Made by a program: the position numbers and the translations under genes
The notes under the pieces: model-generated
What the model was told of the DNA's origin: nothing
Seen by the model: only the letters and a program-made list of their open reading frames with translations
Databases searched by the model: none
Shown: positions 1-64,000 of the stretch, piece after piece
Layout: each line of letters starts with the position of its first letter
How positions within the stretch are numbered: position 1 is the first letter of the stretch
Assembly (NCBI RefSeq): GCF_900156545.1
Contig: NZ_FTNW01000007.1
Location: forward strand, 186,001-250,000
Source of the DNA: Aquipseudomonas alcaligenes
GTDB taxonomy: Bacteria > Pseudomonadota > Gammaproteobacteria > Pseudomonadales > Pseudomonadaceae
Length of the DNA: 64,000 nucleotides
Direction: 5' to 3'

Positions 1-1071
1 CAGCGTGCGCGGCAGCTGGCCCGGCAGTTTCGTTCCTATCTGCGTGGCGCGCCGAGTGAGGCGGTGGCCGATCCCGAGCATCCGCGCTGGCTCGGCGCGC
101 TGCTGGCCTTCGCCTACCCCGACCGGGTGGCGCGCCAGCGCAAGGCCGGCGGTGCGGACTATCGCCTGGCCAATGGCCGCGCCGCGCAGTTCGGCGAGGC
201 GGATGCGCTGATGAAGCACGAATGGCTGGTGATCGCCGACCTCGGCAGCCGCCAGGGCCAGCGCGAGGAGCGTATCTACCTGGCGGCCGACCTCGATCCG
301 GCGCTGTTCGACGCGGTACTCGCCGAGCAGGTGAGCCTGCGCGAAGAACTGGAGTGGGACGAGCGCGAGGGCGTGCTGCGCGCCGAACGGCAGCGCCGGG
401 TCGGCGAGCTGGTGCTCAGTCGCGAGGCATTGACAGGGTTGGACGAGCTCGCACGCAGCCGCGCGCTGCTCGGTCTGGTGCGGCGCAAGGGGCTGGAGTT
501 GCTGCCCTGGACGCCGGAGCTGCGCCAGTGGCAGGCGCGGGTGGCGCTGCTGCGCCGCCTCGACCTAGAGCAGCGGGGCGACAGCGAATGGCCGGACCTG
601 AGTGACGCCGCGTTGCTGGCGACCCTGGAAGACTGGCTGCTGCCGTACCTGGGCAAGGTCAGCCGGCTCAGCCATTTCGCCAATCTGGACCTGCCGGGCA
701 TCCTCGCCGGTCAGTTGCCCTGGCCGCTGCCGCAGCGCCTGGACGAGCTGGCGCCGAAGCACCTGCAAGTGCCTTCCGGTTCGCGTATCGCCATCGATTA
801 TGCCGAGTCGCCGCCGGTGCTGGCAGTGCGCCTGCAGGAGCTGTTCGGCCTGGCGGCCACGCCGCGCATCGCCGGTGGCCGCCAGGGCGTGTTGCTGCAC
901 CTGCTGTCGCCGGCGCGCCGGCCGGTGCAGGTGACCCAGGACCTGGCGAGCTTCTGGGCCAACACCTATGCCGAGGTGAAGAAGGACCTGAAGGGGCGCT
1001 ACCCCAAGCACTACTGGCCGGACGACCCGCTGGTGGCCGAGCCGACCGCCCGCGCCAAGCCTCGAAAATAG
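1..1071 (+). CDS. hrpB: ATP-dependent helicase HrpB, C-terminal part (5' end outside window)
   Basis: The frame is open from base 1 to the TAG at 1069-1071, so the start and the helicase core lie outside the window. What remains is the family-specific C-terminal region of the DEAH-box helicase HrpB. It begins with the helical stretch QRARQLARQF, continues with a RLANGRAAQF-like segment typical of the HrpB accessory domain, and ends with the ASFWANTYAEVKKDLKGRYP block followed by a HYWPDDP tail that marks HrpB C-termini. HrpB is a putative RNA helicase of poorly defined cellular role. The gene converges on the chemoreceptor gene, with only 15 bases between the stops and no obvious terminator. 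Family identity is firm; the missing N-terminus cannot be judged here. Confidence 0.9.
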   Translation, partial: QRARQLARQFRSYLRGAPSEAVADPEHPRWLGALLAFAYPDRVARQRKAGGADYRLANGRAAQFGEADALMKHEWLVIADLGSRQGQREERIYLAADLDPALFDAVLAEQVSLREELEWDEREGVLRAERQRRVGELVLSREALTGLDELARSRALLGLVRRKGLELLPWTPELRQWQARVALLRRLDLEQRGDSEWPDLSDAALLATLEDWLLPYLGKVSRLSHFANLDLPGILAGQLPWPLPQRLDELAPKHLQVPSGSRIAIDYAESPPVLAVRLQELFGLAATPRIAGGRQGVLLHLLSPARRPVQVTQDLASFWANTYAEVKKDLKGRYPKHYWPDDPLVAEPTARAKPRK

Positions 1072-1086
1072 AGGCCTGGCGCGCGT

Positions 1087-2652
1087 TCAACGATTGAAGC
1101 GCTCAACCAGGGCGCGCAGGTCGGCCGCGACCTGTTCCAGCTCCACGGCGCGGCTAACGGTTGAGCGCGCATTGTCTGCCGTCTGCTCCATGGTGGCGGC
1201 GACATTGTTGGTCTGTTGGGAGATATCTTCGGAAACCAGTGCCTGCTGTTCCGAGGCTGCAGCCATCTGCAGGCTCATGGCGCCGATGCGATCGACCGCT
1301 TGCCGAATGCCCTGCAGGGCGCCACGGGTGTTGACCACCTGCTGCAGACCGCTGTCGGCTTCATGCATGCCGAGACGGGCAACCGAGACGGCCTCGTCGG
1401 CACCTGCCTTGAGTGTTTGAATCACACACTGGATTTGCTGAGTCGATTCGCGAGTCTTGCTGGCGAGCGAGCGGACTTCGTCGGCCACCACCGCAAAGCC
1501 TCTGCCCTGTTCGCCGGCGCGCGCTGCCTCGATGGCGGCATTGAGGGCTAGCAGGTTGGTTTGCTCGGCGATGCTCTGGATGATTTCCGCGGCCGACATG
1601 ATCTGCTGCGTTTCCCCGGCCAGCGTATCGACGGCCGAGCCGATTTTCGTCACGGTCGTTGCCAGTGACTCGATAGCTCCAAGCGTGCTCTCGGCAACCC
1701 GGTCGCCCTGCTCGGCCAGAGTGCTGGCGGCCTGCGCTTCGCTGGCTGTTTGCTGAACGTTGCCCGCGACCTCGGCAATGGAGGCGGCCATCTCGGTCAT
1801 GGTGGCGGCCGTCAGATCTGTCTCGGCCCTCTGTGCAAGCAGTGCGCGCTCGGTCTGACTGGACAGGTTCGAGGCATTCGCTGCCGACTCTGCCACGCGG
1901 CTGGCCAGGTCGCTCAGGCGCGTCAAGGCGGTGCGCAGGCGCGCATCCTCGCTGATCAGCAGCATGTCCAGCTGCGCCGCGGCTCCCTGTGCCTCGCTGT
2001 AGACCTGCGCGCTGATCGGGTCGGCGAAGGCATTGGGGTTCTTGCCGACGATCCTGCTGAGTGTCGATTCCAGTTGGCGTCTGGAACTTAGGCCGACACC
2101 GAGTATCAGCGTGGCGGTCAGCCCTCCGGCAATCCAGGGCGTGCTCGTCCCGATGGCCGTGATAGCCAGTGCTGCAGCGGCAACGGGCAGGGCGAATGAC
2201 CAAGCGTGGTGGGCCAGTCGACGTGTCGTCGGGATGGGGTTCTGGCCCTCACGGATACGCTCATAGAGGCTTTGCGCCCGTGCCACCTGCTCGCGGGTCG
2301 GCTTGACCCGCACGGACTCGTAGCCCACGACGCGGCCATTATCGAGAATGGGCGTGACGTAAGCACTGACCCAGTAGTAGTCGCCGTTCTTGCAGCGGTT
2401 CTTGACCACGCCCATCCAGCTCTTGCCGGCCCGCAGGTAGCCCCACATCACCGCAAAAACGGCGGCAGGCATGTCCGGGTGGCGGACCAGGTTGTGTGGG
2501 CTTCCCAGTAGTTCCTCTTCGGTGTACCCGCTGATTCTGACGAACTCGCTGTTGCAATAGGTGATGTTTCCCGCGGCATCCGTGGCGGAGATCAGGCGTT
2601 GGTCGTGGGCAAAGGTCTGCTCGACGTTGGTGACGGGGCGGCGCATTTTCAT
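1087..2652 (-). CDS. Aer-like PAS-domain methyl-accepting chemotaxis protein
   Basis: About 521 residues. The N-terminal PAS domain (roughly residues 10-125) has the Aer signature NLVRHPDMP and the [16 protein letters not shown] block, consistent with an FAD- or redox-sensing energy-taxis receptor. A hydrophobic hairpin (about residues 155-195) anchors it to the inner membrane without a periplasmic domain. The C-terminal signalling domain contains the conserved hairpin tip [20 protein letters not shown] that contacts CheA and CheW. There is no C-terminal CheR/CheB-binding pentapeptide; the protein ends VERFNR. I chose the ATG at 2652 ([12 protein letters not shown]) because homologues begin just before the PAS domain. 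The frame could also open at ATG 2661 or at TTG 2685, where the codon lies inside a hairpin. The sensed ligand is not known from sequence. Confidence 0.88.
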
Positions 2653-2982
2653 GGATTGCATTTCTCTGGCCCTTTGGATGGCCAAAGGGCATACGTCTGC
2701 TCCCGGAGTCTCTTCCGGGGCATTGGGGGTTCTATGGGGTTCAGCTGTCGCAGAGCCCGCGCGGCGCTGCAGAAAATCTGGGATAGGGCGATAGAGGGCG
2801 TTATTGTTTTTTGATGATTCGCATGCGCCTGATGGGGCGCATCTATGGCTAGCTATTATTTTGACGTCACTTTTTTGGATGTCTAGTGGCTATCTGCTAT
2901 TGCCGATAGGTGGCCCGCTGGCGAGCTTTCGGCGCTTTTTGCCGCGGGCTGCTCAGGCGTCGCGCATGGGGCGGCGGAGCGG
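2653..2982. other. Intergenic region with chemoreceptor upstream sequence and small inverted repeats
   Basis: About 330 bases lie between the chemoreceptor start and the stop of the upstream binding-protein gene. The centre (2800-2890) is visibly less GC-rich than the surroundings. I see a TGACGTCA palindrome at 2862-2869 and an inverted repeat ATGCGCC/GGCGCAT (2823-2842). I could not find a convincing sigma-28 or sigma-70 promoter for the chemoreceptor, although one must lie here or upstream. No coding region is supported. Confidence 0.4.
2669..2690 (-). promoter_or_regulatory. Hairpin in the chemoreceptor mRNA leader
   Basis: A perfect 9-bp stem (GCCCTTTGG with CCAAAGGGC) closes a 4-base loop. 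On the transcript it ends about 16 bases before the chosen start at 2652, just upstream of the weak AGAGAA ribosome-binding candidate. It is not followed by a T-run, so it is not an obvious terminator. It may affect translation or mRNA stability; that is inference. Confidence 0.4.
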
Positions 2983-3711
2983 CTAGTCCAGTTGCAAGGG
3001 TTCGCCCGCTGCCTGAAGCGCCGCGTAGGCGCTGTCCAGATCGTCCAGCAAGCGCTGGCTGCCCTCGGCATGACGCGAGGCAATCAGGCGCAGTTGCATG
3101 GTCTGCAGGATGGTATAGGGCAGAGGTGACAGCCCCAGCTCCTTGCGCACCTGTTCGACGGGAGCCTGGTAGTCGAGCAGATAGTCGCCCCGTTTGCGCA
3201 GCAGCATGGCCAGCGCCGAGGCATGGGTACTGGTGCGATGGATACCGATTCCCAGCGTGGTGTCGGTGATCAGTTCGCTGGCCGGTTTCCAGTAGCTGTA
3301 GCCGCTGATCACAATCAGCCCCCGCCCTCTGAGGCCCTCCGGTAGGACCGGTCTGGGTGTGTCCGCGCGGTGGTAGAGGGCCAGGCTGATCTCGCCCATG
3401 GCCTGCCTGGCTTCGTGGGTATGGCCGAGCAGTTCGGTCTTGCCGCCGGCGCCGGGCCACAGCTGCACGCTGCCGTCGCGCAGGGCGGCATACAGCCGCG
3501 CGCCGGGCAGTGAGCGGTAATGGCCGCGGTAACCGGCATGGCGCAACAGGCGCTCGGTGAGCCCCAGGATGGAGCCGCGCGGCTTGCCATCGTCATCGGT
3601 CCAGGAGTAGGGCGGGAATTCGTAATAGCCGACGCTGACGGTCGGCTCGGCGGCCTGGGCGCCGGCGCAGCACAGCCACGCCAGCAGGGCAGGAAAAAGG
3701 AATCTGCGCAT
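2983..3711 (-). CDS. Periplasmic solute-binding protein, family 3-like
   Basis: 242 residues starting at MRRFLFPALLAW, with a clear signal peptide cut after CAGAQA. The mature start SVGYYEFPPYSW followed by GLTERLLRHAGY matches the SBP_bac_3 / amino-acid-binding fold as found in many orphan Pseudomonas proteins. The frame continues upstream to 3765, but that extension is charged and would precede the signal peptide, so the ATG at 3711 is preferred. No permease or ATPase gene is adjacent, so it is either an orphan receptor or not a transport protein. Its position upstream of, and on the same strand as, the Aer-like chemoreceptor could suggest a sensory link, but 330 bases separate them. The ligand is unknown. 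Confidence 0.7.
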   Translation of the reverse strand: MRRFLFPALLAWLCCAGAQAAEPTVSVGYYEFPPYSWTDDDGKPRGSILGLTERLLRHAGYRGHYRSLPGARLYAALRDGSVQLWPGAGGKTELLGHTHEARQAMGEISLALYHRADTPRPVLPEGLRGRGLIVISGYSYWKPASELITDTTLGIGIHRTSTHASALAMLLRKRGDYLLDYQAPVEQVRKELGLSPLPYTILQTMQLRLIASRHAEGSQRLLDDLDSAYAALQAAGEPLQLD

Positions 3712-3894
3712 CGGTGCGGCTCGGGCCGTCTTGTTGTTCGTTTGGGGCCGAGCATGGCGATGCACTGGCGCTTTGTCCAGAGCCTTGAGGTATAGCGCTT
3801 CAGCGTTCGGCCGCTTGCCGGCGGCCCGTCCGTGGGCGGGGGCTTGGGCCGCGCGGTGGTGACCGGGCTGGCCGCTTGCCGGGGCGGCGACAGG

Positions 3895-4329
3895 TCAGTG
3901 TGCGTGCGGCTCGATATACAGCTCGTAGACCAGCTCGGTGTCCCAGTAGGCCGCCTCGATCTTGTGTCCGTCGAGGTCGCGGACAAAGCAGCCGTAGTAC
4001 GGCTCGCCATAGTGCGGGCGCGGACCGGGCGGGCCGTCAGCGCTGGCGCCGGCCTCCAGAGCGGCGTCGTAGAAGGCGTGCACGGCCTGCTTGTCCGGGG
4101 CGACGAAGCCGAAGTGAGTGCCGTTGCCGACATTCGCCGGCTGACCATCGATCGGCGTCTGCACCCAGAACTCCGGGTATTCACGGCCCCAGGCGACGGC
4201 GCCGGGGTGTTCGAGGACGCGCTTGCAGCCGAGGGTCGCCAGGACCTTGTCGTAGAAGGCCACGGCCCGCTCGAACTGATTGGTGCCGATGGAGACGTGC
4301 GAGAGGATGCTCGGATTCTGTTCGGGCAT
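3895..4329 (-). CDS. VOC family protein (glyoxalase/dioxygenase fold)
   Basis: 144 residues with the two beta-alpha-beta-beta-beta modules of the vicinal-oxygen-chelate superfamily. The first module starts ILSHVSIGTNQFERAVAFYDKVL and the second has GFVAPDKQAVHAFYDAALEAG and ends CFVRDLDGHKIEAAYW. Candidate metal ligands are the His in LSHVSIG and the Glu in KIEAAYW. Proteins of this exact type are usually annotated as glyoxalase or bleomycin-resistance-like without a known substrate. It is a single-gene unit: 69 bases separate its start from the stop of the next minus-strand gene. A role in detoxification is plausible but not shown. Confidence 0.82.
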   Translation of the reverse strand: MPEQNPSILSHVSIGTNQFERAVAFYDKVLATLGCKRVLEHPGAVAWGREYPEFWVQTPIDGQPANVGNGTHFGFVAPDKQAVHAFYDAALEAGASADGPPGPRPHYGEPYYGCFVRDLDGHKIEAAYWDTELVYELYIEPHAH

Positions 4330-4398
4330 GGCGATCTTCCCTGGGGTTGCGGAAGTCCCAAGCCTAGCAAAGGCGCGGAGGATTTCCTGTCGAGCGGG

Positions 4399-5073
4399 TC
4401 AACTGCTGTGGCTGTCCTCGGTCGGCTGCTGGCTGCACAGCATGAAGCAGCGGAACAGCACCACGGTGGAGAACAACTGGAGGAAGCCGTTGACGATGTC
4501 CAGCAACAGGCTGCCGATCGCATCCGGCTGCTCGCCGAGCAGTTGCAGGGTCCAGTCATCCAGCAGCCACAGCGGCACGATCACCAGCAGCACGCAGGCC
4601 AGCAGCGACCAGAAGTGGCCGATGCTGAGCAGGAAGCTCTCGCGCATCGCCGGCAGCGGTGCCAGGCCGCGCAGTACCAGCAGGTATTCGGAGAAGGCCA
4701 GCTTGACCATCAGGTACAGGGCTACCGGCAGAAACAGCGCGCCACCGAGCATGATCAGCAGGGTACTCAGTCCGGCTAGCACTGCGAACGACGGCCACAG
4801 CGGCAGCGCGGCGGCCAGCAGGTTGCGGGTAGCCGGGCGCTGGCCCTGGCTGCGCGCGTCGAGGAAGAGGATCAGCGCGGCGCTGTATAGCGGGTAGAAG
4901 AACAGCCCGACCAGCAGCTCGTAGGCGGGTGAATGGTCCGTATCGACCAGGCCCGCGACGACCGCGCGCGCCAGGCATTCAGCGGCGATCAGCGGCAGAC
5001 ACAGCGGGGCGATACCGGGCAGGTTACGGCTGAAGAAATGGAAGGCATCGCGCAGAACGGTCAACGGATTCAT
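4399..5073 (-). CDS. YciC-like multi-spanning inner-membrane protein
   Basis: 224 residues with about five to six hydrophobic segments, including the stretches LLVGLFFYPLYSAALILFL, FAVLAGLSTLLIMLGGALFL and LLACVLLVIVPLWLL. The N-terminus MNPLTVLRDAFHFFSRNL resembles the UPF0259/YciC family found in many Pseudomonas genomes. No catalytic motif is visible and the function is unknown. It is divergent from the NYN-domain gene, with the two starts 108 bases apart. Confidence 0.65.
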   Translation of the reverse strand: MNPLTVLRDAFHFFSRNLPGIAPLCLPLIAAECLARAVVAGLVDTDHSPAYELLVGLFFYPLYSAALILFLDARSQGQRPATRNLLAAALPLWPSFAVLAGLSTLLIMLGGALFLPVALYLMVKLAFSEYLLVLRGLAPLPAMRESFLLSIGHFWSLLACVLLVIVPLWLLDDWTLQLLGEQPDAIGSLLLDIVNGFLQLFSTVVLFRCFMLCSQQPTEDSHSS

Positions 5074-5181
5074 CGGCAGGCATCGCGGCAGTACTACATG
5101 TCCTCACTTTAGCCGATGGCCGGGGGCGACGAACATGCCGGTCTTTCGCATAATGCCGCTCCCTTGTTGCCAGGCTGCACT

Positions 5182-5661
5182 GTGAAGAAGATCGCCCTGT
5201 TCGCCGATGTGCAGAACCTTTACTACACCGTGCGCCAGGCTCATGGCTGCCACTTTCACTATGCCGAGCTGTGGCGCCAGGTGGCGGCGCAGGGCGAGAT
5301 CATCGAGGCGCGCGCCTATGCCATCGACCGTGGCGACGCCAAGCAGCGCCAGTTCCAGCAGATCCTGCGCAACCTCGGTTTCGAGGTACTGCTCAAGCCC
5401 TATATCCAGCGCAGCGACGGCTCGGCCAAGGGCGACTGGGATGTCGGCATCGCCCTGGATGTGATGGATGCCGCCGAGCGGGTGGACGAAGTGGTGCTGG
5501 CCTCCGGCGACGGCGATTTCGACCTGCTGCTGCAGCGCGCCCGCGCCCGTCATGGGGTGGCCTGCTGTGTGTATGGCGTCGAGGGCCTCACCGCGCATTC
5601 CCTGATCCGCGCCGCCGACCGCTTTGTGCCGGTCGAGGGTGCGCTGCTGTTGAAGAACTGA
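5182..5661 (+). CDS. NYN domain (LabA/DUF88 family) putative ribonuclease
   Basis: 159 residues from a GTG start (KKIALFADVQNLYY). An in-frame ATG at 5116 would add a non-conserved GC-rich extension. The PIN-like NYN fold is shown by its acidic residues: D and N in FADVQN, D in KGDWDVGIALD, and the pair in SGDGDFDLL. These form the metal site of the family, which is thought to act as RNase or RNA-binding protein. A CATAAT -10-like element lies at 5149-5154. The next gene, a DEDDh exonuclease, starts 9 bases after its stop, so the two form a likely two-gene operon. The substrate is unknown. Confidence 0.85.
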   Translation: MKKIALFADVQNLYYTVRQAHGCHFHYAELWRQVAAQGEIIEARAYAIDRGDAKQRQFQQILRNLGFEVLLKPYIQRSDGSAKGDWDVGIALDVMDAAERVDEVVLASGDGDFDLLLQRARARHGVACCVYGVEGLTAHSLIRAADRFVPVEGALLLKN

Positions 5662-5670
5662 GGACAACCG

Positions 5671-6276
5671 ATGCCAGATCGCATCGCCGTGATCGACTTT
5701 GAAACCACCGGCATGTCGCCGGCCCAGGGCGCGCGACCGACCGAAATCGGCGTGGCCATGATCGAGGGCGGACGCATCGTCGCGCGCTACCAGAGCCTGA
5801 TGTATGCCGGTGCCTGGGTGCCGCCCTTCATCGAACAGCTCACCGGCATCAGCAACGCCATGGTGCGCAGCGCGCCGCCGGTGGCGCAGGTGATGGCGGA
5901 GGCCGCCGAGTTCATCGGCGAGGCGCCGCTGCTGGCGCACAACGCCGCGTTCGACAGCAAGTTCTGGGATGCCGAGCTGGGCCTTCTGGGGCGTCGCCGC
6001 AACCGTGACTTCGCCTGTTCGCTGCTGCTGTCGCGGCGCCTGCTGCCGGAGGCGCCGAGCCACAAGCTGGGCAACCTCAACAGCTGGGTCGGGCTGCCCA
6101 GCACCGGCCAGGCCCACCGCGCGCTGGCCGATGCCGAGATGGCGGCCAACCTGACGCTGCACCTGCAGGCGTTGCTGTGGGAGCGCCACGACATCCGCGC
6201 TGATCACGACTACCTGTGCGGGCTGCAAAAGCTCTCGGCGGCCAAGGTGCGGGCGTTGCTGCGGGCTAGCGTGTAG
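5671..6276 (+). CDS. DnaQ-type 3'-5' exonuclease (DEDDh)
   Basis: 201 residues. The DEDDh exonuclease motifs are all present: VIDFETTG (motif I, D and E), HNAAFDSKFWD (motif II) and HRALADAE (motif III, catalytic His and Asp). It resembles stand-alone epsilon-like exonucleases of Pseudomonas rather than the replicative DnaQ, because the polymerase-binding C-terminal tail is not evident. The gene follows the NYN gene by 9 bases, suggesting joint expression of two nucleic-acid-processing enzymes. A REP-like element begins 5 bases after its stop. Confidence 0.87.
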   Translation: MPDRIAVIDFETTGMSPAQGARPTEIGVAMIEGGRIVARYQSLMYAGAWVPPFIEQLTGISNAMVRSAPPVAQVMAEAAEFIGEAPLLAHNAAFDSKFWDAELGLLGRRRNRDFACSLLLSRRLLPEAPSHKLGNLNSWVGLPSTGQAHRALADAEMAANLTLHLQALLWERHDIRADHDYLCGLQKLSAAKVRALLRASV

Positions 6277-6280
6277 GCAG

Positions 6281-6397
6281 CTCCCCTCTCCCTGTGGGAG
6301 AGGGGCCGGGGGTGAGGGGCTTCCGGGCCACTTCGAGTCGCTTATAGCGCCCTCACCCTACGCGGGCCGCCCCAGCCCTCTCCCAAGGGGAGAGGGA
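6281..6397. repeat. REP-like dispersed palindromic element, copy 1
   Basis: Two hairpins, CCTCTCCCTGTGGGAGAGG near 6284-6303 and CCCTCTCCCAAGGGGAGAGGG near 6376-6396, flank the arms GGGGGTGAGGG and CCCTCACCC. The same arrangement recurs in reverse orientation at 18401-18516 and in degenerate form at 39676-39759. It fills the gap between the convergent exonuclease and prfC genes and may act there as a transcription terminator or mRNA stabiliser. Confidence 0.75.
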
Positions 6398-6403
6398 ACT
6401 GGG

Positions 6404-7987
<1,584 letters not shown>

Positions 7988-8518
7988 GGCGGAAAACCTG
8001 TCGACTCGGTCGTCGGAGTGTCAAAAAAGGCGGCGATTATACCGGTAAAGGCCGGCCCCTGTTCCCGTTTCGTCGCAGCCCTGTCGGGCCTGGTTTTGTG
8101 CAGCATTTCTGACGGTTTGTTGAGTATCGAAAACAATCAATCAGGCAGGCGACAACCGGGTGCAAAACAGCGGCAATTTTCGGTTGATATCGCGCAGTCA
8201 TGGTCCTAAAGTTCGCGCCCGAACGCTCATGCTGGAAACGATCCATCCGGCTCAAGTACTGACGACGAGAGACTCGGAGTCCCTTGCAGAACCACCCTGG
8301 CGTTGTTGCTCCGCCTTGCCGTAGTCGGTCTACTGGCTGCGGCGAAGCGTCTAGCCATGATGATTCTGCAAGGGCCTCCGGTGCTGTGCGCAGCAGCTCG
8401 GCGACATGCCTTGGGAAGTAGGCGAACCAAAGTGGGGAAACTGATCAGGCGTTCACGGCTCGAAAACAGAGCCACTCCCTCTTTTCTATAACGTGTTTTG
8501 CCATTTGGAGTCCCGAGC
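7988..8518. promoter_or_regulatory. Long divergent intergenic region between prfC and speC
   Basis: 531 bases with no supported gene. It must hold both promoters. The speC-proximal half is a candidate structured leader: a GGCTC/GAGCC hairpin (8457-8473) is followed by a pyrimidine-rich run including CTTTT about 45 bases before the speC ATG. The TATAA-like sequence CTATAAC near 8486-8492 could be a -10 box for a short transcript. A small open frame inside (8303-8491) has no ribosome-binding site or recognisable protein and I do not call it. Confidence 0.4.
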
Positions 8519-9682
8519 ATGTCGATCAAGGTCGAAGACTATTTCGCACCCGAAACTTTCAAGCGCATGAAGGCGTTTGCCGACCAGCAGGAAACCCCCT
8601 TCGTCGTCATCGACAAGCAGACCATCGCCGACTCCTACGATCAGCTGGTCAGCTGCTTCCCCTTCGCCAAGATCTACTACGCGGTGAAAGCCAACCCGGC
8701 CACCGAGATCACCGAGCTGCTGCGCGACAAGGGCTCGAACTTCGACATCGCCTCCATCTACGAGCTGGACAAGGTGATGAAGGCTGGCGTCGGCCCTGAG
8801 CGCATCAGCTACGGCAACACCATCAAGAAGGCCCGCGACATTCGCTACTTCTTTGACAAGGGTGTGCGCCTGTTCGCCACCGACTCCGAGGCCGACCTGC
8901 GCAACATCGCCAAGGCCGCCCCGGGTGCCAAGGTCTATGTGCGCATCCTCACCGAAGGTTCGACCAGCGCCGACTGGCCGCTGTCGCGCAAATTCGGCTG
9001 CAACCCGGACATGGCCCTTGACCTGCTGATCCTGGCCAAGCAGCTGGGCCTGGTGCCCTATGGCGTGTCCTTCCATGTTGGCAGCCAGCAGCGCGACATC
9101 GACGTGTGGGACGCCGCCATCGCCAAGGTCAAGGTGATCTTCGAGCGCCTCAAGGAAGAAGACGGCATCACCCTGCAGATGATCAACATGGGGGGCGGCT
9201 TCCCGGCCAACTACATCCAGCGCACCAACAGCCTGGAGACCTACGCCGAGGAGATCATCCGTTTCCTCAAGGAAGACTTCGGCGACGAGCTGCCGGAAAT
9301 CATCCTCGAGCCGGGCCGTTCGCTGATCGCCAACGCCGGCATCCTGGTCAGCGAAGTGGTGCTGGTGGCGCGCAAATCGCGTACCGCCGTGGAGCGCTGG
9401 GTCTACACCGACGTGGGCAAGTTCAGCGGCCTGATCGAAACCATGGACGAGTCGATCAAGTTCCCGATCTGGACCGAGAAGAAGGGCGAGGCCGAGGAAG
9501 TGGTGATCGCCGGCCCTACCTGCGACAGCGCCGACATCATGTACGAGAACTACAAGTACGGCCTGCCGCTCAACCTGGCTGCCGAGGATCGCCTGTACTG
9601 GCTGTCCACCGGTGCCTACACCACCAGCTACAGCGCGGTGGAATTCAACGGCTTCCCGCCGTTGAAGGCCTTCTATATCTGA
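8519..9682 (+). CDS. speC: Ornithine/lysine decarboxylase, fold type III (alanine-racemase-like)
   Basis: 387 residues, the length of the Pseudomonas SpeC-type enzyme. PLP-dependent decarboxylation of ornithine gives putrescine for polyamine synthesis. The PLP-binding lysine is K57 in YYAVKANP. Further family motifs are VSFHVGSQQ, NMGGGFPANY (phosphate-binding glycine loop), EPGRSLIANAG, and the C-terminal GPTCDSAD, which supplies the active-site Cys and Asp from the second subunit. The ATG at 8519 (MSIKVEDYF) is chosen over an upstream frame start at 8498. Substrate preference between ornithine and lysine cannot be decided by eye. A strong intrinsic terminator follows, so the gene is probably monocistronic. 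Confidence 0.9.
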   Translation: MSIKVEDYFAPETFKRMKAFADQQETPFVVIDKQTIADSYDQLVSCFPFAKIYYAVKANPATEITELLRDKGSNFDIASIYELDKVMKAGVGPERISYGNTIKKARDIRYFFDKGVRLFATDSEADLRNIAKAAPGAKVYVRILTEGSTSADWPLSRKFGCNPDMALDLLILAKQLGLVPYGVSFHVGSQQRDIDVWDAAIAKVKVIFERLKEEDGITLQMINMGGGFPANYIQRTNSLETYAEEIIRFLKEDFGDELPEIILEPGRSLIANAGILVSEVVLVARKSRTAVERWVYTDVGKFSGLIETMDESIKFPIWTEKKGEAEEVVIAGPTCDSADIMYENYKYGLPLNLAAEDRLYWLSTGAYTTSYSAVEFNGFPPLKAFYI

Positions 9683-9700
9683 GCCGCTGTGACGCAGACA

Positions 9701-9728
9701 GACCCCGCTTCGGCGGGGTCTTTCGTTT
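9701..9728 (+). terminator. Intrinsic terminator after speC
   Basis: An 8-bp perfect stem GACCCCGC/GCGGGGTC with a TTCG tetraloop, followed at once by TTTCGTTT. It begins 18 bases after the speC stop. Confidence 0.9.
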
Positions 9729-9785
9729 CTGTCGGGGCATCCACGCTGCCTTTCCCATCGCCCGACGGGGCTTTAAGCTGCAGAG

Positions 9786-10532
9786 ATGAACAGACCTATC
9801 CTCCTCAACTGCGACATGGGCGAAAGCTTCGGCGCCTGGCGCATGGGCGACGACGAGCACGCCATGCCGCTGATCGACCAGGCCAACCTGGCCTGCGGCT
9901 TCCATGCCGGCGACCCGCTGATCATGCAGCGCAGCGTGACGCTGGCGGTGCAGCACGGGGTGAGCATCGGCGCGCATCCGTCCTATCCCGATCTGCAGGG
10001 TTTCGGCCGGCGTCACCTGTCCTGCTCGGCGGAAGAGGTGAGCGCGCTGGTGCTGTACCAGCTTGGCGCGCTGGATGCCTTCTGCCGCGCGGCCGGCACC
10101 CAGCTGGCCTACGTCAAACCACACGGCGCGCTGTACAACGATCTGGTGCGCGACGATGCGCTGCTGATCGCCGTGCTGAGTGCCTGCGCCCGCTACCGCG
10201 AGGGTCTGCCACTGATGGTGCTGGCCCGGGCCGATAATGACCGGGAGCGACGCCTCGCCAAGGCGGTCGGCGTGCCGCTTTTGTTCGAGGCGTTCGCCGA
10301 TCGTGCCTACCTGGCTGACGGTCAGCTGGCGCCGCGGCGCCTGGCCGGTGCCGTGCATCACGAGCCGCAGCGCATTCTCGACCAGGCGCTGGCCATCGCC
10401 GCCGGCGAGCCTTTCGCCGACCTCGATGGCAAGCCCCTGCGGCTGCAGGCCGACAGTCTCTGCGTACACGGCGACAACGCCGAGTCGCTGGCCGTGCTGC
10501 GGCGCCTGCGAGCCCAGCTGGACGCCCTGTGA
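9786..10532 (+). CDS. pxpA: 5-oxoprolinase subunit PxpA (LamB/YcsF family)
   Basis: 248 residues. The family hallmarks are the N-terminal [12 protein letters not shown], the [14 protein letters not shown] block and [12 protein letters not shown]. PxpA works with PxpB and PxpC to hydrolyse 5-oxoproline (pyroglutamate) to glutamate using ATP, a housekeeping damage-repair step. It is the first gene of pxpABC: its stop overlaps the GTG start of pxpB by 4 bases, and pxpB overlaps pxpC by 4 bases, indicating tight translational coupling. Confidence 0.94.
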
Positions 10533-11203
10533 TCCGCCTGGAGCCGGCTGGCGCCGAAGCGCTGCTGCTGGTGCTGGCCGAGGCACCGGATGCCGACTTG
10601 CCGCTGCGCATTGCCGCCCTGGCCGAGCGCATTCGCCTGCAGCTGGGCGAGCTGCTCACCGATCTGGTACCGGGTTGGACAACGCTGCTGCTGCACTACG
10701 ACCTGCTGCGTACCGACCACCTGCAGTTGGCCGAACGCCTGGCACCGCTACTGGAGGCATGGCTGAGCGACTGCACGCCGGCCGTTGCCGGGCGCCTGCA
10801 CGAGATCCCGGTGTGGTACGCCGGCGCGGACCTGGCCAGCGTGGCGCAGGCCTGCGGGCTGTCTGTCGCTGAGGTCATCGAGCTGCACAGCGCCGGCGAG
10901 TACCGGGTCGGCGCCATTGGTTTCGCGCCGGGCTTCGCCTATCTGGGCGGGCTGAGCGAACGTCTGGCTTTGCCACGCCTGGCGACGCCTCGCACAGGTG
11001 TGCCGGCCGGGAGCCTGGCCATCGCTGAACGTCAGACCGCTATTTATCCCCAGGCCTCGCCTGGTGGCTGGCACCTGCTCGGTTTCTCTCCCTGGAAGCT
11101 GTTCGATGTGCGGCGCATGCCGCCCTGCCCGCTGGCCTTGGGTGACCGTGTGCGTTTCGTGCCGGTCGACGAGGCACACTATCGCCGCGAGCTCGCCTTA
11201 TGA
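10529..11203 (+). CDS. pxpB: 5-oxoprolinase subunit PxpB (KipI family)
   Basis: 224 residues from a GTG start that overlaps the pxpA stop. The KipI/allophanate-hydrolase-subunit-1 motifs are visible: HEIPVWYAG followed by DLASVAQ, the [13 protein letters not shown] signature, and [21 protein letters not shown] near the C-terminus. PxpB forms a complex with PxpC for the ATP-dependent step of 5-oxoproline hydrolysis. The neighbourhood (pxpA and pxpC with overlaps) supports this role over the Bacillus sporulation-inhibitor function of the same family. Confidence 0.93.
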
Positions 11204-12120
11204 GCGGGCTGCGCGTGCTCAGGCCAGGGCCGCAGAGCCTGCTGCAGGATGCGGGGCGCCTCGGTTGGCAGCATCTGGGAGTGTCGCCCGGCGGTGTGCA
11301 GGATGGTCATGCCGCAGCCTGGGCCAATCGCCTGCTGGGCAATGCCTGGGGCATGCCGCTGCTGGAGATCGCCCTGGGCGGCATGGAGCTGCGCGCCGAG
11401 GCCGAGGTGTGGCTGGCGCTGGCGGGTGCTGAAGCCAGGATCGAGGTCGATGGCCGGGTTGTGCCGAACTGGTCGCGCTTCGCCCTGAGGGCAGGGCAGT
11501 GCCTGAGGATCGGCTTCGCCGTTAGCGGTCAGTATCTCTACCTGGCGGCGGCCGGAGGCTTCGCCGCCGAGCCGGTACTGGGCAGTATCAGCGCGCAGGT
11601 GCGCGAGCGCTTGGGTGGGCTGGATGGTGCGGGTGCCGCACTGGTCGAGGGCGATCTGCTGGCCTGTGCCGGCGGGGCCTGCGTCCGTGCTGCCAGCGTG
11701 CCCTGGCCTTATCGGCCGAACTACCGGGCCACGCCCCTGCTGCGGGTGATCACCGGTGGCGATGCCGTGGCGTTCAGTGAGGCGGCGCTGGCGGCTTTTT
11801 TCGGCCAGGCCTGGCAGTTGGCGCCGCAGTCCGATCGCATGGGCGCACGGCTGCGAGGAGAGCCCCTGGTGGCGCCTGCGCGGCAATGGTCGCTGGGCGT
11901 GGCGCGAGGTGCCGTCCAGGTGCCGCCGGACGGTCAGCCGATCATCCTGCAGGCCGACCGCCAGACCATGGGCGGCTACCCCGTCCTTGGCTGGCTGCAT
12001 CCGCTGGATCAGTGGCGTCTGGCGCAATGCCAGGCTCGGCAGAGTCTGCGTTTTACCCAAGTCAGTGTCAGTGACGCCCAGGCAGAGCTACGCGAGTTCT
12101 ACCGCTTCTTCAGAGGCTGA
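11200..12120 (+). CDS. pxpC: 5-oxoprolinase subunit PxpC (KipA family)
   Basis: 306 residues. Recognised by the allophanate-hydrolase-subunit-2/KipA signature: LRPGPQSLLQDAGRLGWQHLGVSPGG at the start (residues about 5-30), NRLLGN, LEIALGGMEL, the SDRMGARLRGEPL block and the late GGYPVLG. It is the partner of PxpB in 5-oxoprolinase. The last gene of the operon, it is followed by a hairpin terminator that lies between it and the oppositely oriented repeat-protein gene. Confidence 0.93.
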   Translation: MSGLRVLRPGPQSLLQDAGRLGWQHLGVSPGGVQDGHAAAWANRLLGNAWGMPLLEIALGGMELRAEAEVWLALAGAEARIEVDGRVVPNWSRFALRAGQCLRIGFAVSGQYLYLAAAGGFAAEPVLGSISAQVRERLGGLDGAGAALVEGDLLACAGGACVRAASVPWPYRPNYRATPLLRVITGGDAVAFSEAALAAFFGQAWQLAPQSDRMGARLRGEPLVAPARQWSLGVARGAVQVPPDGQPIILQADRQTMGGYPVLGWLHPLDQWRLAQCQARQSLRFTQVSVSDAQAELREFYRFFRG

Positions 12121-12134
12121 GAACCAGAAAGGGC

Positions 12135-12166
12135 GAAGGCGCCACGGTGGGCGCCTTCTGGTTTAC
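12135..12166 (+). terminator. Probable intrinsic terminator after pxpC
   Basis: A 9-bp stem GAAGGCGCC/GGCGCCTTC with loop ACGGTG, then TGGTTT. It sits between two convergent genes and might work in both directions, though the U-run is only clear for pxpC. Confidence 0.7.
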
Positions 12167-12216
12167 GAGCTGTGCACACGTCATCGCTTGCTGGCTCCTG
12201 ACTTCCTCGGGCTGAC

Positions 12217-12861
12217 TCAGGCGACATTGCTGCCGGTGCGGTCATAACCATCTTCGGCGACGTTGCTGCCAGTGCGGTCGAAGCCGTCTTCGGCGACGTT
12301 GCTGCCAGTGCGGTCGAAGCCGTCTTCGGCGACGTTGCTGCCAGTGCGGTCGAAGCCGTCTTCGGCGACGTTGCTGCCAGTGCGGTCGAAGCCGTCTTCG
12401 GCGACGTTGCTGCCAGTGCGGTCGAAGCCGTCTTCGGCGACGTTGCTGCCAGTGCGGTCGAAGCCATCTTCGGCGACGTTGCTGCCAGTGCGGTCGAAGC
12501 CGTCTTCGGCGACGTTGCTGCCAGTGCGGTCGAAGCCATCTTCGGCGACGTTGCTGCCAGTGCGGTCGAAGCCGTCTTCGGCGACGTTGCTGCCAGTGCG
12601 GTCGAAGCCATCTTCGGCGACGTTGCTGCCAGTGCGATCGAAGCCATCTGCGGCTACGGCGCTGCCGGTACGGTCATAGCCATCTTCGGCGAGGTTGCTG
12701 CCGGTGCGGTCGAAGCCATCTGCGGCTACAGCGCTGCCGGTGCGGTCATAACCATCTTCGGCGAGGTAGCTGCCAGTGCGGTCGAAGCCGTCGGCGGCGA
12801 AGGTGATGCCGCTGGCGGCAAAGGTGGAGAGGAGAAGGGCGGTGAGGATTTGCTTTTTCAT
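12217..12861 (-). CDS. Secreted acidic protein of 16 tandem DG[FY]DRTGS repeats
   Basis: 214 residues: a 22-residue signal peptide (MKKQILTALLLSTFAASG then ITFA) and exactly 192 residues, which is 16 units of 12. The dominant unit is EDGFDRTGSNVA. The first five units vary (ADGFDRTGSYLA, EDGYDRTGSAVA, ADGFDRTGSNLA, EDGYDRTGSAVA, ADGFDRTGSNVA) and the rest are nearly invariant. Each unit carries two or three acidic residues and one Arg, so the mature protein is strongly acidic; it has no Cys and no membrane segment. I infer periplasmic or extracellular location. The spaced Asp/Gly/Asn pattern could bind calcium or form a repetitive beta structure, but it does not match the RTX nonapeptide or EF-hand consensus. 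Short secreted proteins with related AEDGxDRTGS units occur in Pseudomonas as uncharacterised proteins, to my knowledge. A GGAG lies 9 bases before the ATG. Function unknown. Confidence 0.8.
   Translation of the reverse strand: MKKQILTALLLSTFAASGITFAADGFDRTGSYLAEDGYDRTGSAVAADGFDRTGSNLAEDGYDRTGSAVAADGFDRTGSNVAEDGFDRTGSNVAEDGFDRTGSNVAEDGFDRTGSNVAEDGFDRTGSNVAEDGFDRTGSNVAEDGFDRTGSNVAEDGFDRTGSNVAEDGFDRTGSNVAEDGFDRTGSNVAEDGFDRTGSNVAEDGYDRTGSNVA
12220..12795 (-). repeat. 36-bp tandem repeat array, 16 units, in frame
   Basis: 576 bases of head-to-tail 36-bp units, coding for the repeats of the secreted protein. Units near 12256-12650 differ mainly at one synonymous position (GTC or ATC in the unit as read on the plus strand, so GAC or GAT for Asp). 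Units closer to the signal peptide are more diverged. There are no spacers between units. Copy-number change would keep the reading frame. Confidence 0.95.
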
Positions 12862-13232
12862 CTTGGTCGGCTCCGTATTGGGGGCTGGAAGTTGGCTACG
12901 GGGCTCATGTTAATTGGATTTTTTCGATTAAAAAGTTGACGCTGGCAATGATGAATATCGATGTGGGTGATAGTTAATTAAGTAATTGATTTAAAATTAT
13001 TTATTTGTATTTTTGAGGATATTTTCATGTGCTATGAGGGTTTTGCAGAGTGATTGTTAATATCGAATAAATAGATATTTTTTCTGATCTTCACGCGTAT
13101 GCCGACACTGCGCACTTCGGAATCCCCGAGACCGGCCGATAACGCTAAGCTCTTGTCGAGGCCCTTTGCAGTGGATGGATCCTGGGAGAGGGAGCGCTTG
13201 GATAATAAGAACGGCAGTGAAGTGGAGTTTCG
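12862..13232. other. AT-rich intergenic region upstream of two divergent genes
   Basis: 371 bases between the repeat-protein start and the binding-protein start. From about 12905 to 13085 the base composition is sharply AT-rich (runs such as TTAATTAAGTAATTGATTT near 12970-12990), in strong contrast to the GC-rich surroundings. No protein-coding frame is convincing. The region must hold both promoters; TTGACG at 12936-12941 resembles a -35 box but lacks a good -10 box at the right distance. It is a candidate site for an H-NS-like silencer of the MvaT/MvaU type. Confidence 0.6.
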
Positions 13233-14375
13233 ATGATGTTGCGACGGCTGATGGTCGGGCTGGCCATCTGTAGTGCACTGTTCAGCAATGGCCGGGTGTG
13301 GGCCGAGCCCGGCATCAATGCGGGCGAACTGCGCTTGGGCATGGTCAATGCACAGAGCGGCCCAGCCGCCGGTCTCGGTCGGGGCCTGCTGCAAGGTACA
13401 CAGGCCTACTTTCAGCGCGTCAATGCCAATGGCGGCATTCATGGTCGGCGGTTGAGCATGGAGGTGCGCGATGACGGTTATGAGCCGCGTCGCACTGCCG
13501 AGCTGACACAGGCGCTGATCGCGTCTGGCCGCGTGTTTGCTCTCCTGGGCTACGTCGGCACCCCGACCTCGCGTGCGGCCATGCCCGCCGTGCTTGAGGC
13601 GGGCGTGCCTTACCTGTTTCCCTTCACCGGTGCCGAGGTGTTGCGGCAGCCAGTCCACCCCTGGGTCTTCAACGTACGGGCTTCCTATTTCGCCGAGACC
13701 GAAGTGTTGGCGGGTTACATGACCGAAGCGCTGGGGCTGCGTCGCATTGCCCTGCTCATGCAGGATGATTCCTTTGGCGAGTCGGCCAAGAGTGGGCTGT
13801 CAGGTGCCCTGCATCTGCGGGGGCTGAAGCTCGAGGGCGAGGCCCGTTTCCTGCGCAATTCGCTGGACGTCGGAGATGCCCTGGCGCGTCTGCGGGACGT
13901 GCAGCCTGAAGCGATCTTCTTTGTGGGTACCTACAAGCAGCTGGCAGCGGCGGTGCGCGAGGCGCGGGCCAAGGGCATGCAGGCGCGTTTTTTTACCGTC
14001 TCCTTCGTCGGGACCGACGACTTTATCGCCGAGGCGGGGGCTCTGGCGGAGGGCGTACTGATTTCCCAAGTGGTGCCTTCGCCCGATGATGTGTTTCTGC
14101 CCGTGGTGCGGGACTACCGGGAGGATATGGCCGACAGCCCCCTGGGCTACACCTCGCTGGAGGGCTATCTCAACGCGGCCGTGCTGGTCGAGGCGCTGCG
14201 CCGGGCGGGTCCTCAGCCTACCCGGGCGCGCCTGGTCAAGGAGCTGTCCATGCTGGACACCGACCTGGGCGGTTTCCGTGTCACTTTCGGTCCCGACGAC
14301 CACCAGGGCTCCGATGCCGTGTTTCTGACCCGCATCGAGCAGGGCAAGGCGGTGCCGGTGCGCCGCCAGCCCTGA
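13233..14375 (+). CDS. LivJ-type periplasmic binding protein (Peripla_BP_6), orphan
   Basis: 380 residues. A signal peptide (MMLRRLMVGLAICSALFSN, cut near VWA) precedes a leucine/isoleucine/valine-binding-like fold: LGMVNAQSGPAAGLGRGLLQG, RVNANGGIHGRRL, FALLGYVGTPTS, RRIALLMQDDSFGES. ATG codons at 13233 and 13236 are both possible; GGAG upstream at 13214-13217 fits either. There is no liv-type permease or ATPase nearby, so it may be an orphan binding protein that feeds a receptor or transporter elsewhere. It converges on dppF, with only 7 bases between the stops. The ligand is unknown. Confidence 0.82.
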   Translation: MMLRRLMVGLAICSALFSNGRVWAEPGINAGELRLGMVNAQSGPAAGLGRGLLQGTQAYFQRVNANGGIHGRRLSMEVRDDGYEPRRTAELTQALIASGRVFALLGYVGTPTSRAAMPAVLEAGVPYLFPFTGAEVLRQPVHPWVFNVRASYFAETEVLAGYMTEALGLRRIALLMQDDSFGESAKSGLSGALHLRGLKLEGEARFLRNSLDVGDALARLRDVQPEAIFFVGTYKQLAAAVREARAKGMQARFFTVSFVGTDDFIAEAGALAEGVLISQVVPSPDDVFLPVVRDYREDMADSPLGYTSLEGYLNAAVLVEALRRAGPQPTRARLVKELSMLDTDLGGFRVTFGPDDHQGSDAVFLTRIEQGKAVPVRRQP

Positions 14376-14382
14376 GTCTCGC

Positions 14383-15354
14383 TCAGCTCCCGATTACCTC
14401 GGCGTGGTGGCAGGCCACCTGGCGCGCCTCGATCAGGCGCAATTCCGGTACTTCCACGCGGCAGCGCTCGCTGGCGTGCGGGCAGCGCTTGTGGAAGGCG
14501 CAGCCGGGTGGTGGATCGAGTGGGTTGGGCAGTTCGCCGGCAATCTTGATCTTCGGTTTGGTCGGGGCCGGGTGGATGGCCGGGGTGGCCGAGAGCAGGG
14601 CGCGGGTGTAGGGATGCAGCGGCCGCTCGTAGATCAGCGCCGCCGGGCCCATCTCGGCCGGGCGGCCGAGGTACATCACCAGCACGTCGTCGGCCACGTG
14701 GCGCACCACCGCCAGGTTGTGCGAGATGAATACGTAGCCGGTCCGGTACTGCTCCTGCAGGTCCATAAACAGGTTGAGCACCTGCGCCTGGATCGACACG
14801 TCCAGCGCCGAGGTCGGCTCGTCCGCTACCAGCACCTTGGGCTGCAGCATCATGGCGCGGGCCAGGGCGATGCGCTGGCGCTGGCCGCCGGAGAACATGT
14901 GCGGGTAGCGCTGGTAGTGCTCGGGGCGCAGACCGACCTGCTGCATCATGCTCTGCACCCGCTCGCGGCGCTCGGCGCGCGACAGACCGGTGTTGATCAG
15001 CAGCGGCTCGGCCAGCTGGTCGCCGATCTTCTGCCGCGGGTTGAGCGAGGCGTAGGGGTTCTGGAACACCATCTGCACATCGCGGCGCAGTTGCTTGCGC
15101 TGGGCCTTGTCGGCACCGGCCACTTCCTGCCCGGCGATCTGCAGGCTGCCGGTGCTGGGCTCCTCGATCAGGGTCAGGGCGCGCGCCAGGGTCGACTTGC
15201 CGCAGCCGGATTCGCCGACCACCGCCAGGGTCTTGCCGGCTTCCAGCGAAAACGACACGCCATTCAGTGCGCGCACCAGGGCATTGGGCTTGAACAGGCC
15301 GCGGGAGATTTCGTAGTGCCGGGTCAGCTCGCGGGCTTCGAGAACGACGCTCAT
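14383..15354 (-). CDS. dppF: Dipeptide ABC transporter ATPase DppF
   Basis: 323 residues. ABC ATPase of the peptide/nickel family: Walker A GESGCGKST, signature FSGGQRQRIALARAM, Walker B VLVADEPTSALD, and the oligopeptide-type C-terminal Cys cluster (PGCAFHKRCPHASERC) with the LPNPLDPP segment. It pairs with DppD to energise DppBC. It is the last gene of the operon, and its ATG overlaps the dppD stop (TGATG). The locus lacks the usual downstream regulator on this side. Confidence 0.94.
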   Translation of the reverse strand: MSVVLEARELTRHYEISRGLFKPNALVRALNGVSFSLEAGKTLAVVGESGCGKSTLARALTLIEEPSTGSLQIAGQEVAGADKAQRKQLRRDVQMVFQNPYASLNPRQKIGDQLAEPLLINTGLSRAERRERVQSMMQQVGLRPEHYQRYPHMFSGGQRQRIALARAMMLQPKVLVADEPTSALDVSIQAQVLNLFMDLQEQYRTGYVFISHNLAVVRHVADDVLVMYLGRPAEMGPAALIYERPLHPYTRALLSATPAIHPAPTKPKIKIAGELPNPLDPPPGCAFHKRCPHASERCRVEVPELRLIEARQVACHHAEVIGS

Positions 15355-16328
15355 CAGGCCACCTCCGCGGTCAGGTTGAGGGGGTAGAAGCAGCGCACCG
15401 CGCCGCGTGTGTGCGTCTCCAGCGGCGGGCGTTGCTCACGGCAGTGCGGCTGGGCATAGGGGCAGCGCGGCGACAGCAGGCAGCCGGCCGGGCGGTCATA
15501 GCGGCCGGGGACGATGCCGGGCAGGGTGGCCAGGCGTTCGGCGCCCAGGCTGTGCTCGGGAATGGCCTTGAGCAGCGCCTCGGTATAGGGGTGGGTCGGT
15601 GAGTCGAACAGGGTCGGCACGCTGCCGATCTCCACCGCTTGCCCGGCGTACATCACACAGACGCGCTGGGCGGTTTCGGCGACCACGGCCAGGTCGTGGG
15701 TGATCAGCACCAGGCCCATGCCCTCGCTGCGCTGCAGGTCGAGCAGCAGGTCCATGACCTGCGCCTGGATGGTCACGTCCAGCGCGGTGGTCGGCTCGTC
15801 GGCGATCAGCAGCTTGGGTTCTGCAGCGATCGCCATGGCGATCGCCACGCGCTGGCTCATGCCGCCGGAAAGCTGGTGCGGGTAGGCGTCGAGACGGCTG
15901 GCGGCGCCGGGAATCTCCACCCGCTCCAGCAGCTGCAGGGCGCGCACGCGGGCGGCCTTGCCCTTGAGGCCAAGGTGCTGGCGCAGCACTTCCTCGATCT
16001 GGAAGCCGACCGTGTAGCTGGGGTTGAGCGCGGTCATCGGGTCCTGGAACACCATGGCCAGGTCCTTGCCCACCACCTGGCGGCGCTGACGGCCCTTGAG
16101 GGTGAGCATGTCGTGGTCGTCGAAGCGCAGGCTGTCGGCGCGCACGATGCCGGGAGCGTCGATCAGGCCCATCAGCGCCATCATGGTCACCGACTTGCCG
16201 GAGCCGGATTCGCCGACAATGGCCAGCACTTCGCCCTTGTCCACAGACAGGTCGAGGCCGTCGACCACGGGTATGGCATCGGCCGTGCCGAAGCGCACGG
16301 ACAGGTTGCGGATGTCGAGCAGACTCAT
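15354..16328 (-). CDS. dppD: Dipeptide ABC transporter ATPase DppD
   Basis: 324 residues. Walker [10 protein letters not shown], signature [14 protein letters not shown], Walker [14 protein letters not shown]-loop [12 protein letters not shown], and a C-terminal peptide-transporter Cys motif ([17 protein letters not shown]) that may bind an iron-sulfur cluster as proposed for this family. It is coupled to dppF by a TGATG overlap. An inverted repeat of the GTAGCCCGGATG type lies between its start and dppC. Confidence 0.94.
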
Positions 16329-16345
16329 AGGGCTGCCTCCGATTC

Positions 16346-16408
16346 GTAGCCCGGATGCAATCCGGGGTGGGCCAGCTCGGAGGTATTCCCGGATGGCATC
16401 CGGGCTAC
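16346..16408. repeat. Inverted repeat of the GTAGCCCGGATG...CATCCGGGCTAC type between dppC and dppD
   Basis: GTAGCCCGGATGCAATCCGGG at the left and CCCGGATGGCATCCGGGCTAC at the right form a large imperfect hairpin, each arm itself being partly self-complementary. It lies inside the dpp operon, downstream of the dppC stop and before the dppD start. Elements of this kind are common dispersed repeats in pseudomonads and other Gammaproteobacteria. It may modulate mRNA stability between the permease and ATPase genes. Confidence 0.75.
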
Positions 16409-16430
16409 ATACATGGTCATGGCGGGCTCC

Positions 16431-17342
16431 TTACTGCGCATTCTTCAGTTTCGGGTCGAGCGCATCGCGCAGCCCGTCGCCCATCAGGTTGATCGCCAGC
16501 ACGCTGAGCAGGATGGTCAGCCCCGGCAGCGACACCACCCACCAGGCGCGCTCGATGTAGTCGCGCGCCGAGGCCAGCATGGTGCCCCACTCGGGTGTCG
16601 GCGGCTGCACGCCGAGGCCGAGGAAGCCCAGGGCGGCGGCGTCGAGGATGGCCGAGGAGAAGCTCAGGGTGGCCTGCACGATCAGCGGCGCCATGCAGTT
16701 GGGCAGCACGGTGACGAACATCAGTCGCGGCAGGCTGGCCCCTGCCAGCCGCGCGGCGGTGACGTAGTCGCGGCCCAGCTCGCCCATTACCGCGGCGCGG
16801 GTCAGGCGCACGTAGGAGGGCAGCGAGACGATGGCGATGGCGATCACCGTGTTGATCAGCCCCGGGCCGAGGATGGCGACGATGGCCACGGCCAGCAGTA
16901 GCGAGGGCAGGGCCAGCATGATGTCCATCAGGCGCATGATCGAGGGGCCGAGCAGGCGCGGGAAGAAGCCGGCGACCAGGCCCAGGAGGATGCCGGGGAT
17001 CAGCGACAGCAGCACCGAGGCCAGGCCGATCAGCAGCGACAGGCGCGCGCCGTGGATCAGCCGCGAGAGCAGGTCGCGGCCCAGTTCGTCGGTGCCGAGC
17101 AGGAAGCGCGTCTGCCCGCCTTCCAGCCAGGCCGGCGGCGTGAGCAGGGCGTCGCGGAACTGCTCGCTGGGATCGAAGGGCGCCACCCAGGGCGCGAACA
17201 GCGCGCAAAACAGTATCAGCAGCATGAACAGCAGGCCGCCGACGGCGCCCTTGTTATGGGCAAAGGCCTGCCAGAACTCCTTGAGCGGCGAGGGGTAGAA
17301 CAGTGCCTGGTCGGAGACCGGCGCAGCGTTGGCTTGAGTCAT
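16431..17342 (-). CDS. dppC: Dipeptide ABC transporter permease DppC
   Basis: 303 residues. An N-terminal cytoplasmic segment (SPLKEFWQAFAHNKGAV) leads into about six membrane spans. The binding-protein-dependent permease EAA loop is visible as EWGTMLASARDY and the OppC-type lead RFLLGTDELGRDLLSRLIHGAR is present. Forms the membrane channel with DppB for uptake of dipeptides and related compounds. It starts 12 bases after the dppB stop. Confidence 0.94.
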   Translation of the reverse strand: MTQANAAPVSDQALFYPSPLKEFWQAFAHNKGAVGGLLFMLLILFCALFAPWVAPFDPSEQFRDALLTPPAWLEGGQTRFLLGTDELGRDLLSRLIHGARLSLLIGLASVLLSLIPGILLGLVAGFFPRLLGPSIMRLMDIMLALPSLLLAVAIVAILGPGLINTVIAIAIVSLPSYVRLTRAAVMGELGRDYVTAARLAGASLPRLMFVTVLPNCMAPLIVQATLSFSSAILDAAALGFLGLGVQPPTPEWGTMLASARDYIERAWWVVSLPGLTILLSVLAINLMGDGLRDALDPKLKNAQ

Positions 17343-17354
17343 ATCCGGGCCTCC

Positions 17355-18365
17355 TTAGCGCTGATGACGGATACGTGGGTTAACTAGGCCGTAGAGCACG
17401 TCCACGACGAAGTTGACCAGGATCACCAGGCAGGCGATCAGCAGGATGCCGTTCTGCACCACCGGGTAGTCGCGGGCGCCGATGGCCTCGATCAGCCACT
17501 TGCCGATGCCCGGCCAGGAGAAAATGGTCTCGGTCAGCACGGCGCCGGCCAGCAGGGCACCGACCTGCAGGCCGAACACGGTGAGCACCGGGATCAGCGC
17601 GTTGCGCAGGCCATGCACGAACACCACGCGTGCCGGCGACAGGCCCTTGGCGCGGGCGGTGCGGATATAGTCCTCGCGCAGCACTTCGAGCATGGCCGAG
17701 CGGGTCATGCGCGCGATCACCGCCAGCGGGATGGTGCCGAGCACCACGGCCGGCAGGATCAGGTGCATCAGCGCGTCCTGGAAGGCGCCTTCCTCTTCAC
17801 TGAGCAGGGTGTCGATCAGCATGAAGCCGGTGACCGGCTCGATGTCGTAGAGCAGGTCGATGCGTCCGGACACCGGCGTCCAGCCCAGGTACACCGAGAA
17901 GAACATGATCAGCAGCAGGCCCCACCAGAAGATCGGCATCGAGTAGCCGGCCAGCGACACCCCCATCACGCCGTGGTCGAACAGCGAGCCGCGCTTGAGG
18001 GCGGCGATCACCCCGGCGATCACCCCGAGCGTGCCGGCGAACAGCAGGGCCGCCAGGGACAGCTCCAGGGTGGCCGGGAACAGGGTGAGAAACTCCTCCC
18101 ACACGCCCTCGCGGGTGCGCAGCGATTCGCCCAGGTCCCCCTGAGCCAGCTTGCCGATGTAGTCCAGGTACTGGGCCGGCAGCGGCTTGTCGAGGCCCAG
18201 GCGGTGCATGGCCTCGGCGTGCATCTCGGGGTCGACGCGGCGTTCGCCCATCATCACTTCCACGGGGTCGCCGGGGATCAGACGGATTAGCGCGAAGGTC
18301 AGCAGGGTGACGCCGAAGAAGGTGGGGATCAGCAGCCCCAGGCGTCTGGCGATAAAGGACAGCAT
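17355..18365 (-). CDS. dppB: Dipeptide ABC transporter permease DppB
   Basis: 336 residues from MLSFIARRLGLLIPTFFGVT, the standard DppB/OppB N-terminus. The frame runs upstream to 18485, but that part lies in the REP-like element and is not conserved. Family features: LTFALIRLIPGDPVEVMMG, the periplasmic region with LGLDKPLPAQYLDYIGKL, and the EAA loop EVLREDYIRTARAKGL. Partner of DppC. The 157-base gap upstream holds a REP-like element, which may lower permease expression relative to the binding proteins. Confidence 0.94.
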   Translation of the reverse strand: MLSFIARRLGLLIPTFFGVTLLTFALIRLIPGDPVEVMMGERRVDPEMHAEAMHRLGLDKPLPAQYLDYIGKLAQGDLGESLRTREGVWEEFLTLFPATLELSLAALLFAGTLGVIAGVIAALKRGSLFDHGVMGVSLAGYSMPIFWWGLLLIMFFSVYLGWTPVSGRIDLLYDIEPVTGFMLIDTLLSEEEGAFQDALMHLILPAVVLGTIPLAVIARMTRSAMLEVLREDYIRTARAKGLSPARVVFVHGLRNALIPVLTVFGLQVGALLAGAVLTETIFSWPGIGKWLIEAIGARDYPVVQNGILLIACLVILVNFVVDVLYGLVNPRIRHQR

Positions 18366-18400
18366 TGCGTTGTGGTACTCCGCATCATCAGGTTTGTACT

Positions 18401-18516
18401 CCCTCTCCCTTCGGGAGAGGGCTGGGGCGGCCCGCGTAGGGTGAGGGTGTTGTAGGCAACTCATAGCCGCCTGGTTGACCCTCACCCCCGGCCCCTCTCC
18501 CGGAGGGAGAGGGGAG
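18401..18516. repeat. REP-like dispersed palindromic element, copy 2 (inside the dpp operon)
   Basis: Same element as at 6281-6397, inverted: CCCTCTCCCTTCGGGAGAGGG (18401-18421) and CCTCTCCCGGAGGGAGAGG (18494-18513) with the arms GGGTGAGGGT and CCCTCACCCCC between. It lies between the second dppA-like gene and dppB. Confidence 0.8.
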
Positions 18517-18522
18517 CAGTGA

Positions 18523-20112
18523 TCATTGCTTGCGCTTCACATGGGTGAAATTGTTGGAGCCCAGCGGGCTGAGCACAAAGCCCTCGACATCCTTGCGCAG
18601 CACGGCGAACTGCTTGGGATGGGCGAGGGCGATCCAGGGCGCCTGCTGGTGGAAGATCGCCAGCGCCTCACGGTACAGCGCGGCACGGCGCTCCGGCTCG
18701 GCGACCCGGCGGGCCTCGCGGATCAGCTGGTCGAACTCCTTATGACACCAGCCTGCCTGGTTCTCACCGCTCGCGGCGGCGGCGCAGGACAGGTTGGGGG
18801 TCAGAAAGTTGTCCGGGTCGCCGTTGTCGCCGGCCCAGCCCATGAACACCAGATCGTGCTCGCCATTCTTGGCACGCTTGATCAGCTCGCCCCACTCGAA
18901 TACGCGGATGTCTGCCTGGATGCCGATGGCGGCCAGGTCGGCCTGCAGCATCTGTGCGCCGATGCCCGGGTTGGGGTTGGTCGGGCCGCCGCCAGGGCGG
19001 GTCCAGATGGACAGCTTCAAGCCTTTTGCATGCCCGGCCTCGGCCAGCAGCTGGCGGGCGCGTTCCAGGTCCTTGGGCCAGGGCTGCAGGCGCTCGTCGT
19101 GGCCGAACAGGGTGGCCGGGTAGGGTGCCGCCGCCAGGGTGGCGTTGCCTTCGCCGTACTGGGCGCGCAGGTAGGCCTGGCGGTCGAAGGCCAGGTTGAT
19201 GGCCTGGCGCACGCGCACATCATCCAGCGGCTTGTGCCGGGTGTTGATGGCGACATAGGCGGTGAGCAGCGAGTCCAGCTCCAGCACCTGCAGGTCCTTG
19301 TGCTCGCGCAGCGCCGGCACGTCGCTCGGGCGCGGAAACAGTGCCACCTGGCAGGCGCCGGCCTTGAGTTGTTGCACGCGCGTGTTGGGATCGGGGGTGA
19401 TGGCCAGCAGCAGGCGGTCGAGCACTGGCTTGCCGCCCCAGTAATGTGGATTGGCCGCGAAGCGCACCTGGGCGTCCTTGGCGTAGCGTTCGAAGATGAA
19501 GGGGCCGGTGCCGATCGGCTGGCTATTGAGCTTTTCCGGCGTATCGGCATCGAGCAGCTGTTCGGCGTACTCGGCGGAATAGATGGAGGTGAAGCCCATG
19601 GCCAGGTCGGCCAGGAAGGGCGCCTCGGGGTGTTTCAGGGTGAAGCGCACGCGGTGTTCGTCGAGCGCCTCGATCTCGGCGATCAGCTCGGCGAAGCCCA
19701 TGGCTTCGAAATAGGGGAAGCCACGCGGGGCCAGTTCGTGCCAGTCGTGCTCCTTGTCGCGCTGGCGCTGGAAGCTCCACAGCACGTCATCGGCATTCAG
19801 CTCGCGGCTCGGCGTGAACCAGGGCGTCTGATGAAATTTCACCCCCTTGCGCAGGGTGAAGGTGTAGGTCAGACCGTCGGCGCTGATCTCCCAGCTCTCG
19901 GCCAGGGCGGGGATGATGCGGGTGCTGCCGGGGGCGAACTGCACCAGACGCTCGTAGACCGTCTCGGCTGAGGCGTCGGCGGTGGTGGCGGCGGTGTACT
20001 GGACGATGTCGAAGCCTTCCGGGGCGGCCTCGGAGCAGACCACCAGGGACTGCGACTGGGCGAACACCGGCAGGCTGGCGCACAGGGCCAGAGGTATGAA
20101 CAGGCTGCGCAT
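18523..20112 (-). CDS. dppA: Dipeptide-binding protein DppA-like (second copy)
   Basis: 529 residues with a signal peptide (MRSLFIPLALCASLPVFA). SBP_bac_5 family: LVVCSEAAPEGFD at the mature start, YTFTLRKGVKFHQTPWF, and GTGPFIFERYAKDAQVRF. It is clearly a paralogue of the upstream 20171-21772 protein over the whole length, differing in many positions, so it is likely a different-specificity receptor for the same DppBCDF transporter. It follows that gene by 58 bases, which contain a strong hairpin. Confidence 0.92.
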   Translation of the reverse strand: MRSLFIPLALCASLPVFAQSQSLVVCSEAAPEGFDIVQYTAATTADASAETVYERLVQFAPGSTRIIPALAESWEISADGLTYTFTLRKGVKFHQTPWFTPSRELNADDVLWSFQRQRDKEHDWHELAPRGFPYFEAMGFAELIAEIEALDEHRVRFTLKHPEAPFLADLAMGFTSIYSAEYAEQLLDADTPEKLNSQPIGTGPFIFERYAKDAQVRFAANPHYWGGKPVLDRLLLAITPDPNTRVQQLKAGACQVALFPRPSDVPALREHKDLQVLELDSLLTAYVAINTRHKPLDDVRVRQAINLAFDRQAYLRAQYGEGNATLAAAPYPATLFGHDERLQPWPKDLERARQLLAEAGHAKGLKLSIWTRPGGGPTNPNPGIGAQMLQADLAAIGIQADIRVFEWGELIKRAKNGEHDLVFMGWAGDNGDPDNFLTPNLSCAAAASGENQAGWCHKEFDQLIREARRVAEPERRAALYREALAIFHQQAPWIALAHPKQFAVLRKDVEGFVLSPLGSNNFTHVKRKQ

Positions 20113-20136
20113 GAGTTCTTCCTTCTATGGGAGAAC

Positions 20137-20160
20137 GGGCGGAACCCGCAGGTTCCGCCC
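20137..20160 (-). promoter_or_regulatory. Intercistronic hairpin between the two dppA-like genes
   Basis: A perfect 10-bp stem GGGCGGAACC/GGTTCCGCCC with a 4-base loop, 11 bases after the stop of the first dppA gene. No T-run follows on the transcript, so it is more likely a stabilising or processing hairpin than a terminator. Confidence 0.6.
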
Positions 20161-20170
20161 GGTGCACGGC

Positions 20171-21772
20171 TTACTTGCCGACGCCCACGCCATAGAAGGA
20201 GTTGAGTGCGAACGGACTGATCTTGAAGTCCTGCACGTTCTTGCGCATCGGCTGGTACACGGTGGAGTGGGCGATCGGGGTGATCGGCACCTGGGCCTTG
20301 AGCACGTGCTGGGCCTGTTTGTACAGCTCGGTGCGCTTGGCCACGTCGGAGGTCGCTTTGGCGGCCTTGACCAGCTTGTCGTAGTCCTCGAAGCACCACT
20401 TGGAGAAGTTGTTGCCGTCGACCGCGTCGCAGCCGTACAGGGTGCCCAGCCAGTTGTCCGGGTCGCCGTTGTCGCCGCTCCAGCCGATCAGCATGGCGTC
20501 GTGCTCGCCGCCCTTGGCGCGCTTCATGTACTCGCCCCATTCGTAGCTGACGATATTCGCCTTGATGCCGATCTTCGCCCAGTCGGCCTGGAGCATCTCG
20601 GCCATCAGCTTGGCGTTGGGGTTGTAGGGGCGCTGCACCGGCATGGCCCACAGGGTGATCTCGGTGCCTTCCTTGATGCCGGCGGCCTTGAGCAGGGTCT
20701 TGGCCTTCTCGGGGTCATAGGCCGGGTCCTTGACGCTGTCGTCGTAGGACCACTGGGTCGGCGGCATGGCGTTGACCGCCAGCTGGCCGGCGCCCTGGTA
20801 CACGGCGTCGATGATCGCCTGCTTGTTCACCGCCATGTCCAGCGCCTGGCGCACTTCGAGCTGGTCGAACGGCTTGTGGGTGACGTTGTAGGCGATGTAG
20901 CCGAGGTTGAAGCCCGGCTGCGAGGGCATGCTGAGGTTCGGGTCCTGCTTCAGCGACTCGAGGTCGGCCGGGCGCGGGAACAGGGTGATCTGGCATTCAC
21001 CCTTCTTCAGCTTCTGCATGCGCACCGAGGCGTCGGTGTTGATGGCGAAGATCAGGTTGTCGATCTTCACGTCTTCCGGCAGCCAGTAGTCCTTGTTGCC
21101 GGTGAAGCGGATCTGCGCGTCCTTCTGGTAGCGCTTGAACACGAACGGGCCGGTGCCGATCGGCTTCTGGTTGATGTCGGCGGCCTTGCCGGCCTTGAGC
21201 AGCTGGTCGGCGTATTCGGCGGACTGGATCGAGGCGAAGCTCATCGCCAGGTTCTGGATAAAGGCGGCGTCGACGCTGTTGAGGGTGAACCTGACGCTGT
21301 GGTCGTCGAGCTTCTCCACCTTGGCGATGTTGGCGTCCATGCCCATGTCGGTGAAGTAGGGGAATTCGGTGGGGTAGGCCTTACGGAACGGATGCTCCTT
21401 GTCGAGCATGCGGTTGAAGGTGAACAGCACGTCATCGGCGTTGAATTCACGGCTGGGTGTGAAGTACTCGGTGGTATGGAACTTCACGCCCTTGCGCAGG
21501 TGAAAGGTGTAGGTCAGGCCGTCGGCCGATACATCCCACTTCTCGGCCAGGCCCGGCACCACGGCGGTGCCGCCGCGTTCGAACTGCGTCAGGCGGTTGA
21601 ACATGGTTTCCGCGGCGGCATCGAAGTCGGTGCCGGTGGTGTACTGGCCCGGGTCGAAGCCGGCGGGGCTGCCTTCGGAGCAGAACACCAGGTTGCTGGC
21701 GGCGCTGGCGAACGGGGCGCTGGCGATCAGCCCAGCGGCGAGAAAAGCCTGGATGACGGCGTTCTTACGCAT
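20171..21772 (-). CDS. dppA: Dipeptide-binding protein DppA-like (first copy)
   Basis: 533 residues. Signal peptide MRKNAVIQAFLAAGLIAS cut near FASA; the mature part begins NLVFCSEGSPAGFDPGQY, a DppA signature. Further SBP_bac_5 markers: FHLRKGVKFHTTEYFTP, GTGPFVFKRYQKDAQIRF, SGDNGDPDNWLGTLYGCDA. Binds dipeptides in the periplasm and delivers them to DppBC. As first gene of the operon it has a leader with a GAGGT ribosome-binding site 5 bases from the ATG and a 16-base palindrome about 70 bases upstream. The outer-membrane porin and repressor genes that accompany dpp genes in P. aeruginosa are not seen in this window. Confidence 0.93.
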   Translation of the reverse strand: MRKNAVIQAFLAAGLIASAPFASAASNLVFCSEGSPAGFDPGQYTTGTDFDAAAETMFNRLTQFERGGTAVVPGLAEKWDVSADGLTYTFHLRKGVKFHTTEYFTPSREFNADDVLFTFNRMLDKEHPFRKAYPTEFPYFTDMGMDANIAKVEKLDDHSVRFTLNSVDAAFIQNLAMSFASIQSAEYADQLLKAGKAADINQKPIGTGPFVFKRYQKDAQIRFTGNKDYWLPEDVKIDNLIFAINTDASVRMQKLKKGECQITLFPRPADLESLKQDPNLSMPSQPGFNLGYIAYNVTHKPFDQLEVRQALDMAVNKQAIIDAVYQGAGQLAVNAMPPTQWSYDDSVKDPAYDPEKAKTLLKAAGIKEGTEITLWAMPVQRPYNPNAKLMAEMLQADWAKIGIKANIVSYEWGEYMKRAKGGEHDAMLIGWSGDNGDPDNWLGTLYGCDAVDGNNFSKWCFEDYDKLVKAAKATSDVAKRTELYKQAQHVLKAQVPITPIAHSTVYQPMRKNVQDFKISPFALNSFYGVGVGK

Positions 21773-21840
21773 GTTGACCTCATGTTTGTTGTGGTTGTCA
21801 TCGTGAGGGATGCCTTGTGGGCACCTTGCGTGAAACTATG

Positions 21841-21856
21841 CACGGCACATGCCGTG
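21841..21856. promoter_or_regulatory. Candidate operator palindrome upstream of dppA
   Basis: CACGGCA and TGCCGTG form a perfect inverted repeat with a 2-base centre, about 70 bases upstream of the dppA ATG. A TTGCCC at 21852-21857 (minus strand) overlaps it and a CATAGT lies about 15 bases further, a possible weak promoter. Position and symmetry suggest a regulator site; which protein binds is unknown. Confidence 0.35.
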
Positions 21857-21936
21857 GGCAAGCGCGAAACGCCTTGGAGTGTAGAAGCTGTGGCCAGGTT
21901 GTAACGGGTTGTCGCAATTCTGAAAGTCTGGTCAGG

Positions 21937-21977
21937 AAAAGCTGGCGCAGCGCCATCAGGTGATGACGACGCTGCGC
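21937..21977 (-). terminator. Intrinsic terminator after the SIMPL-domain gene
   Basis: An 8-bp stem GCGCAGCG/CGCTGCGC (21945-21977) encloses a second small stem CATCA/TGATG. On the minus strand it is followed by CAGCTTTTCC. It starts 6 bases after the SIMPL gene stop. Confidence 0.65.
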
Positions 21978-21983
21978 TCTCTA

Positions 21984-22697
21984 TCAGGGCAGTTGCACCT
22001 CGATCACGCCATCGGCGCTCATGCTCACGCGGCTGGTGCCGGCTTCGATCTGCGGTGCGGACTCGCTCTTGCTGAAGCTACCGCGGTCCATGGCCATGGC
22101 GCGCATCGGCATCACTGGCTGGAAGCCGCCGCTGTTCAGGTTCAGGCTGACCAGCTTGTAGCCCTTGCCGCCGACCGCTTCGGTGGCCAGCTGCGCGCGG
22201 GCCTTGAAGGCTTCGACCGCTTCCTTGATCAGGCTGTCCTCGCTGGTCTTGCGGGTATCCTCGGCCACGGCGAAGCTCATCTCGGCCATCTTCAGCTCGC
22301 CCAGCAGGTCGGCGGACAGCTGCGACAGGCGGGCGAACTCGGCGCTTTCCAGGCGCAGCTCGGCGCGCTCGCGCCAGGCGCTGATCTTGCTGCCTTCGTT
22401 CTCGTACACCGGGTAGCTCTGCCGGCTGCCCAGGCTGACTTTCACGCCCTGTACCTTGCGTGCCCTGTCGATGGCGGCGTTGAGGGTCTTGGTCACGCCG
22501 CTGGCCAGCGCGGCCGGGTCTTCGCTCTGCGCCTCGGTGTAGAGGGTGACGAACATGCGGTCGTGGGCCACTTCTTGGCTGACTTCCGCGCGCAGTGATA
22601 CCTGGTTGTAGCGCGGCTCCTCGGCCATGGCCGGCAGGCTGGCGACGGTGGCCAGGCCGAGGGCGAGGGTGGCGGCGAGACGGTTGAGTGCGTGCAT
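21984..22697 (-). CDS. SIMPL domain (DUF541) periplasmic protein
   Basis: 237 residues with a signal peptide (MHALNRLAATLALGLATVAS, cut after PAMA). The DUF541/SIMPL pattern is visible: VSLRAEVSQEVAHDRMFVTLYTEAQ at the mature start, the GSRQSYPVYENEGSKISAWR segment and the long helical LIKEAVEAFKARAQLATEAVG. Members are thought to assemble into oligomeric ring or cage structures in the periplasm, with no settled function. Single gene, divergent from roxS by 163 bases, with its own terminator. Confidence 0.88.
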   Translation of the reverse strand: MHALNRLAATLALGLATVASLPAMAEEPRYNQVSLRAEVSQEVAHDRMFVTLYTEAQSEDPAALASGVTKTLNAAIDRARKVQGVKVSLGSRQSYPVYENEGSKISAWRERAELRLESAEFARLSQLSADLLGELKMAEMSFAVAEDTRKTSEDSLIKEAVEAFKARAQLATEAVGGKGYKLVSLNLNSGGFQPVMPMRAMAMDRGSFSKSESAPQIEAGTSRVSMSADGVIEVQLP

Positions 22698-22860
22698 GGA
22701 AACTCCTTGCGGGTGATTGTCCTGGGGGTTGACGATGGAGTCAGACTATTCGGGTTAACACAGGTTCGCAGATTTTCTTTTGCCCGTTGCTGGCCGCTTC
22801 GCGCTGCGGCCGGTTGCCGCAGGCAGGCGGCCACCCCGGACCTCTGGTTATACTCGCCGC

Positions 22861-24135
22861 ATGTCACAGACCTCCATTTACGCTCCCGTCCAACTGCTCT
22901 CCGCCAGCCGGCAGAATCTCTGGCGTCTGACGCTGATCCGCCTGCTGGTGCTGGCCGCCCAGGCCGCCTCGGTGGGCATCGCCTATCTGTCCGGCATGGT
23001 GCCGCTGCCCTGGCTGCCGCTGTGCGCGACGCTCGCCGTTTCCCTCGGCCTGTGCCTGGTCACCGCGCTGCGCCTGCGCGGGCCGTGGCCGGTGACCGAG
23101 CTGGAGTACACGGTGCAACTGGCCTGCGACCTGGTGATCCACAGCGTGCTGTTGTACTACTCGGGCGGGCCGGCCAACCCCTTCGTTTCCTATTACCTGG
23201 TGCCGCTGACCATTGCCGCGGCTACCTTGCCCTGGCTGCATACCATGGCGCTGTGCGCCCTGGGCCTGGCCGGCTACAGCGTGCTGCTGTTCTGGCCGCA
23301 TCCGCTGAACATTCCGATGGCCCAGCGCGAGTTGTTGCTGATCTACGGTATGTGGCTTTCGGTAGCCATGGCGGCGGTGCTGATCACCTTCTTCGCCGCC
23401 AAGATGGCCGGTGCGCTGCGTCGCCAGGACGAACTGCAGGCCCTGCGTCGCGAGGAAGGCATGCGCGACCAGCAGCTGCTGGCGGTGGCGACCCAAGCCG
23501 CCGGCGCGGCCCATGAGCTGGGCACGCCACTGGCGACCATGAGCGTGCTGCTCAAGGAGCTGCGCCAGGAGTACCGTGACAAGCCGGCGTTGCAGGATGA
23601 CCTGGCCCTGCTGCAGGAGCAGGTGCAGCTGTGCAAGGACACTCTGCAACAGCTGGTGCGTGCCGCCGAGGCGGATCGCCGCCAGGCGGTGTTCGAGCAG
23701 ACTGCCGTGCAGTGGCTGGAGACTACTCTCAACCGCTGGCACCTGATGCGCCCCGAGGCCACCTATCGCTTCCAGTGCCTGGGTGCCGGTGCGGTGCCGC
23801 GTCTGCAGCCGCCGGCCGACCTGACCCAGGCGCTGCTCAATCTGCTGAACAACGCCGCCGATGCCTGCCCGGACAAGCTCGACATCCGCCTCGACTGGGA
23901 CGAGCAGTGGGTCAACCTGAGTATCCGTGACCACGGCGCCGGCGTGCCGCTGGCCATTGCCGAGCAGATCGGTCGACCGTTTTTTACCACCAAGGGCAAA
24001 GGCTTCGGCCTCGGCCTGTTCCTCAGCCAGGCCAGCGTGACGCGGGCTGGCGGTTCGGTGAAACTCTACAACCATGAAGAGGGCGGCACCCTGACGGAAC
24101 TGCGCCTGCCCAGACTGGGAGAGCAACATGTCTGA
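22861..24135 (+). CDS. roxS: Redox-sensing histidine kinase RoxS (RegB/PrrB family)
   Basis: 424 residues. About six membrane spans fill residues 25-180. The RegB quinone-sensing motif GGPANPF is at residues 102-108. The phospho-accepting histidine is H218 in AAHELGTPLATMS, and the ATP-binding lobe has LLNNAADACPD (N box), DHGAGVPL and KGFGLGLFLSQ (G boxes). RegB-type kinases respond to respiratory redox state; in P. aeruginosa RoxSR controls the cyanide-insensitive oxidase. The ATG at 22861 has no Shine-Dalgarno sequence, but TATACT sits 6 bases upstream, hinting at a leaderless transcript. Overlaps roxR by 8 bases. Confidence 0.93.
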   Translation: MSQTSIYAPVQLLSASRQNLWRLTLIRLLVLAAQAASVGIAYLSGMVPLPWLPLCATLAVSLGLCLVTALRLRGPWPVTELEYTVQLACDLVIHSVLLYYSGGPANPFVSYYLVPLTIAAATLPWLHTMALCALGLAGYSVLLFWPHPLNIPMAQRELLLIYGMWLSVAMAAVLITFFAAKMAGALRRQDELQALRREEGMRDQQLLAVATQAAGAAHELGTPLATMSVLLKELRQEYRDKPALQDDLALLQEQVQLCKDTLQQLVRAAEADRRQAVFEQTAVQWLETTLNRWHLMRPEATYRFQCLGAGAVPRLQPPADLTQALLNLLNNAADACPDKLDIRLDWDEQWVNLSIRDHGAGVPLAIAEQIGRPFFTTKGKGFGLGLFLSQASVTRAGGSVKLYNHEEGGTLTELRLPRLGEQHV

Positions 24136-24688
24136 CGAACACCTCCACGACCAGGAAGAACACCCGCACCTGCTGCTGGTGGACGACGACGCCACCTTCA
24201 CCCGCGTGATGGCGCGCGCCATGGAGCGTCGCGGCCTGCGCGTGAGCGTGGCCAACTCGGCGGACGAAGGCCTGGCCCTGGCCAAGGAGGACCTGCCCGA
24301 CTACGCCGTGCTCGACCTGAAGATGGAAGGGGATTCCGGCCTGGTGCTGCTGCCCAAGTTGCTGGAGCTGGATGCCGAGATGCGCGTGGTGATCCTCACC
24401 GGCTACTCCAGCATCGCTACCGCAGTGGAAGCCATCAAGCGCGGTGCCACCAACTACCTGTGCAAGCCGGCCGACGCCGACGACGTGCTCACCGCGCTGC
24501 TCTCCGAGCATGCCGACCTCACCACCCTGGTGCCGGAAAACCCGATGTCGGTGGACCGCCTGCAGTGGGAGCATATCCAGCGTGTGCTGGCCGAGCATGA
24601 TGGCAACATTTCCGCCACTGCGCGGGCGCTGGGCATGCACCGGCGCACCCTGCAACGCAAGCTGCAGAAACGCCCGGTTCGTCGCTGA
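24128..24688 (+). CDS. roxR: Response regulator RoxR (RegA/PrrA/ActR family)
   Basis: 186 residues. The receiver domain has the acidic triad LVDDDATFTR, phospho-acceptor D63 in YAVLDLKMEGDSG, and the conserved TGY and K in LCKPADADD. A short linker leads to the Fis-type helix-turn-helix NISATARALGMHRRTLQRKLQKR, the almost invariant DNA-binding end of RegA proteins. Partner of RoxS, translationally coupled by an 8-base overlap. A stem-loop follows 12 bases after the stop, before the AEC permease gene. Confidence 0.94.
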   Translation: MSDEHLHDQEEHPHLLLVDDDATFTRVMARAMERRGLRVSVANSADEGLALAKEDLPDYAVLDLKMEGDSGLVLLPKLLELDAEMRVVILTGYSSIATAVEAIKRGATNYLCKPADADDVLTALLSEHADLTTLVPENPMSVDRLQWEHIQRVLAEHDGNISATARALGMHRRTLQRKLQKRPVRR

Positions 24689-24699
24689 ACCTCTCCCAA

Positions 24700-24729
24700 G
24701 GCGCAGGGCGGCAGCCCCCGCACTGCGCC
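24700..24729 (+). terminator. Stem-loop after roxR, possible weak terminator
   Basis: A 7-bp stem GGCGCAG/CTGCGCC with a 16-base loop, 12 bases after the roxR stop. There is no T-run, so termination would need Rho or be partial. Confidence 0.35.
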
Positions 24730-24806
24730 GATTGAAAGCCCGGTGAAAGCCTTTCTCCGACTGCAGCGGTTATCATTAGCCGCCTAATCAAGTAGTCGGG
24801 GCTGCC

Positions 24807-25748
24807 ATGCTCGCCGTTGTCCAGCAGACACTCGCCATCACCGCGCCGGTGTTCTCCATGCTGTTCCTCGGCGTGGCGCTCAAGCGCCTGGCACTGATCG
24901 ACGCGCAGTTCATCGGTACCGCTTCGGCGCTGGTGTTCAACGTCAGCATGCCGGTCATGCTGTTCCTCGCGATCCTCCACGCCGACCTCAGTACCGCGCT
25001 GCAGCCGGCGCTGCTCGGCTACTTCCTGCTGGCCACGGTCATCGGCTTTCTGCTGGCCTGGGGCTGGGCCATCCTGCGGGTGCCGCGCGCGGACCGCGGC
25101 ATCTACGTGCAGGGGGCGTTTCGTGGCAATAACGGCATCATCGGCCTGGCCCTGGCCGCGAGCCTTTATGGCGACTACGGCCTGTCACTGGGTGGCATCC
25201 TCGGCGGGGTGGTGATTCTCAGCTACAACACCCTCTCGGTGATTGTGCTGGAGGTCTACAACCCCAATGCCCGCGCCAGCGCCTGGAGCATCCTCAAGGG
25301 TATTCTGCGCAACCCGCTGATACTCGGCGTGCTGGCGGCCATTCCTTTCGCCTACTGGCAGATTCGCCTGCCGGTCTGGCTGGCCACCTCGGGGGAGTAT
25401 CTGGCGCAACTGACCCTGCCGCTGGCGCTGATCTGCATCGGCGGCACGCTGTCGCTGGCCTCCTTGCGTGCCAGCAGCGGCCTGGCCCTTGGAGCCAGTC
25501 TGATGAAAGTCGTCTGGCTGCCGATACTGGGCACGGCGGGCGCCTACTTCTGCGGCTTTCGCCAGGCCGAACTGGCCATTCTCTTCCTCTACTTTGCCAG
25601 CCCGACTGCTGCGGCCAGCTTCGTCATGGCCAAGGCGGCCGGCGGCAACCACGAACTGGCGGCGGCGATCATCGTCATCACCACCCTGCTGGCGGTGGTT
25701 ACCACCAACATCGGCCTGCTCGTGCTGCAATGGGGCGGCTGGATCTGA
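24807..25748 (+). CDS. AEC family transporter (auxin efflux carrier-like permease)
   Basis: 313 residues with about ten hydrophobic segments. The family pattern is seen in APVFSMLFLGVALKRLALID at the start, FNVSMPVMLFLAIL (the conserved N and P), and RGNNGIIGLALAASLYG. The second half repeats the arrangement with LPLALICIGGTLSLASLRA and FASPTAAASFVMAKAAGG. AEC proteins export or import small organic acids; the substrate here is not predictable. It lies between roxR and the mag operon on the same strand with a 100-base gap to magA. Confidence 0.88.
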   Translation: MLAVVQQTLAITAPVFSMLFLGVALKRLALIDAQFIGTASALVFNVSMPVMLFLAILHADLSTALQPALLGYFLLATVIGFLLAWGWAILRVPRADRGIYVQGAFRGNNGIIGLALAASLYGDYGLSLGGILGGVVILSYNTLSVIVLEVYNPNARASAWSILKGILRNPLILGVLAAIPFAYWQIRLPVWLATSGEYLAQLTLPLALICIGGTLSLASLRASSGLALGASLMKVVWLPILGTAGAYFCGFRQAELAILFLYFASPTAAASFVMAKAAGGNHELAAAIIVITTLLAVVTTNIGLLVLQWGGWI

Positions 25749-25848
25749 CCAGCGAGATGTGAAGCGCTGCCGATCCGCAGTGCGGCGCGATTGCCTGGCG
25801 CGCTGGCGCCGGCTAGCCTATGCGCTTCGCGCCTTTAAAGGATTAATC

Positions 25849-26634
25849 ATGCGCCCCCTGCTGTTGTCGGCATGTCTGACGTTCGCGTCGCTTGCCTGGG
25901 CAGACCCCTCCGCCAGTCTGGAAGGCCCCACGGCAGGCTGGCGCCACGACGGCCTGCTCGAGCGCGCGGCCGACGCCCGCGTGGCCTATCCGACGCCGCC
26001 CATCGATCGCGGCGGCCAGCGCGGCCGCAGCCTGATCGCCGGCAAGCTCGAAGGTACCCAGGGCCTGCGCCAGCCGCATGTGCTGGCAGTCAACGGCAAT
26101 CCCCTGCCTCTATACACCGACACCGAAGGTCGCTTCGTCCGCCCCTATAACTTCGGCGCCGGCTCCAACAGTGTCGAACTGCGCGCCGATGGCAAGCCGC
26201 TGCGCCGCGTGCAGTTCTATGAAGCCAACCACCTCAAGACCCCGGCGCGGGTGCGCATCGTCCTCGGTTGGGACGACCCCAAGGCCGAGCTCGACCTGCA
26301 TGTGATCACCCCCGACGGCCAGCACGCCTACTGGGCCGACCCGGTGATGAGCAACGGCGGCGGCCTCGACGTGGACAGCGTCGACGGTCCCGGCCCGGAG
26401 ATGTTCACCATGACCGCGCCGCTGCGTGGCACCTACCTGGTGTACGTCAACTACTGGGGCAACCTGGGCAGCCAGGGCTACAACTTCCAGGCCGGCAGCA
26501 ACCAGAACGAGGTGATCACCTCGCAGATCAGCCTGGTGTTCAACGAGAACACCGTCAATGAGCGGCGCGAGACCTTCGTCGTGCCGCTGCGCACCATCGG
26601 CGAATTGCTGCCGGTGAAGTCCTTCAACTACTGA
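25849..26634 (+). CDS. magA: MagA: YfaP-like periplasmic protein (DUF2135)
   Basis: 261 residues with signal peptide (MRPLLLSACLTFASLAWA). The C-terminal DUF2135 beta-sandwich starts VRIVLGWDDPKAELDLHVITPDG (residues about 135-157), with the DLDLH-like motif as ELDLH, then GPGPEMFTMTAPLRGTYLVYVNYWG. First gene of the six-gene operon that in P. aeruginosa is called magA-magF. The ATG at 25849 is preceded by AAAGGA at a good distance; the upstream frame extension lacks sense. Same architecture as MagF at the other end of the operon. Its role is unknown; it probably partners MagD in the periplasm. Confidence 0.85.
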   Translation: MRPLLLSACLTFASLAWADPSASLEGPTAGWRHDGLLERAADARVAYPTPPIDRGGQRGRSLIAGKLEGTQGLRQPHVLAVNGNPLPLYTDTEGRFVRPYNFGAGSNSVELRADGKPLRRVQFYEANHLKTPARVRIVLGWDDPKAELDLHVITPDGQHAYWADPVMSNGGGLDVDSVDGPGPEMFTMTAPLRGTYLVYVNYWGNLGSQGYNFQAGSNQNEVITSQISLVFNENTVNERRETFVVPLRTIGELLPVKSFNY

Positions 26635-26657
26635 ACGCTCCTGCGGAGTCTTTACCT

Positions 26658-28439
26658 ATGAGCGAGAACACCACTCCCGTCGAGCCCGTCGCCACGCCCA
26701 GCCCGCGCCGCTGGCGCCCGCTGCTGCTGGGCCTGGCCGTGGCCCTGCCGGTGACGGCCGCCGGCCTGTTCGCCTGGCTCGAGTACGAGCCGCAGGGCGA
26801 GCGCCAGCTGGTCGAGGCCAACTACCTGGGGCTCGACCTGGCGCGCCCGGATGTGCTCATTGAAAGCGCTTCGCTGAGCCGCCTGCCCAAGGACGTGCTC
26901 AAGGTGCCGCTGCTGCGCGACACCCTGACCGAGGACCTGGTGTTCTACTACGAGAACAACGCCGACCGCCTCGGCCTGACCGGCAGCCTGCGCCGCATCA
27001 TCTACGAGCATGACCTGCAGCTGCGCGACAACCTGCTCGACGAACTGCTCGACCAGCCGGCCGAAGTGGCCCTGTGGCGCGACGCCGGTGGCCGTCTGCG
27101 GCATTTCGTGGTGCTGATCCGGCGCGGTGGCCTGGCCAAGGTGCTGGAGCCGCTGGCCAAGGTGGCGCTGGACGATACCCAGCTGAGCCAGGCCGGCGAG
27201 TTCATGGTCGATGGCGCCGCGGTGCCTTTCTATCGCCTGCGCTACAACGGCGACCGCTCCATCCTGTTCGCCTCGCATGGCGACCAGCTGCTGCTGATGT
27301 CCAGTACCGACATGCTGTTCGGTCCGGCACCGCAACCGGAGGTCGATGAAGACGCCCCGGTGGCCGTGGATGAAAACAACCAACCGATTCCGATCGAGCC
27401 GCCACCGCCGGGCCTGGCCAAGGTCTCCGCGGAGGCCGCCGAAGCCCTGCTGGCCGGCCAGCATCCGTTCCCCGAGCGCTTCGGCTTGGGGGAGCGCGGC
27501 GCCCTGCAGCAGCGCGTGACCCTCGGCGCGGACTTCCTCGCCCTGGGCTACCGGCGCTTCCTGCCGGCCTTCGCCGGCCTGCGTTTCGAGCTTAACGACC
27601 AGGGCTGGGGCAGTTTCCTGGCCTTGGACGAGGTGGAAGGGCAGGGCGCCTTCGACTTCGCTCCGGTGTGGCGCGCCATGCCCATGGGCGCCAGCGCCTG
27701 CGTGGCGCTGCCGGTGGCACCGGGCCTGCCCGAGCGCCTGCTGACCAAGGTCGGCGCCGAGCCCAAGGCCGCTGCCGAGCTGGCCGCCCAGCTCAGTGGC
27801 AGTGCCGGCCTGTGCTGGTATCCGGACTCGCGTCTGCACTCGCCGCTGCTGGTCGGCACCCTCAAGGACACGCCCGGCGCGCAGACCGATGCCGAGCTGG
27901 GTGCGCTGTTCGACCGCCTGATCGGCGCCTGGGAACCCTACGCCGAGGGCGGCAGCTTCCCGGTCGAGGAGACTGCCCAGGGCGAGCTGCACAAGTGGCA
28001 GCGCCAGGTGGGTTCCAATTTCGGCCAGTACCCGGCAGACCTGGCCGAGCAGCCGGACGCCCTGGCCTCGCGCGCCTTCTTCCGCGTTGGCCTGGCGCGC
28101 CACGGCTCGACCCTGCTGTTCTCGCTGGACGACCGTCTGCTCGACAAGGCCGCCCAGACCCTCGACAAGCGTTTCCCGCCGCTGGCCGAAGTGCTGCCGG
28201 AGAACGCCCTGGTGCCAGCCTACCTGGCCCCGGACAGCCTGGCCGCATTGCTCGAGCGCGAGACCCTGGACAGCCTGCCGGAAGATATCGAGCCGGTGTT
28301 CCGCAACGCCGCCCAGGCTAACCTGCTGCCCAAGCTGCGTTCGCTGTCCGGTCACGGCAAGTACGCGCTGAGCCTGCCGGCCGACGCGGCCGCTGACGAA
28401 GCCTGGCAATGGCTGCCGTTAGAATGGCGCGCACTTTGA
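26658..28439 (+). CDS. magB: MagB: DUF2138 (YfaA-like) membrane-anchored protein
   Basis: 593 residues. A positively charged start (PSPRRWRP) followed by one hydrophobic segment (residues about 19-40, [20 protein letters not shown]) gives a signal anchor; the large remainder is periplasmic. The early [31 protein letters not shown] segment is typical of the DUF2138 family, known from E. coli YfaA. No catalytic motif is evident. It follows magA by 23 bases and its 3' end overlaps magC by 16 bases. I infer an inner-membrane scaffold for the Mag complex. Confidence 0.83.
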
Positions 28440-29065
28440 AACACCTGCTGCTCGGTGCCCTGCTGCTCGCCCTTGGCGCGCCGGCATGGGCCAATGCGCC
28501 CGCGCTGGACATGCAGCAGTCCCAGGTGTTCCGCGCCTGGTTCGTGCGCATCGCCCAGGAGCAGCTGCGCCAGGGCCCCAGCCCGCGCTGGCACCAGCAG
28601 GATTGCGCCGGCCTGGTGCGCTTCGCCGCCAACGAGGCACTCAAGGTTCACGACGCCAAGTGGCTGCACGCCAACGGCCTGAGCAACCGCTACCTGCCGC
28701 CGGAGCTGGAGCTGAGCGAGGCCCAGCGCGGTCTGGCGCAGCAGTGGCAGCAGGGCGGCGGCCAGCTCGGCCCCTACGTCAACGCGATCAAGCTGATCCA
28801 GTTCAACAGCACCCTCGTGGGCCGCGACCTCAACCAGGCGCGCCCCGGCGACCTGATCTTCTTCGATCAGGGCGACGACCAGCACCTGATGATCTGGATG
28901 GGCCGCAACATCGTCTACCACACCGGCACCACCACCCCGACCGACAACGGCATGCGCTCCGTGAGCCTGCAGCAACTGATGACATGGAAGGACACCCGAT
29001 GGATTCCCGACGCATCCAACCCCAACTTCATTGGCGTCTACCGGCTGCACTTTCTCAGCCGATGA
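28424..29065 (+). CDS. magC: MagC: DUF1175 (YfaT-like) protein with NlpC/P60-like active site
   Basis: 213 residues. Signal peptide [18 protein letters not shown] cut near PAWA. The core matches the NlpC/P60 papain-like pattern: catalytic Cys61 in [15 protein letters not shown] at the start of a helix, then [21 protein letters not shown], where His154 fits the catalytic His on the following strand, with VYHTG after it. This suggests a cell-wall endopeptidase or amidase fold. I chose the ATG at 28424, inside the magB 3' end, because it starts the signal peptide directly; the 28409 start is also possible. Its stop overlaps the magD ATG (ATGA). Activity is inferred from motifs only. Confidence 0.82.
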
Positions 29066-32000
29066 GCGCGCCCATGAACCTGCTGCGTCTCGCCGCCACG
29101 GCCCTGCTGGCCGCCGTGCTGCCGCTGGCCGCCCAGGCCGACGACAGCGTCGAGCCCAGCGGCTACTCGCCGGTGGCGGGGCAGTCGTTCTTCCTGCTGG
29201 CCGACAGCAGCTTCGCCAGCGACGAGGTGGCCAAGGTGCGCCTGGAGGCGCCGGGCCGCGACTACCGTCGTTACATGATGGAGCCCTACGGCGGCGTGGA
29301 CGTGCGTGTGTACCGCATCGAGCAGCCGCTGGAGTTCCTCAAGCGGCAGAAGAACCTGCACCGGGTGGTGGCCGAAGGGCAGTACAAGGGCGAGGGCCTG
29401 TCCAACACCCTGGCCTACCTGTGGGACAACTGGTACCGCAAGTCGCGTCGGGTGATGCAGCGGGCCTTCTCCTACGAGTCGCGGGTGCAGGTGACCGAGG
29501 AAGCGCCGGAGCTGAAGATGGGCGACGCGATCAAGGCGCCGACGCCCTTCGAGGCGCAGCCGCAGTATGCGCCGATGAAGGGCGTGCCGCTGGTGACGCA
29601 GTTCCGCTACCCGTTGTGGGACGCCAAGGCCATCCAGCCGCCCAAGGGCGTCGAGCTGGCCGGCTCGTCCAGCTCCTTCGTCACCGTCAACCCGGGCAAC
29701 GTCTATATCCCGCTGGGCAAGCTCAAGCCGGGTCTCTACCTGGTCGAGGCGCTGGTCGGCAAGTACCGCGCGACCACCGTGCTGTTCGTCTCCAACACCG
29801 TGGCGGTGAGCAAGATCGCCGGCCAGGAGTTGCTGGTGTGGACCGCGCGCAAGCATGAAGGCAGTGCCGTCGCTGGCGCCAAGGTGCTGTGGACCGATGG
29901 CCTGGGCGTGATGCGCAGCGGCAGTACCGACAGCCAGGGCCTGCTGCGCCTGCAGCACGCCAGCCCGGAACGCTCCTACCTGCTCGGTGAAGACGCCGAG
30001 GGCGGCGTGTTCGTCTCGGAAAACTTCTACTACGACAGCGAGATCTACGACACCAAGCTCTACGCCTTCACCGACCGCCCGCTGTACCGTCCGGGCGACT
30101 GGGTCGAGGTGAAGATCGTCGGCCGCGAGTTCACCAGCGCGCGCGACTCCAAGGCCGCCGCGGCCGCGCCGATCAAGCTGGCGGTGCTCGACGCCAACGG
30201 CACCACCCTGCAGACGCTGGACCTCAACCTGGATGCCAAGGCGGGCACCCAGGGCCGCTTCCAGCTGCCGGTCAATGCCGTGGCCGGTGGGTACGAGCTG
30301 CGCTTCCTGTACCGCGACCAGCTGTACAGCAGCGCCTTCCGCGTCGCCGACTACATCAAACCGCACTTCGAGATCGCCCTCGACCTGGCCAAGCCGGACT
30401 TCCGCACCGGTGAGCCGGTCAACGGCAACCTGGTGCTGCTCTACCCGGACGGCAAGCCGGTGCGCAATGCGCGTGTGCAGCTGAGCCTGCGTGCCCAGCA
30501 GCTGTCGATGATCGACAACGAACTGCAGTATCTCGGCCAGTTCCCGGTAGAGCTCAGCAGCAGCGAGCTGGTCACCGACGACAAGGGGCGCGTGGCCTTC
30601 GAGCTGCCAGCCGCCGACAAACCGAGTCGTTATCTGCTGACCCTGTTCGCCAGCGACGGTGCGGCCTACCGGGTCAAGACTAGCAAGGAGATCCTCATCG
30701 AGCGCGGCGCTGCCCGCTACCGCCTGGAGGCGCCGCAGCGCTTCAGTGCGGCCGGCGAAGCCGTGCAGTTCAGCTTCCGCAGCGAGCAGCCGACCGAACT
30801 CAAGCCGGCCAGCTACGAGTGGGTGCGTCTTGAGGATCAGAGCAAACACAGCGCCAGCCTGGGTGAGGACGACCAGGGTTTCAGCCTGAGCTTCGAGCAC
30901 CCCGGCACCTACAACATTACCCTCAAGGACGATCACGGCCTGATCCTCGGCGCCACTGGCCACTCGGTCAGCGGTAGTGGGCTCAAGGCGGTGGCCGGCA
31001 CCGTCGAGGTGGTGTTCGACCGCGACCAGTACCAGCCGGGCGACGAGGCCCTGGCGCTGATCACCTTCCCCGAGCCGGTGGGCGACGCGCTGCTGACCCT
31101 GGAGCGCGACAAGGTCGAGGCCACCGCGCTGCTGTCCAGCGGTGGCGACTGGCTCAAGCTGGAGAAGCTCAACGATACCCAGTACCGCGCGCGCATCCCG
31201 GTGGACGACCACTTCGCGCCCAACCTGACCTTCTCGGTGCTCTACACCAAGGGCGGCGACTACAGCTTCCAGAACGCCGGGATCAAGGTGGCCAAGGCGC
31301 AGATCGAGATTGCCGTGAGCACCGACAAGGAGCTGTACCAGCCGGGCGAGACGGTTACCGTCGACCTGGCCACTCAGTTCAAGGGCCAGCCAGCCGCCAG
31401 CCGCCTGACGGTGAGCGTGGTGGACGAGATGATCTACGCCCTGCAGCCGGAGATCGCCCCGGGCATCGACCAGTTCTTCTATCACCCGCGACGCAACAAC
31501 GTGCGCACCAGCGCCAGCCTGTCGTTCATCAGCTACGACGTGGCCCTGCCGGGCGACGCCACCGCACCGGGGCGGGCCAACCGCAGCGAGCGCGGGGTCA
31601 AGGTACTGGAGCGGCCGCGCCGCGAGGAAGTCGATACCGCTGCCTGGCAGCCGGATCTGGTCACCGATGCCGACGGCAAGGCGCGCTTCAGCTTCCGCAT
31701 GCCCGACTCGCTGACCCGTTGGCGCATCACCGTGCGCGCGGTCAACGACGGCGGCGAAGTCGGGCAGAAGAAGCAGTTCATCCGCTCCGAGAAACCGCTG
31801 TACCTGAAGTGGAGCGGGCCGACCCTGTTCCGCGACGGCGACAAACCGCAGCTGGGCCTGTTCGCCTTCAACCAGGGCGAGGAGGAGACCGAGGCCGAGC
31901 TGGTCACCCGCTTCGCCGGCCAGGAGCAGCGACAGACCGTGGAGCTGGTCCGTGGTGCCAACTACCTGGCCTTGCCGCCGACCGCACTGGCCGCCGGTGA

Positions 32001-33618
32001 GTTGACCGCCGAACTGGTGCAGGACGGCAAGCCGATCGATGCCCTGGCCGTTGGCCTGCGCGTGGCCGGCGAAGGCTGGCAACGCCTGCATGTGCAGAAC
32101 ATGGCGCTCAACCCGGGCAGCAACCCGCTGAGCCTGCCGGCGGACGCTGGCAATATCCGCCTGCGCCTCGGTGACAGCACTCAGGCACTGTTCCGCTCGG
32201 CCCTCGACGACCTGCTGGAATACCCCTACGGCTGCGTCGAGCAGACCGCCAGTCGCCTGCTGCCGCTGAGCCTGGCCTACCCGACGCTGGCCAAGGGCGA
32301 GGCGCGCATCGGCGAACGCCTGCGCCTGATCATGCAGAACAGCCGCCTGCGCCTGGTGCAGATGGCCGGCCCGGAAGCGACCTTCACCTGGTGGGGCGAG
32401 GGCGAGAATCCCGACGCCTTCCTCACCGCCTACGCCTACTACGCCGACTGGCATGCCAGCCGCGCCCTGGCCGTCGAACTGCCGCCGGAGCACTGGCAGC
32501 GCGTGCTGGACATCTACGCCCAGCAGGCGCCGAGCGTGCCGCTGCTGCAGCGTGCGCTGATCCTCGGCTTCGCCCGCGAGATGCAGTTGCCCACCGAGAC
32601 CCTGCTCAAGGGCCTGCTGGAAGACCTGGCCAACGCAGACGAAGGTCAGGACGTGGCGCTGGACGACAGCGGCGAGACCAGCCTGGTGATGGCCTACCCG
32701 GACTCGCGCCTGGGCCTGGATCTGGCCCGCGTACTGGCCGCCGACATGGCTGGCAGCAAGATCGGTCTGCCGCCACGCTTTGCCGTCGGCCTGGCCGCCG
32801 CCCGCGAGCGCGTGGCGGCCAGCACCCAGCCGTTCGCCGAGGCAGTGCGCCTGTCCCGTGGCCCGGTCGATCCGCTGCAGATCAACGCGCTGTTGCAGCG
32901 CCTGACCCCGGCCCAGGCTACTCTGGAGCGCGCCCTGGCGCTGACCTGGCTGCAGCGCCGCCTGGGCGATGCGCCGATCGTCGCCGTGCCGCAGCCGGGT
33001 GCCGGCTGGCAGGCCCGCGAGGGCGCCAGCGGCGAGACGCTGTGGCACTGGCAGGGCAGCCAGCCGCCAAGCGCCCTGGAACTGCCAGCCGAGCTGGGCA
33101 GCCCGCTGGTCGCCGCGCTCAGCTACGACAGCGCCGCCACGCCGCCGAGCGGGCCGCTGGAAGTGAAGGTCAGCCGCCGCCTGCTGCGCCTGGTGCCGGG
33201 CGAGGCGGCGTTCAGCTTCAGCGCCGAGGAAGTGGGAGACGGCCCGATCTCCGGCGACCAGTTGTATCTGGACGAGATCACCCTGGAGAGCGAGGCCGAG
33301 ACGCCGCGCCGCTATGGCCTGCTGGAAGTGCCGCTGCCGCCGGGCGCGGACGTCGAGCGCACCACCTGGGGCCTGCAGGTCAGTGGCCTGGATTCGGAAG
33401 AGGCGGCGCCGCTGGAGAAGGCCCGTCACGAGCCGGGCCAGCTGCTCTACGCGGTGCCGGTGGACAGCCTGCAGGGCAAGCTGGTGCTGCGTCACCTGGT
33501 GCGTTTCTCGCAGAAGGGCGAGTTCCACCTGCCGCCGGCGCGTTACTCGCGCATGTATGACCCGCAGGCTCAGGCCTTCGAGCAGAAGCCGGCACTGGCC
33601 GAGCTGAAGGTCGAGTAA
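29062..33618 (+). CDS. magD: MagD: bacterial alpha-2-macroglobulin
   Basis: 1518 residues, normal for YfaS/MagD. A cleavable signal peptide (after LPLAAQA) without lipobox gives a soluble periplasmic protein. A series of macroglobulin domains leads to a bait-like exposed region around residues 805-860, rich in Arg, Ser and Pro, and then the conserved [18 protein letters not shown] and PDSLTRWRI block. The thioester motif CVEQ is C1058-Q1061 in [13 protein letters not shown], at the start of the helical thioester domain. Alpha-2-macroglobulins trap proteases that cleave the bait; the thioester then links to the attacker. P. aeruginosa MagD is associated with the periplasm and regulated through RetS/Gac/Rsm. 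The start ATG overlaps the magC stop. Confidence 0.93.
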
Positions 33619-33620
33619 GG

Positions 33621-35270
33621 ATGCGCGCGCTCGCCTGGCTGGCGCTGCTGCCGCCGCTACTGGTCTCCGCCGGGCCGGCGCCGCTGCAGCTGGCCTGGCA
33701 CACGCCGCAGGGCGCCGAGCTGCTGCGCCTGGATGGGCAGCAGCTGTTGTCCCGCGAGCCGTTGCCGGCGAACCTCGAGGCGCCGCTGGGCAGCCTGTGG
33801 AAGCTGTTCGTCTACGCCTACCAGGTCGACCGCGGCCTGCCTGATCAGGTCTATGCCTGCACCGGCCAGGATCGCGAGGAGGTGTACTGCTGCAAGGCCG
33901 GCGAGCGCATCGACCGTGACCAGGCGCTGGTGCGCTCCTGCGGCCTGTACTTCGCGCCGCAGCGTCTCGGCTTGCCGGCTGATGAGTGGCGCGACTACTG
34001 GCAGGCACGCCGCGCGCCGGATTGGTTGCTCGATCTCGACGGCCTACAGCCACAGCGCCGGGTGGCGATCGGCGAGCTGCTCGACAGCCTGACCACGCTG
34101 CCGGCCCAGGCCGAGGCGCGCCGCGTGCTGCTCGACGTGCCGGTGAGCGCTGCCGACGGCGCGCTGCTCGGGCCGCTCGGCAGCCGCCTGCGGGTGAAGA
34201 CCTGGAGCTGGCTGGCCGATGGCGATACCCAGGCACGCCAGGGCGGTTTCGCTGGCTGGCTGGTCGACGGCACGCCGCTCTGGGCTGGCGGCTCCGGCAC
34301 CAGTCAGGGTGTGCTCAAGCGCCATGCCGAAGCACTCGGCAAGGTGCTGCCGGCACCCTGGCCGGCGGAGCCGGGTGGCTGCGTCGAGGTGGCGCTGTTC
34401 GATCGCTATCCGCTGCGCGGCCTCAGTCGCGCGGATGGCGGAGCGGTGAGCCAGTCCGGCGCGCTGCGCGGCCATTACCGGGTGGCGTTCGCCAACGGCA
34501 ACACGCTGGAGATCGAGAGCCAGGGCGAGCTGTTCCTGCTGGCTGGCGAGCAGCCTCGGCTGGTGGCCCGCCTGAGCCGCGAGGAATACGTGGCGCGGGT
34601 ACTGGATCGCGAGGCAACGGCGCAGCCGGCCGAGGCGGCCAAGGCCCTTGCTGTGAGCATCCGCAGTTACCTGCTACAGAACGGCGAGCGCCGTAGCGAG
34701 TGCCTGGCGATCCGCGACAGCAGCGCTCAGCAGCGTGTGGCGCCGCGCCCGGCCAGCGCCGCCGCGCGCGAGATAGCCGCCTGGACCGCCGACCTGGTGC
34801 TGGCCGGCAGCCCTGTCACCTATCACGCCGACCAGCCCGGCGTGGATCGCCTGGCCTGGAGCCAGGCTGTCGAGCAAGCGCAGGCCGGCCTGCGCTACGA
34901 CGCCATTCTCGCTCGCGCCTTTCCGCGTGCGAGCCTGAGCCGTTGGGACCGGCCGGTGGCCGCCTGCCAGCCGCTACCCGTCGCCGAGGACTGGCTGCAC
35001 AAGCAGCGCCGCAGCTGGCGTGAGCTGCTGGATCGCGAGCCGGGCTATGCCGAGACCGCCGAATTCGCCGTGTGTCGCCTGTACAGCGGCAACCCGCATG
35101 TCGACCGCGAGCGCCGGCGCATCTACGTGCGTGGCCTGCAGTCGTTGCAGGACCGCCTCGACCTGGCTCACGAATACCTGCACCTGGCCTTCGATGCCCA
35201 TCCGAATGGCCAGGATGAAACTTATATCGAGGGCCTCGCCCGCCATCTGCTGCTGGAAGCTCAGCCATGA
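33621..35270 (+). CDS. magE: MagE: DUF2300 (YfaQ-like) protein with PBP-like, SpoIID-like and HExxH segments
   Basis: 549 residues with a short signal peptide (MRALAWLALLPPLLVSAG). Three segments can be read. (1) Residues about 25-240 resemble a penicillin-binding transpeptidase: S58-L-W-K61 in LGSLWKLFVYAY as SxxK, RSCGLYF at 105-111 as a SxN-like motif with Gly for Asn, and K193-T-W195 in VKTWSW as KTG-like with Trp for Gly, followed by a GFAGWLVDGTPLWAGG strand pair. (2) Residues about 285-470 resemble SpoIID: LSREEYVARVLDREATAQPAEAAKALAVSIRSY, with E331 at the catalytic Glu position. (3) Residues 517-521 are HEYLH, a zinc-peptidase-like motif. Two bases separate it from magD; it overlaps magF by 4. 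Activity of each segment is unproven. Confidence 0.83.
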   Translation: MRALAWLALLPPLLVSAGPAPLQLAWHTPQGAELLRLDGQQLLSREPLPANLEAPLGSLWKLFVYAYQVDRGLPDQVYACTGQDREEVYCCKAGERIDRDQALVRSCGLYFAPQRLGLPADEWRDYWQARRAPDWLLDLDGLQPQRRVAIGELLDSLTTLPAQAEARRVLLDVPVSAADGALLGPLGSRLRVKTWSWLADGDTQARQGGFAGWLVDGTPLWAGGSGTSQGVLKRHAEALGKVLPAPWPAEPGGCVEVALFDRYPLRGLSRADGGAVSQSGALRGHYRVAFANGNTLEIESQGELFLLAGEQPRLVARLSREEYVARVLDREATAQPAEAAKALAVSIRSYLLQNGERRSECLAIRDSSAQQRVAPRPASAAAREIAAWTADLVLAGSPVTYHADQPGVDRLAWSQAVEQAQAGLRYDAILARAFPRASLSRWDRPVAACQPLPVAEDWLHKQRRSWRELLDREPGYAETAEFAVCRLYSGNPHVDRERRRIYVRGLQSLQDRLDLAHEYLHLAFDAHPNGQDETYIEGLARHLLLEAQP

Positions 35271-36055
35271 ATCATCGTTTCTACTCGGTCGCCTTCCTGG
35301 CCTGCGCCATGCCACTCGGCGCGTTTGCCGACATCACGCTGGACACTCCGCGCGCCGGCTGGCGCACCGGCTCGGACGAGGGCGCGCACTTCATGCAGGC
35401 CGTCAGTTACCCGGCTTCGGCGGTCAACAGCGCGCCGGATCAGGGCGACAGCGCGCGCATCCGCGGGCAGATCAGCGCCACCGACAAGGCGCCCAGTGGT
35501 GCGCCGGCGCGCCTGGTGGTGAATGGCCTGAGCATGCCGCTCAAGGTGCAGGAGGGCGGTGGTTTCGACCGGCCCTTCGTGTTCCCGGCCGGCAGCAACA
35601 ACGTCGAGGTGCGCAGCCCGGATGGCCAGCAGGTACGCCGCGTGCAGTTCTACAACAACGGCAGCGGCGAGACGCCGGCCAAGCTACGCGTGGTGCTGTC
35701 CTGGGACAGCGACAACACCGACCTCGACCTGCACCTGGTGACGCCCGACGGCGGCCATGTCTGGTATGGCGAGCGCGCGCTGGCCAACGGCGCGGCGCTG
35801 GACGTGGACGTGACCGGCGGCTTCGGTCCGGAGATGATCGCCTCGCCGACCCCGCTCAAGGGTGAGTACCTGGTCTACGTCAATTACTACGGCGGCGGGC
35901 AGAGCTCCGAGGGCAACATGGTGCAGGACCTGACCACGGCCCAGGTGACGCTGATCAGCGGCGAGGGCAGCTCTAACGAGAAGCAGGAGTCCTTCCTCAT
36001 CCCCATGCGCGCACCGGGCGAGCTGACCCTGGTAAAGCGTTTCAGTTATCCCTGA
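35267..36055 (+). CDS. magF: MagF: YfaP-like periplasmic protein (DUF2135)
   Basis: 262 residues. Signal peptide MNHRFYSVAFLACAMPLG cut near AFA. The C-terminal DUF2135 domain has LRVVLSWDSDNTDLDLHLVTPDG and GGFGPEMIASPTPLKGEYLVYVNYYG, and the preceding half has VNSAPDQGDSARIRGQI. It is a paralogue of MagA: both share the VQFY strand before the domain and end with a similar (F/L)xxPxR tail then a K(S/R)F motif. Last gene of the operon; the ATG overlaps the magE stop by 4 bases. A dispersed inverted repeat follows 5 bases after the stop. Function unknown. Confidence 0.87.
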   Translation: MNHRFYSVAFLACAMPLGAFADITLDTPRAGWRTGSDEGAHFMQAVSYPASAVNSAPDQGDSARIRGQISATDKAPSGAPARLVVNGLSMPLKVQEGGGFDRPFVFPAGSNNVEVRSPDGQQVRRVQFYNNGSGETPAKLRVVLSWDSDNTDLDLHLVTPDGGHVWYGERALANGAALDVDVTGGFGPEMIASPTPLKGEYLVYVNYYGGGQSSEGNMVQDLTTAQVTLISGEGSSNEKQESFLIPMRAPGELTLVKRFSYP

Positions 36056-36060
36056 ACGAT

Positions 36061-36121
36061 GTAGGGCGGGTGAAACCCGCGTTACCCAGGGTGCATTGCA
36101 CGCGGGTTGCACCCGTCCTAC
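36061..36121. repeat. Inverted repeat GTAGGGCGGGTG...CACCCGTCCTAC after the mag operon
   Basis: GTAGGGCGGGTGAAACCCGCG at the left pairs imperfectly with CGCGGGTTGCACCCGTCCTAC at the right; the centre is TTACCCAGGGTGCATTGCA. It lies between the convergent magF and PcaC-like genes and could terminate or protect both transcripts. Similar dispersed repeats are common in pseudomonads. Confidence 0.7.
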
Positions 36122-36133
36122 GGCTCAGGCGGC

Positions 36134-36517
36134 TCAGGCCTCAGGCGCCTGCCAGGCATCGATCACTTCCTGGGCTGCGCGGAAGGCGTCGATAGCTGCC
36201 GGCACGCCGGCATAGACCGCGCAGTGCAGCAGCGCCTCGCGGATTTCCGCCACCGTGCAGCCGTTATTCAGTGCGCCGCGCACGTGGCCTTTGAGTTCCT
36301 GCGGGCACTTCAGCGCGGTCAGCGCGGCCAGGGTGATCAGGCTGCGGGTCTTGCGTTCCAGCACGCCGCGGGTCCAGACCCCGCCCCAGGCGTGTTCGTT
36401 GACGAAGTCCTGCAGCGGCTGGGTGAATTCGGTCGCGTTGCCCAGGGCGCGGTCGACGAAGGCATCGCCCATCACCTCGCGGCGCACCTGTTCGCCCTGT
36501 TTACGGTTGTCACTCAT
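36134..36517 (-). CDS. Carboxymuconolactone decarboxylase family protein (PcaC-like)
   Basis: 127 residues. The family fold is shown by QVRREVMGDAFVDRAL, FTQPLQDFVNEHAWGGVWTRG, RKTRSLITLAALTALKCPQELKGHVRGALNNG and AEIREALLHCAVYAGVPAAIDAF. The Glu, Cys and His positions of the family are present in part; no CxxC thiol pair (AhpD type) is visible, so it is closer to PcaC, which decarboxylates gamma-carboxymuconolactone in protocatechuate degradation. No other pca gene is nearby, so the actual substrate is uncertain. It lies just downstream of, and co-directional with, the antiporter gene. Confidence 0.87.
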   Translation of the reverse strand: MSDNRKQGEQVRREVMGDAFVDRALGNATEFTQPLQDFVNEHAWGGVWTRGVLERKTRSLITLAALTALKCPQELKGHVRGALNNGCTVAEIREALLHCAVYAGVPAAIDAFRAAQEVIDAWQAPEA

Positions 36518-36533
36518 CGCGGTACCCCGGAGA

Positions 36534-37619
36534 TCAGCGCTGGCGGTGCCAGGCGCGGGCGCCGATCACCGCCAGCGTGATGGCTGTCAGCGGCAGCACG
36601 AAGGTCAGCATGGCGTGCTGGAAGGCGCCGAGCCAGGGCGCGCCGCTGCTGTTGAAGATCAGGTAGGTGGTATAGAGGGCGTAGTAGCCGACGAACAGGG
36701 CACCTTCCCAGCGGTTGATCGAGTAGCCGTTGAAGAAGATCGGCAGGCAGGCGATGGCCACCGCGATCATCACCGGGAAGTCGAAGGCCAGGGCGTTGGC
36801 TGCCACCGGGATGGCACTCGGAGCGACCAGCGAGGCCAGCCCGAGCACGCAGAGCAGGTTGAAGATGTTGCTGCCGACGATGTTGCCCACGGCGATATCG
36901 CGCTCGCCCTTGATGGCGGCCATCACCGAGGTGGCCAGTTCCGGCAGCGAGGTGCCCACCGCGACCACGGTCAGGCCGATCACCAGCTCCGACATGCCCA
37001 GGGCGCGGGCCAGTTGCACGGCGCCTTCGACCAGGAAGTTGGCGCCGCCGACCAGCAGAGCCAGGCCAACGATCACCAGTGCCGCGTTGATGGCCCAGGC
37101 GTAAGGCTTGGGTGCTTCGTGCAGACCGTACTCATCCTCGAACTCGTCGCCCGCCTCGGCCTTTTTCTCGCGGCGGCTGCTGATGATCAGGAACGCCGTG
37201 TAGGTGAGCACGCCGGCAAACAATAGGGCGCCGTCCAGGCGGCTCAGGCTGCCGTCCCAGGCCAGCGCATAGGTCACCAGGCTGGCGCCGATCATGATTG
37301 GCACGTCGAGGCGGATCAGCTGGCGCGACACCAGCAGCGGCGCGACCAGGGCGGTGACGCCGAGGATCAGCAGGACGTTGGCGATATTGCTGCCGACCAC
37401 ATTGCCGATGGCCAGGTCACCGCTGCCGTCGAGGGCGGCCTGCACGCTCACGGCCGTCTCCGGCGCGCTGGTGCCGAAGGCCACCACGGTAAGGCCGATG
37501 ATCAGCGGCGGGATGCCGAACTGGGCGGCCAGCCGGGCGGCGCCACGTACCAGCACCTCGGCGCCGGCCACCAGCAGCACCAGGCCGGCGATGAGATATA
37601 CGAACGTCATCAGGGTCAT
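36534..37619 (-). CDS. Calcium/cation antiporter (CaCA family, YrbG-like)
   Basis: 361 residues with the ten- to eleven-span duplicated architecture of K+-independent Na+/Ca2+ exchangers. The alpha-1 repeat VVAFGTSAPETAVS with GNVVGSNIANVLLILG and the alpha-2 repeat VVAVGTSLPELATSV with GNIVGSNIFNLLCVLG are both intact, with the ion-binding Glu and Ser/Asn residues. A long cytoplasmic loop (residues about 150-175) separates them. I chose ATG 37619 because AAGGAG lies 6 bases upstream; an ATG at 37637 also exists in frame. It starts upstream of the PcaC-like gene. Confidence 0.9.
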   Translation of the reverse strand: MTLMTFVYLIAGLVLLVAGAEVLVRGAARLAAQFGIPPLIIGLTVVAFGTSAPETAVSVQAALDGSGDLAIGNVVGSNIANVLLILGVTALVAPLLVSRQLIRLDVPIMIGASLVTYALAWDGSLSRLDGALLFAGVLTYTAFLIISSRREKKAEAGDEFEDEYGLHEAPKPYAWAINAALVIVGLALLVGGANFLVEGAVQLARALGMSELVIGLTVVAVGTSLPELATSVMAAIKGERDIAVGNIVGSNIFNLLCVLGLASLVAPSAIPVAANALAFDFPVMIAVAIACLPIFFNGYSINRWEGALFVGYYALYTTYLIFNSSGAPWLGAFQHAMLTFVLPLTAITLAVIGARAWHRQR

Positions 37620-37698
37620 GTCGAGCTCCTTGCGCAAAATCGCCAGAGCATAGCCAACTGCGGGTCTTGCGTGCAGCCCCTGAGTGTTGCGTCTTGCT

Positions 37699-38151
37699 TC
37701 AGTCGTCCAGGTTTTCGACGCGTACCGTTGCTACGCCGGCGCGTAGCATGTCCAACTGGCGTGCAGCCGCCTGCGACAGGTCGATCAGGCGGCCACGACC
37801 GTGCGGGCCGCGGTCGGTGATACGCACCACCACTGAACGCTCGTTGCTCAGGTTGGTGACTCTTACCTGGGTGCCGAATGGCAGTTCGCGGTGCGCGGCG
37901 GTGAGCGCATTGTTGTTCAGGCGCTCGCCGCTGGCGGTGCGCCGGCCATGGTGGCGCGAAGCATAGTAGGAGGCCTTGCCCTGGGCTTGGTAGCTGGGCT
38001 CGGGGCGGGGCTTGGCGGGTGGTGTTGGTGCCTTGGCCACTGGTGCAGGCTGTGGCGCCGGGGTAGGCGTCTCGGGCTGGCGCTCAAGTGGCTGGCTGGC
38101 GCAGCCGGCCAGCAACAGGAGAGGCAGGATGAAAGTCGCGATCTTGTGCAT
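37699..38151 (-). CDS. RlpA-like lipoprotein (septal ring lytic transglycosylase family)
   Basis: 150 residues. The lipobox LLAGC (Cys16) marks a lipoprotein. A Pro-rich linker (residues about 24-52) is followed by the double-psi beta-barrel: [42 protein letters not shown] and [20 protein letters not shown], with the conserved Asp-Arg-Gly-Pro motif. RlpA proteins cleave naked glycan strands at the septum or elsewhere. There is no SPOR domain, so this is a short member, distinct from full-length RlpA. It lies 47 bases downstream of gatB on the same strand; a hairpin terminator fills most of the gap. Confidence 0.87.
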
Positions 38152-38162
38152 GGCGGCTCCCG

Positions 38163-38192
38163 GAGAAAGGAACGCCGGGTTGCCCCGGCGTT
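38163..38192 (-). terminator. Probable intrinsic terminator between gatB and the RlpA-like gene
   Basis: A perfect 9-bp stem AACGCCGGG/CCCGGCGTT with a GCAA (GNRA) tetraloop on the transcript, followed by CCTTTCTCC. It begins 7 bases after the gatB stop. Confidence 0.6.
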
Positions 38193-38198
38193 GCGCTC

Positions 38199-39644
38199 TT
38201 AGTTTTCGAGCTTCTTCTTCAGCAGCTCGTTGACCTGACCGGGGTTGGCCTTGCCTTTGGCGGCCTTCATCGCTTGGCCGACGAAGAAGCCGAACATCTT
38301 GCCGCGCTTGGCCTCGTCGGCGGCGCGGTATTGCTCGACCTGCTCGGCATTGGCGGCGAGTACTTCATCGAGCAGCTTCTCGACGGCGCCGCTGTCGGTG
38401 TTCTGCACCAGATCCTTGGCCTTGATGATCTCGTCCGGCGTGCCCTCACCTTCAGCCATGGCGGCGAATACGGTCTTCGCGGCCTTACCGTTGATGGTGC
38501 CATCCTTCAGCCGCAGGATCATCTCGCCCAGGTGCTGTGCAGAGACCGGCGACTGCTCGATCTCCAGGTTGTCCTTGTTCAGCAGGCTGGACAGCTCGCC
38601 CATCACCCAGTTGGCGGCCAGCTTGGCATCGCCGCAGACCTTGGCCACCTGCTCGAAATACTCGGCCATCTCGCGGCTGGCGGACAGCACGCTGGCGTCG
38701 TAGGCCGACAGCCCGTACTGGCTCTGGAAGCGCTCGCGCTTCTGGTTCGGCAGCTCCGGCAGGGCAGCGCGCACCTCGTCGAGGAAGCTCTGCTCGATCA
38801 CCACCGGCAGCAGGTCGGGGCAGGGGAAGTAACGGTAGTCGTTGGCTTCTTCCTTGCCACGCATGGAGCGGGTCTCGTCCTTGTTCGGGTCGTACAGGCG
38901 GGTCTCCTGCACCACCTTGCCGCCGTCCTCGATCAGCTCGATCTGGCGCTGAATCTCGTGGTTGATCGCCTTCTCGATGAAACGGAAGGAGTTGACGTTC
39001 TTGATCTCGGCGCGGGTGCCGAAGGCTTCCTGGCCTTTCGGGCGCACGGACACGTTGCAGTCGCAGCGCAGCGAACCCTCGGCCATGTTGCCGTCGCATA
39101 TGCCCAGATAACGCACCAGGGCGTGGATGGCCTTCACATAGGCCACCGCTTCCTTGGCCGAACGGATATCCGGCTCGGAGACGATTTCCAGCAGCGGCGT
39201 GCCGGCGCGGTTGAGATCGATGCCGCTCATGCCGTGGAAGTCTTCGTGCAGGCTCTTGCCGGCGTCTTCTTCCAGGTGCGCGCGGGTGATGCCGATGCGC
39301 TTGACGGTGCCGTCTTCCAGGGTGATGTCCAGATGCCCTTTACCGACGATGGGGTGGTCCATCTGGCTGGTCTGGTAGCCCTTGGGCAGGTCCGGGTAGA
39401 AGTAGTTCTTGCGCGCGAAGACGTTGGTCGGCGCGATCTCGGCGTCGATGGCCAGGCCAAACTTGCAGGCCATGCGCACGGCCTCGGCATTCAGCACCGG
39501 CAGGGTGCCGGGCATGCCCAGATCGATCAGGCTGGCCTGGGTGTTGGGCTCGGCGCCGAAGGTGGTGGCGCTGCCGGAGAAGATCTTCGATTGGGTGCTG
39601 AGCTGAGCGTGGATCTCAAGCCCGATCACGGTTTCCCATTGCAT
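38199..39644 (-). CDS. gatB: Asp-tRNA(Asn)/Glu-tRNA(Gln) amidotransferase subunit B
   Basis: 481 residues, the standard length. Starts [20 protein letters not shown], then [17 protein letters not shown] and [31 protein letters not shown] and [15 protein letters not shown]. The C-terminal YqeY-like helical tail ends [13 protein letters not shown]. GatB binds tRNA and activates the mischarged Glu or Asp; GatA supplies ammonia. It follows gatA by 123 bases that contain a degenerate REP-like element, so it may be less tightly coupled than gatC-gatA. Confidence 0.97.
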
Positions 39645-39675
39645 CTTGAATGTCCCTCAAATCTGTTGCGGGCTG

Positions 39676-39759
39676 CCCCCTGTCCCGCTGGCGGGAGAGG
39701 GTTGGGGAGAGATGCGCGCCCTCTCCCCTGGCCCCTTTCCCATGAATGGGAGAGGGGAG
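39676..39759. repeat. REP-like element, degenerate copy 3 (between gatA and gatB)
   Basis: CCCCCTGTCCCGCTGGCGGGAGAGGGTTGGGGAG on the left (39676-39709, imperfect) and CCCCTTTCCCATGAATGGGAGAGGGGAGG on the right (near 39731-39759). The arms match the two hairpin types of the copies at 6281 and 18401, but the inner spacer is shorter and mutated. Confidence 0.65.
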
Positions 39760-39767
39760 GGTATGTC

Positions 39768-41219
39768 TTAGAATCCGGCAGGTGCCTGTTTGTGCCAGTC
39801 AGTCACCTGCTGGTACTGATGCGCGACGTTGAGCAGGCGGGCTTCCTGGAAGTAGTTGCCGAGCAGCTGCACGCCGACCGGCAGGCCGTCGACGAAGCCG
39901 GCGGGCATGGACAGGCCCGGGATGCCGGCGAGGTTGGCGGTGATGGTGTAGATGTCTTCCAGATAGGCGGAGACCGGGTCGGCGCTCTTCTCGCCGAGCT
40001 TCCAGGCCGGGTTCGGCGTGGTCGGGCCGAGGATCACATCGACTTCCGCGAAGGCGCTGACGAAGTCGTTCTTGATCAGCCGGCGGATCTGCTGGGCCTT
40101 GATGTAGTAGGCGTCGTAGTAACCGGCGGACAGGGCGTAGGTGCCGACCATGATGCGTCGCTTCACTTCCGCGCCGAAGCCTTCGCCGCGCGAGCGCTTG
40201 TACAGGTCTTCGAGGTTGACCGGGTTCTCGCAGCGGTAGCCGAAGCGTACGCCGTCGAAGCGCGACAGGTTGGAGCTGGCTTCCGCCGGGGCGATCACGT
40301 AGTAGGCGGGAATCGCATGCTGCATGTTCGGCAGAGAGATGTCCTTGACGGTGGCGCCGAGCTTCTTCAGCTCCTCGACCACGGCCATGACCTTCTCGCC
40401 GATGCGGGCATCGAGCCCGGCACCGAAGTATTCGCGCGGCAGGCCGATGCGCAGGCCGGACAGCGGCTGGCTCAATGCGGCCAGGTAGTCATCGATCGGC
40501 TGGTCGACGCTGGTCGAGTCCTTCGGATCGAAGCCGGCCATGGCGCCCAGCAGCAGGGCGCAGTCCTCGGCGGTGCGGGCCAGCGGGCCGCCCTGATCGA
40601 GGCTGGAGGCGTAGGCGATCATGCCCCAGCGCGAGACCCGGCCGTAGGTGGGCTTGATGCCGGTGAGGTTGGTCAGCGCGGCCGGCTGGCGGATCGAACC
40701 GCCGGTGTCGGTGCCGGTCGCCGCCGGCAACAGACGCGCGGCCACGGCGGCAGCCGAGCCGCCGGATGAGCCGCCCGGTACGCGGGTCAGGTCCCAGGGG
40801 TTCTTCACCGGGCCGTAGTGGCTGGATTCGTTGGCCGAACCCATGGCGAATTCGTCCATGTTCAGCTTGCCCAGGGTGACCGTGCCGGCGGCAGCCAGCT
40901 TCTCGACCACGGTGGCGTTGTAGGGCGCCTTGAAGCCGGTGAGGATCTTCGAGCCGCAGCTGGTCAGCACGTTCTGGGTGCAGAACAGGTCCTTGTGGGC
41001 GATCGGCGCGCCGAGCAGGGCGCTCTCTTCGCCACCGGCACGGCGGGCGTCGGCGGCCTTGGCCTGTTCCCGCGCCAGATCGGCGGTCACGGTGATGAAG
41101 CTGTTCAGTTGCGGGTCGAGCTGGGCGATGCGCGCCAGCAGGGCGTCGGTCAGCTCGGCGGAGGAGAAGGTCTTGTCCTTCAGGCCGCGGGCGATCTCGG
41201 CCAGGGTCAGTTGATGCAT
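39768..41219 (-). CDS. gatA: Asp-tRNA(Asn)/Glu-tRNA(Gln) amidotransferase subunit A
   Basis: 483 residues. Amidase-signature enzyme: the Ser-cisSer-Lys triad is seen as Lys in [10 protein letters not shown] and the serines in [16 protein letters not shown] and [14 protein letters not shown]. The ending [24 protein letters not shown] is typical. Hydrolyses glutamine to supply ammonia to GatB. Starts 16 bases after the gatC stop, with AAAGG upstream of the ATG. Confidence 0.97.
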
Positions 41220-41235
41220 GGGGAACCCTTTCCTT

Positions 41236-41523
41236 TTATTCGATGACTTTCGGCACGAGGAACAGGCCGTTTTCCACGGCCGGGGCGACGGCCTGGTAGG
41301 CGTCGCGCTGGTTCTGCTCGGTCACGGTGTCGGCGCGCAGGCGCTGGGTGGCTTCCAGCGGATGGGCCAGGGGCTCGATGCCGGTGGTGTCGACGGCCTG
41401 CATGGCGTCGATCAGGCCGAGGATGTTGTTGAGGGTGGCGGTGGTTTGCGGAATTTCGCTCTCGGTCAGGCCCAGGCGGGCCAGATGGGCGATTTTTTCC
41501 ACGTCGGAGCGTTCGAGCGCCAT
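41236..41523 (-). CDS. gatC: Asp-tRNA(Asn)/Glu-tRNA(Gln) amidotransferase subunit C
   Basis: 95 residues. GatC pattern: [18 protein letters not shown] at the start and [23 protein letters not shown] in the middle. It wraps around GatA and GatB and stabilises the complex. First gene of gatCAB, divergent from mreB with 197 bases between the starts, an arrangement seen widely in Pseudomonas. Confidence 0.96.
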
Positions 41524-41708
41524 CGTGAGTCTCCAGAAAAACGGGCGGGGAACGGATGCCGCGCGGGGCGGTCAAAGGCCGCGAATTGTGGGCCATCGGG
41601 CCCGGAAAAGCAGGCAATTTAGCATATCTGGCGCCTTGCCCAAAGGGCGGCTCGTTGATAGAGTTTGCCGCACTTTTTTACCCAGCGTTTTCATCGCGCT
41701 CTGTCTAG

Positions 41709-42758
<1,050 letters not shown>

Positions 42759-42778
42759 TCCCCCCAGGGGTGACCCGA

Positions 42779-42811
42779 AGCCGGAAGCTGGTCCTTCCGG
42801 CTTTGTGTTTT
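42779..42811 (+). terminator. Intrinsic terminator or attenuator between mreB and mreC
   Basis: 8-bp stem AGCCGGAA/TTCCGGCT with an 8-base loop, followed by TTGTGTTTT. It starts 20 bases after the mreB stop and its T-run overlaps the only canonical start codon (GTG 42805) of the mreC frame. Confidence 0.75.
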
Positions 42812-43818
42812 CTAGCCGTCAGTCGAGGGTAGCCATCATCAAACCGTTATTCGCCAAGGGCCCGTCGCTGGGCGTACGACTGCTGGTGCTGGTCGTGCTG
42901 TCGGCCGTGCTGATGGTGGTGGATGCGCGCTTCGAGGTGCTGCAGCCGCTGCGCTCGCAGCTCGGCCTGATCGTCGAACCGACCTACCGCGTGGCTCGCC
43001 TGCCGATGACGCTGTGGGAGGAGGCGACCCAGCAGATCGCCAGCCGCAGCGAGCTGGTGGCGGAGAACGAGAAACTCAAGGCCGAAGCGCTGCTGATGCA
43101 GGGCCGCCTGCAGAAGCTGGCCACCCTCACCGAGCAGAATGTGCGCCTGCGCGAGCTGCTCAATTCCGCCGCGCTGGTGGAGGAAAAGGTGCTGGTCACC
43201 GAGCTGATCGGTGTCGACCCCAACCCCTTCACTCACCGCATCCTGATCGACAAGGGCGAGAAGGATGGTGTGTTCCTTGGTCAGCCGGTGCTCGATGCCC
43301 GCGGCCTGATGGGCCAGGTGGTCGAGGTCATGCCCTACACCGCACGGGTGTTGCTGCTCACCGATACCAACCACAGCATTCCTGTGCAGGACAATCGCAA
43401 CGGTCTGCGTGCCATTGCCGTCGGTACTGGCAATCCGGAGCGCCTGGAGCTGCGCCATGTGGCCGATACCGCAGATATCAAGGAAGGCGATCTGCTGGTC
43501 AGCTCCGGCATGGGCCAGCGCTTCCCGGCCGGTTACCCGGTGGCCACGGTCAGTGAGGTGATTCACGACTCCGGCCAGCCGTTCGCCATCGTCCGGGCCG
43601 TGCCCACCGCGGCGCTCAATCGCAGCCGTTACATGCTGCTGGTGTTTACCGACGGCCGCACGGCTGAAGAGCGCGCCACCGAGGCCGCCGAGGCCCAGGA
43701 AGCTGCCGACCGCAAAGCCGAAGCTGCCGCCGGGCAGCCTCCGGGGGCGTCGCCCGCAGCCGTGCCAGCGCCAGCAACACCGGCCGCTCCGGCGGCTCCA
43801 GCCGCAGGGGGGCAGTGA
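42805..43818 (+). CDS. mreC: Rod-shape-determining protein MreC
   Basis: About 327-337 residues. A short cytoplasmic start (KPLFAKGPSLGVR) precedes one membrane span (LLVLVVLSAVLMVV), then a coiled-coil (ENEKLKAEALLMQGRLQKLATLTEQN) and the periplasmic beta-domains with DPNPFTHRILIDKGEKDGVF and GRVVEV-like strands. The C-terminus is an Ala/Pro-rich tail (residues about 300-337) that is probably disordered. Start choice is unclear: GTG 42805 lies in the terminator T-run and has no ribosome-binding site. GAGGG at 42825-42829 would place an ATC start at 42835 or 42838 at ideal spacing, giving MIKPLF or MKPLF as in other Pseudomonas MreC proteins. Confidence 0.93.
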   Translation: MFSSRQSRVAIIKPLFAKGPSLGVRLLVLVVLSAVLMVVDARFEVLQPLRSQLGLIVEPTYRVARLPMTLWEEATQQIASRSELVAENEKLKAEALLMQGRLQKLATLTEQNVRLRELLNSAALVEEKVLVTELIGVDPNPFTHRILIDKGEKDGVFLGQPVLDARGLMGQVVEVMPYTARVLLLTDTNHSIPVQDNRNGLRAIAVGTGNPERLELRHVADTADIKEGDLLVSSGMGQRFPAGYPVATVSEVIHDSGQPFAIVRAVPTAALNRSRYMLLVFTDGRTAEERATEAAEAQEAADRKAEAAAGQPPGASPAAVPAPATPAAPAAPAAGGQ

Positions 43819-44327
43819 TGGTCCAGGTCAAATCGCGCAATTCCTGGGTACTCTGGTCCACTCTGCTGCTGGCGCTGCTGTTCAGCGTGGCGCCTATTCC
43901 GTTCAGCGAGCATCCGCAGCTGCGTTTCCTTGAGCTGGGTCGGCCGCTGTGGCTGGCCCTGTTCCTGTCCTACTGGGTGCTGGTCCTGCCGCATCGGGTG
44001 GGCATGCTCACTGCCTGGTGCCTGGGGCTGGTGTTGGACGTGCTCAATGGTACGTTGTTGGGGCAGAACGCCCTGATCCTCACCCTGATCGTCTTCCTGG
44101 TGCTGTCGTTACAGCGGCGCCTGCAGATGTTCCCCACCTGGCAGCAGAGCCTGGTACTGCTGGTGGTGTTCGGTATCGCCCAGCTGGTGCAGCTGTGGCT
44201 CAACGCGCTCACCGGCAACCGTCCTCCGACCCTGGCGTTCGTCCTGCCGGCGCTGATCAGCGCCTTGCTCTGGCCCTGGGTGTTCGCCATTCTGCGGGGG
44301 CTGCAACGGCGCTTCGGAGTTTACTGA
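43818..44327 (+). CDS. mreD: Rod-shape-determining protein MreD
   Basis: 169 residues with about five membrane spans; SWVLWSTLLLALLFSVAPIPF at the start and LFLSYWVLVLPHRVGMLTAWCLGLVLDVLNGTLLGQNAL are typical MreD segments. Acts with MreBC and RodA in elongation. ATG 43818 overlaps the mreC stop (TGATG); a GTG at 43815 is also in frame. A run of G residues just before serves as the ribosome-binding site. Confidence 0.94.
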   Translation: MVQVKSRNSWVLWSTLLLALLFSVAPIPFSEHPQLRFLELGRPLWLALFLSYWVLVLPHRVGMLTAWCLGLVLDVLNGTLLGQNALILTLIVFLVLSLQRRLQMFPTWQQSLVLLVVFGIAQLVQLWLNALTGNRPPTLAFVLPALISALLWPWVFAILRGLQRRFGVY

Positions 44328-44366
44328 GGCGCCCCACCTCCCTACTCCAGACCAGGAGATGTCTGC

Positions 44367-44951
44367 ATGGCCTCGCTTCATCTGGCCTCGGGTTCCCCCC
44401 GCCGGCGCGAGCTGCTGGCGCAGATCGGTGTGCCCTTCGTCACGCTAATCGCTTCCATCGATGAAACGGCATTGCCCGGCGAGCACGCCGAGCGCTATGT
44501 AGAGCGCCTGGCGAGGGAAAAGGCGCTGGCCGGGCTGGCTACGCTCAATGACCCGGCAGGCGCCGTGGTATTGGGTGCCGATACCGCCGTGGTGCTCGAT
44601 GGGCGCATTCTGGGCAAGCCGGCCGACCAGGCCGAGTGTTTGGCCACGCTGGCCGCGCTGTCCGGGCGTGAGCATCAGGTGCTGACTGCCGTGGCGCTGG
44701 CCAGCGCACAGCGCATCGAGTCGCGGGTGGTGAGCAGTCGCGTGCGCTTCCGCCCGCTGCGTGCGGGCGAGGCCGAGGCCTACTGGGCGACTGGTGAGCC
44801 CTGCGACAAGGCCGGCAGTTATGGTATTCAGGGGTTGGCGGCGGTGTTCGTCATCCAGCTCGAAGGCAGTTACTCGGCCGTGGTCGGCCTGCCGCTGTGC
44901 GAAACCGCGCAGTTGCTGGGGGAGTTCGGGATTCCGTGCTGGCAGGCCTGA
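44367..44951 (+). CDS. maf: Maf-family nucleoside triphosphate pyrophosphatase (YhdE-type)
   Basis: 194 residues. Maf signature: [19 protein letters not shown], then [20 protein letters not shown] and the ending GGSYGIQG-like [15 protein letters not shown] with [12 protein letters not shown]. The conserved Ser-Arg-Arg-Glu and Lys-Pro residues of the active site are all present. Hydrolyses dTTP/UTP or modified nucleotides in cell-division control. AGGAG lies 9 bases before the ATG. Located between mreD and rng as in E. coli and other Gammaproteobacteria. Confidence 0.95.
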
Positions 44952-45014
44952 CCTGCCGGCCCACAACAATGAGAATGGCGGTGGCCCCAGGCCGCAGCGC
45001 GCAGAGTAGGACGC

Positions 45015-46472
45015 ATGAGCGAAGAGATCCTGATCAACATCACGCCGATGGAGTCGCGCGTGGCGGTGGTGGAAAACGGTGTGCTGCAGGAGGTGCATGT
45101 CGAGCGCACGCAGAAGCGCGGCATCGTCGGCAACATCTACAAGGGCAAGGTGGTGCGGGTGCTGCCCGGCATGCAGGCAGCCTTCGTCGACATCGGCCTG
45201 GAGCGTGCGGCCTTCATTCATGCGGCGGAAATCTCCAGCCGTGAAGGTAGCGCCGTGGAGTCCATCGGCGCCCTGGTCCACGAGGGGCAGAGCCTGGTGG
45301 TGCAGGTGACCAAGGATCCGATCGGCACCAAGGGTGCACGCCTGACCACTCACCTCTCGATCCCTTCGCGCTACCTGGTCTACATGCCGCGTACCGCGCA
45401 TGTCGGCATTTCCCTGAAGATCGAGGACGAGGCCGAGCGCGAGCGTCTCAAGCAGGTGGTGGCCGACTGCGTGGCGGCCGAGGGCATCGAGGAGGTCGGT
45501 GGCTTCATCCTGCGCACCGCTGCCGAGGGCGCCGGCAAGGACGAGATCCTGGTCGATATCCGCTACCTGCGTCGCCTGTGGGAGCAGATCGCTGCGCAGA
45601 TGAAGACCGCATCGACACCGACGGTGATCTACGAGGACCTGTCCCTGGCGCTGCGCACCCTGCGTGACCTGGTCAATCCGAAGATCGAGAAGATTCGCAT
45701 CGATTCGCGGGAAACCTTCGGCAAGATCACCCAGTTCGTCGACGAGCTGATGCCGGAAATCGCCGATCGCCTGGAGCATTACCCCGGCGAGCGGCCGATC
45801 TTCGACCTGTATGGCGTCGAAGACGAGATCCAGCGTGCCCTGGAGCGCAAGGTGCCGCTCAAGTCCGGCGGCTACCTGATCATCGACCCGGCCGAGGCGA
45901 TGACCACCATCGACGTCAACACCGGCGCTTTCGTCGGTCACCGCACCCTCGAAGAGACCATCTTCAAGACCAACCTCGAGGCGGCCACCGCCATTGCCCG
46001 CCAGCTGCGCCTGCGCAACCTGGGCGGGATCATCATCATCGACTTCATCGACATGGAAGATGAAGAACACCAGCGCCAGGTGCTGCGCACCCTGGAGAAG
46101 CAGCTGGAGCGCGACCACGCCAAGACCAACATCATCGGCATCACCGAGCTGGGCCTGGTGCAGATGACCCGCAAGCGCACCCGCGAGAGCCTCGAACAGG
46201 TACTGTGCGAGCCCTGCAGCGCCTGCCAGGGCCGTGGCAAGCTGAAGACGCCGGAAACCATCTGCTACGAAATCTTCCGCGAGATCCTCCGCGAGGCCCG
46301 CGCCTACCAGGCCGAGGGCTATCTGGTGCTGGCCGAACAGAAGGTGGTCGACCGCCTGCTGGACGAGGAGTCAGGCAACGTCGCCGACCTGGAGGCTTTC
46401 ATCGGTCGCACCATCAAGTTTCAGGTGGAAAGCATGTATTCCCAGGAGCAGTACGATGTCGTGCTGCTCTGA
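45015..46472 (+). CDS. rng: Ribonuclease G
   Basis: 485 residues. S1 domain near the start (QKRGIVGNIYKGKVVRVLPGMQAAFVDIG), then the RNase E/G core with NTGAFVGHRTLEETIFKTNLEAA and the catalytic-acid block IIIIDFIDMEDEEHQRQVL. The zinc-link Cys pair is in EPCSACQGRGKLKTPE. The short C-terminus shows that it is RNase G rather than RNase E. It processes the 16S rRNA 5' end and some mRNAs. Starts 63 bases after the maf stop. Confidence 0.97.
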   Translation: MSEEILINITPMESRVAVVENGVLQEVHVERTQKRGIVGNIYKGKVVRVLPGMQAAFVDIGLERAAFIHAAEISSREGSAVESIGALVHEGQSLVVQVTKDPIGTKGARLTTHLSIPSRYLVYMPRTAHVGISLKIEDEAERERLKQVVADCVAAEGIEEVGGFILRTAAEGAGKDEILVDIRYLRRLWEQIAAQMKTASTPTVIYEDLSLALRTLRDLVNPKIEKIRIDSRETFGKITQFVDELMPEIADRLEHYPGERPIFDLYGVEDEIQRALERKVPLKSGGYLIIDPAEAMTTIDVNTGAFVGHRTLEETIFKTNLEAATAIARQLRLRNLGGIIIIDFIDMEDEEHQRQVLRTLEKQLERDHAKTNIIGITELGLVQMTRKRTRESLEQVLCEPCSACQGRGKLKTPETICYEIFREILREARAYQAEGYLVLAEQKVVDRLLDEESGNVADLEAFIGRTIKFQVESMYSQEQYDVVLL

Positions 46473-46485
46473 GGCGCTGCGCTGA

Positions 46486-49400
46486 ATGAGCCTGCTGATT
46501 CGACTGCTGCGCGTGACGCTTGGCCTCTGCGCCATGCTGCTGGTGCTCGCCGCGCTCTATGTGAGCCTGGGGCGAGAGCTGGTGCCGCTGGTCGCCGAAT
46601 ACCGCGATGAAGTGCAGGCCAGAGCCCAGGCGGCAGTGGGCATGCCACTGTCGATCGGCCATCTGGAAGGCGGTTGGAGCGGCTTCGACCCGATCCTCAC
46701 TGCGCATGACGTGCAGCTCGGCGAGGGCGCCGACGTGGTGCGCCTGGACCAGGTGCGGGTGGTGCCGGATATGCTCGCCAGTCTGTTGGCTCGGCAGCCG
46801 CGTATCGCCAACCTGCAACTGGAGGGCCTGCAGCTCAGCCTGCGCCAGGCCGAGGACGGGCGCTGGACGGTCGAGGGCCTGCCGCAGCGCGAGCCGGCCG
46901 CAGCGCCGCAGCCGCAGAAGCTGATCGATGCGCTGCAGATGGTCGCCAAGGTATCGCTGCTGGGTAGCCAGCTGACTCTGGAGCCGCGCGGGCGTGAACC
47001 TCTCAGCCTGACCTACATCGACCTGACACTGCGCAGCGGCAGCGTGCGCCAGCATCTTGATGGTCGCCTGCGGCTGCCGGACGGCCAGCCGCTGGCCTTC
47101 GACCTCAAGGTCCAGCTGGACAGCCAGGACTGGCGCGCGAGCAAGGCCGACGCCTACCTGAGCCTGCCGCAGAGCGACTGGGCCGCCTGGCTACCGGCCG
47201 GGCTAACCCGTGACTGGCACCTGGACCGCGCCCAGGCCGGGGGCGAGTTCTGGTTGCAGTGGGTTGCCGGCCAGGTGCAGCGTGGCGCGGCCCGCCTGCA
47301 CGCACCGGAAGTGCGCGGCGCCTACGGCAAGCGCAAGGCCGTGCAGGTCAGCGATCTGGCGCTGAGCGCCTATTTCGAGCGGCGTGCGGACGGTTTCGAT
47401 CTGCTGGTGGACGGTTTGGCGCTGAGTCTGGGTGATACCCGCTGGGGCGAGGTGCAACTGGCCCTGAGCCAGCAACTCGATGCCCAGGGGCAGGTGCAGC
47501 GCTGGGCGCTCAGCGCCGACCGCCTCGACCTGACCCCCCTGAGCCCGGTGATTCTGGCCCTGGCGCCGCTGCCCGATGCCGCTACCGAGGCCCTGGAAGC
47601 GCTGCGGCCAAGTGGCGCCCTGCGCAATGTGCAGCTCGACTACCGTCCGCAGCTGAGCGACGCCACGCGGGTGCGTTATTCGGCCAACCTGGAGCGCGTC
47701 AGCATCGGCGCCTGGCATGGCTCGCCGGCGGTAGAGAATGCCAGCGGCAGCGTGCGCGGCGACCTTGGTAGCGGCGAAGGGCTGACCGCCAGCGAGAACT
47801 TCGGCCTGCACTTCCCGGAGCTGTTCCCCGAGATGTGGCGCTACCGCCAGGCGGGCGCGCGCCTGCTGTGGGAGCTGGATGAGGAGGGTTTCACCCTGCA
47901 GAGCCCGTACCTGCAGGTGGTGGGCGACGAGGGGCGGGTAGCGGGCGATTTCCTGGTCCGGCTGAAGAAGGACCCGGCGCAAGAGGACTACATGGACCTG
48001 CGTGTCGGTCTCAAGGACGGCGATGCGCTGCAGGCCAAGAAGTACCTGCCGACCCGCTCGCCGGGCCTGAGCCCGGCCCTGGCCGACTGGCTGCAGACGG
48101 CGATTCGCACCGGGCATATCGAGGATGGCTGGTTCCAGTACCAGGGTTCGCTGGCCAAGGGCGCCCACGAGGCGGCACGCAGCATCAGCCTGTATTTTCT
48201 GGTGAACGGTGCCGAGCTGGCTTTCCAGCCTGGCTGGCCGAGCCTGCGCGAGGCGCGCGGTGAAGTACTGATCGAGGACGATGGCGTCGACGTGCGGGTG
48301 CCTGAAGCCCGCATTCTCGACAGCCGGGTCCGCGACGTGACGGTCAGCATTCCCAAGGCCGCCAACGGCCAGGCGCCGCGCCTGGCGCTGGCGGGCGAGC
48401 TGGAGAGCAACCTGCCCGATGCCCTGAAGATTCTCCAGGAAGCGCCCATCGGCACCGCCGAGACCTTCGCCGGCTGGCAGGGGCAGGGGCCGCTGAGCGG
48501 CAAGTTGAAACTGGATATCCCCCTCAGCCAGGGGCAGAAGCCGCAGATCCAGGTGGACTTCGCCACCCAGGGGGCACAACTGAAGATCAGTACCCCCGAG
48601 CTGGAGCTGAGCCAGCTTGCTGGAGCCTTCCGTTTCAACAGTGCCAGCGGCCTCAGCGCACCGGATATTCGCGCCCAGGTGCTCGGGCATGCGGTGCGCG
48701 GGCGGGCCCTGGCGCAGGGCGCGCGCGGCAAGGCGCGCAGCCGCATTGAGGTCAATGGTCGGGTGGCGTTGAATCGCCTGAGCAGCTGGCTCGGTGTGAC
48801 GCAGCCACTGCCGCTCAGTGGTGAGCTGCCCTATCAGCTGAGCCTGATTCTCGATGGCGGCGACGGCCAGTTGCGCGTCGATTCCAACCTCAAGGGGCTT
48901 GCGGTGAACCTGCCGGCTCCCTTCGCCAAGGCTGCCGCGGCTGAGCGCAGCACCAGCTGGCGCATGACCCTGCAGGGCCCGGAACGGCGTTACTGGCTGG
49001 ACTATGGCGGCCTGGCCAGCCTGGCGCTGGCCGCGCCGCCGGGGCAGTTCGGCAATGGTCGCGGCGAGCTGCGTCTGGGCGGCGATCCGGCGCGCCTGCC
49101 GAGCACGGCGGGGTTGCGGGTCAGCGGGCGTCTCGCCGAATTCGACTGGAGTGCCTGGCAGGCGGCGCTACAGCCCTACCAGGCGCTGGCCGGTGACGGG
49201 CAGAATCGCAAGCTGTTTGCCGGAGCCGACTTGCGCATCGATCAATTCAGTGGCTTCGGTACCCAGGTCGATAATCTGGGCGTGAAGCTGGCGCCGGTGC
49301 AGGCCGGCTGGCAACTCGACCTGAGCAGTGCCCTGCTGGAAGGCCGGGTCGGCCTGCCCGATGCCAAAGGCGCGCCCATCGACATCGACCTGGCCCGTCT

Positions 49401-50310
49401 CAGCTTCCCGCCGGCCCAGCCGCCCGAGGCTGGCGCGCCGGTGCCGGACAAGCCCGACCCGCTGGCGACGCTCGACCCGCGGCAGATCCCCGCAGTGGAT
49501 GTGCGCATCGCCAGGGTGATGCAGGGCGATGCGCTGATCGGCGCTTGGTCGCTCAAGGCTCGGCCCACTCCGCAGGGCGTGCGCTTCAGTGAACTCAAGC
49601 TTGACCTCAAGGGGCTCAAGGTCGGTGGCGAGCTGGGCTGGGAAGGCGCTGCCGGTAGCAGTGCCAGCTGGTACAAGGGGCGTATCGAGGGCAAGAACCT
49701 GGCCGATATCCTCAGCGCTTGGGGCTATGCGCCGAGCGCCACCAGCGAGCGTTTCCGCCTGGACATGGATACCCGCTGGCCTGGCTCGCCCGCCTGGTTC
49801 GGCCTGCAACGGCTGTCCGGTAGTCTGGATGCCAGCCTGCGCAAGGGCCAGTTCGTCGAAGTGCAGGGCTCGGCCTCGGCCCTGCGCGTGTTCGGCCTGC
49901 TCAACTTCAACTCGATCAGCCGTCGCCTGCGCCTGGACTTCTCCGACCTGCTTGGTAAGGGCTTCAGCTACGACACCACCAAGACCCTGCTGGTCGGCCA
50001 GGATGGCGTTTTCCAGACTCGCGAGCCACTCAAGGTCGTTGGTCCATCCAGCACCCTGGAGCTGAACGGTACTCTGGACATGGCACGTGAGCAGATCGAT
50101 GCCAAGCTGCTGGTGACCCTGCCGGTGACCAACAACCTGCCGCTGGCCGCGTTGATCGTCGGTGCGCCGGCCGTCGGCGGCGCGCTGTTCATCGCCGACA
50201 AGCTGCTGGGGGATCGCGTGGCCCGCTTCGCCAGCGTGCAGTACAAGGTCAAGGGGCCCTGGCAGGACCCGGAGATCAGCTTCGAGAAGCCGTTCGAGAA
50301 GCCGCGCTGA
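46486..50310 (+). CDS. yhdP: YhdP-family AsmA-like envelope lipid-transport protein
   Basis: 1274 residues. One N-terminal membrane span (LLRVTLGLCAMLLVLAALYVSLG), then a long repetitive beta-rich periplasmic region with recurring LSR and GxL(D/N)xxxx strands typical of AsmA-like/DUF3971 proteins. The C-terminal end has the conserved LNFNSISRRLRLDFSDLLGKGFSYDT block and the end segment PLAALIVGAPAVGGALFIADKLLG. YhdP forms a bridge for phospholipid transport across the periplasm together with TamB and YdbH. Starts 13 bases after rng, a common Gammaproteobacterial pairing. A few internal features hint at a long continuous hydrophobic groove, but this is not resolvable by eye. Confidence 0.9.
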   Translation: MSLLIRLLRVTLGLCAMLLVLAALYVSLGRELVPLVAEYRDEVQARAQAAVGMPLSIGHLEGGWSGFDPILTAHDVQLGEGADVVRLDQVRVVPDMLASLLARQPRIANLQLEGLQLSLRQAEDGRWTVEGLPQREPAAAPQPQKLIDALQMVAKVSLLGSQLTLEPRGREPLSLTYIDLTLRSGSVRQHLDGRLRLPDGQPLAFDLKVQLDSQDWRASKADAYLSLPQSDWAAWLPAGLTRDWHLDRAQAGGEFWLQWVAGQVQRGAARLHAPEVRGAYGKRKAVQVSDLALSAYFERRADGFDLLVDGLALSLGDTRWGEVQLALSQQLDAQGQVQRWALSADRLDLTPLSPVILALAPLPDAATEALEALRPSGALRNVQLDYRPQLSDATRVRYSANLERVSIGAWHGSPAVENASGSVRGDLGSGEGLTASENFGLHFPELFPEMWRYRQAGARLLWELDEEGFTLQSPYLQVVGDEGRVAGDFLVRLKKDPAQEDYMDLRVGLKDGDALQAKKYLPTRSPGLSPALADWLQTAIRTGHIEDGWFQYQGSLAKGAHEAARSISLYFLVNGAELAFQPGWPSLREARGEVLIEDDGVDVRVPEARILDSRVRDVTVSIPKAANGQAPRLALAGELESNLPDALKILQEAPIGTAETFAGWQGQGPLSGKLKLDIPLSQGQKPQIQVDFATQGAQLKISTPELELSQLAGAFRFNSASGLSAPDIRAQVLGHAVRGRALAQGARGKARSRIEVNGRVALNRLSSWLGVTQPLPLSGELPYQLSLILDGGDGQLRVDSNLKGLAVNLPAPFAKAAAAERSTSWRMTLQGPERRYWLDYGGLASLALAAPPGQFGNGRGELRLGGDPARLPSTAGLRVSGRLAEFDWSAWQAALQPYQALAGDGQNRKLFAGADLRIDQFSGFGTQVDNLGVKLAPVQAGWQLDLSSALLEGRVGLPDAKGAPIDIDLARLSFPPAQPPEAGAPVPDKPDPLATLDPRQIPAVDVRIARVMQGDALIGAWSLKARPTPQGVRFSELKLDLKGLKVGGELGWEGAAGSSASWYKGRIEGKNLADILSAWGYAPSATSERFRLDMDTRWPGSPAWFGLQRLSGSLDASLRKGQFVEVQGSASALRVFGLLNFNSISRRLRLDFSDLLGKGFSYDTTKTLLVGQDGVFQTREPLKVVGPSSTLELNGTLDMAREQIDAKLLVTLPVTNNLPLAALIVGAPAVGGALFIADKLLGDRVARFASVQYKVKGPWQDPEISFEKPFEKPR

Positions 50311-50354
50311 GTGACTTGCGGTAGGATGCAGGTATCAATCGGACGGAAGTTTCC

Positions 50355-51209
50355 ATGTCCCTCGCCGTAATCCAGATGGTCAGCCAGGACGATGTCCTGG
50401 CCAACCTTGCCGCCGCTCGCCGCCTGCTGCAGCAGGCCGCCGAGGCGGGGGCGCGTCTTGCCGTGCTGCCGGAAAACTTCGCCGCCATGGGCCGCCGCGA
50501 CCTGGCCGTGCTCGGCCGTGCCGAGGCCGAAGGCCAGGGGCCGATCCTGCCCTGGCTACGCCAGAGCGCTCGTGATCTGGGCCTGTGGATAGTCGCCGGC
50601 ACCATTCCCCTGCCGCCGGACGGCCAGCCCAGTGCCAAGGCACATGCCTGTTCCCTGCTGATCGATGAGCACGGCGAGCGCGCCGCCCGCTACGACAAGC
50701 TGCACCTGTTCGATGTGGATGTCGCCGATTCGCGCGGCCGCTATCGCGAGTCGGACGACTATGCCTTCGGTGGACGCGTGGTGGTGGCCGATACCCCGGT
50801 CGGCCGGCTCGGCCTGACGGTCTGCTACGACCTGCGCTTCCCCGAGCTGTACAGCCGCCTGCGCGAGGCGGGCGCCGAGCTGATCAGCGCTCCGGCGGCC
50901 TTCACCGCCGTTACCGGCGCGGCGCACTGGCAGGTGCTGACCCGTGCGCGCGCCATCGAAACCCAGTGCTATGTGCTGGCGGCGGGGCAGGGTGGTACGC
51001 ACCCGGGTGGCCGCGAGACCTTCGGCCACTCGGCGATCATCGACCCCTGGGGCCGTGTGCTCGCCGAGCAGCCTCTGGGTGAGGCGGTGCTGCTGGCCAG
51101 CCGCGATGCCACCGAGCAGGCAGCGATTCGCCAGCGCATGCCGGTGGCCCTTCACAGACGATTCATCGCGCCGGAACAACCCGGTCCGGCGCCCACGGAG
51201 CAACCATGA
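50355..51209 (+). CDS. Carbon-nitrogen hydrolase (nitrilase family, Nit-type)
   Basis: 284 residues. The Glu-Lys-Cys triad is visible: E40 in [11 protein letters not shown], Lys in [12 protein letters not shown] and Cys in [11 protein letters not shown]. The [24 protein letters not shown] block follows. Nit-type enzymes act on deaminated glutathione or similar omega-amides. It overlaps the tldD start by 4 bases (ATGA), and lies between yhdP and tldD in the usual Pseudomonas order. Confidence 0.93.
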
Positions 51210-52663
51210 GCGATATCCTCGGCCGCGTCAGCGGTCATCTGCTGAGCCCTGGCAACCTGACCATCGAGCAGTTGCCGGCGATCCTCGGCGAACTGGCCGG
51301 ACCCGGCATCGACGCCGCCGATCTGTACTTCCAGAGCCAGGTCTCCGAGTCCTGGGTGCTGGAGGACGGCATCGTCAAGGAAGGCAGCTTCAACCTCGAT
51401 CAGGGAGTTGGCGTGCGCGCCCAGTCCGGCGAGAAGACCGGTTTCGCCTACAGCAACGCCATCCATGCCGAGGCTCTGAGCCAGGCGGCGCGCGCCGCTC
51501 GCTCGATTGCCCGCGCCGGCCAGCAGGGCCGCGTGCAGGCCTTCGCCAGCCCGGCGGTGGTGGCGCTGTATGCCCAGGACAACCCGCTGGAAGTGCTGGA
51601 GCGCGCCGAAAAGGTCGAGCTGCTCAAGCGCATTGACGTCTTCACTCGCAGCCTAGATCCGCGCATCAAGCAGGTCACGGTCAGCCTGGCCGGGGTCTGG
51701 GACCATGTGCTGGTGGCCGCCAGCGATGGCAGCCTGGGCGCCGACATCCGCCCGCTGGTGCGCTTCAACGTCAGCGTCATCGTCGAACAGAACGGCCGCC
51801 GCGAGCGCGGTGGTCATGGTGGCGGCGGGCGCAGCGACTATCGCTACTTCCTCGAGCTCGATCAGCACGGCGAGGAGCGTGCCAAGGGCTACGCCCGCGA
51901 GGCATTGCGCCAGGCGCTGGTCAATCTGGAGGCGATTCCCGCGCCGGCCGGCACCCTGCCGGTGGTGATGGGCGCCGGCTGGTCCGGCGTGCTCCTGCAC
52001 GAGGCGGTCGGTCATGGCCTGGAGGGCGACTTCAACCGCAAGGGCAGCTCGGCCTACAGCGGCAAGGTCGGTGAGCGGGTAGCGTCGAGCCTGTGCACCA
52101 TCGTCGACGACGGCACCCTGGCGGGCCGCCGCGGCTCGCTGAGCCTGGACGACGAAGGCACCCGCACCCAGTGCACCACGCTGATCGAGAACGGTGTGCT
52201 CAAGGGTTACATGCAGGACAAGCTAAACGCACGTCTGATGGGCGTGGTGCCGACCGGCAACGGCCGGCGCGAGTCCTACGCGCACCTGCCGATGCCGCGC
52301 ATGACCAACACCTACATGCTGGCCGGCGAGAGCGATCCGGAAGAAATCATCCGCTCGGTGAAACGCGGCATCTACTGCGCCAACCTCGGCGGCGGCCAGG
52401 TCGACATCACCAGCGGCAAGTTCGTGTTCTCCACCAGCGAGGCTTATCTGATCGAGGACGGCAGGATCACGGCGCCAGTCAAGGGCGCGACCCTGATTGG
52501 CAACGGGCCGGAAGCGATGAGCCGGGTGTCCATGGTCGGCAATGACCTGGCGCTGGACAGCGGTGTCGGCACCTGCGGCAAGGACGGTCAGTCGGTACCG
52601 GTGGGTGTCGGCCAGCCGACCCTGAAGATTGACGCGATCACCGTGGGCGGCACCGGCGCCTGA
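51206..52663 (+). CDS. tldD: Metalloprotease TldD
   Basis: 485 residues. Zinc motif [12 protein letters not shown] and the conserved family block [12 protein letters not shown] are complete; [33 protein letters not shown] and the ending [21 protein letters not shown] are typical. TldD with PmbA (TldE) matures peptides such as microcins and also degrades CcdA in E. coli. Its ATG overlaps the upstream nitrilase stop. The stop codon itself forms the loop of a perfect 10-bp hairpin. Confidence 0.97.
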
Positions 52664-52673
52664 GGCGCCGGTG
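52651..52673. terminator. Perfect hairpin with the tldD stop codon as loop
   Basis: CACCGGCGCC (52651-52660) and GGCGCCGGTG (52664-52673) pair perfectly around TGA, the tldD stop. No U-run follows in either direction. It lies between the convergent tldD and darP genes. Confidence 0.5.
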
Positions 52674-52683
52674 ATCCGGGGCG

Positions 52684-53205
52684 TTAACGCAGGCCGCGCT
52701 GGACCTCGTCCAGATCGCGGATGTATTTGAAGACTTTGCGCGCGGCGGCGGGCGGCTTGTTGTGGGCCGCTTCATGCTGGGCATGGCGGATCAGGCTGCG
52801 CAGGTGCTGGCGGTCGGCTTCCGGATAGTCGGCGACGAAACTCTCCAGGGTGCTGTCGTCGCCGGTGATCAGGCGGTCACGCCAGCGCTCCAGATTGTGG
52901 AAGCGCTCGTTGTATTCGCGGGTGGAGCTGTCGACCTGGTCTATCAGCGCCAGAATGGCGTCGATGTCCTGGTCGCGCATGAGCTTGCCGATGAACTGCA
53001 CGTGGCGCTTCTTGGCGGCATTGGCCGTGTGCTTCGGGGCCTCGGCCAGGGCCTTGCGCAGGCCGTCGGTGATCGGCAGCTTGGCGATCAGCTCGGGCTT
53101 GAGGGTGGTCAGGCGGGCGCCGAGATCCTGCAGGGCGTGCAGTTCGCGCTTGATCTGGGTCTTGCTCTTCTCGCCGGAGAAGTCTTCGTCGTATGAATCA
53201 GCCAT
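52684..53205 (-). CDS. darP: Ribosome-associated protein DarP (YjgA family, DUF615)
   Basis: 173 residues from [21 protein letters not shown], preferred over an ATG at 53307 whose extension is non-conserved. The DUF615 pattern is clear: [31 protein letters not shown] and [15 protein letters not shown]. Known to associate with the 50S subunit at a late step of assembly. Its start faces the pmbA start across 89 bases. The frequent pairing of yjgA with pmbA is conserved. Confidence 0.94.
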
Positions 53206-53294
53206 GGGGGCGGTCCGGATGGAAACGCTGTCATGATAACCAGTCAGGGGGAGCCTGTCCGCAGCGGACCGGCCTCCCGTCGTTGGAGTGCAAC

Positions 53295-54641
53295 ATGAGT
53301 TCAGCACAAGCAGTGGGCCCTCAGGCCCTGCCGGACCTGCAGGCGCAGGTCGAGCAGATCATCGCCGAGGCGCGCCGCCAGGGCGCCAGCGCCTGTGAAG
53401 TGGCGGTGTCGATGGAGCAGGGCTTGTCCACCACGGTCCGCCAGGGCGAGGTCGAGACGGTCGAGTTCAACCGCGACCAGGGCTTCGGCATCACCCTGTA
53501 TGTCGGCCAGCGCAAGGGCTCGGCCAGCACCTCGGCGAGCGGCGAGGCGGCCATTCGCGAGACGGTGGCGGCGGCCCTGGCCATCGCCAGGCATGCTTCC
53601 GAGGACGATTGTGCCGGCCTCGCCGACGCTGCGCTGATGGCGCGCGAACTGCCGGATCTGGACCTCTATCACCCCTGGGGCATCGCGCCGGAACAGGCGG
53701 TGGAACTGGCCCTGGCTTGCGAGGCGGCGGCCTTTGCCACCGACAAACGCATCAGCAACGCCGACGGTACCAGCCTCAGCACCCATCAGGGCTGCCGCGT
53801 CTATGGCAACAGCCATGGCTTCGTCGGCGGCTATGCCAGCACCCGGCACAGCCTCAGTTGCGTGATGATCGCCGAGGGCGAGGGGCAGATGCAGCGCGAC
53901 TACTGGTATGACGTCAACCGCCAGGGCGAGCTGCTTGCCGATCCGCTGTCGATCGGGCGCAAGGCCGCCGAGCGCAGCGTGGCGCGCCTCGGTGCGCGTC
54001 CGGTGCCGACTTGCGAGGTGCCGGTACTGTTTGCCGCGGAACTGGCCACCGGCTTGTTCGGGCATTTCCTCGCGGCCATTTCCGGCGGCAACCTGTACCG
54101 CCATTCCTCGTTCCTCGAAGGGGCGCTGGGCCAGCGCCTGTTCCCCGAGTGGCTGAACCTCGACGAGCGCCCGCACATTCCGCGGGCCATGGGCAGCGCG
54201 ACCTTCGATGGCGATGGCCTGGCCACCTATGCCAAGCCCTTCGTCGCTGGCGGCGAGCTGGTTTCCTACGTCCTCGGCACCTATTCCGGGCGCAAGCTGG
54301 GCCTGCCCAGCACGGCCAATTCCGGGGGCGTGCACAACCTGTTCGTCAGCCATGGCGACGAGGATCAGCAGGCGCTGATCAAGCGTATGGGGCGTGGCCT
54401 GCTGGTCACCGAACTGATGGGGCAGGGGCTCAATCTGGTCACTGGCGACTACTCGCGCGGCGCCGCCGGCTTCTGGGTGGAGAATGGCGAGATCCAGTTC
54501 CCGGTGCAGGAAGTGACCATCGCTGGCAACCTCAAGGATATGTTCCGCCAGATCGTCGCGGTTGGCAGCGACCTGGAACTGCGCGGCAATATTCGCACCG
54601 GCTCGGTGCTGATCGAGCGCATGACCGTCGCCGGCAGCTGA
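53295..54641 (+). CDS. pmbA: Metalloprotease subunit PmbA (TldE)
   Basis: 448 residues from ATG 53295 with GGAG 9-12 bases upstream; an earlier in-frame ATG at 53193 would overlap the darP start and is not favoured. Family traits: [35 protein letters not shown] and TAGS-like [15 protein letters not shown]. It lacks the zinc motif, as expected for the non-catalytic partner of TldD. A terminator hairpin follows its stop. Confidence 0.95.
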
Positions 54642-54655
54642 TCGGCTGCGCAACG

Positions 54656-54681
54656 AAAAAGGGACCCGAAGGCCCCTTTTT
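54656..54681. terminator. Bidirectional intrinsic terminator between pmbA and ptsO
   Basis: AAAAAGGG and CCCTTTTT pair around ACCCGAAGGC, with A- and T-runs on both flanks. It serves pmbA on the plus strand and the ptsO end (stop 54695) on the minus strand. Confidence 0.85.
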
Positions 54682-54694
54682 CATGCGACGGCGT

Positions 54695-54967
54695 TCACTC
54701 GCCTTCGTCGAACTTGTTGTCGATCAGCGCCGCCAGGGCGTCCAGTGCCTGGTCGGCCTGTTCGCCCTCGCTGGACAGGTGCAGGCTGGTGCCCTTGCCT
54801 GCGGCCAGCATCATCACCGCCATGATGCTCTTGCCGTCCACCAGCGCTTCCGGCGAGCGGCCCACGCGGACCTGACAGGGGAAGCTGCTGGCCACGCCGA
54901 CGAACTTGGCGGCGGCGCGCGCGTGCAGGCCGAGCTTGTTGATGATGGTGATCTCGCGGGTGGGCAT
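54695..54967 (-). CDS. ptsO: Nitrogen-related phosphocarrier protein NPr
   Basis: 90 residues from MPTREITIINKLGLHARAAAKF; the phosphorylated His15 is in LGLHARAA. The HPr-fold ending EQADQALDALAALIDNKF is intact. NPr receives phosphate from EI-Ntr and donates it to EIIA-Ntr (PtsN), which is encoded nearby. The longer frame to 55135 is an artefact of reading into rapZ. It follows rapZ by 8 bases, so the two are clearly cotranscribed. Confidence 0.96.
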   Translation of the reverse strand: MPTREITIINKLGLHARAAAKFVGVASSFPCQVRVGRSPEALVDGKSIMAVMMLAAGKGTSLHLSSEGEQADQALDALAALIDNKFDEGE

Positions 54968-54975
54968 TGCAGTCC

Positions 54976-55833
54976 TTAGCCGAGGTCGCGATGGCGAACC
55001 TGGACGTTCTTCAGTACGGGTTTCAGGGCCTCGCCCAGGCGGTTGGCCAGGTACACCGAGCGATGGTGGCCGCCGGTACAGCCGATGGCGACGGTCACGT
55101 AGGCCCGGTTGCTGGCGGCGAAGCGCGGCAGCCACTTGTTCAGGTAGGCCTGGATATCCTGGTACATCTCCTCGACATCCGGTTGTGCCGCCAGGTACTC
55201 CGCCACCGGAGCTTCCAGGCCGGACATGTCGCGCAGGTCCGGCTTCCAGTAGGGGTTGGGCAGGCAGCGCACATCGAACACCAGGTCGGCGTCCACCGGC
55301 ATGCCGCGCTTGAAGCCGAACGATTCGACCAGGAAGGCGGTACCCGGTTCCGGCTTGTTCAGCAGGCGCAGCTTGATGCTGTCGCGCAGCTGGTAGAGGT
55401 TGAGGTGGGTGGTATCGATCTTCAGGTCGGCCAGATCGATGATCGGCGCCAGCAGCAGGGCCTCGTCGCGGATGGCCTCGGCCAGGGCGCGATCTTCATT
55501 GGTCAGCGGGTGGCGCCTGCGGGTCTCGGAGAAGCGCTTGAGCAGGGTCTCCTCGTCGGCATCGAGATACAGCACATCGCACTGGATATGACGGGCGCGC
55601 ACCTCGTCGAGCAGTTCGGGAAAACGCTTGAGCTGACTGGGCAGGTTGCGCGCGTCCACCGATACGGCGACCTGCGGATGCAGCAGCTCGGTCTGCAACA
55701 GGGCACGCTCGGCCAGGTCAGGCAGCAGGCCGGCCGGCAGGTTGTCAATGCAGTAGAAGCCGTTGTCTTCCAGCACGTCGAGGGCAGTGCTCTTGCCCGA
55801 GCCGGAACGACCGCTGACGATGATCAGACGCAT
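54976..55833 (-). CDS. rapZ: RNase adapter protein RapZ
   Basis: 285 residues. Walker [18 protein letters not shown] at the N-terminus, RLRV-type switch region, [19 protein letters not shown], and the conserved C-terminal [23 protein letters not shown]. In E. coli RapZ binds the small RNA GlmZ and directs RNase E; in Pseudomonas its targets are less clear. Located in the usual rpoN-hpf-ptsN-rapZ-ptsO order. Starts 14 bases after the ptsN stop. Confidence 0.97.
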
Positions 55834-55847
55834 GGCGCCCCCCGTAT

Positions 55848-56312
55848 TCAGTGGCCGCTCTGGACGTCGACCACGACCTGGTACAGGCCCTCGTTGCTCT
55901 GCGCCTGGCGCAGCCGCTCGCGCACCTCCGCGCGGTCGAGCATGCTGGCGATCTGGCGCAGCAGCTCTAGGTGCTCGTCGGTCGCCGCTTCCGGTACCAG
56001 CAGGACGAACAGCAGGTCGACCGGCGCGCCGTCGATGGCGTCGAAGTCCACCGCCGCATCCAGGTGCAGCACGGCGCTGATCGGCGCCTGGCAGCCCGGC
56101 AGGCGGCAGTGCGGGATGGCGATGCCGTTGCCGAAGCCGGTGGAGCCGAGCTTCTCGCGGGCAATCAGGTTTTCGAAGATGTCCTGAGCGTCCAGATCGG
56201 TGAGATCGCGGGCAACCAGGTTGGCAATCTGTTCGAGTACGCGTTTCTTGCTGCCTCCCGGCACGTTCACCAGGGAACGTGCGGGAGTCAGAATGGTTTC
56301 GAGTCGGATCAT
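55848..56312 (-). CDS. ptsN: PTS IIA-like nitrogen regulatory protein PtsN (EIIA-Ntr)
   Basis: 154 residues. The phosphorylated His lies in [12 protein letters not shown]; family motifs [34 protein letters not shown] and [24 protein letters not shown] are present. Final phosphate acceptor of PTS-Ntr, influencing potassium homeostasis and nitrogen control. Starts 13 bases after the hpf stop. Confidence 0.97.
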
Positions 56313-56325
56313 GAGGGAGGTGGTG

Positions 56326-56634
56326 TCAGCGAGCCGTGGCGCCTTGCAGGCGACCCAGCTGCTTTTCCTTGTGCTTGATCAGTTGTCGGTCGAGTTTGTC
56401 GGTCAGTAGGTCGATGGCCGCATACATGTCTTCGTGCTCGGCGTTGGCCACGATTTCACCGCCGGCAATGTGCAGGGTCGCTTCGATCTTCTGCTTCAGC
56501 TTCTCGACCTCCATGATGACCTGCACATTGGTAATCTTGTCGAAATGGCGTTCCAGCCGGCTCAACTTCTCGCCGACATAGTCACGCAGAGCGTCGGTCA
56601 CATCCAGTTGATGTCCACTGATGTTGACTTGCAT
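56326..56634 (-). CDS. hpf: Ribosome hibernation promoting factor HPF (short form)
   Basis: 102 residues. The YfiA/HPF fold: QVNISGHQLDVTDALRDYVGEKLSRLERHFDKI, the KLKQKIEATLHIAGGEIVANAEHEDMYAAIDLLTDKLDRQL stretch. Short form, so it acts with RMF in 100S dimer formation. AAGGAG lies 8 bases before the ATG. It is downstream of rpoN by 157 bases and in line with it; a second promoter could lie in that gap. Confidence 0.96.
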   Translation of the reverse strand: MQVNISGHQLDVTDALRDYVGEKLSRLERHFDKITNVQVIMEVEKLKQKIEATLHIAGGEIVANAEHEDMYAAIDLLTDKLDRQLIKHKEKQLGRLQGATAR

Positions 56635-56791
56635 ACCGCTTCTCCTTGTTGCCTGGTGTAAGAGACAGACTAGCTTGTCTGCCGCCGTAACACGTTGGCT
56701 GAAAGGGCTGGTGCACTGCGGGCCATGTTTCCCCCATGCAGGGTATCTGGCGCTCGGTACGGTGGTGCAGAAGCCTTCCGCTCAGGGCCGC

Positions 56792-58294
<1,503 letters not shown>

Positions 58295-58347
58295 GGTGTG
58301 GGGCTGGGTACCTTGTTCACTTGCCGGCGCGCGGCGCCATCCACTGC

Positions 58348-58365
58348 AGGGCGGTGAGCCGCCCT
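58348..58365 (-). promoter_or_regulatory. Hairpin in the rpoN 5' leader
   Basis: A perfect 7-bp stem AGGGCGG/CCGCCCT with a 4-base loop, just downstream of the predicted rpoN transcription start and 54 bases before the ATG. It may protect the 5' end of the mRNA. Confidence 0.45.
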
Positions 58366-58374
58366 AGGAAGCAA

Positions 58375-58380
58375 ATTATA
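58375..58380 (-). promoter_or_regulatory. Candidate -10 box for rpoN
   Basis: Perfect TATAAT on the minus strand in the 140-base gap between lptB and rpoN. The -35 region (TAGAAT, 16 bases further) is weak. The lptB 3' hairpin (AGCCCC/GGGGCT, 58416-58431) lies just upstream. Confidence 0.5.
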
Positions 58381-58434
58381 TGCCTGACCTTGAATGATTC
58401 TAGCCCTTTGCGCAAGCCCCGCACGGGGCTCGGC

Positions 58435-59159
<725 letters not shown>

Positions 59160-59160
<1 letters not shown>

Positions 59161-59705
59161 TACTGCGCCTGCCCCGCTTGGCCGTCTTTCTTGCGCGGTT
59201 GCAGGATCATGTCGATGCGCGGGCGCGGCATCGAGACGTTGCTGCCTGTGGCGCGGCCGGCGTTGACGATCTGGCGCTGGGTGTCATAGACGATCTTCTC
59301 GCCTTCGAAGGTATTACCCTGCTGGATCACCTTGGCCTGATCGATCAGCACGATGCGCTCGTTGGTCGCGTAGTACTGAATGGTCAGGCCGTAGGCCTTG
59401 ACGATGTCCTTGTCGGCGGAAGGCTTCTGCTCGTAGTAGGCCGGTTTGCCCACCGAGGTGAAGACCTCGATTTCGCCATTGGCATCCTGGGTGATGGTCA
59501 CGGTGTCACCGGTGATCTTCAGGGTGCCCTGAGTGATCACCACGCCGCCGCGATACACCGCCACGCCTTGCTTGTCGTCCAGTTCTGCGCTGTCCGCCTG
59601 CACCCGGATCGGTTGGTCGCGGTCGCTGGGAAGTGCCCAGGCGCTGGCGCTTCCGAGCGCGGCGCCCAGGCTGAGCAGTAGGGGGAAGGTTTTAACGAAC
59701 CTCAT
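59160..59705 (-). CDS. lptA: LPS transport periplasmic protein LptA (LptH)
   Basis: 181 residues, signal peptide ([18 protein letters not shown], cut near SAWA). The OstA-like beta-jellyroll is visible: [21 protein letters not shown], then [10 protein letters not shown] and [14 protein letters not shown]. Its C-terminal tail ([12 protein letters not shown]) is longer and more basic than in E. coli LptA. Bridges LptC to LptD across the periplasm. Called LptH in P. aeruginosa. Overlaps lptC by 14 bases. Confidence 0.95.
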
Positions 59706-60261
59706 GCTGGCCTCTTACGTTGGACAGCAAGCTGATCTTGCCGTCGTTCATGTACGCTTTCATTCCCTGTGCCGTGGTCACCCCATTGGCGGCCTCGATT
59801 CTAACGGCTTGCTGGGTCTGCGCATATTCTTTGTCTGGGAATACGGTGGCGCGGCTGGTGGTGATCACGGTGGCGCGGTTCTGTGCATCGGTGCGGGCAA
59901 TGCGCACGTTGTCGATCAGTTCGACCTGCTTGCCCTCCGGTGCGACCTCGCCCTTGTCGCTGCGCACATGCCAGGGGTACTGGGTGCCGCGGTACAGTTG
60001 CAGGTCGGGCTTTTCCACCAGGGTGATGTCGCTGGCCTTGATGTGCTCCAGCTTGGTGGCGGTCATTTCGTACTGCAGTTGGCCGTCTGCCTGGAACTGC
60101 TGGGCGCTGGCGCCGACCACATAGAAGTCGATGGTGGTGTCGGATTCGGCGGCCGCCTGGCGCTCCATAAAGCTTTCCGGGCGGACGTTCCAGTAGCCGA
60201 GGGCGCCGATCAGGGCTACCGCCAGCAGGCCGATCACGTAATTGCGCAATTTGCCGTTCAT
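59692..60261 (-). CDS. lptC: LPS export system protein LptC
   Basis: 189 residues. One N-terminal membrane anchor (YVIGLLAVALIGALGYW) and a periplasmic OstA-like domain with TIDFYVVGASAQQFQADGQL and GTQYPWHVRSDKGEVAPEG. Bitopic partner of LptBFG that hands LPS to LptA. Starts 9 bases after the kdsC stop; its end overlaps lptA by 14 bases. Confidence 0.95.
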   Translation of the reverse strand: MNGKLRNYVIGLLAVALIGALGYWNVRPESFMERQAAAESDTTIDFYVVGASAQQFQADGQLQYEMTATKLEHIKASDITLVEKPDLQLYRGTQYPWHVRSDKGEVAPEGKQVELIDNVRIARTDAQNRATVITTSRATVFPDKEYAQTQQAVRIEAANGVTTAQGMKAYMNDGKISLLSNVRGQHEVR

Positions 60262-60270
60262 GGGTAATTC

Positions 60271-60795
60271 CTAGAGGTAGGCAGCCTGGGCGGCTTCCAG
60301 CGTGCCCTGAGCGCGCATGATCAGCTCGCAGAATTCGCGTGCCGCACCTTCGCCGCCGCGGGCGGCGGTGACGCCGTGCGCATGCTGGCGCACGAAGCTG
60401 TCGGCGCTGGCTACGGCCATGCCCAGGCCGACGCGGCGGATCACCGGCAGGTCGGGCAGGTCGTCACCCAGATACGCGACCTGCTCATAGGACAGGCCCA
60501 GCTCGCTGAGCAGTTCATCCAGAACGACAAGCTTGTCCTCGCGGCCCTGGTACAGGTGCTGGATGCCCAGGTTCTGGGCGCGGCGCTCGACCACCGGGGT
60601 CTTGCGTCCGCTGATGATGGCGGTGCGCACCCCGGAGTTGATCAGCATCTTGATGCCGTGGCCGTCCAGGGTGTTGAAAGTCTTGAACTCGCTGCCGTCT
60701 GTGAGGAAGTACAGGCGGCCGTCGGTGAGTACGCCGTCGACGTCGAAGATGGCCAGTTTCACGCCCTTGGCGCGTTGCAGCAGGTTGGCAGTCAT
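60271..60795 (-). CDS. kdsC: 3-deoxy-D-manno-octulosonate 8-phosphate phosphatase KdsC
   Basis: 174 residues. HAD motif I FDVDGVLTDGRLYF (nucleophile Asp), motif II NSGVRTAIISGRK (Ser), and motif IV YLGDDLPDLPVI are complete, typical of the small tetrameric KdsC type. Releases Kdo from Kdo-8-phosphate for LPS inner core. Its start is adjacent to the kdsD stop (no intergenic bases). Confidence 0.96.
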   Translation of the reverse strand: MTANLLQRAKGVKLAIFDVDGVLTDGRLYFLTDGSEFKTFNTLDGHGIKMLINSGVRTAIISGRKTPVVERRAQNLGIQHLYQGREDKLVVLDELLSELGLSYEQVAYLGDDLPDLPVIRRVGLGMAVASADSFVRQHAHGVTAARGGEGAAREFCELIMRAQGTLEAAQAAYL

Positions 60796-61770
60796 TTACA
60801 TCACTCCGGCGCGCAGCAGGTCGTGCATGTTGAGGGCGCCAACCGGCTTGTCCTCGTCATCCACCACCACCAGCGCGTTGATCTTGTGGTCTTCCATGAT
60901 TTTCAGTGCCTCGGCGGCGAGCATCTCGGCGCGGGCTGTCTTGCCGTGCAGGGTCATTACCTGGTCGATGCTGGCATCGCGCACGTCGATGCCCTTGTCC
61001 AGGGTGCGGCGCAGGTCGCCGTCGGTAAAGATGCCGGCGAGCTTGCCGTCGGCTTCGACGATAACGGTCATGCCCAGGCCCTTGCGGGTCATTTCCAGTA
61101 GCGCATCGCGCAGCGAGGTGCCGCGTGGCACCAGTGGCAGGCGCTCGCCAGCGTGCATCACGTTCTCCACCTTGAGCAGCAGGCGCCGGCCAAGGGCGCC
61201 GCCTGGGTGGGAGAAGGCGAAGTCTTCGGCGGTGAAGCCTCGGGCTTCCAGCAGGGCAATGGCCAGGGCGTCGCCGATTACTAGGGAGACGGTGGTGGAG
61301 GAGGTCGGTGCCAGGTTGAGCGGGCAGGCTTCCTGGGCGACGCGGGCGTCCAGGTTGACTTCGGCAGCCTTGGCCAGTGGCGACTCCGGGTTGCCGGTCA
61401 TGCTGATCAGCTGGATGCCGAGGCGCTTGATCAGCGGCAGCAGGGTGACGATCTCGGCGGTGGAGCCGGAGTTGGACAGGGCCAGCACCACGTCTTCCTT
61501 GGTGATCATGCCCATGTCGCCGTGGCTGGCCTCGGCAGGGTGCACGAAAAAGGCCGGCGTGCCCGTGCTGGCCAGGGTGGCGGCGATCTTGTTGCCGATG
61601 TGCCCGGACTTGCCCATGCCGACCACCACGACGCGGCCCTTGCAGGTCAGGATCATTTCGCAGGCACGCACGAAGTCGGCGTCGATGCGGCTCAGCAGGC
61701 TTTCGACGGCCTCGGCTTCGAGGCGAATGGTGCGTTGCGCGGACTGGATCAGGTCGCTGGTCTGGCTCAT
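60796..61770 (-). CDS. kdsD: Arabinose-5-phosphate isomerase KdsD
   Basis: 324 residues from MSQTSDLIQSAQRTIRLEAEAVESL, preferred over a 61818 start that would add a non-conserved stretch. SIS domain with VVVGMGKSGHIGNKIAATLASTGTPAFFVHPAEASHGD and VLALSNSGSTAEI, then two CBS domains (residues about 205-320) with TDGDLRRTLDKG and HDLLRAGVM. Converts ribulose-5-phosphate to arabinose-5-phosphate, the first step of Kdo synthesis. First gene of the kdsDC-lptCAB unit. It faces mlaF across 247 bases. Confidence 0.96.
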   Translation of the reverse strand: MSQTSDLIQSAQRTIRLEAEAVESLLSRIDADFVRACEMILTCKGRVVVVGMGKSGHIGNKIAATLASTGTPAFFVHPAEASHGDMGMITKEDVVLALSNSGSTAEIVTLLPLIKRLGIQLISMTGNPESPLAKAAEVNLDARVAQEACPLNLAPTSSTTVSLVIGDALAIALLEARGFTAEDFAFSHPGGALGRRLLLKVENVMHAGERLPLVPRGTSLRDALLEMTRKGLGMTVIVEADGKLAGIFTDGDLRRTLDKGIDVRDASIDQVMTLHGKTARAEMLAAEALKIMEDHKINALVVVDDEDKPVGALNMHDLLRAGVM

Positions 61771-61894
61771 GGGGTACTTCGCGGGACTCGACACAAAAGG
61801 AAGCGAGTATAACGACAAAGCCGCTTTGGCTCACCTGAAGTGCGTTGCCGTCATTGCATCTTGTGACCATTTGTTATGAAAAGGTTGCAGTGGC

Positions 61895-61924
61895 TTGGGC
61901 TGCAGGCCCCGCCGATGCTATATT
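61895..61924 (+). promoter_or_regulatory. Candidate sigma-70 promoter of the mla operon
   Basis: TTGGGC (61895-61900), an 18-base spacer and TGCTATATT, an extended -10 box (TATATT at 61919-61924). It lies about 95 bases upstream of mlaF. Confidence 0.5.
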
Positions 61925-62017
61925 CCGCGCCCTGTTCGGCCCTGACTGCGGCGCCAGGTATCCCCGTCGCGGGTTATGGCGTCTGACCCGGGAAGGTCCG
62001 TGTAACAAGGAGTTTGG

Positions 62018-62827
62018 ATGAGCGCCGAGAATGCCTATGCCGTCGAGTTGAAGGGCCTGACCTTCAAGCGTGGCGCGCGCAACATCTTCGACAACGTCGA
62101 TATCCGCATACCGCGTGGCAAGGTCACCGGCATCATGGGGCCCTCCGGCTGTGGCAAGACCACGCTGCTGCGGCTGATCGCCGCCCAGCTCAAGCCGGCC
62201 AGTGGCGAGGTCTGGGTCAACGGACAGAACCTGCCGAGCCTGTCGCGCAGTGATCTGTTCGACATGCGCAAGCAGTTCGGCGTGCTGTTCCAGAGCGGAG
62301 CGCTGTTCACCGACCTGGATGTGTTCGAGAACGTGGCCTTCCCGCTGCGCGTGCACACCCAGCTGTCCGACGAGATGATTCGCGACATCGTACTGATGAA
62401 GCTGCAGGCCGTGGGCCTGCGTGGCGCCGTCGAGCTGATGCCGGATGAGCTGTCTGGCGGCATGAAGCGTCGCGTGGCATTGGCCCGCGCGATCGCCCTC
62501 GACCCGCAGATCCTGATGTACGACGAGCCGTTCGTCGGCCAGGACCCCATCGCCATGGGTGTGCTGGTGCGCCTGATTCGTCTGCTCAACGATGCCCTCG
62601 GCATCACCAGCATCGTGGTGTCCCACGACCTGGCCGAGACCGCCAGCATCGCCGACTACATCTATGTAGTGGGCGATGGTCAGGTGCTGGGGCAGGGCAC
62701 GCCGGCTGAGCTGATGAACTCAACCAACCCGCGCATTCAGCAGTTCATGAAGGGTATACCGGACGGTCCGGTGCCTTTCCACTACCCGGCTCCGGGCTAC
62801 CTCGACGATTTGCTGGGAGCGCGCTGA
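62018..62827 (+). CDS. mlaF: Phospholipid-trafficking ABC transporter ATPase MlaF
   Basis: 269 residues. Walker [16 protein letters not shown]-loop [12 protein letters not shown], signature [15 protein letters not shown], Walker [14 protein letters not shown]. Energises MlaFEDB, which moves phospholipids between the inner membrane and MlaC to keep the outer membrane asymmetric. AAGGAG lies 6 bases before the ATG. The stop overlaps the mlaE start by one base. Confidence 0.97.
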
Positions 62828-63624
62828 TGCGTAGGAAGTCCCCTATTGAGCGCGTGGCCCTGCTTGGGCGCGCGGGTATAGATGTGGTGCAGGCGATGGG
62901 GCGTTCGACCCTGTTCCTGCTCAGTTCGCTGTTTGGTCGCAGTGGTCTGCGCAACGGCGGCCAGTTGCTGATCCGCCAGCTGTATTCGGTGGGTGTGCTG
63001 TCGCTGCCGATCATCATCGTCGCCGGGCTGTTCATCGGCATGGTACTGGCGCTGCAGGGTTACAACATCCTGACCAGCTACGGCTCGGAGCAGGCGGTCG
63101 GGCAGATGGTTGCCCTGACCCTGTTGCGCGAGCTCGGCCCGGTAGTGACCGGCCTGTTGTTCGCCGGGCGTGCCGGCTCGGCGCTGACCGCCGAGATCGG
63201 CAACATGAAGTCCACCGAGCAGCTGTCCAGCCTGGAAATGATCGGTGTCGACCCACTCAAGTACATCATCGCCCCGCGCCTGTGGGCCGGTTTCATCTCC
63301 ATGCCGCTGCTGGCCGCGATCTTCAGCGTGGTCGGCATCTGGGGCGGGGCGATGGTCGCTGTCGACTGGCTGGGTGTCTATGAAGGCTCGTTCTGGTCGA
63401 ACATGCAGAACAGCGTGCAATTCACCGAAGACGTGCTCAATGGTGTGATCAAGAGCGTGGTGTTCGCCTTCGTGGTGACCTGGATTGCCGTGTTCCAGGG
63501 CTATGACTGCGAGCCCACCTCGGAAGGCATCAGTCGTGCCACCACCAAGACCGTGGTCTACGCCTCCCTGGCCGTGCTCGGCCTCGACTTTATTCTGACC
63601 GCCCTGATGTTTGGAGATCTCTGA
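62827..63624 (+). CDS. mlaE: Phospholipid-trafficking permease MlaE
   Basis: 265 residues with about five to six membrane spans. The MlaE/Tgl2 family pattern is clear: [24 protein letters not shown], then [46 protein letters not shown] and [15 protein letters not shown]. Forms the transmembrane part of the Mla transporter. Overlaps both neighbours by one base. Confidence 0.97.
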
Positions 63625-64000
63625 TGCAAAGCCGCTCCCTGGAAATCGGCGTCGGCCTGTTCCTGCTGGCCGGACTGCTGGCGTTGCTGCTGCTTGCCCT
63701 GCGGGTCAGCGGCTTGTCGGCCACGAGTTCGGGCGACACCTACAAGCTGTATGCGAACTTCGACAATATTGCTGGTCTGACTGTCAGGGCCAAGGTCACC
63801 ATGGCCGGCGTGACCATCGGCAAGGTCACCGCCATCGACCTGGATCGCGACAGCTACACCGGTCGCGTGACCATGGAGATCGAAAAGCGGGTCGACAACC
63901 TGCCGCTCGATTCCACCGCCTCCATCCTCACGGCCGGCCTGCTGGGTGAGAAGTACATCGGCATCAGCGTCGGCGGCGAGGAAGATCTGCTCGCGGACGG
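63624..64000 (+). CDS. mlaD: Phospholipid-trafficking MCE protein MlaD, N-terminal part (cut by window end)
   Basis: The first 125 residues are in the window. A single membrane span (GVGLFLLAGLLALLLLALRV) precedes the MCE domain, with YKLYANFDNIAGLTVRAKVTMAGVTIGKVTAIDLD and ASILTAGLLGEKYIGIS, the diagnostic MCE strands. It forms the hexameric ring of MlaFEDB in the periplasm. The ATG overlaps the mlaE stop. The rest of the gene, and presumably mlaC and mlaB, lie beyond 64000. Confidence 0.95.
   Translation, partial: MQSRSLEIGVGLFLLAGLLALLLLALRVSGLSATSSGDTYKLYANFDNIAGLTVRAKVTMAGVTIGKVTAIDLDRDSYTGRVTMEIEKRVDNLPLDSTASILTAGLLGEKYIGISVGGEEDLLAD

Follow-up and report, generated by a model that had tools for sequence, protein, structure and literature searches.

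Mag-operon macroglobulins are encoded together with companion proteins whose roles have been stated to be unclear (PMC5764988). One of these companions is MagE, a DUF2300 protein, and the magE gene in a stretch of 64,000 nucleotides of Aquipseudomonas alcaligenes DNA (the window) raises the question of what such a protein does beside the alpha-2-macroglobulin MagD. A literature search on DUF2300 returned no papers under that name. Deletion of magE was reported to result in larger MagD forms, with processing seemingly prevented, and the authors proposed in 2018 that MagE acts as a chaperone or in the processing of the MagD signal peptide; MagB, not MagE, was termed essential for the 165-to-100 kDa cut of MagD (PMC5764988). 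According to the same source, earlier work suggested a cytoplasmic MagE, and no stable MagD–MagE complex was found. The E. coli orthologue YfaQ is already in print as a protein with a Sec signal peptide, an N-terminal transpeptidase-like part and a C-terminal SpoIID-like part, and its deletion led to wider cells and to a profile linked to those of mepS, mepK and nlpI mutants (PMC12282094). The first-pass annotation of the window gave the same two-part reading, a PBP-type domain fused to a SpoIID-like domain next to an alpha-2-macroglobulin. Both folds and the adjacent magD stand, but the protein has three modules: the C-terminal ~100 residues, overlooked in that reading, are zincin-like. The DUF2300 label conceals three modules, one PBP-like, one SpoIID and one zinc-peptidase-like.

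The magE reading frame runs from an ATG start to a TGA stop, with 549 codons for residues (Table 1). The magD stop codon (TAA, 33616-33618) lies just upstream, and the ATG of the DUF2135 gene magF overlaps the magE stop. The order magA, magB, magC, magD, magE, DUF2135 gene is that of the mag operon. MagE was found in 59 of the 149 genomes of the genus. Among 80 Pseudomonas magE loci, tblastn detected magD and magF in every one and magB and magC in 77, contig ends cutting some of the loci. A PADLOC search returned no match among five Mag proteins. YfaQ, 53% identical to MagE, has the same operon place, all three modules and their motifs; it differs in being in print as bipartite, and in its macroglobulin gene: the annotation of E. 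coli K-12 MG1655 has yfaS as a pseudogene and the adjoining yfaQ as intact.

Table 1. Coordinates of the mag operon, of the MagE modules and DUF2300 matches, and of genes from other loci (named by locus) that are discussed in the text
Feature	Position	Strand	Description	Evidence
magA	25849..26634	+	DUF2135; start codon assumed	Pfam (scan covered 25843-26631)
magB	26658..28439	+	DUF2138	Pfam
magC	28409..29065	+	DUF1175; NlpC/P60-type Cys-His-His pattern (DCAGL, QHLMIW, YHTG)	Pfam
magD	29062..33618	+	alpha-2-macroglobulin; CVEQ motif	Pfam MG2, A2M, A2M_BRD, bMG10
magE	33621..35270	+	549 aa, DUF2300, YfaQ orthologue; predicted secreted, three modules	reading frame, Pfam
MagE hydrophobic N-terminus, residues 1-18	33621..33674	+	likely Sec signal peptide	read from sequence; pLDDT <50
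MagE module 1, residues ~18-247	33672..34361	+	serine beta-lactamase/PBP-type fold (predicted)	Foldseek, VIA-align, profile-profile match
MagE module 2, residues ~251-445	34371..34955	+	SpoIID-like	PF08486, PDB profile, VIA-align
MagE module 3, residues ~446-549	34956..35267	+	zincin/minigluzincin-like	VIA-align, motif counts, standalone homologues
DUF2300 match, MagE residues 82-202	33864..34226			Pfam PF10062
DUF2300 match, MagE residues 409-529	34845..35207			Pfam PF10062
magF	35267..36055	+	DUF2135	Pfam
MagF-like gene, L108	13030..14097		LprI-like match	Pfam LprI
MagF-like gene, L109	4299..5363		LprI-like match	Pfam LprI
MagF-like gene, L111	15393..16481		LprI-like match	Pfam LprI
MagF-like gene, L015	365..1435		LprI-like match	Pfam LprI
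yfaS, L117	4799..9403		macroglobulin gene	

Pfam places two DUF2300 matches on MagE, and RefSeq names YfaQ 'tandem DUF2300'. Comparison of the two segments ruled out a tandem repeat: the profile of each scored at most 5.5 bits on the sequences of the other, hhalign gave a probability of 2%, BLASTP gave an E value of 7.3, and the segments fall in different predicted folds. Judged from these comparisons, the tandem name is a misleading annotation artefact, and the PF10062 model appears to mix two non-homologous segments.

The motifs that the first-pass annotation had singled out are all present. They comprise G57-S58-L-W-K61, R105-S106-C-G-L-Y-F and V192-K193-T194-W195 (VKTWSW) in module 1, and E331 in module 2. 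An alignment of 81 Pseudomonas sequences, that of the window among them (65-95% identity to MagE), shows no variation at S58, K61, S106, K193, T194 or E331, and neither do seven full-length sequences, YfaQ among them, that go down to 43% identity. In a regular-expression count, one of the 80 sequences was missed by the SCGLYF pattern and one by the pattern for the context of E331; in the alignment, S106, C107, G108 and E331 do not vary.

A full-length AF2 model of MagE was built from the 81 sequences (mean pLDDT 79, pTM 0.49), and used for a structure search against the PDB. The top Foldseek matches were class A and class D beta-lactamases and PBP transpeptidase domains (probability 1.00). VIA-align aligned 200 residues to the class D beta-lactamase 5e2f (Z 14.7, rmsd 3.6; model residues 18-247), and gave Z 14.2 for module 1 against the BlaR1 sensor domain. 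A PBP-type fold is expected to carry the serine of SxxK at the start of a helix and KTG on a strand. In the model, S58 begins helix 57-70, and K193-T194 lies on strand 190-194, followed by strands 207-214 and 219-225 and by helix 228-242. A PDB sequence search with module 1 yielded two chance matches only (E 1 or worse), and one with the single MagE sequence yielded one chance match (E 2.3). Comparison of the MagE profile with the five PBPs of the same genome in hhalign gave E 3.6e-4 (probability 37%, 75 columns, KTG outside the aligned span), pairing S58xxK61 with the PBP SxxK and S106-C-G with the SxN region, such that S106 corresponds to the Ser of SxN. None of 100 column shuffles reached this E value (best 0.025), and the reversed profile gave 0.68. 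The PBP-type domain proposed earlier is thus borne out by the structure comparisons and by the match to the genome's own PBPs: in the model, residues ~18-247 have a serine beta-lactamase/PBP fold.

The second and third motifs of this fold are altered. The third position of SxN is Gly (SxG) in all sequences checked, and KTG is replaced by KTW in 80/80 Pseudomonas loci and by KTW (three) or KTF (one) in the four other full-length proteins. The caution that these degenerate motifs may indicate a binding role was reasonable, given KTW or KTF in all 84 further sequences. The change from KTG to KTW argues against acyl-enzyme chemistry, and together with SxG it suggests a binding rather than a catalytic site. 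The most likely role of module 1 is stem-peptide binding or sensing.

Module 2 contains the motif L318-SREEYVARVLDRE331. Pfam SpoIID (PF08486) matches residues 313-371 with 26.4 bits (cut-off 23; YfaQ scores 27.0 bits), and MagE is the only SpoIID match in this genome; NCBIfam SpoIID_LytB gave 14 bits, far under its cut-off of 83.3. Searched against the PDB, the MagE profile retrieved SpoIID of B. anthracis and C. difficile at E 0.014 to 0.1. In B. subtilis SpoIID the catalytic Glu is E88. In the profile alignment to 5txu, which is weak (E 0.1), E331 pairs with chain position 101; in C. difficile SpoIID, E101 is the catalytic Glu and the E101A substitution abolishes activity (PMC6221140). A second model covering residues 251-549 (pLDDT 86, pTM 0.65) was compared with VIA-align, which gave for module 2 a Z of 12.6 to SleC, 12.3 to SpoIID 5i1t (138 residues) and 11.8 to SpoIID 4rwr (129 residues). 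Foldseek alone gave SleC at E 1.4e-3 and SpoIID at E 0.1-0.2, and nothing in residues 251-549 at E 0.001 or better.

The Pfam match, the 5txu alignment and the Z scores of ~12 uphold the earlier assignment of a SpoIID-like domain with E331 in the place of the catalytic Glu; by the model, this domain spans residues ~251-445. The module has the fold and the catalytic Glu in common with SpoIID lytic transglycosylases and SleC; it differs from them in sitting between two other modules, in a Pseudomonas protein, and from C. difficile SpoIID in lacking, as judged by eye, a Cys/His cluster resembling its zinc site. Module 2 most probably cuts glycan strands or, at the least, binds them.

Module 3 is absent from the first-pass annotation and from the main text of the YfaQ study, which, supplements apart, contains no word starting 'metallo', 'zinc' or 'peptidase' (PMC12282094). 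It carries H517-E518-Y-L-H521-(x11)-E533-xxx-E537 (HExxH-x11-ExxxE) and the invariant cysteines C449 and C485. In the AF2 model, HExxH lies in helix 509-523, and E533 and E537 open the next long helix (533-546); either Glu is a candidate metal ligand. The best VIA-align match of module 3 was abylysin 4jiu, with a modest Z of 6.5 over 80 residues. All 19 listed VIA-align rows with Z >= 4.0 on this module (residues 199-299 of the second model) are zinc-peptidase folds; the structural matches include abylysin, selecase, Wss1, jannalysin, IrrE/PprI, BepA, the VgrG2b effector domain, CapP and a putative Zn peptidase. With Foldseek alone, abylysin and selecase appeared at E 0.05-0.1.

Sequence searches with module 3 gave less. 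Pfam returned no peptidase match, only DUF2300 falling under E 0.05 (9/9 members), with Peptidase_M78 at a weak E of 0.11 in one of the nine; a PDB sequence search gave MJ1213 at E 0.15 amid mostly chance (angiogenin) matches. A metzincin reading (HExxHxxFxxH, with H527 as third ligand) was rejected, YfaQ having Tyr at that position. The motif HExxH-x11-ExxxE is intact in 80/80 Pseudomonas loci, in 4/4 distant full-length proteins and in 7/7 standalone proteins, described below. Module 3 resembles the minigluzincins abylysin and jannalysin/selecase in its ~100-residue zincin fold with HExxH (Z 4.5-6.5). It differs from them in being probably secreted, in its two invariant cysteines, in the 11 or 15 residues from HExxH to the candidate Glu ligands, and in having no confident sequence relative of known structure in the PDB sequence search. 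On the strength of the model and the motif, module 3 is most likely a small HExxH zincin module, that is, a zinc metallopeptidase. The arrangement of the three modules relative to one another is left loose, given the pTM values of the two models.

To follow module 3 beyond Pseudomonas, 398 genomes of the phylum were searched: nine had two DUF2300 matches (full-length MagE), six had one above the cut-off, and one had a chance match below it. A search of 274 genomes of the class, partly overlapping with the phylum set, added one single-match genome and one chance match. Two genomes (G009 and G457), whose DUF2300 matches lie under the cut-off and were read as chance, are left out of the counts. 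Each of the seven single-match genomes encodes a short protein homologous to module 3, whose N-terminus is hydrophobic wherever it was read. The standalone gene lies directly 3' of magD in 5/5 operons with the upstream side present and 5' of the DUF2135 gene in 7/7, and full-length MagE occupies the same operon place in three distant loci. Thus, short proteins predicted to be secreted stand in magE's place in other Proteobacteria.

Modules 1 and 2 were not found by phmmer (E up to 1e-3) in the 17-19 kb around each of six of the seven standalone operons, and a whole-genome search with a model that also spans part of module 1 gave a single match per standalone-type genome. The conservation of HExxH-x11-ExxxE in all sequences counted, together with module 3 standing alone in other mag operons, points to the peptidase-like module as the separable core of MagE. 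Operons of this kind also suggest that some mag systems can do without sensing by modules 1 and 2. Where those two modules are missing the peptidase-like one persists, and magE has been connected with MagD processing by published genetics (PMC5764988).

Full-length MagE, aligned together with YfaQ, has eight invariant cysteines, distributed in even numbers over the modules (four, two and two); most homologues have one or two additional ones. Together with the hydrophobic N-terminus, this pattern suits the periplasm better than the cytoplasm. We hypothesize, with about even confidence, that MagE is a periplasmic three-module protein, placed at peptidoglycan by modules 1 and 2, whose zinc peptidase module 3 acts on the mag system. 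MagE would be exported via Sec. Module 2 would dock to, and probably cleave, glycan, while module 1 would bind stem peptides, the two bringing the protein to peptidoglycan, perhaps to sites where glycan is damaged or denuded. Module 3 would process a mag-system protein, most plausibly the macroglobulin MagD.

If this is correct, mag-operon macroglobulins would be linked to peptidoglycan, as are the type I macroglobulins, which adjoin PBP1c (PMC5764988). In both cases a PBP-fold peptidoglycan protein is encoded with a bacterial macroglobulin; MagE differs from PBP1c in lacking a glycosyltransferase domain and an intact KTG. A link to peptidoglycan agrees with work from 2025 in which MagD was reported to confer protection against some peptidoglycan-degrading effectors, namely VgrG3 and, to a limited degree, Tae1; in that work MagD is described as giving no protection against TseH or against B. 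thailandensis attack (PMC12663445).

A different reading, possible though rather unlikely in our estimate, is that MagE is mainly a two-sided peptidoglycan enzyme, acting on the peptide and the glycan side, with the C-terminal module as an accessory. Both folds are supported, E331 and SxxK are invariant, and MagC is NlpC/P60-like. The envelope phenotype of the yfaQ deletion (PMC12282094), seen although the K-12 MG1655 annotation marks yfaS as a pseudogene, is also consistent with it; it suggests that MagE is probably not a MagD-processing factor alone, the deletion strain possibly being of another background. Against a two-sided enzyme stand KTW/KTF and SxG in every sequence checked, and the retention of module 3 where modules 1 and 2 were not found within the 17-19 kb around six standalone-type operons.

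We consider it unlikely that MagE is instead a chaperone or export factor for MagD, or an aid to removal of its signal peptide, with the enzyme folds serving as scaffolds. The higher-mass MagD in the magE deletion is in keeping with such a role, which is the one its authors proposed (PMC5764988). The active-site residues of modules 2 and 3, however, stay strictly the same in homologues as distant as about 45% identity, a constraint that a scaffold would not impose, and the signal-peptide-like N-terminus and the eight invariant cysteines make action in the cytosol improbable. That all three modules are degenerate relics merely binding peptidoglycan and partners is very doubtful: the motifs of module 1 are degenerate and no activity is on record, but HExxH-x11-ExxxE is kept without exception in the 80, four and seven sequences counted above, and E331 is invariant.

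Our preferred reading, a periplasmic protein with a peptidase module, has a partial parallel in BlaR1/MecR1, which likewise carry, within a single polypeptide, a domain resembling class D beta-lactamases and a gluzincin-type HExxH protease domain (PMC6925264). MagE differs in having no membrane-embedded protease domain, in its opposite domain order, in the added SpoIID module and in its degenerate KTG, and the parallel, an analogy, is suggestive only. As a long shot, MagE could be a periplasmic counterpart of BlaR1/MecR1, in which the PBP-type and SpoIID modules together detect broken or denuded peptidoglycan and activate the built-in zinc peptidase, which then clips MagD, a complement-like macroglobulin that in the window has kept its thioester motif. 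If so, MagE would act on MagD much as a convertase arms a complement protein, and this bacterial analogue would serve to defend against effectors that attack the cell wall.

The thioester motif itself varies among mag operons. The mag-operon macroglobulin has been termed type II since P. aeruginosa MagD is without the CXEQ thioester motif (PMC5764988). MagD of the window reads YPYGCVEQT at residues 1054-1062, with the thioester-type Cys at residue 1058; it combines the mag operon context and the bait-region domain of the type II class with a CXEQ motif, which that class is described as lacking. By tblastn, CVEQ occurs in 11/80 Pseudomonas loci and GVEQ in the remaining 69, and outside these, the eight loci with magD have C[AV]EQ in seven cases and GVEQ in one. 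Absence of the thioester motif is therefore no property of the mag operon, and its loss within most Pseudomonas would be the simpler reading of this distribution.

Two of the other Mag proteins also gave matches beyond their DUF names. MagC matches Pfam NLPC_P60 with 24.7 bits (cut-off 23); among its homologues that of L109 passes (27.1), whereas YfaT (20.8) and that of L108 (21.2) fall under the cut-off. A Cys and two His are at the expected NlpC/P60 places in MagC and in 9/9 further homologues read, so that MagC looks like a second mag protein resembling a peptidoglycan peptidase. Among six standalone-type operons scanned, four have a MagF-like DUF2135 protein whose N-terminal part matches LprI (lysozyme inhibitor; 22.2 to 30.8 bits); one of the remaining two scored 15.0 (cut-off 22) and the other had no match, the operon of L116 lying outside the scan.

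Downstream of the operon, 2.4 kb from magE, a gene on the minus strand (37699-38151) encodes a DPBB/RlpA-like protein (Pfam DPBB_1, 'lytic transglycolase'). It was considered as a mag partner and set aside: of the 77 Pseudomonas loci that have more than 4 kb of sequence 3' of magE, only 16 have a homologue nearby, indicating no systematic link. Further 3' of the mag operon, MreB is encoded within 41721-44327, beside what we take to be mreC and mreD, past genes that we read as gatB and gatA.
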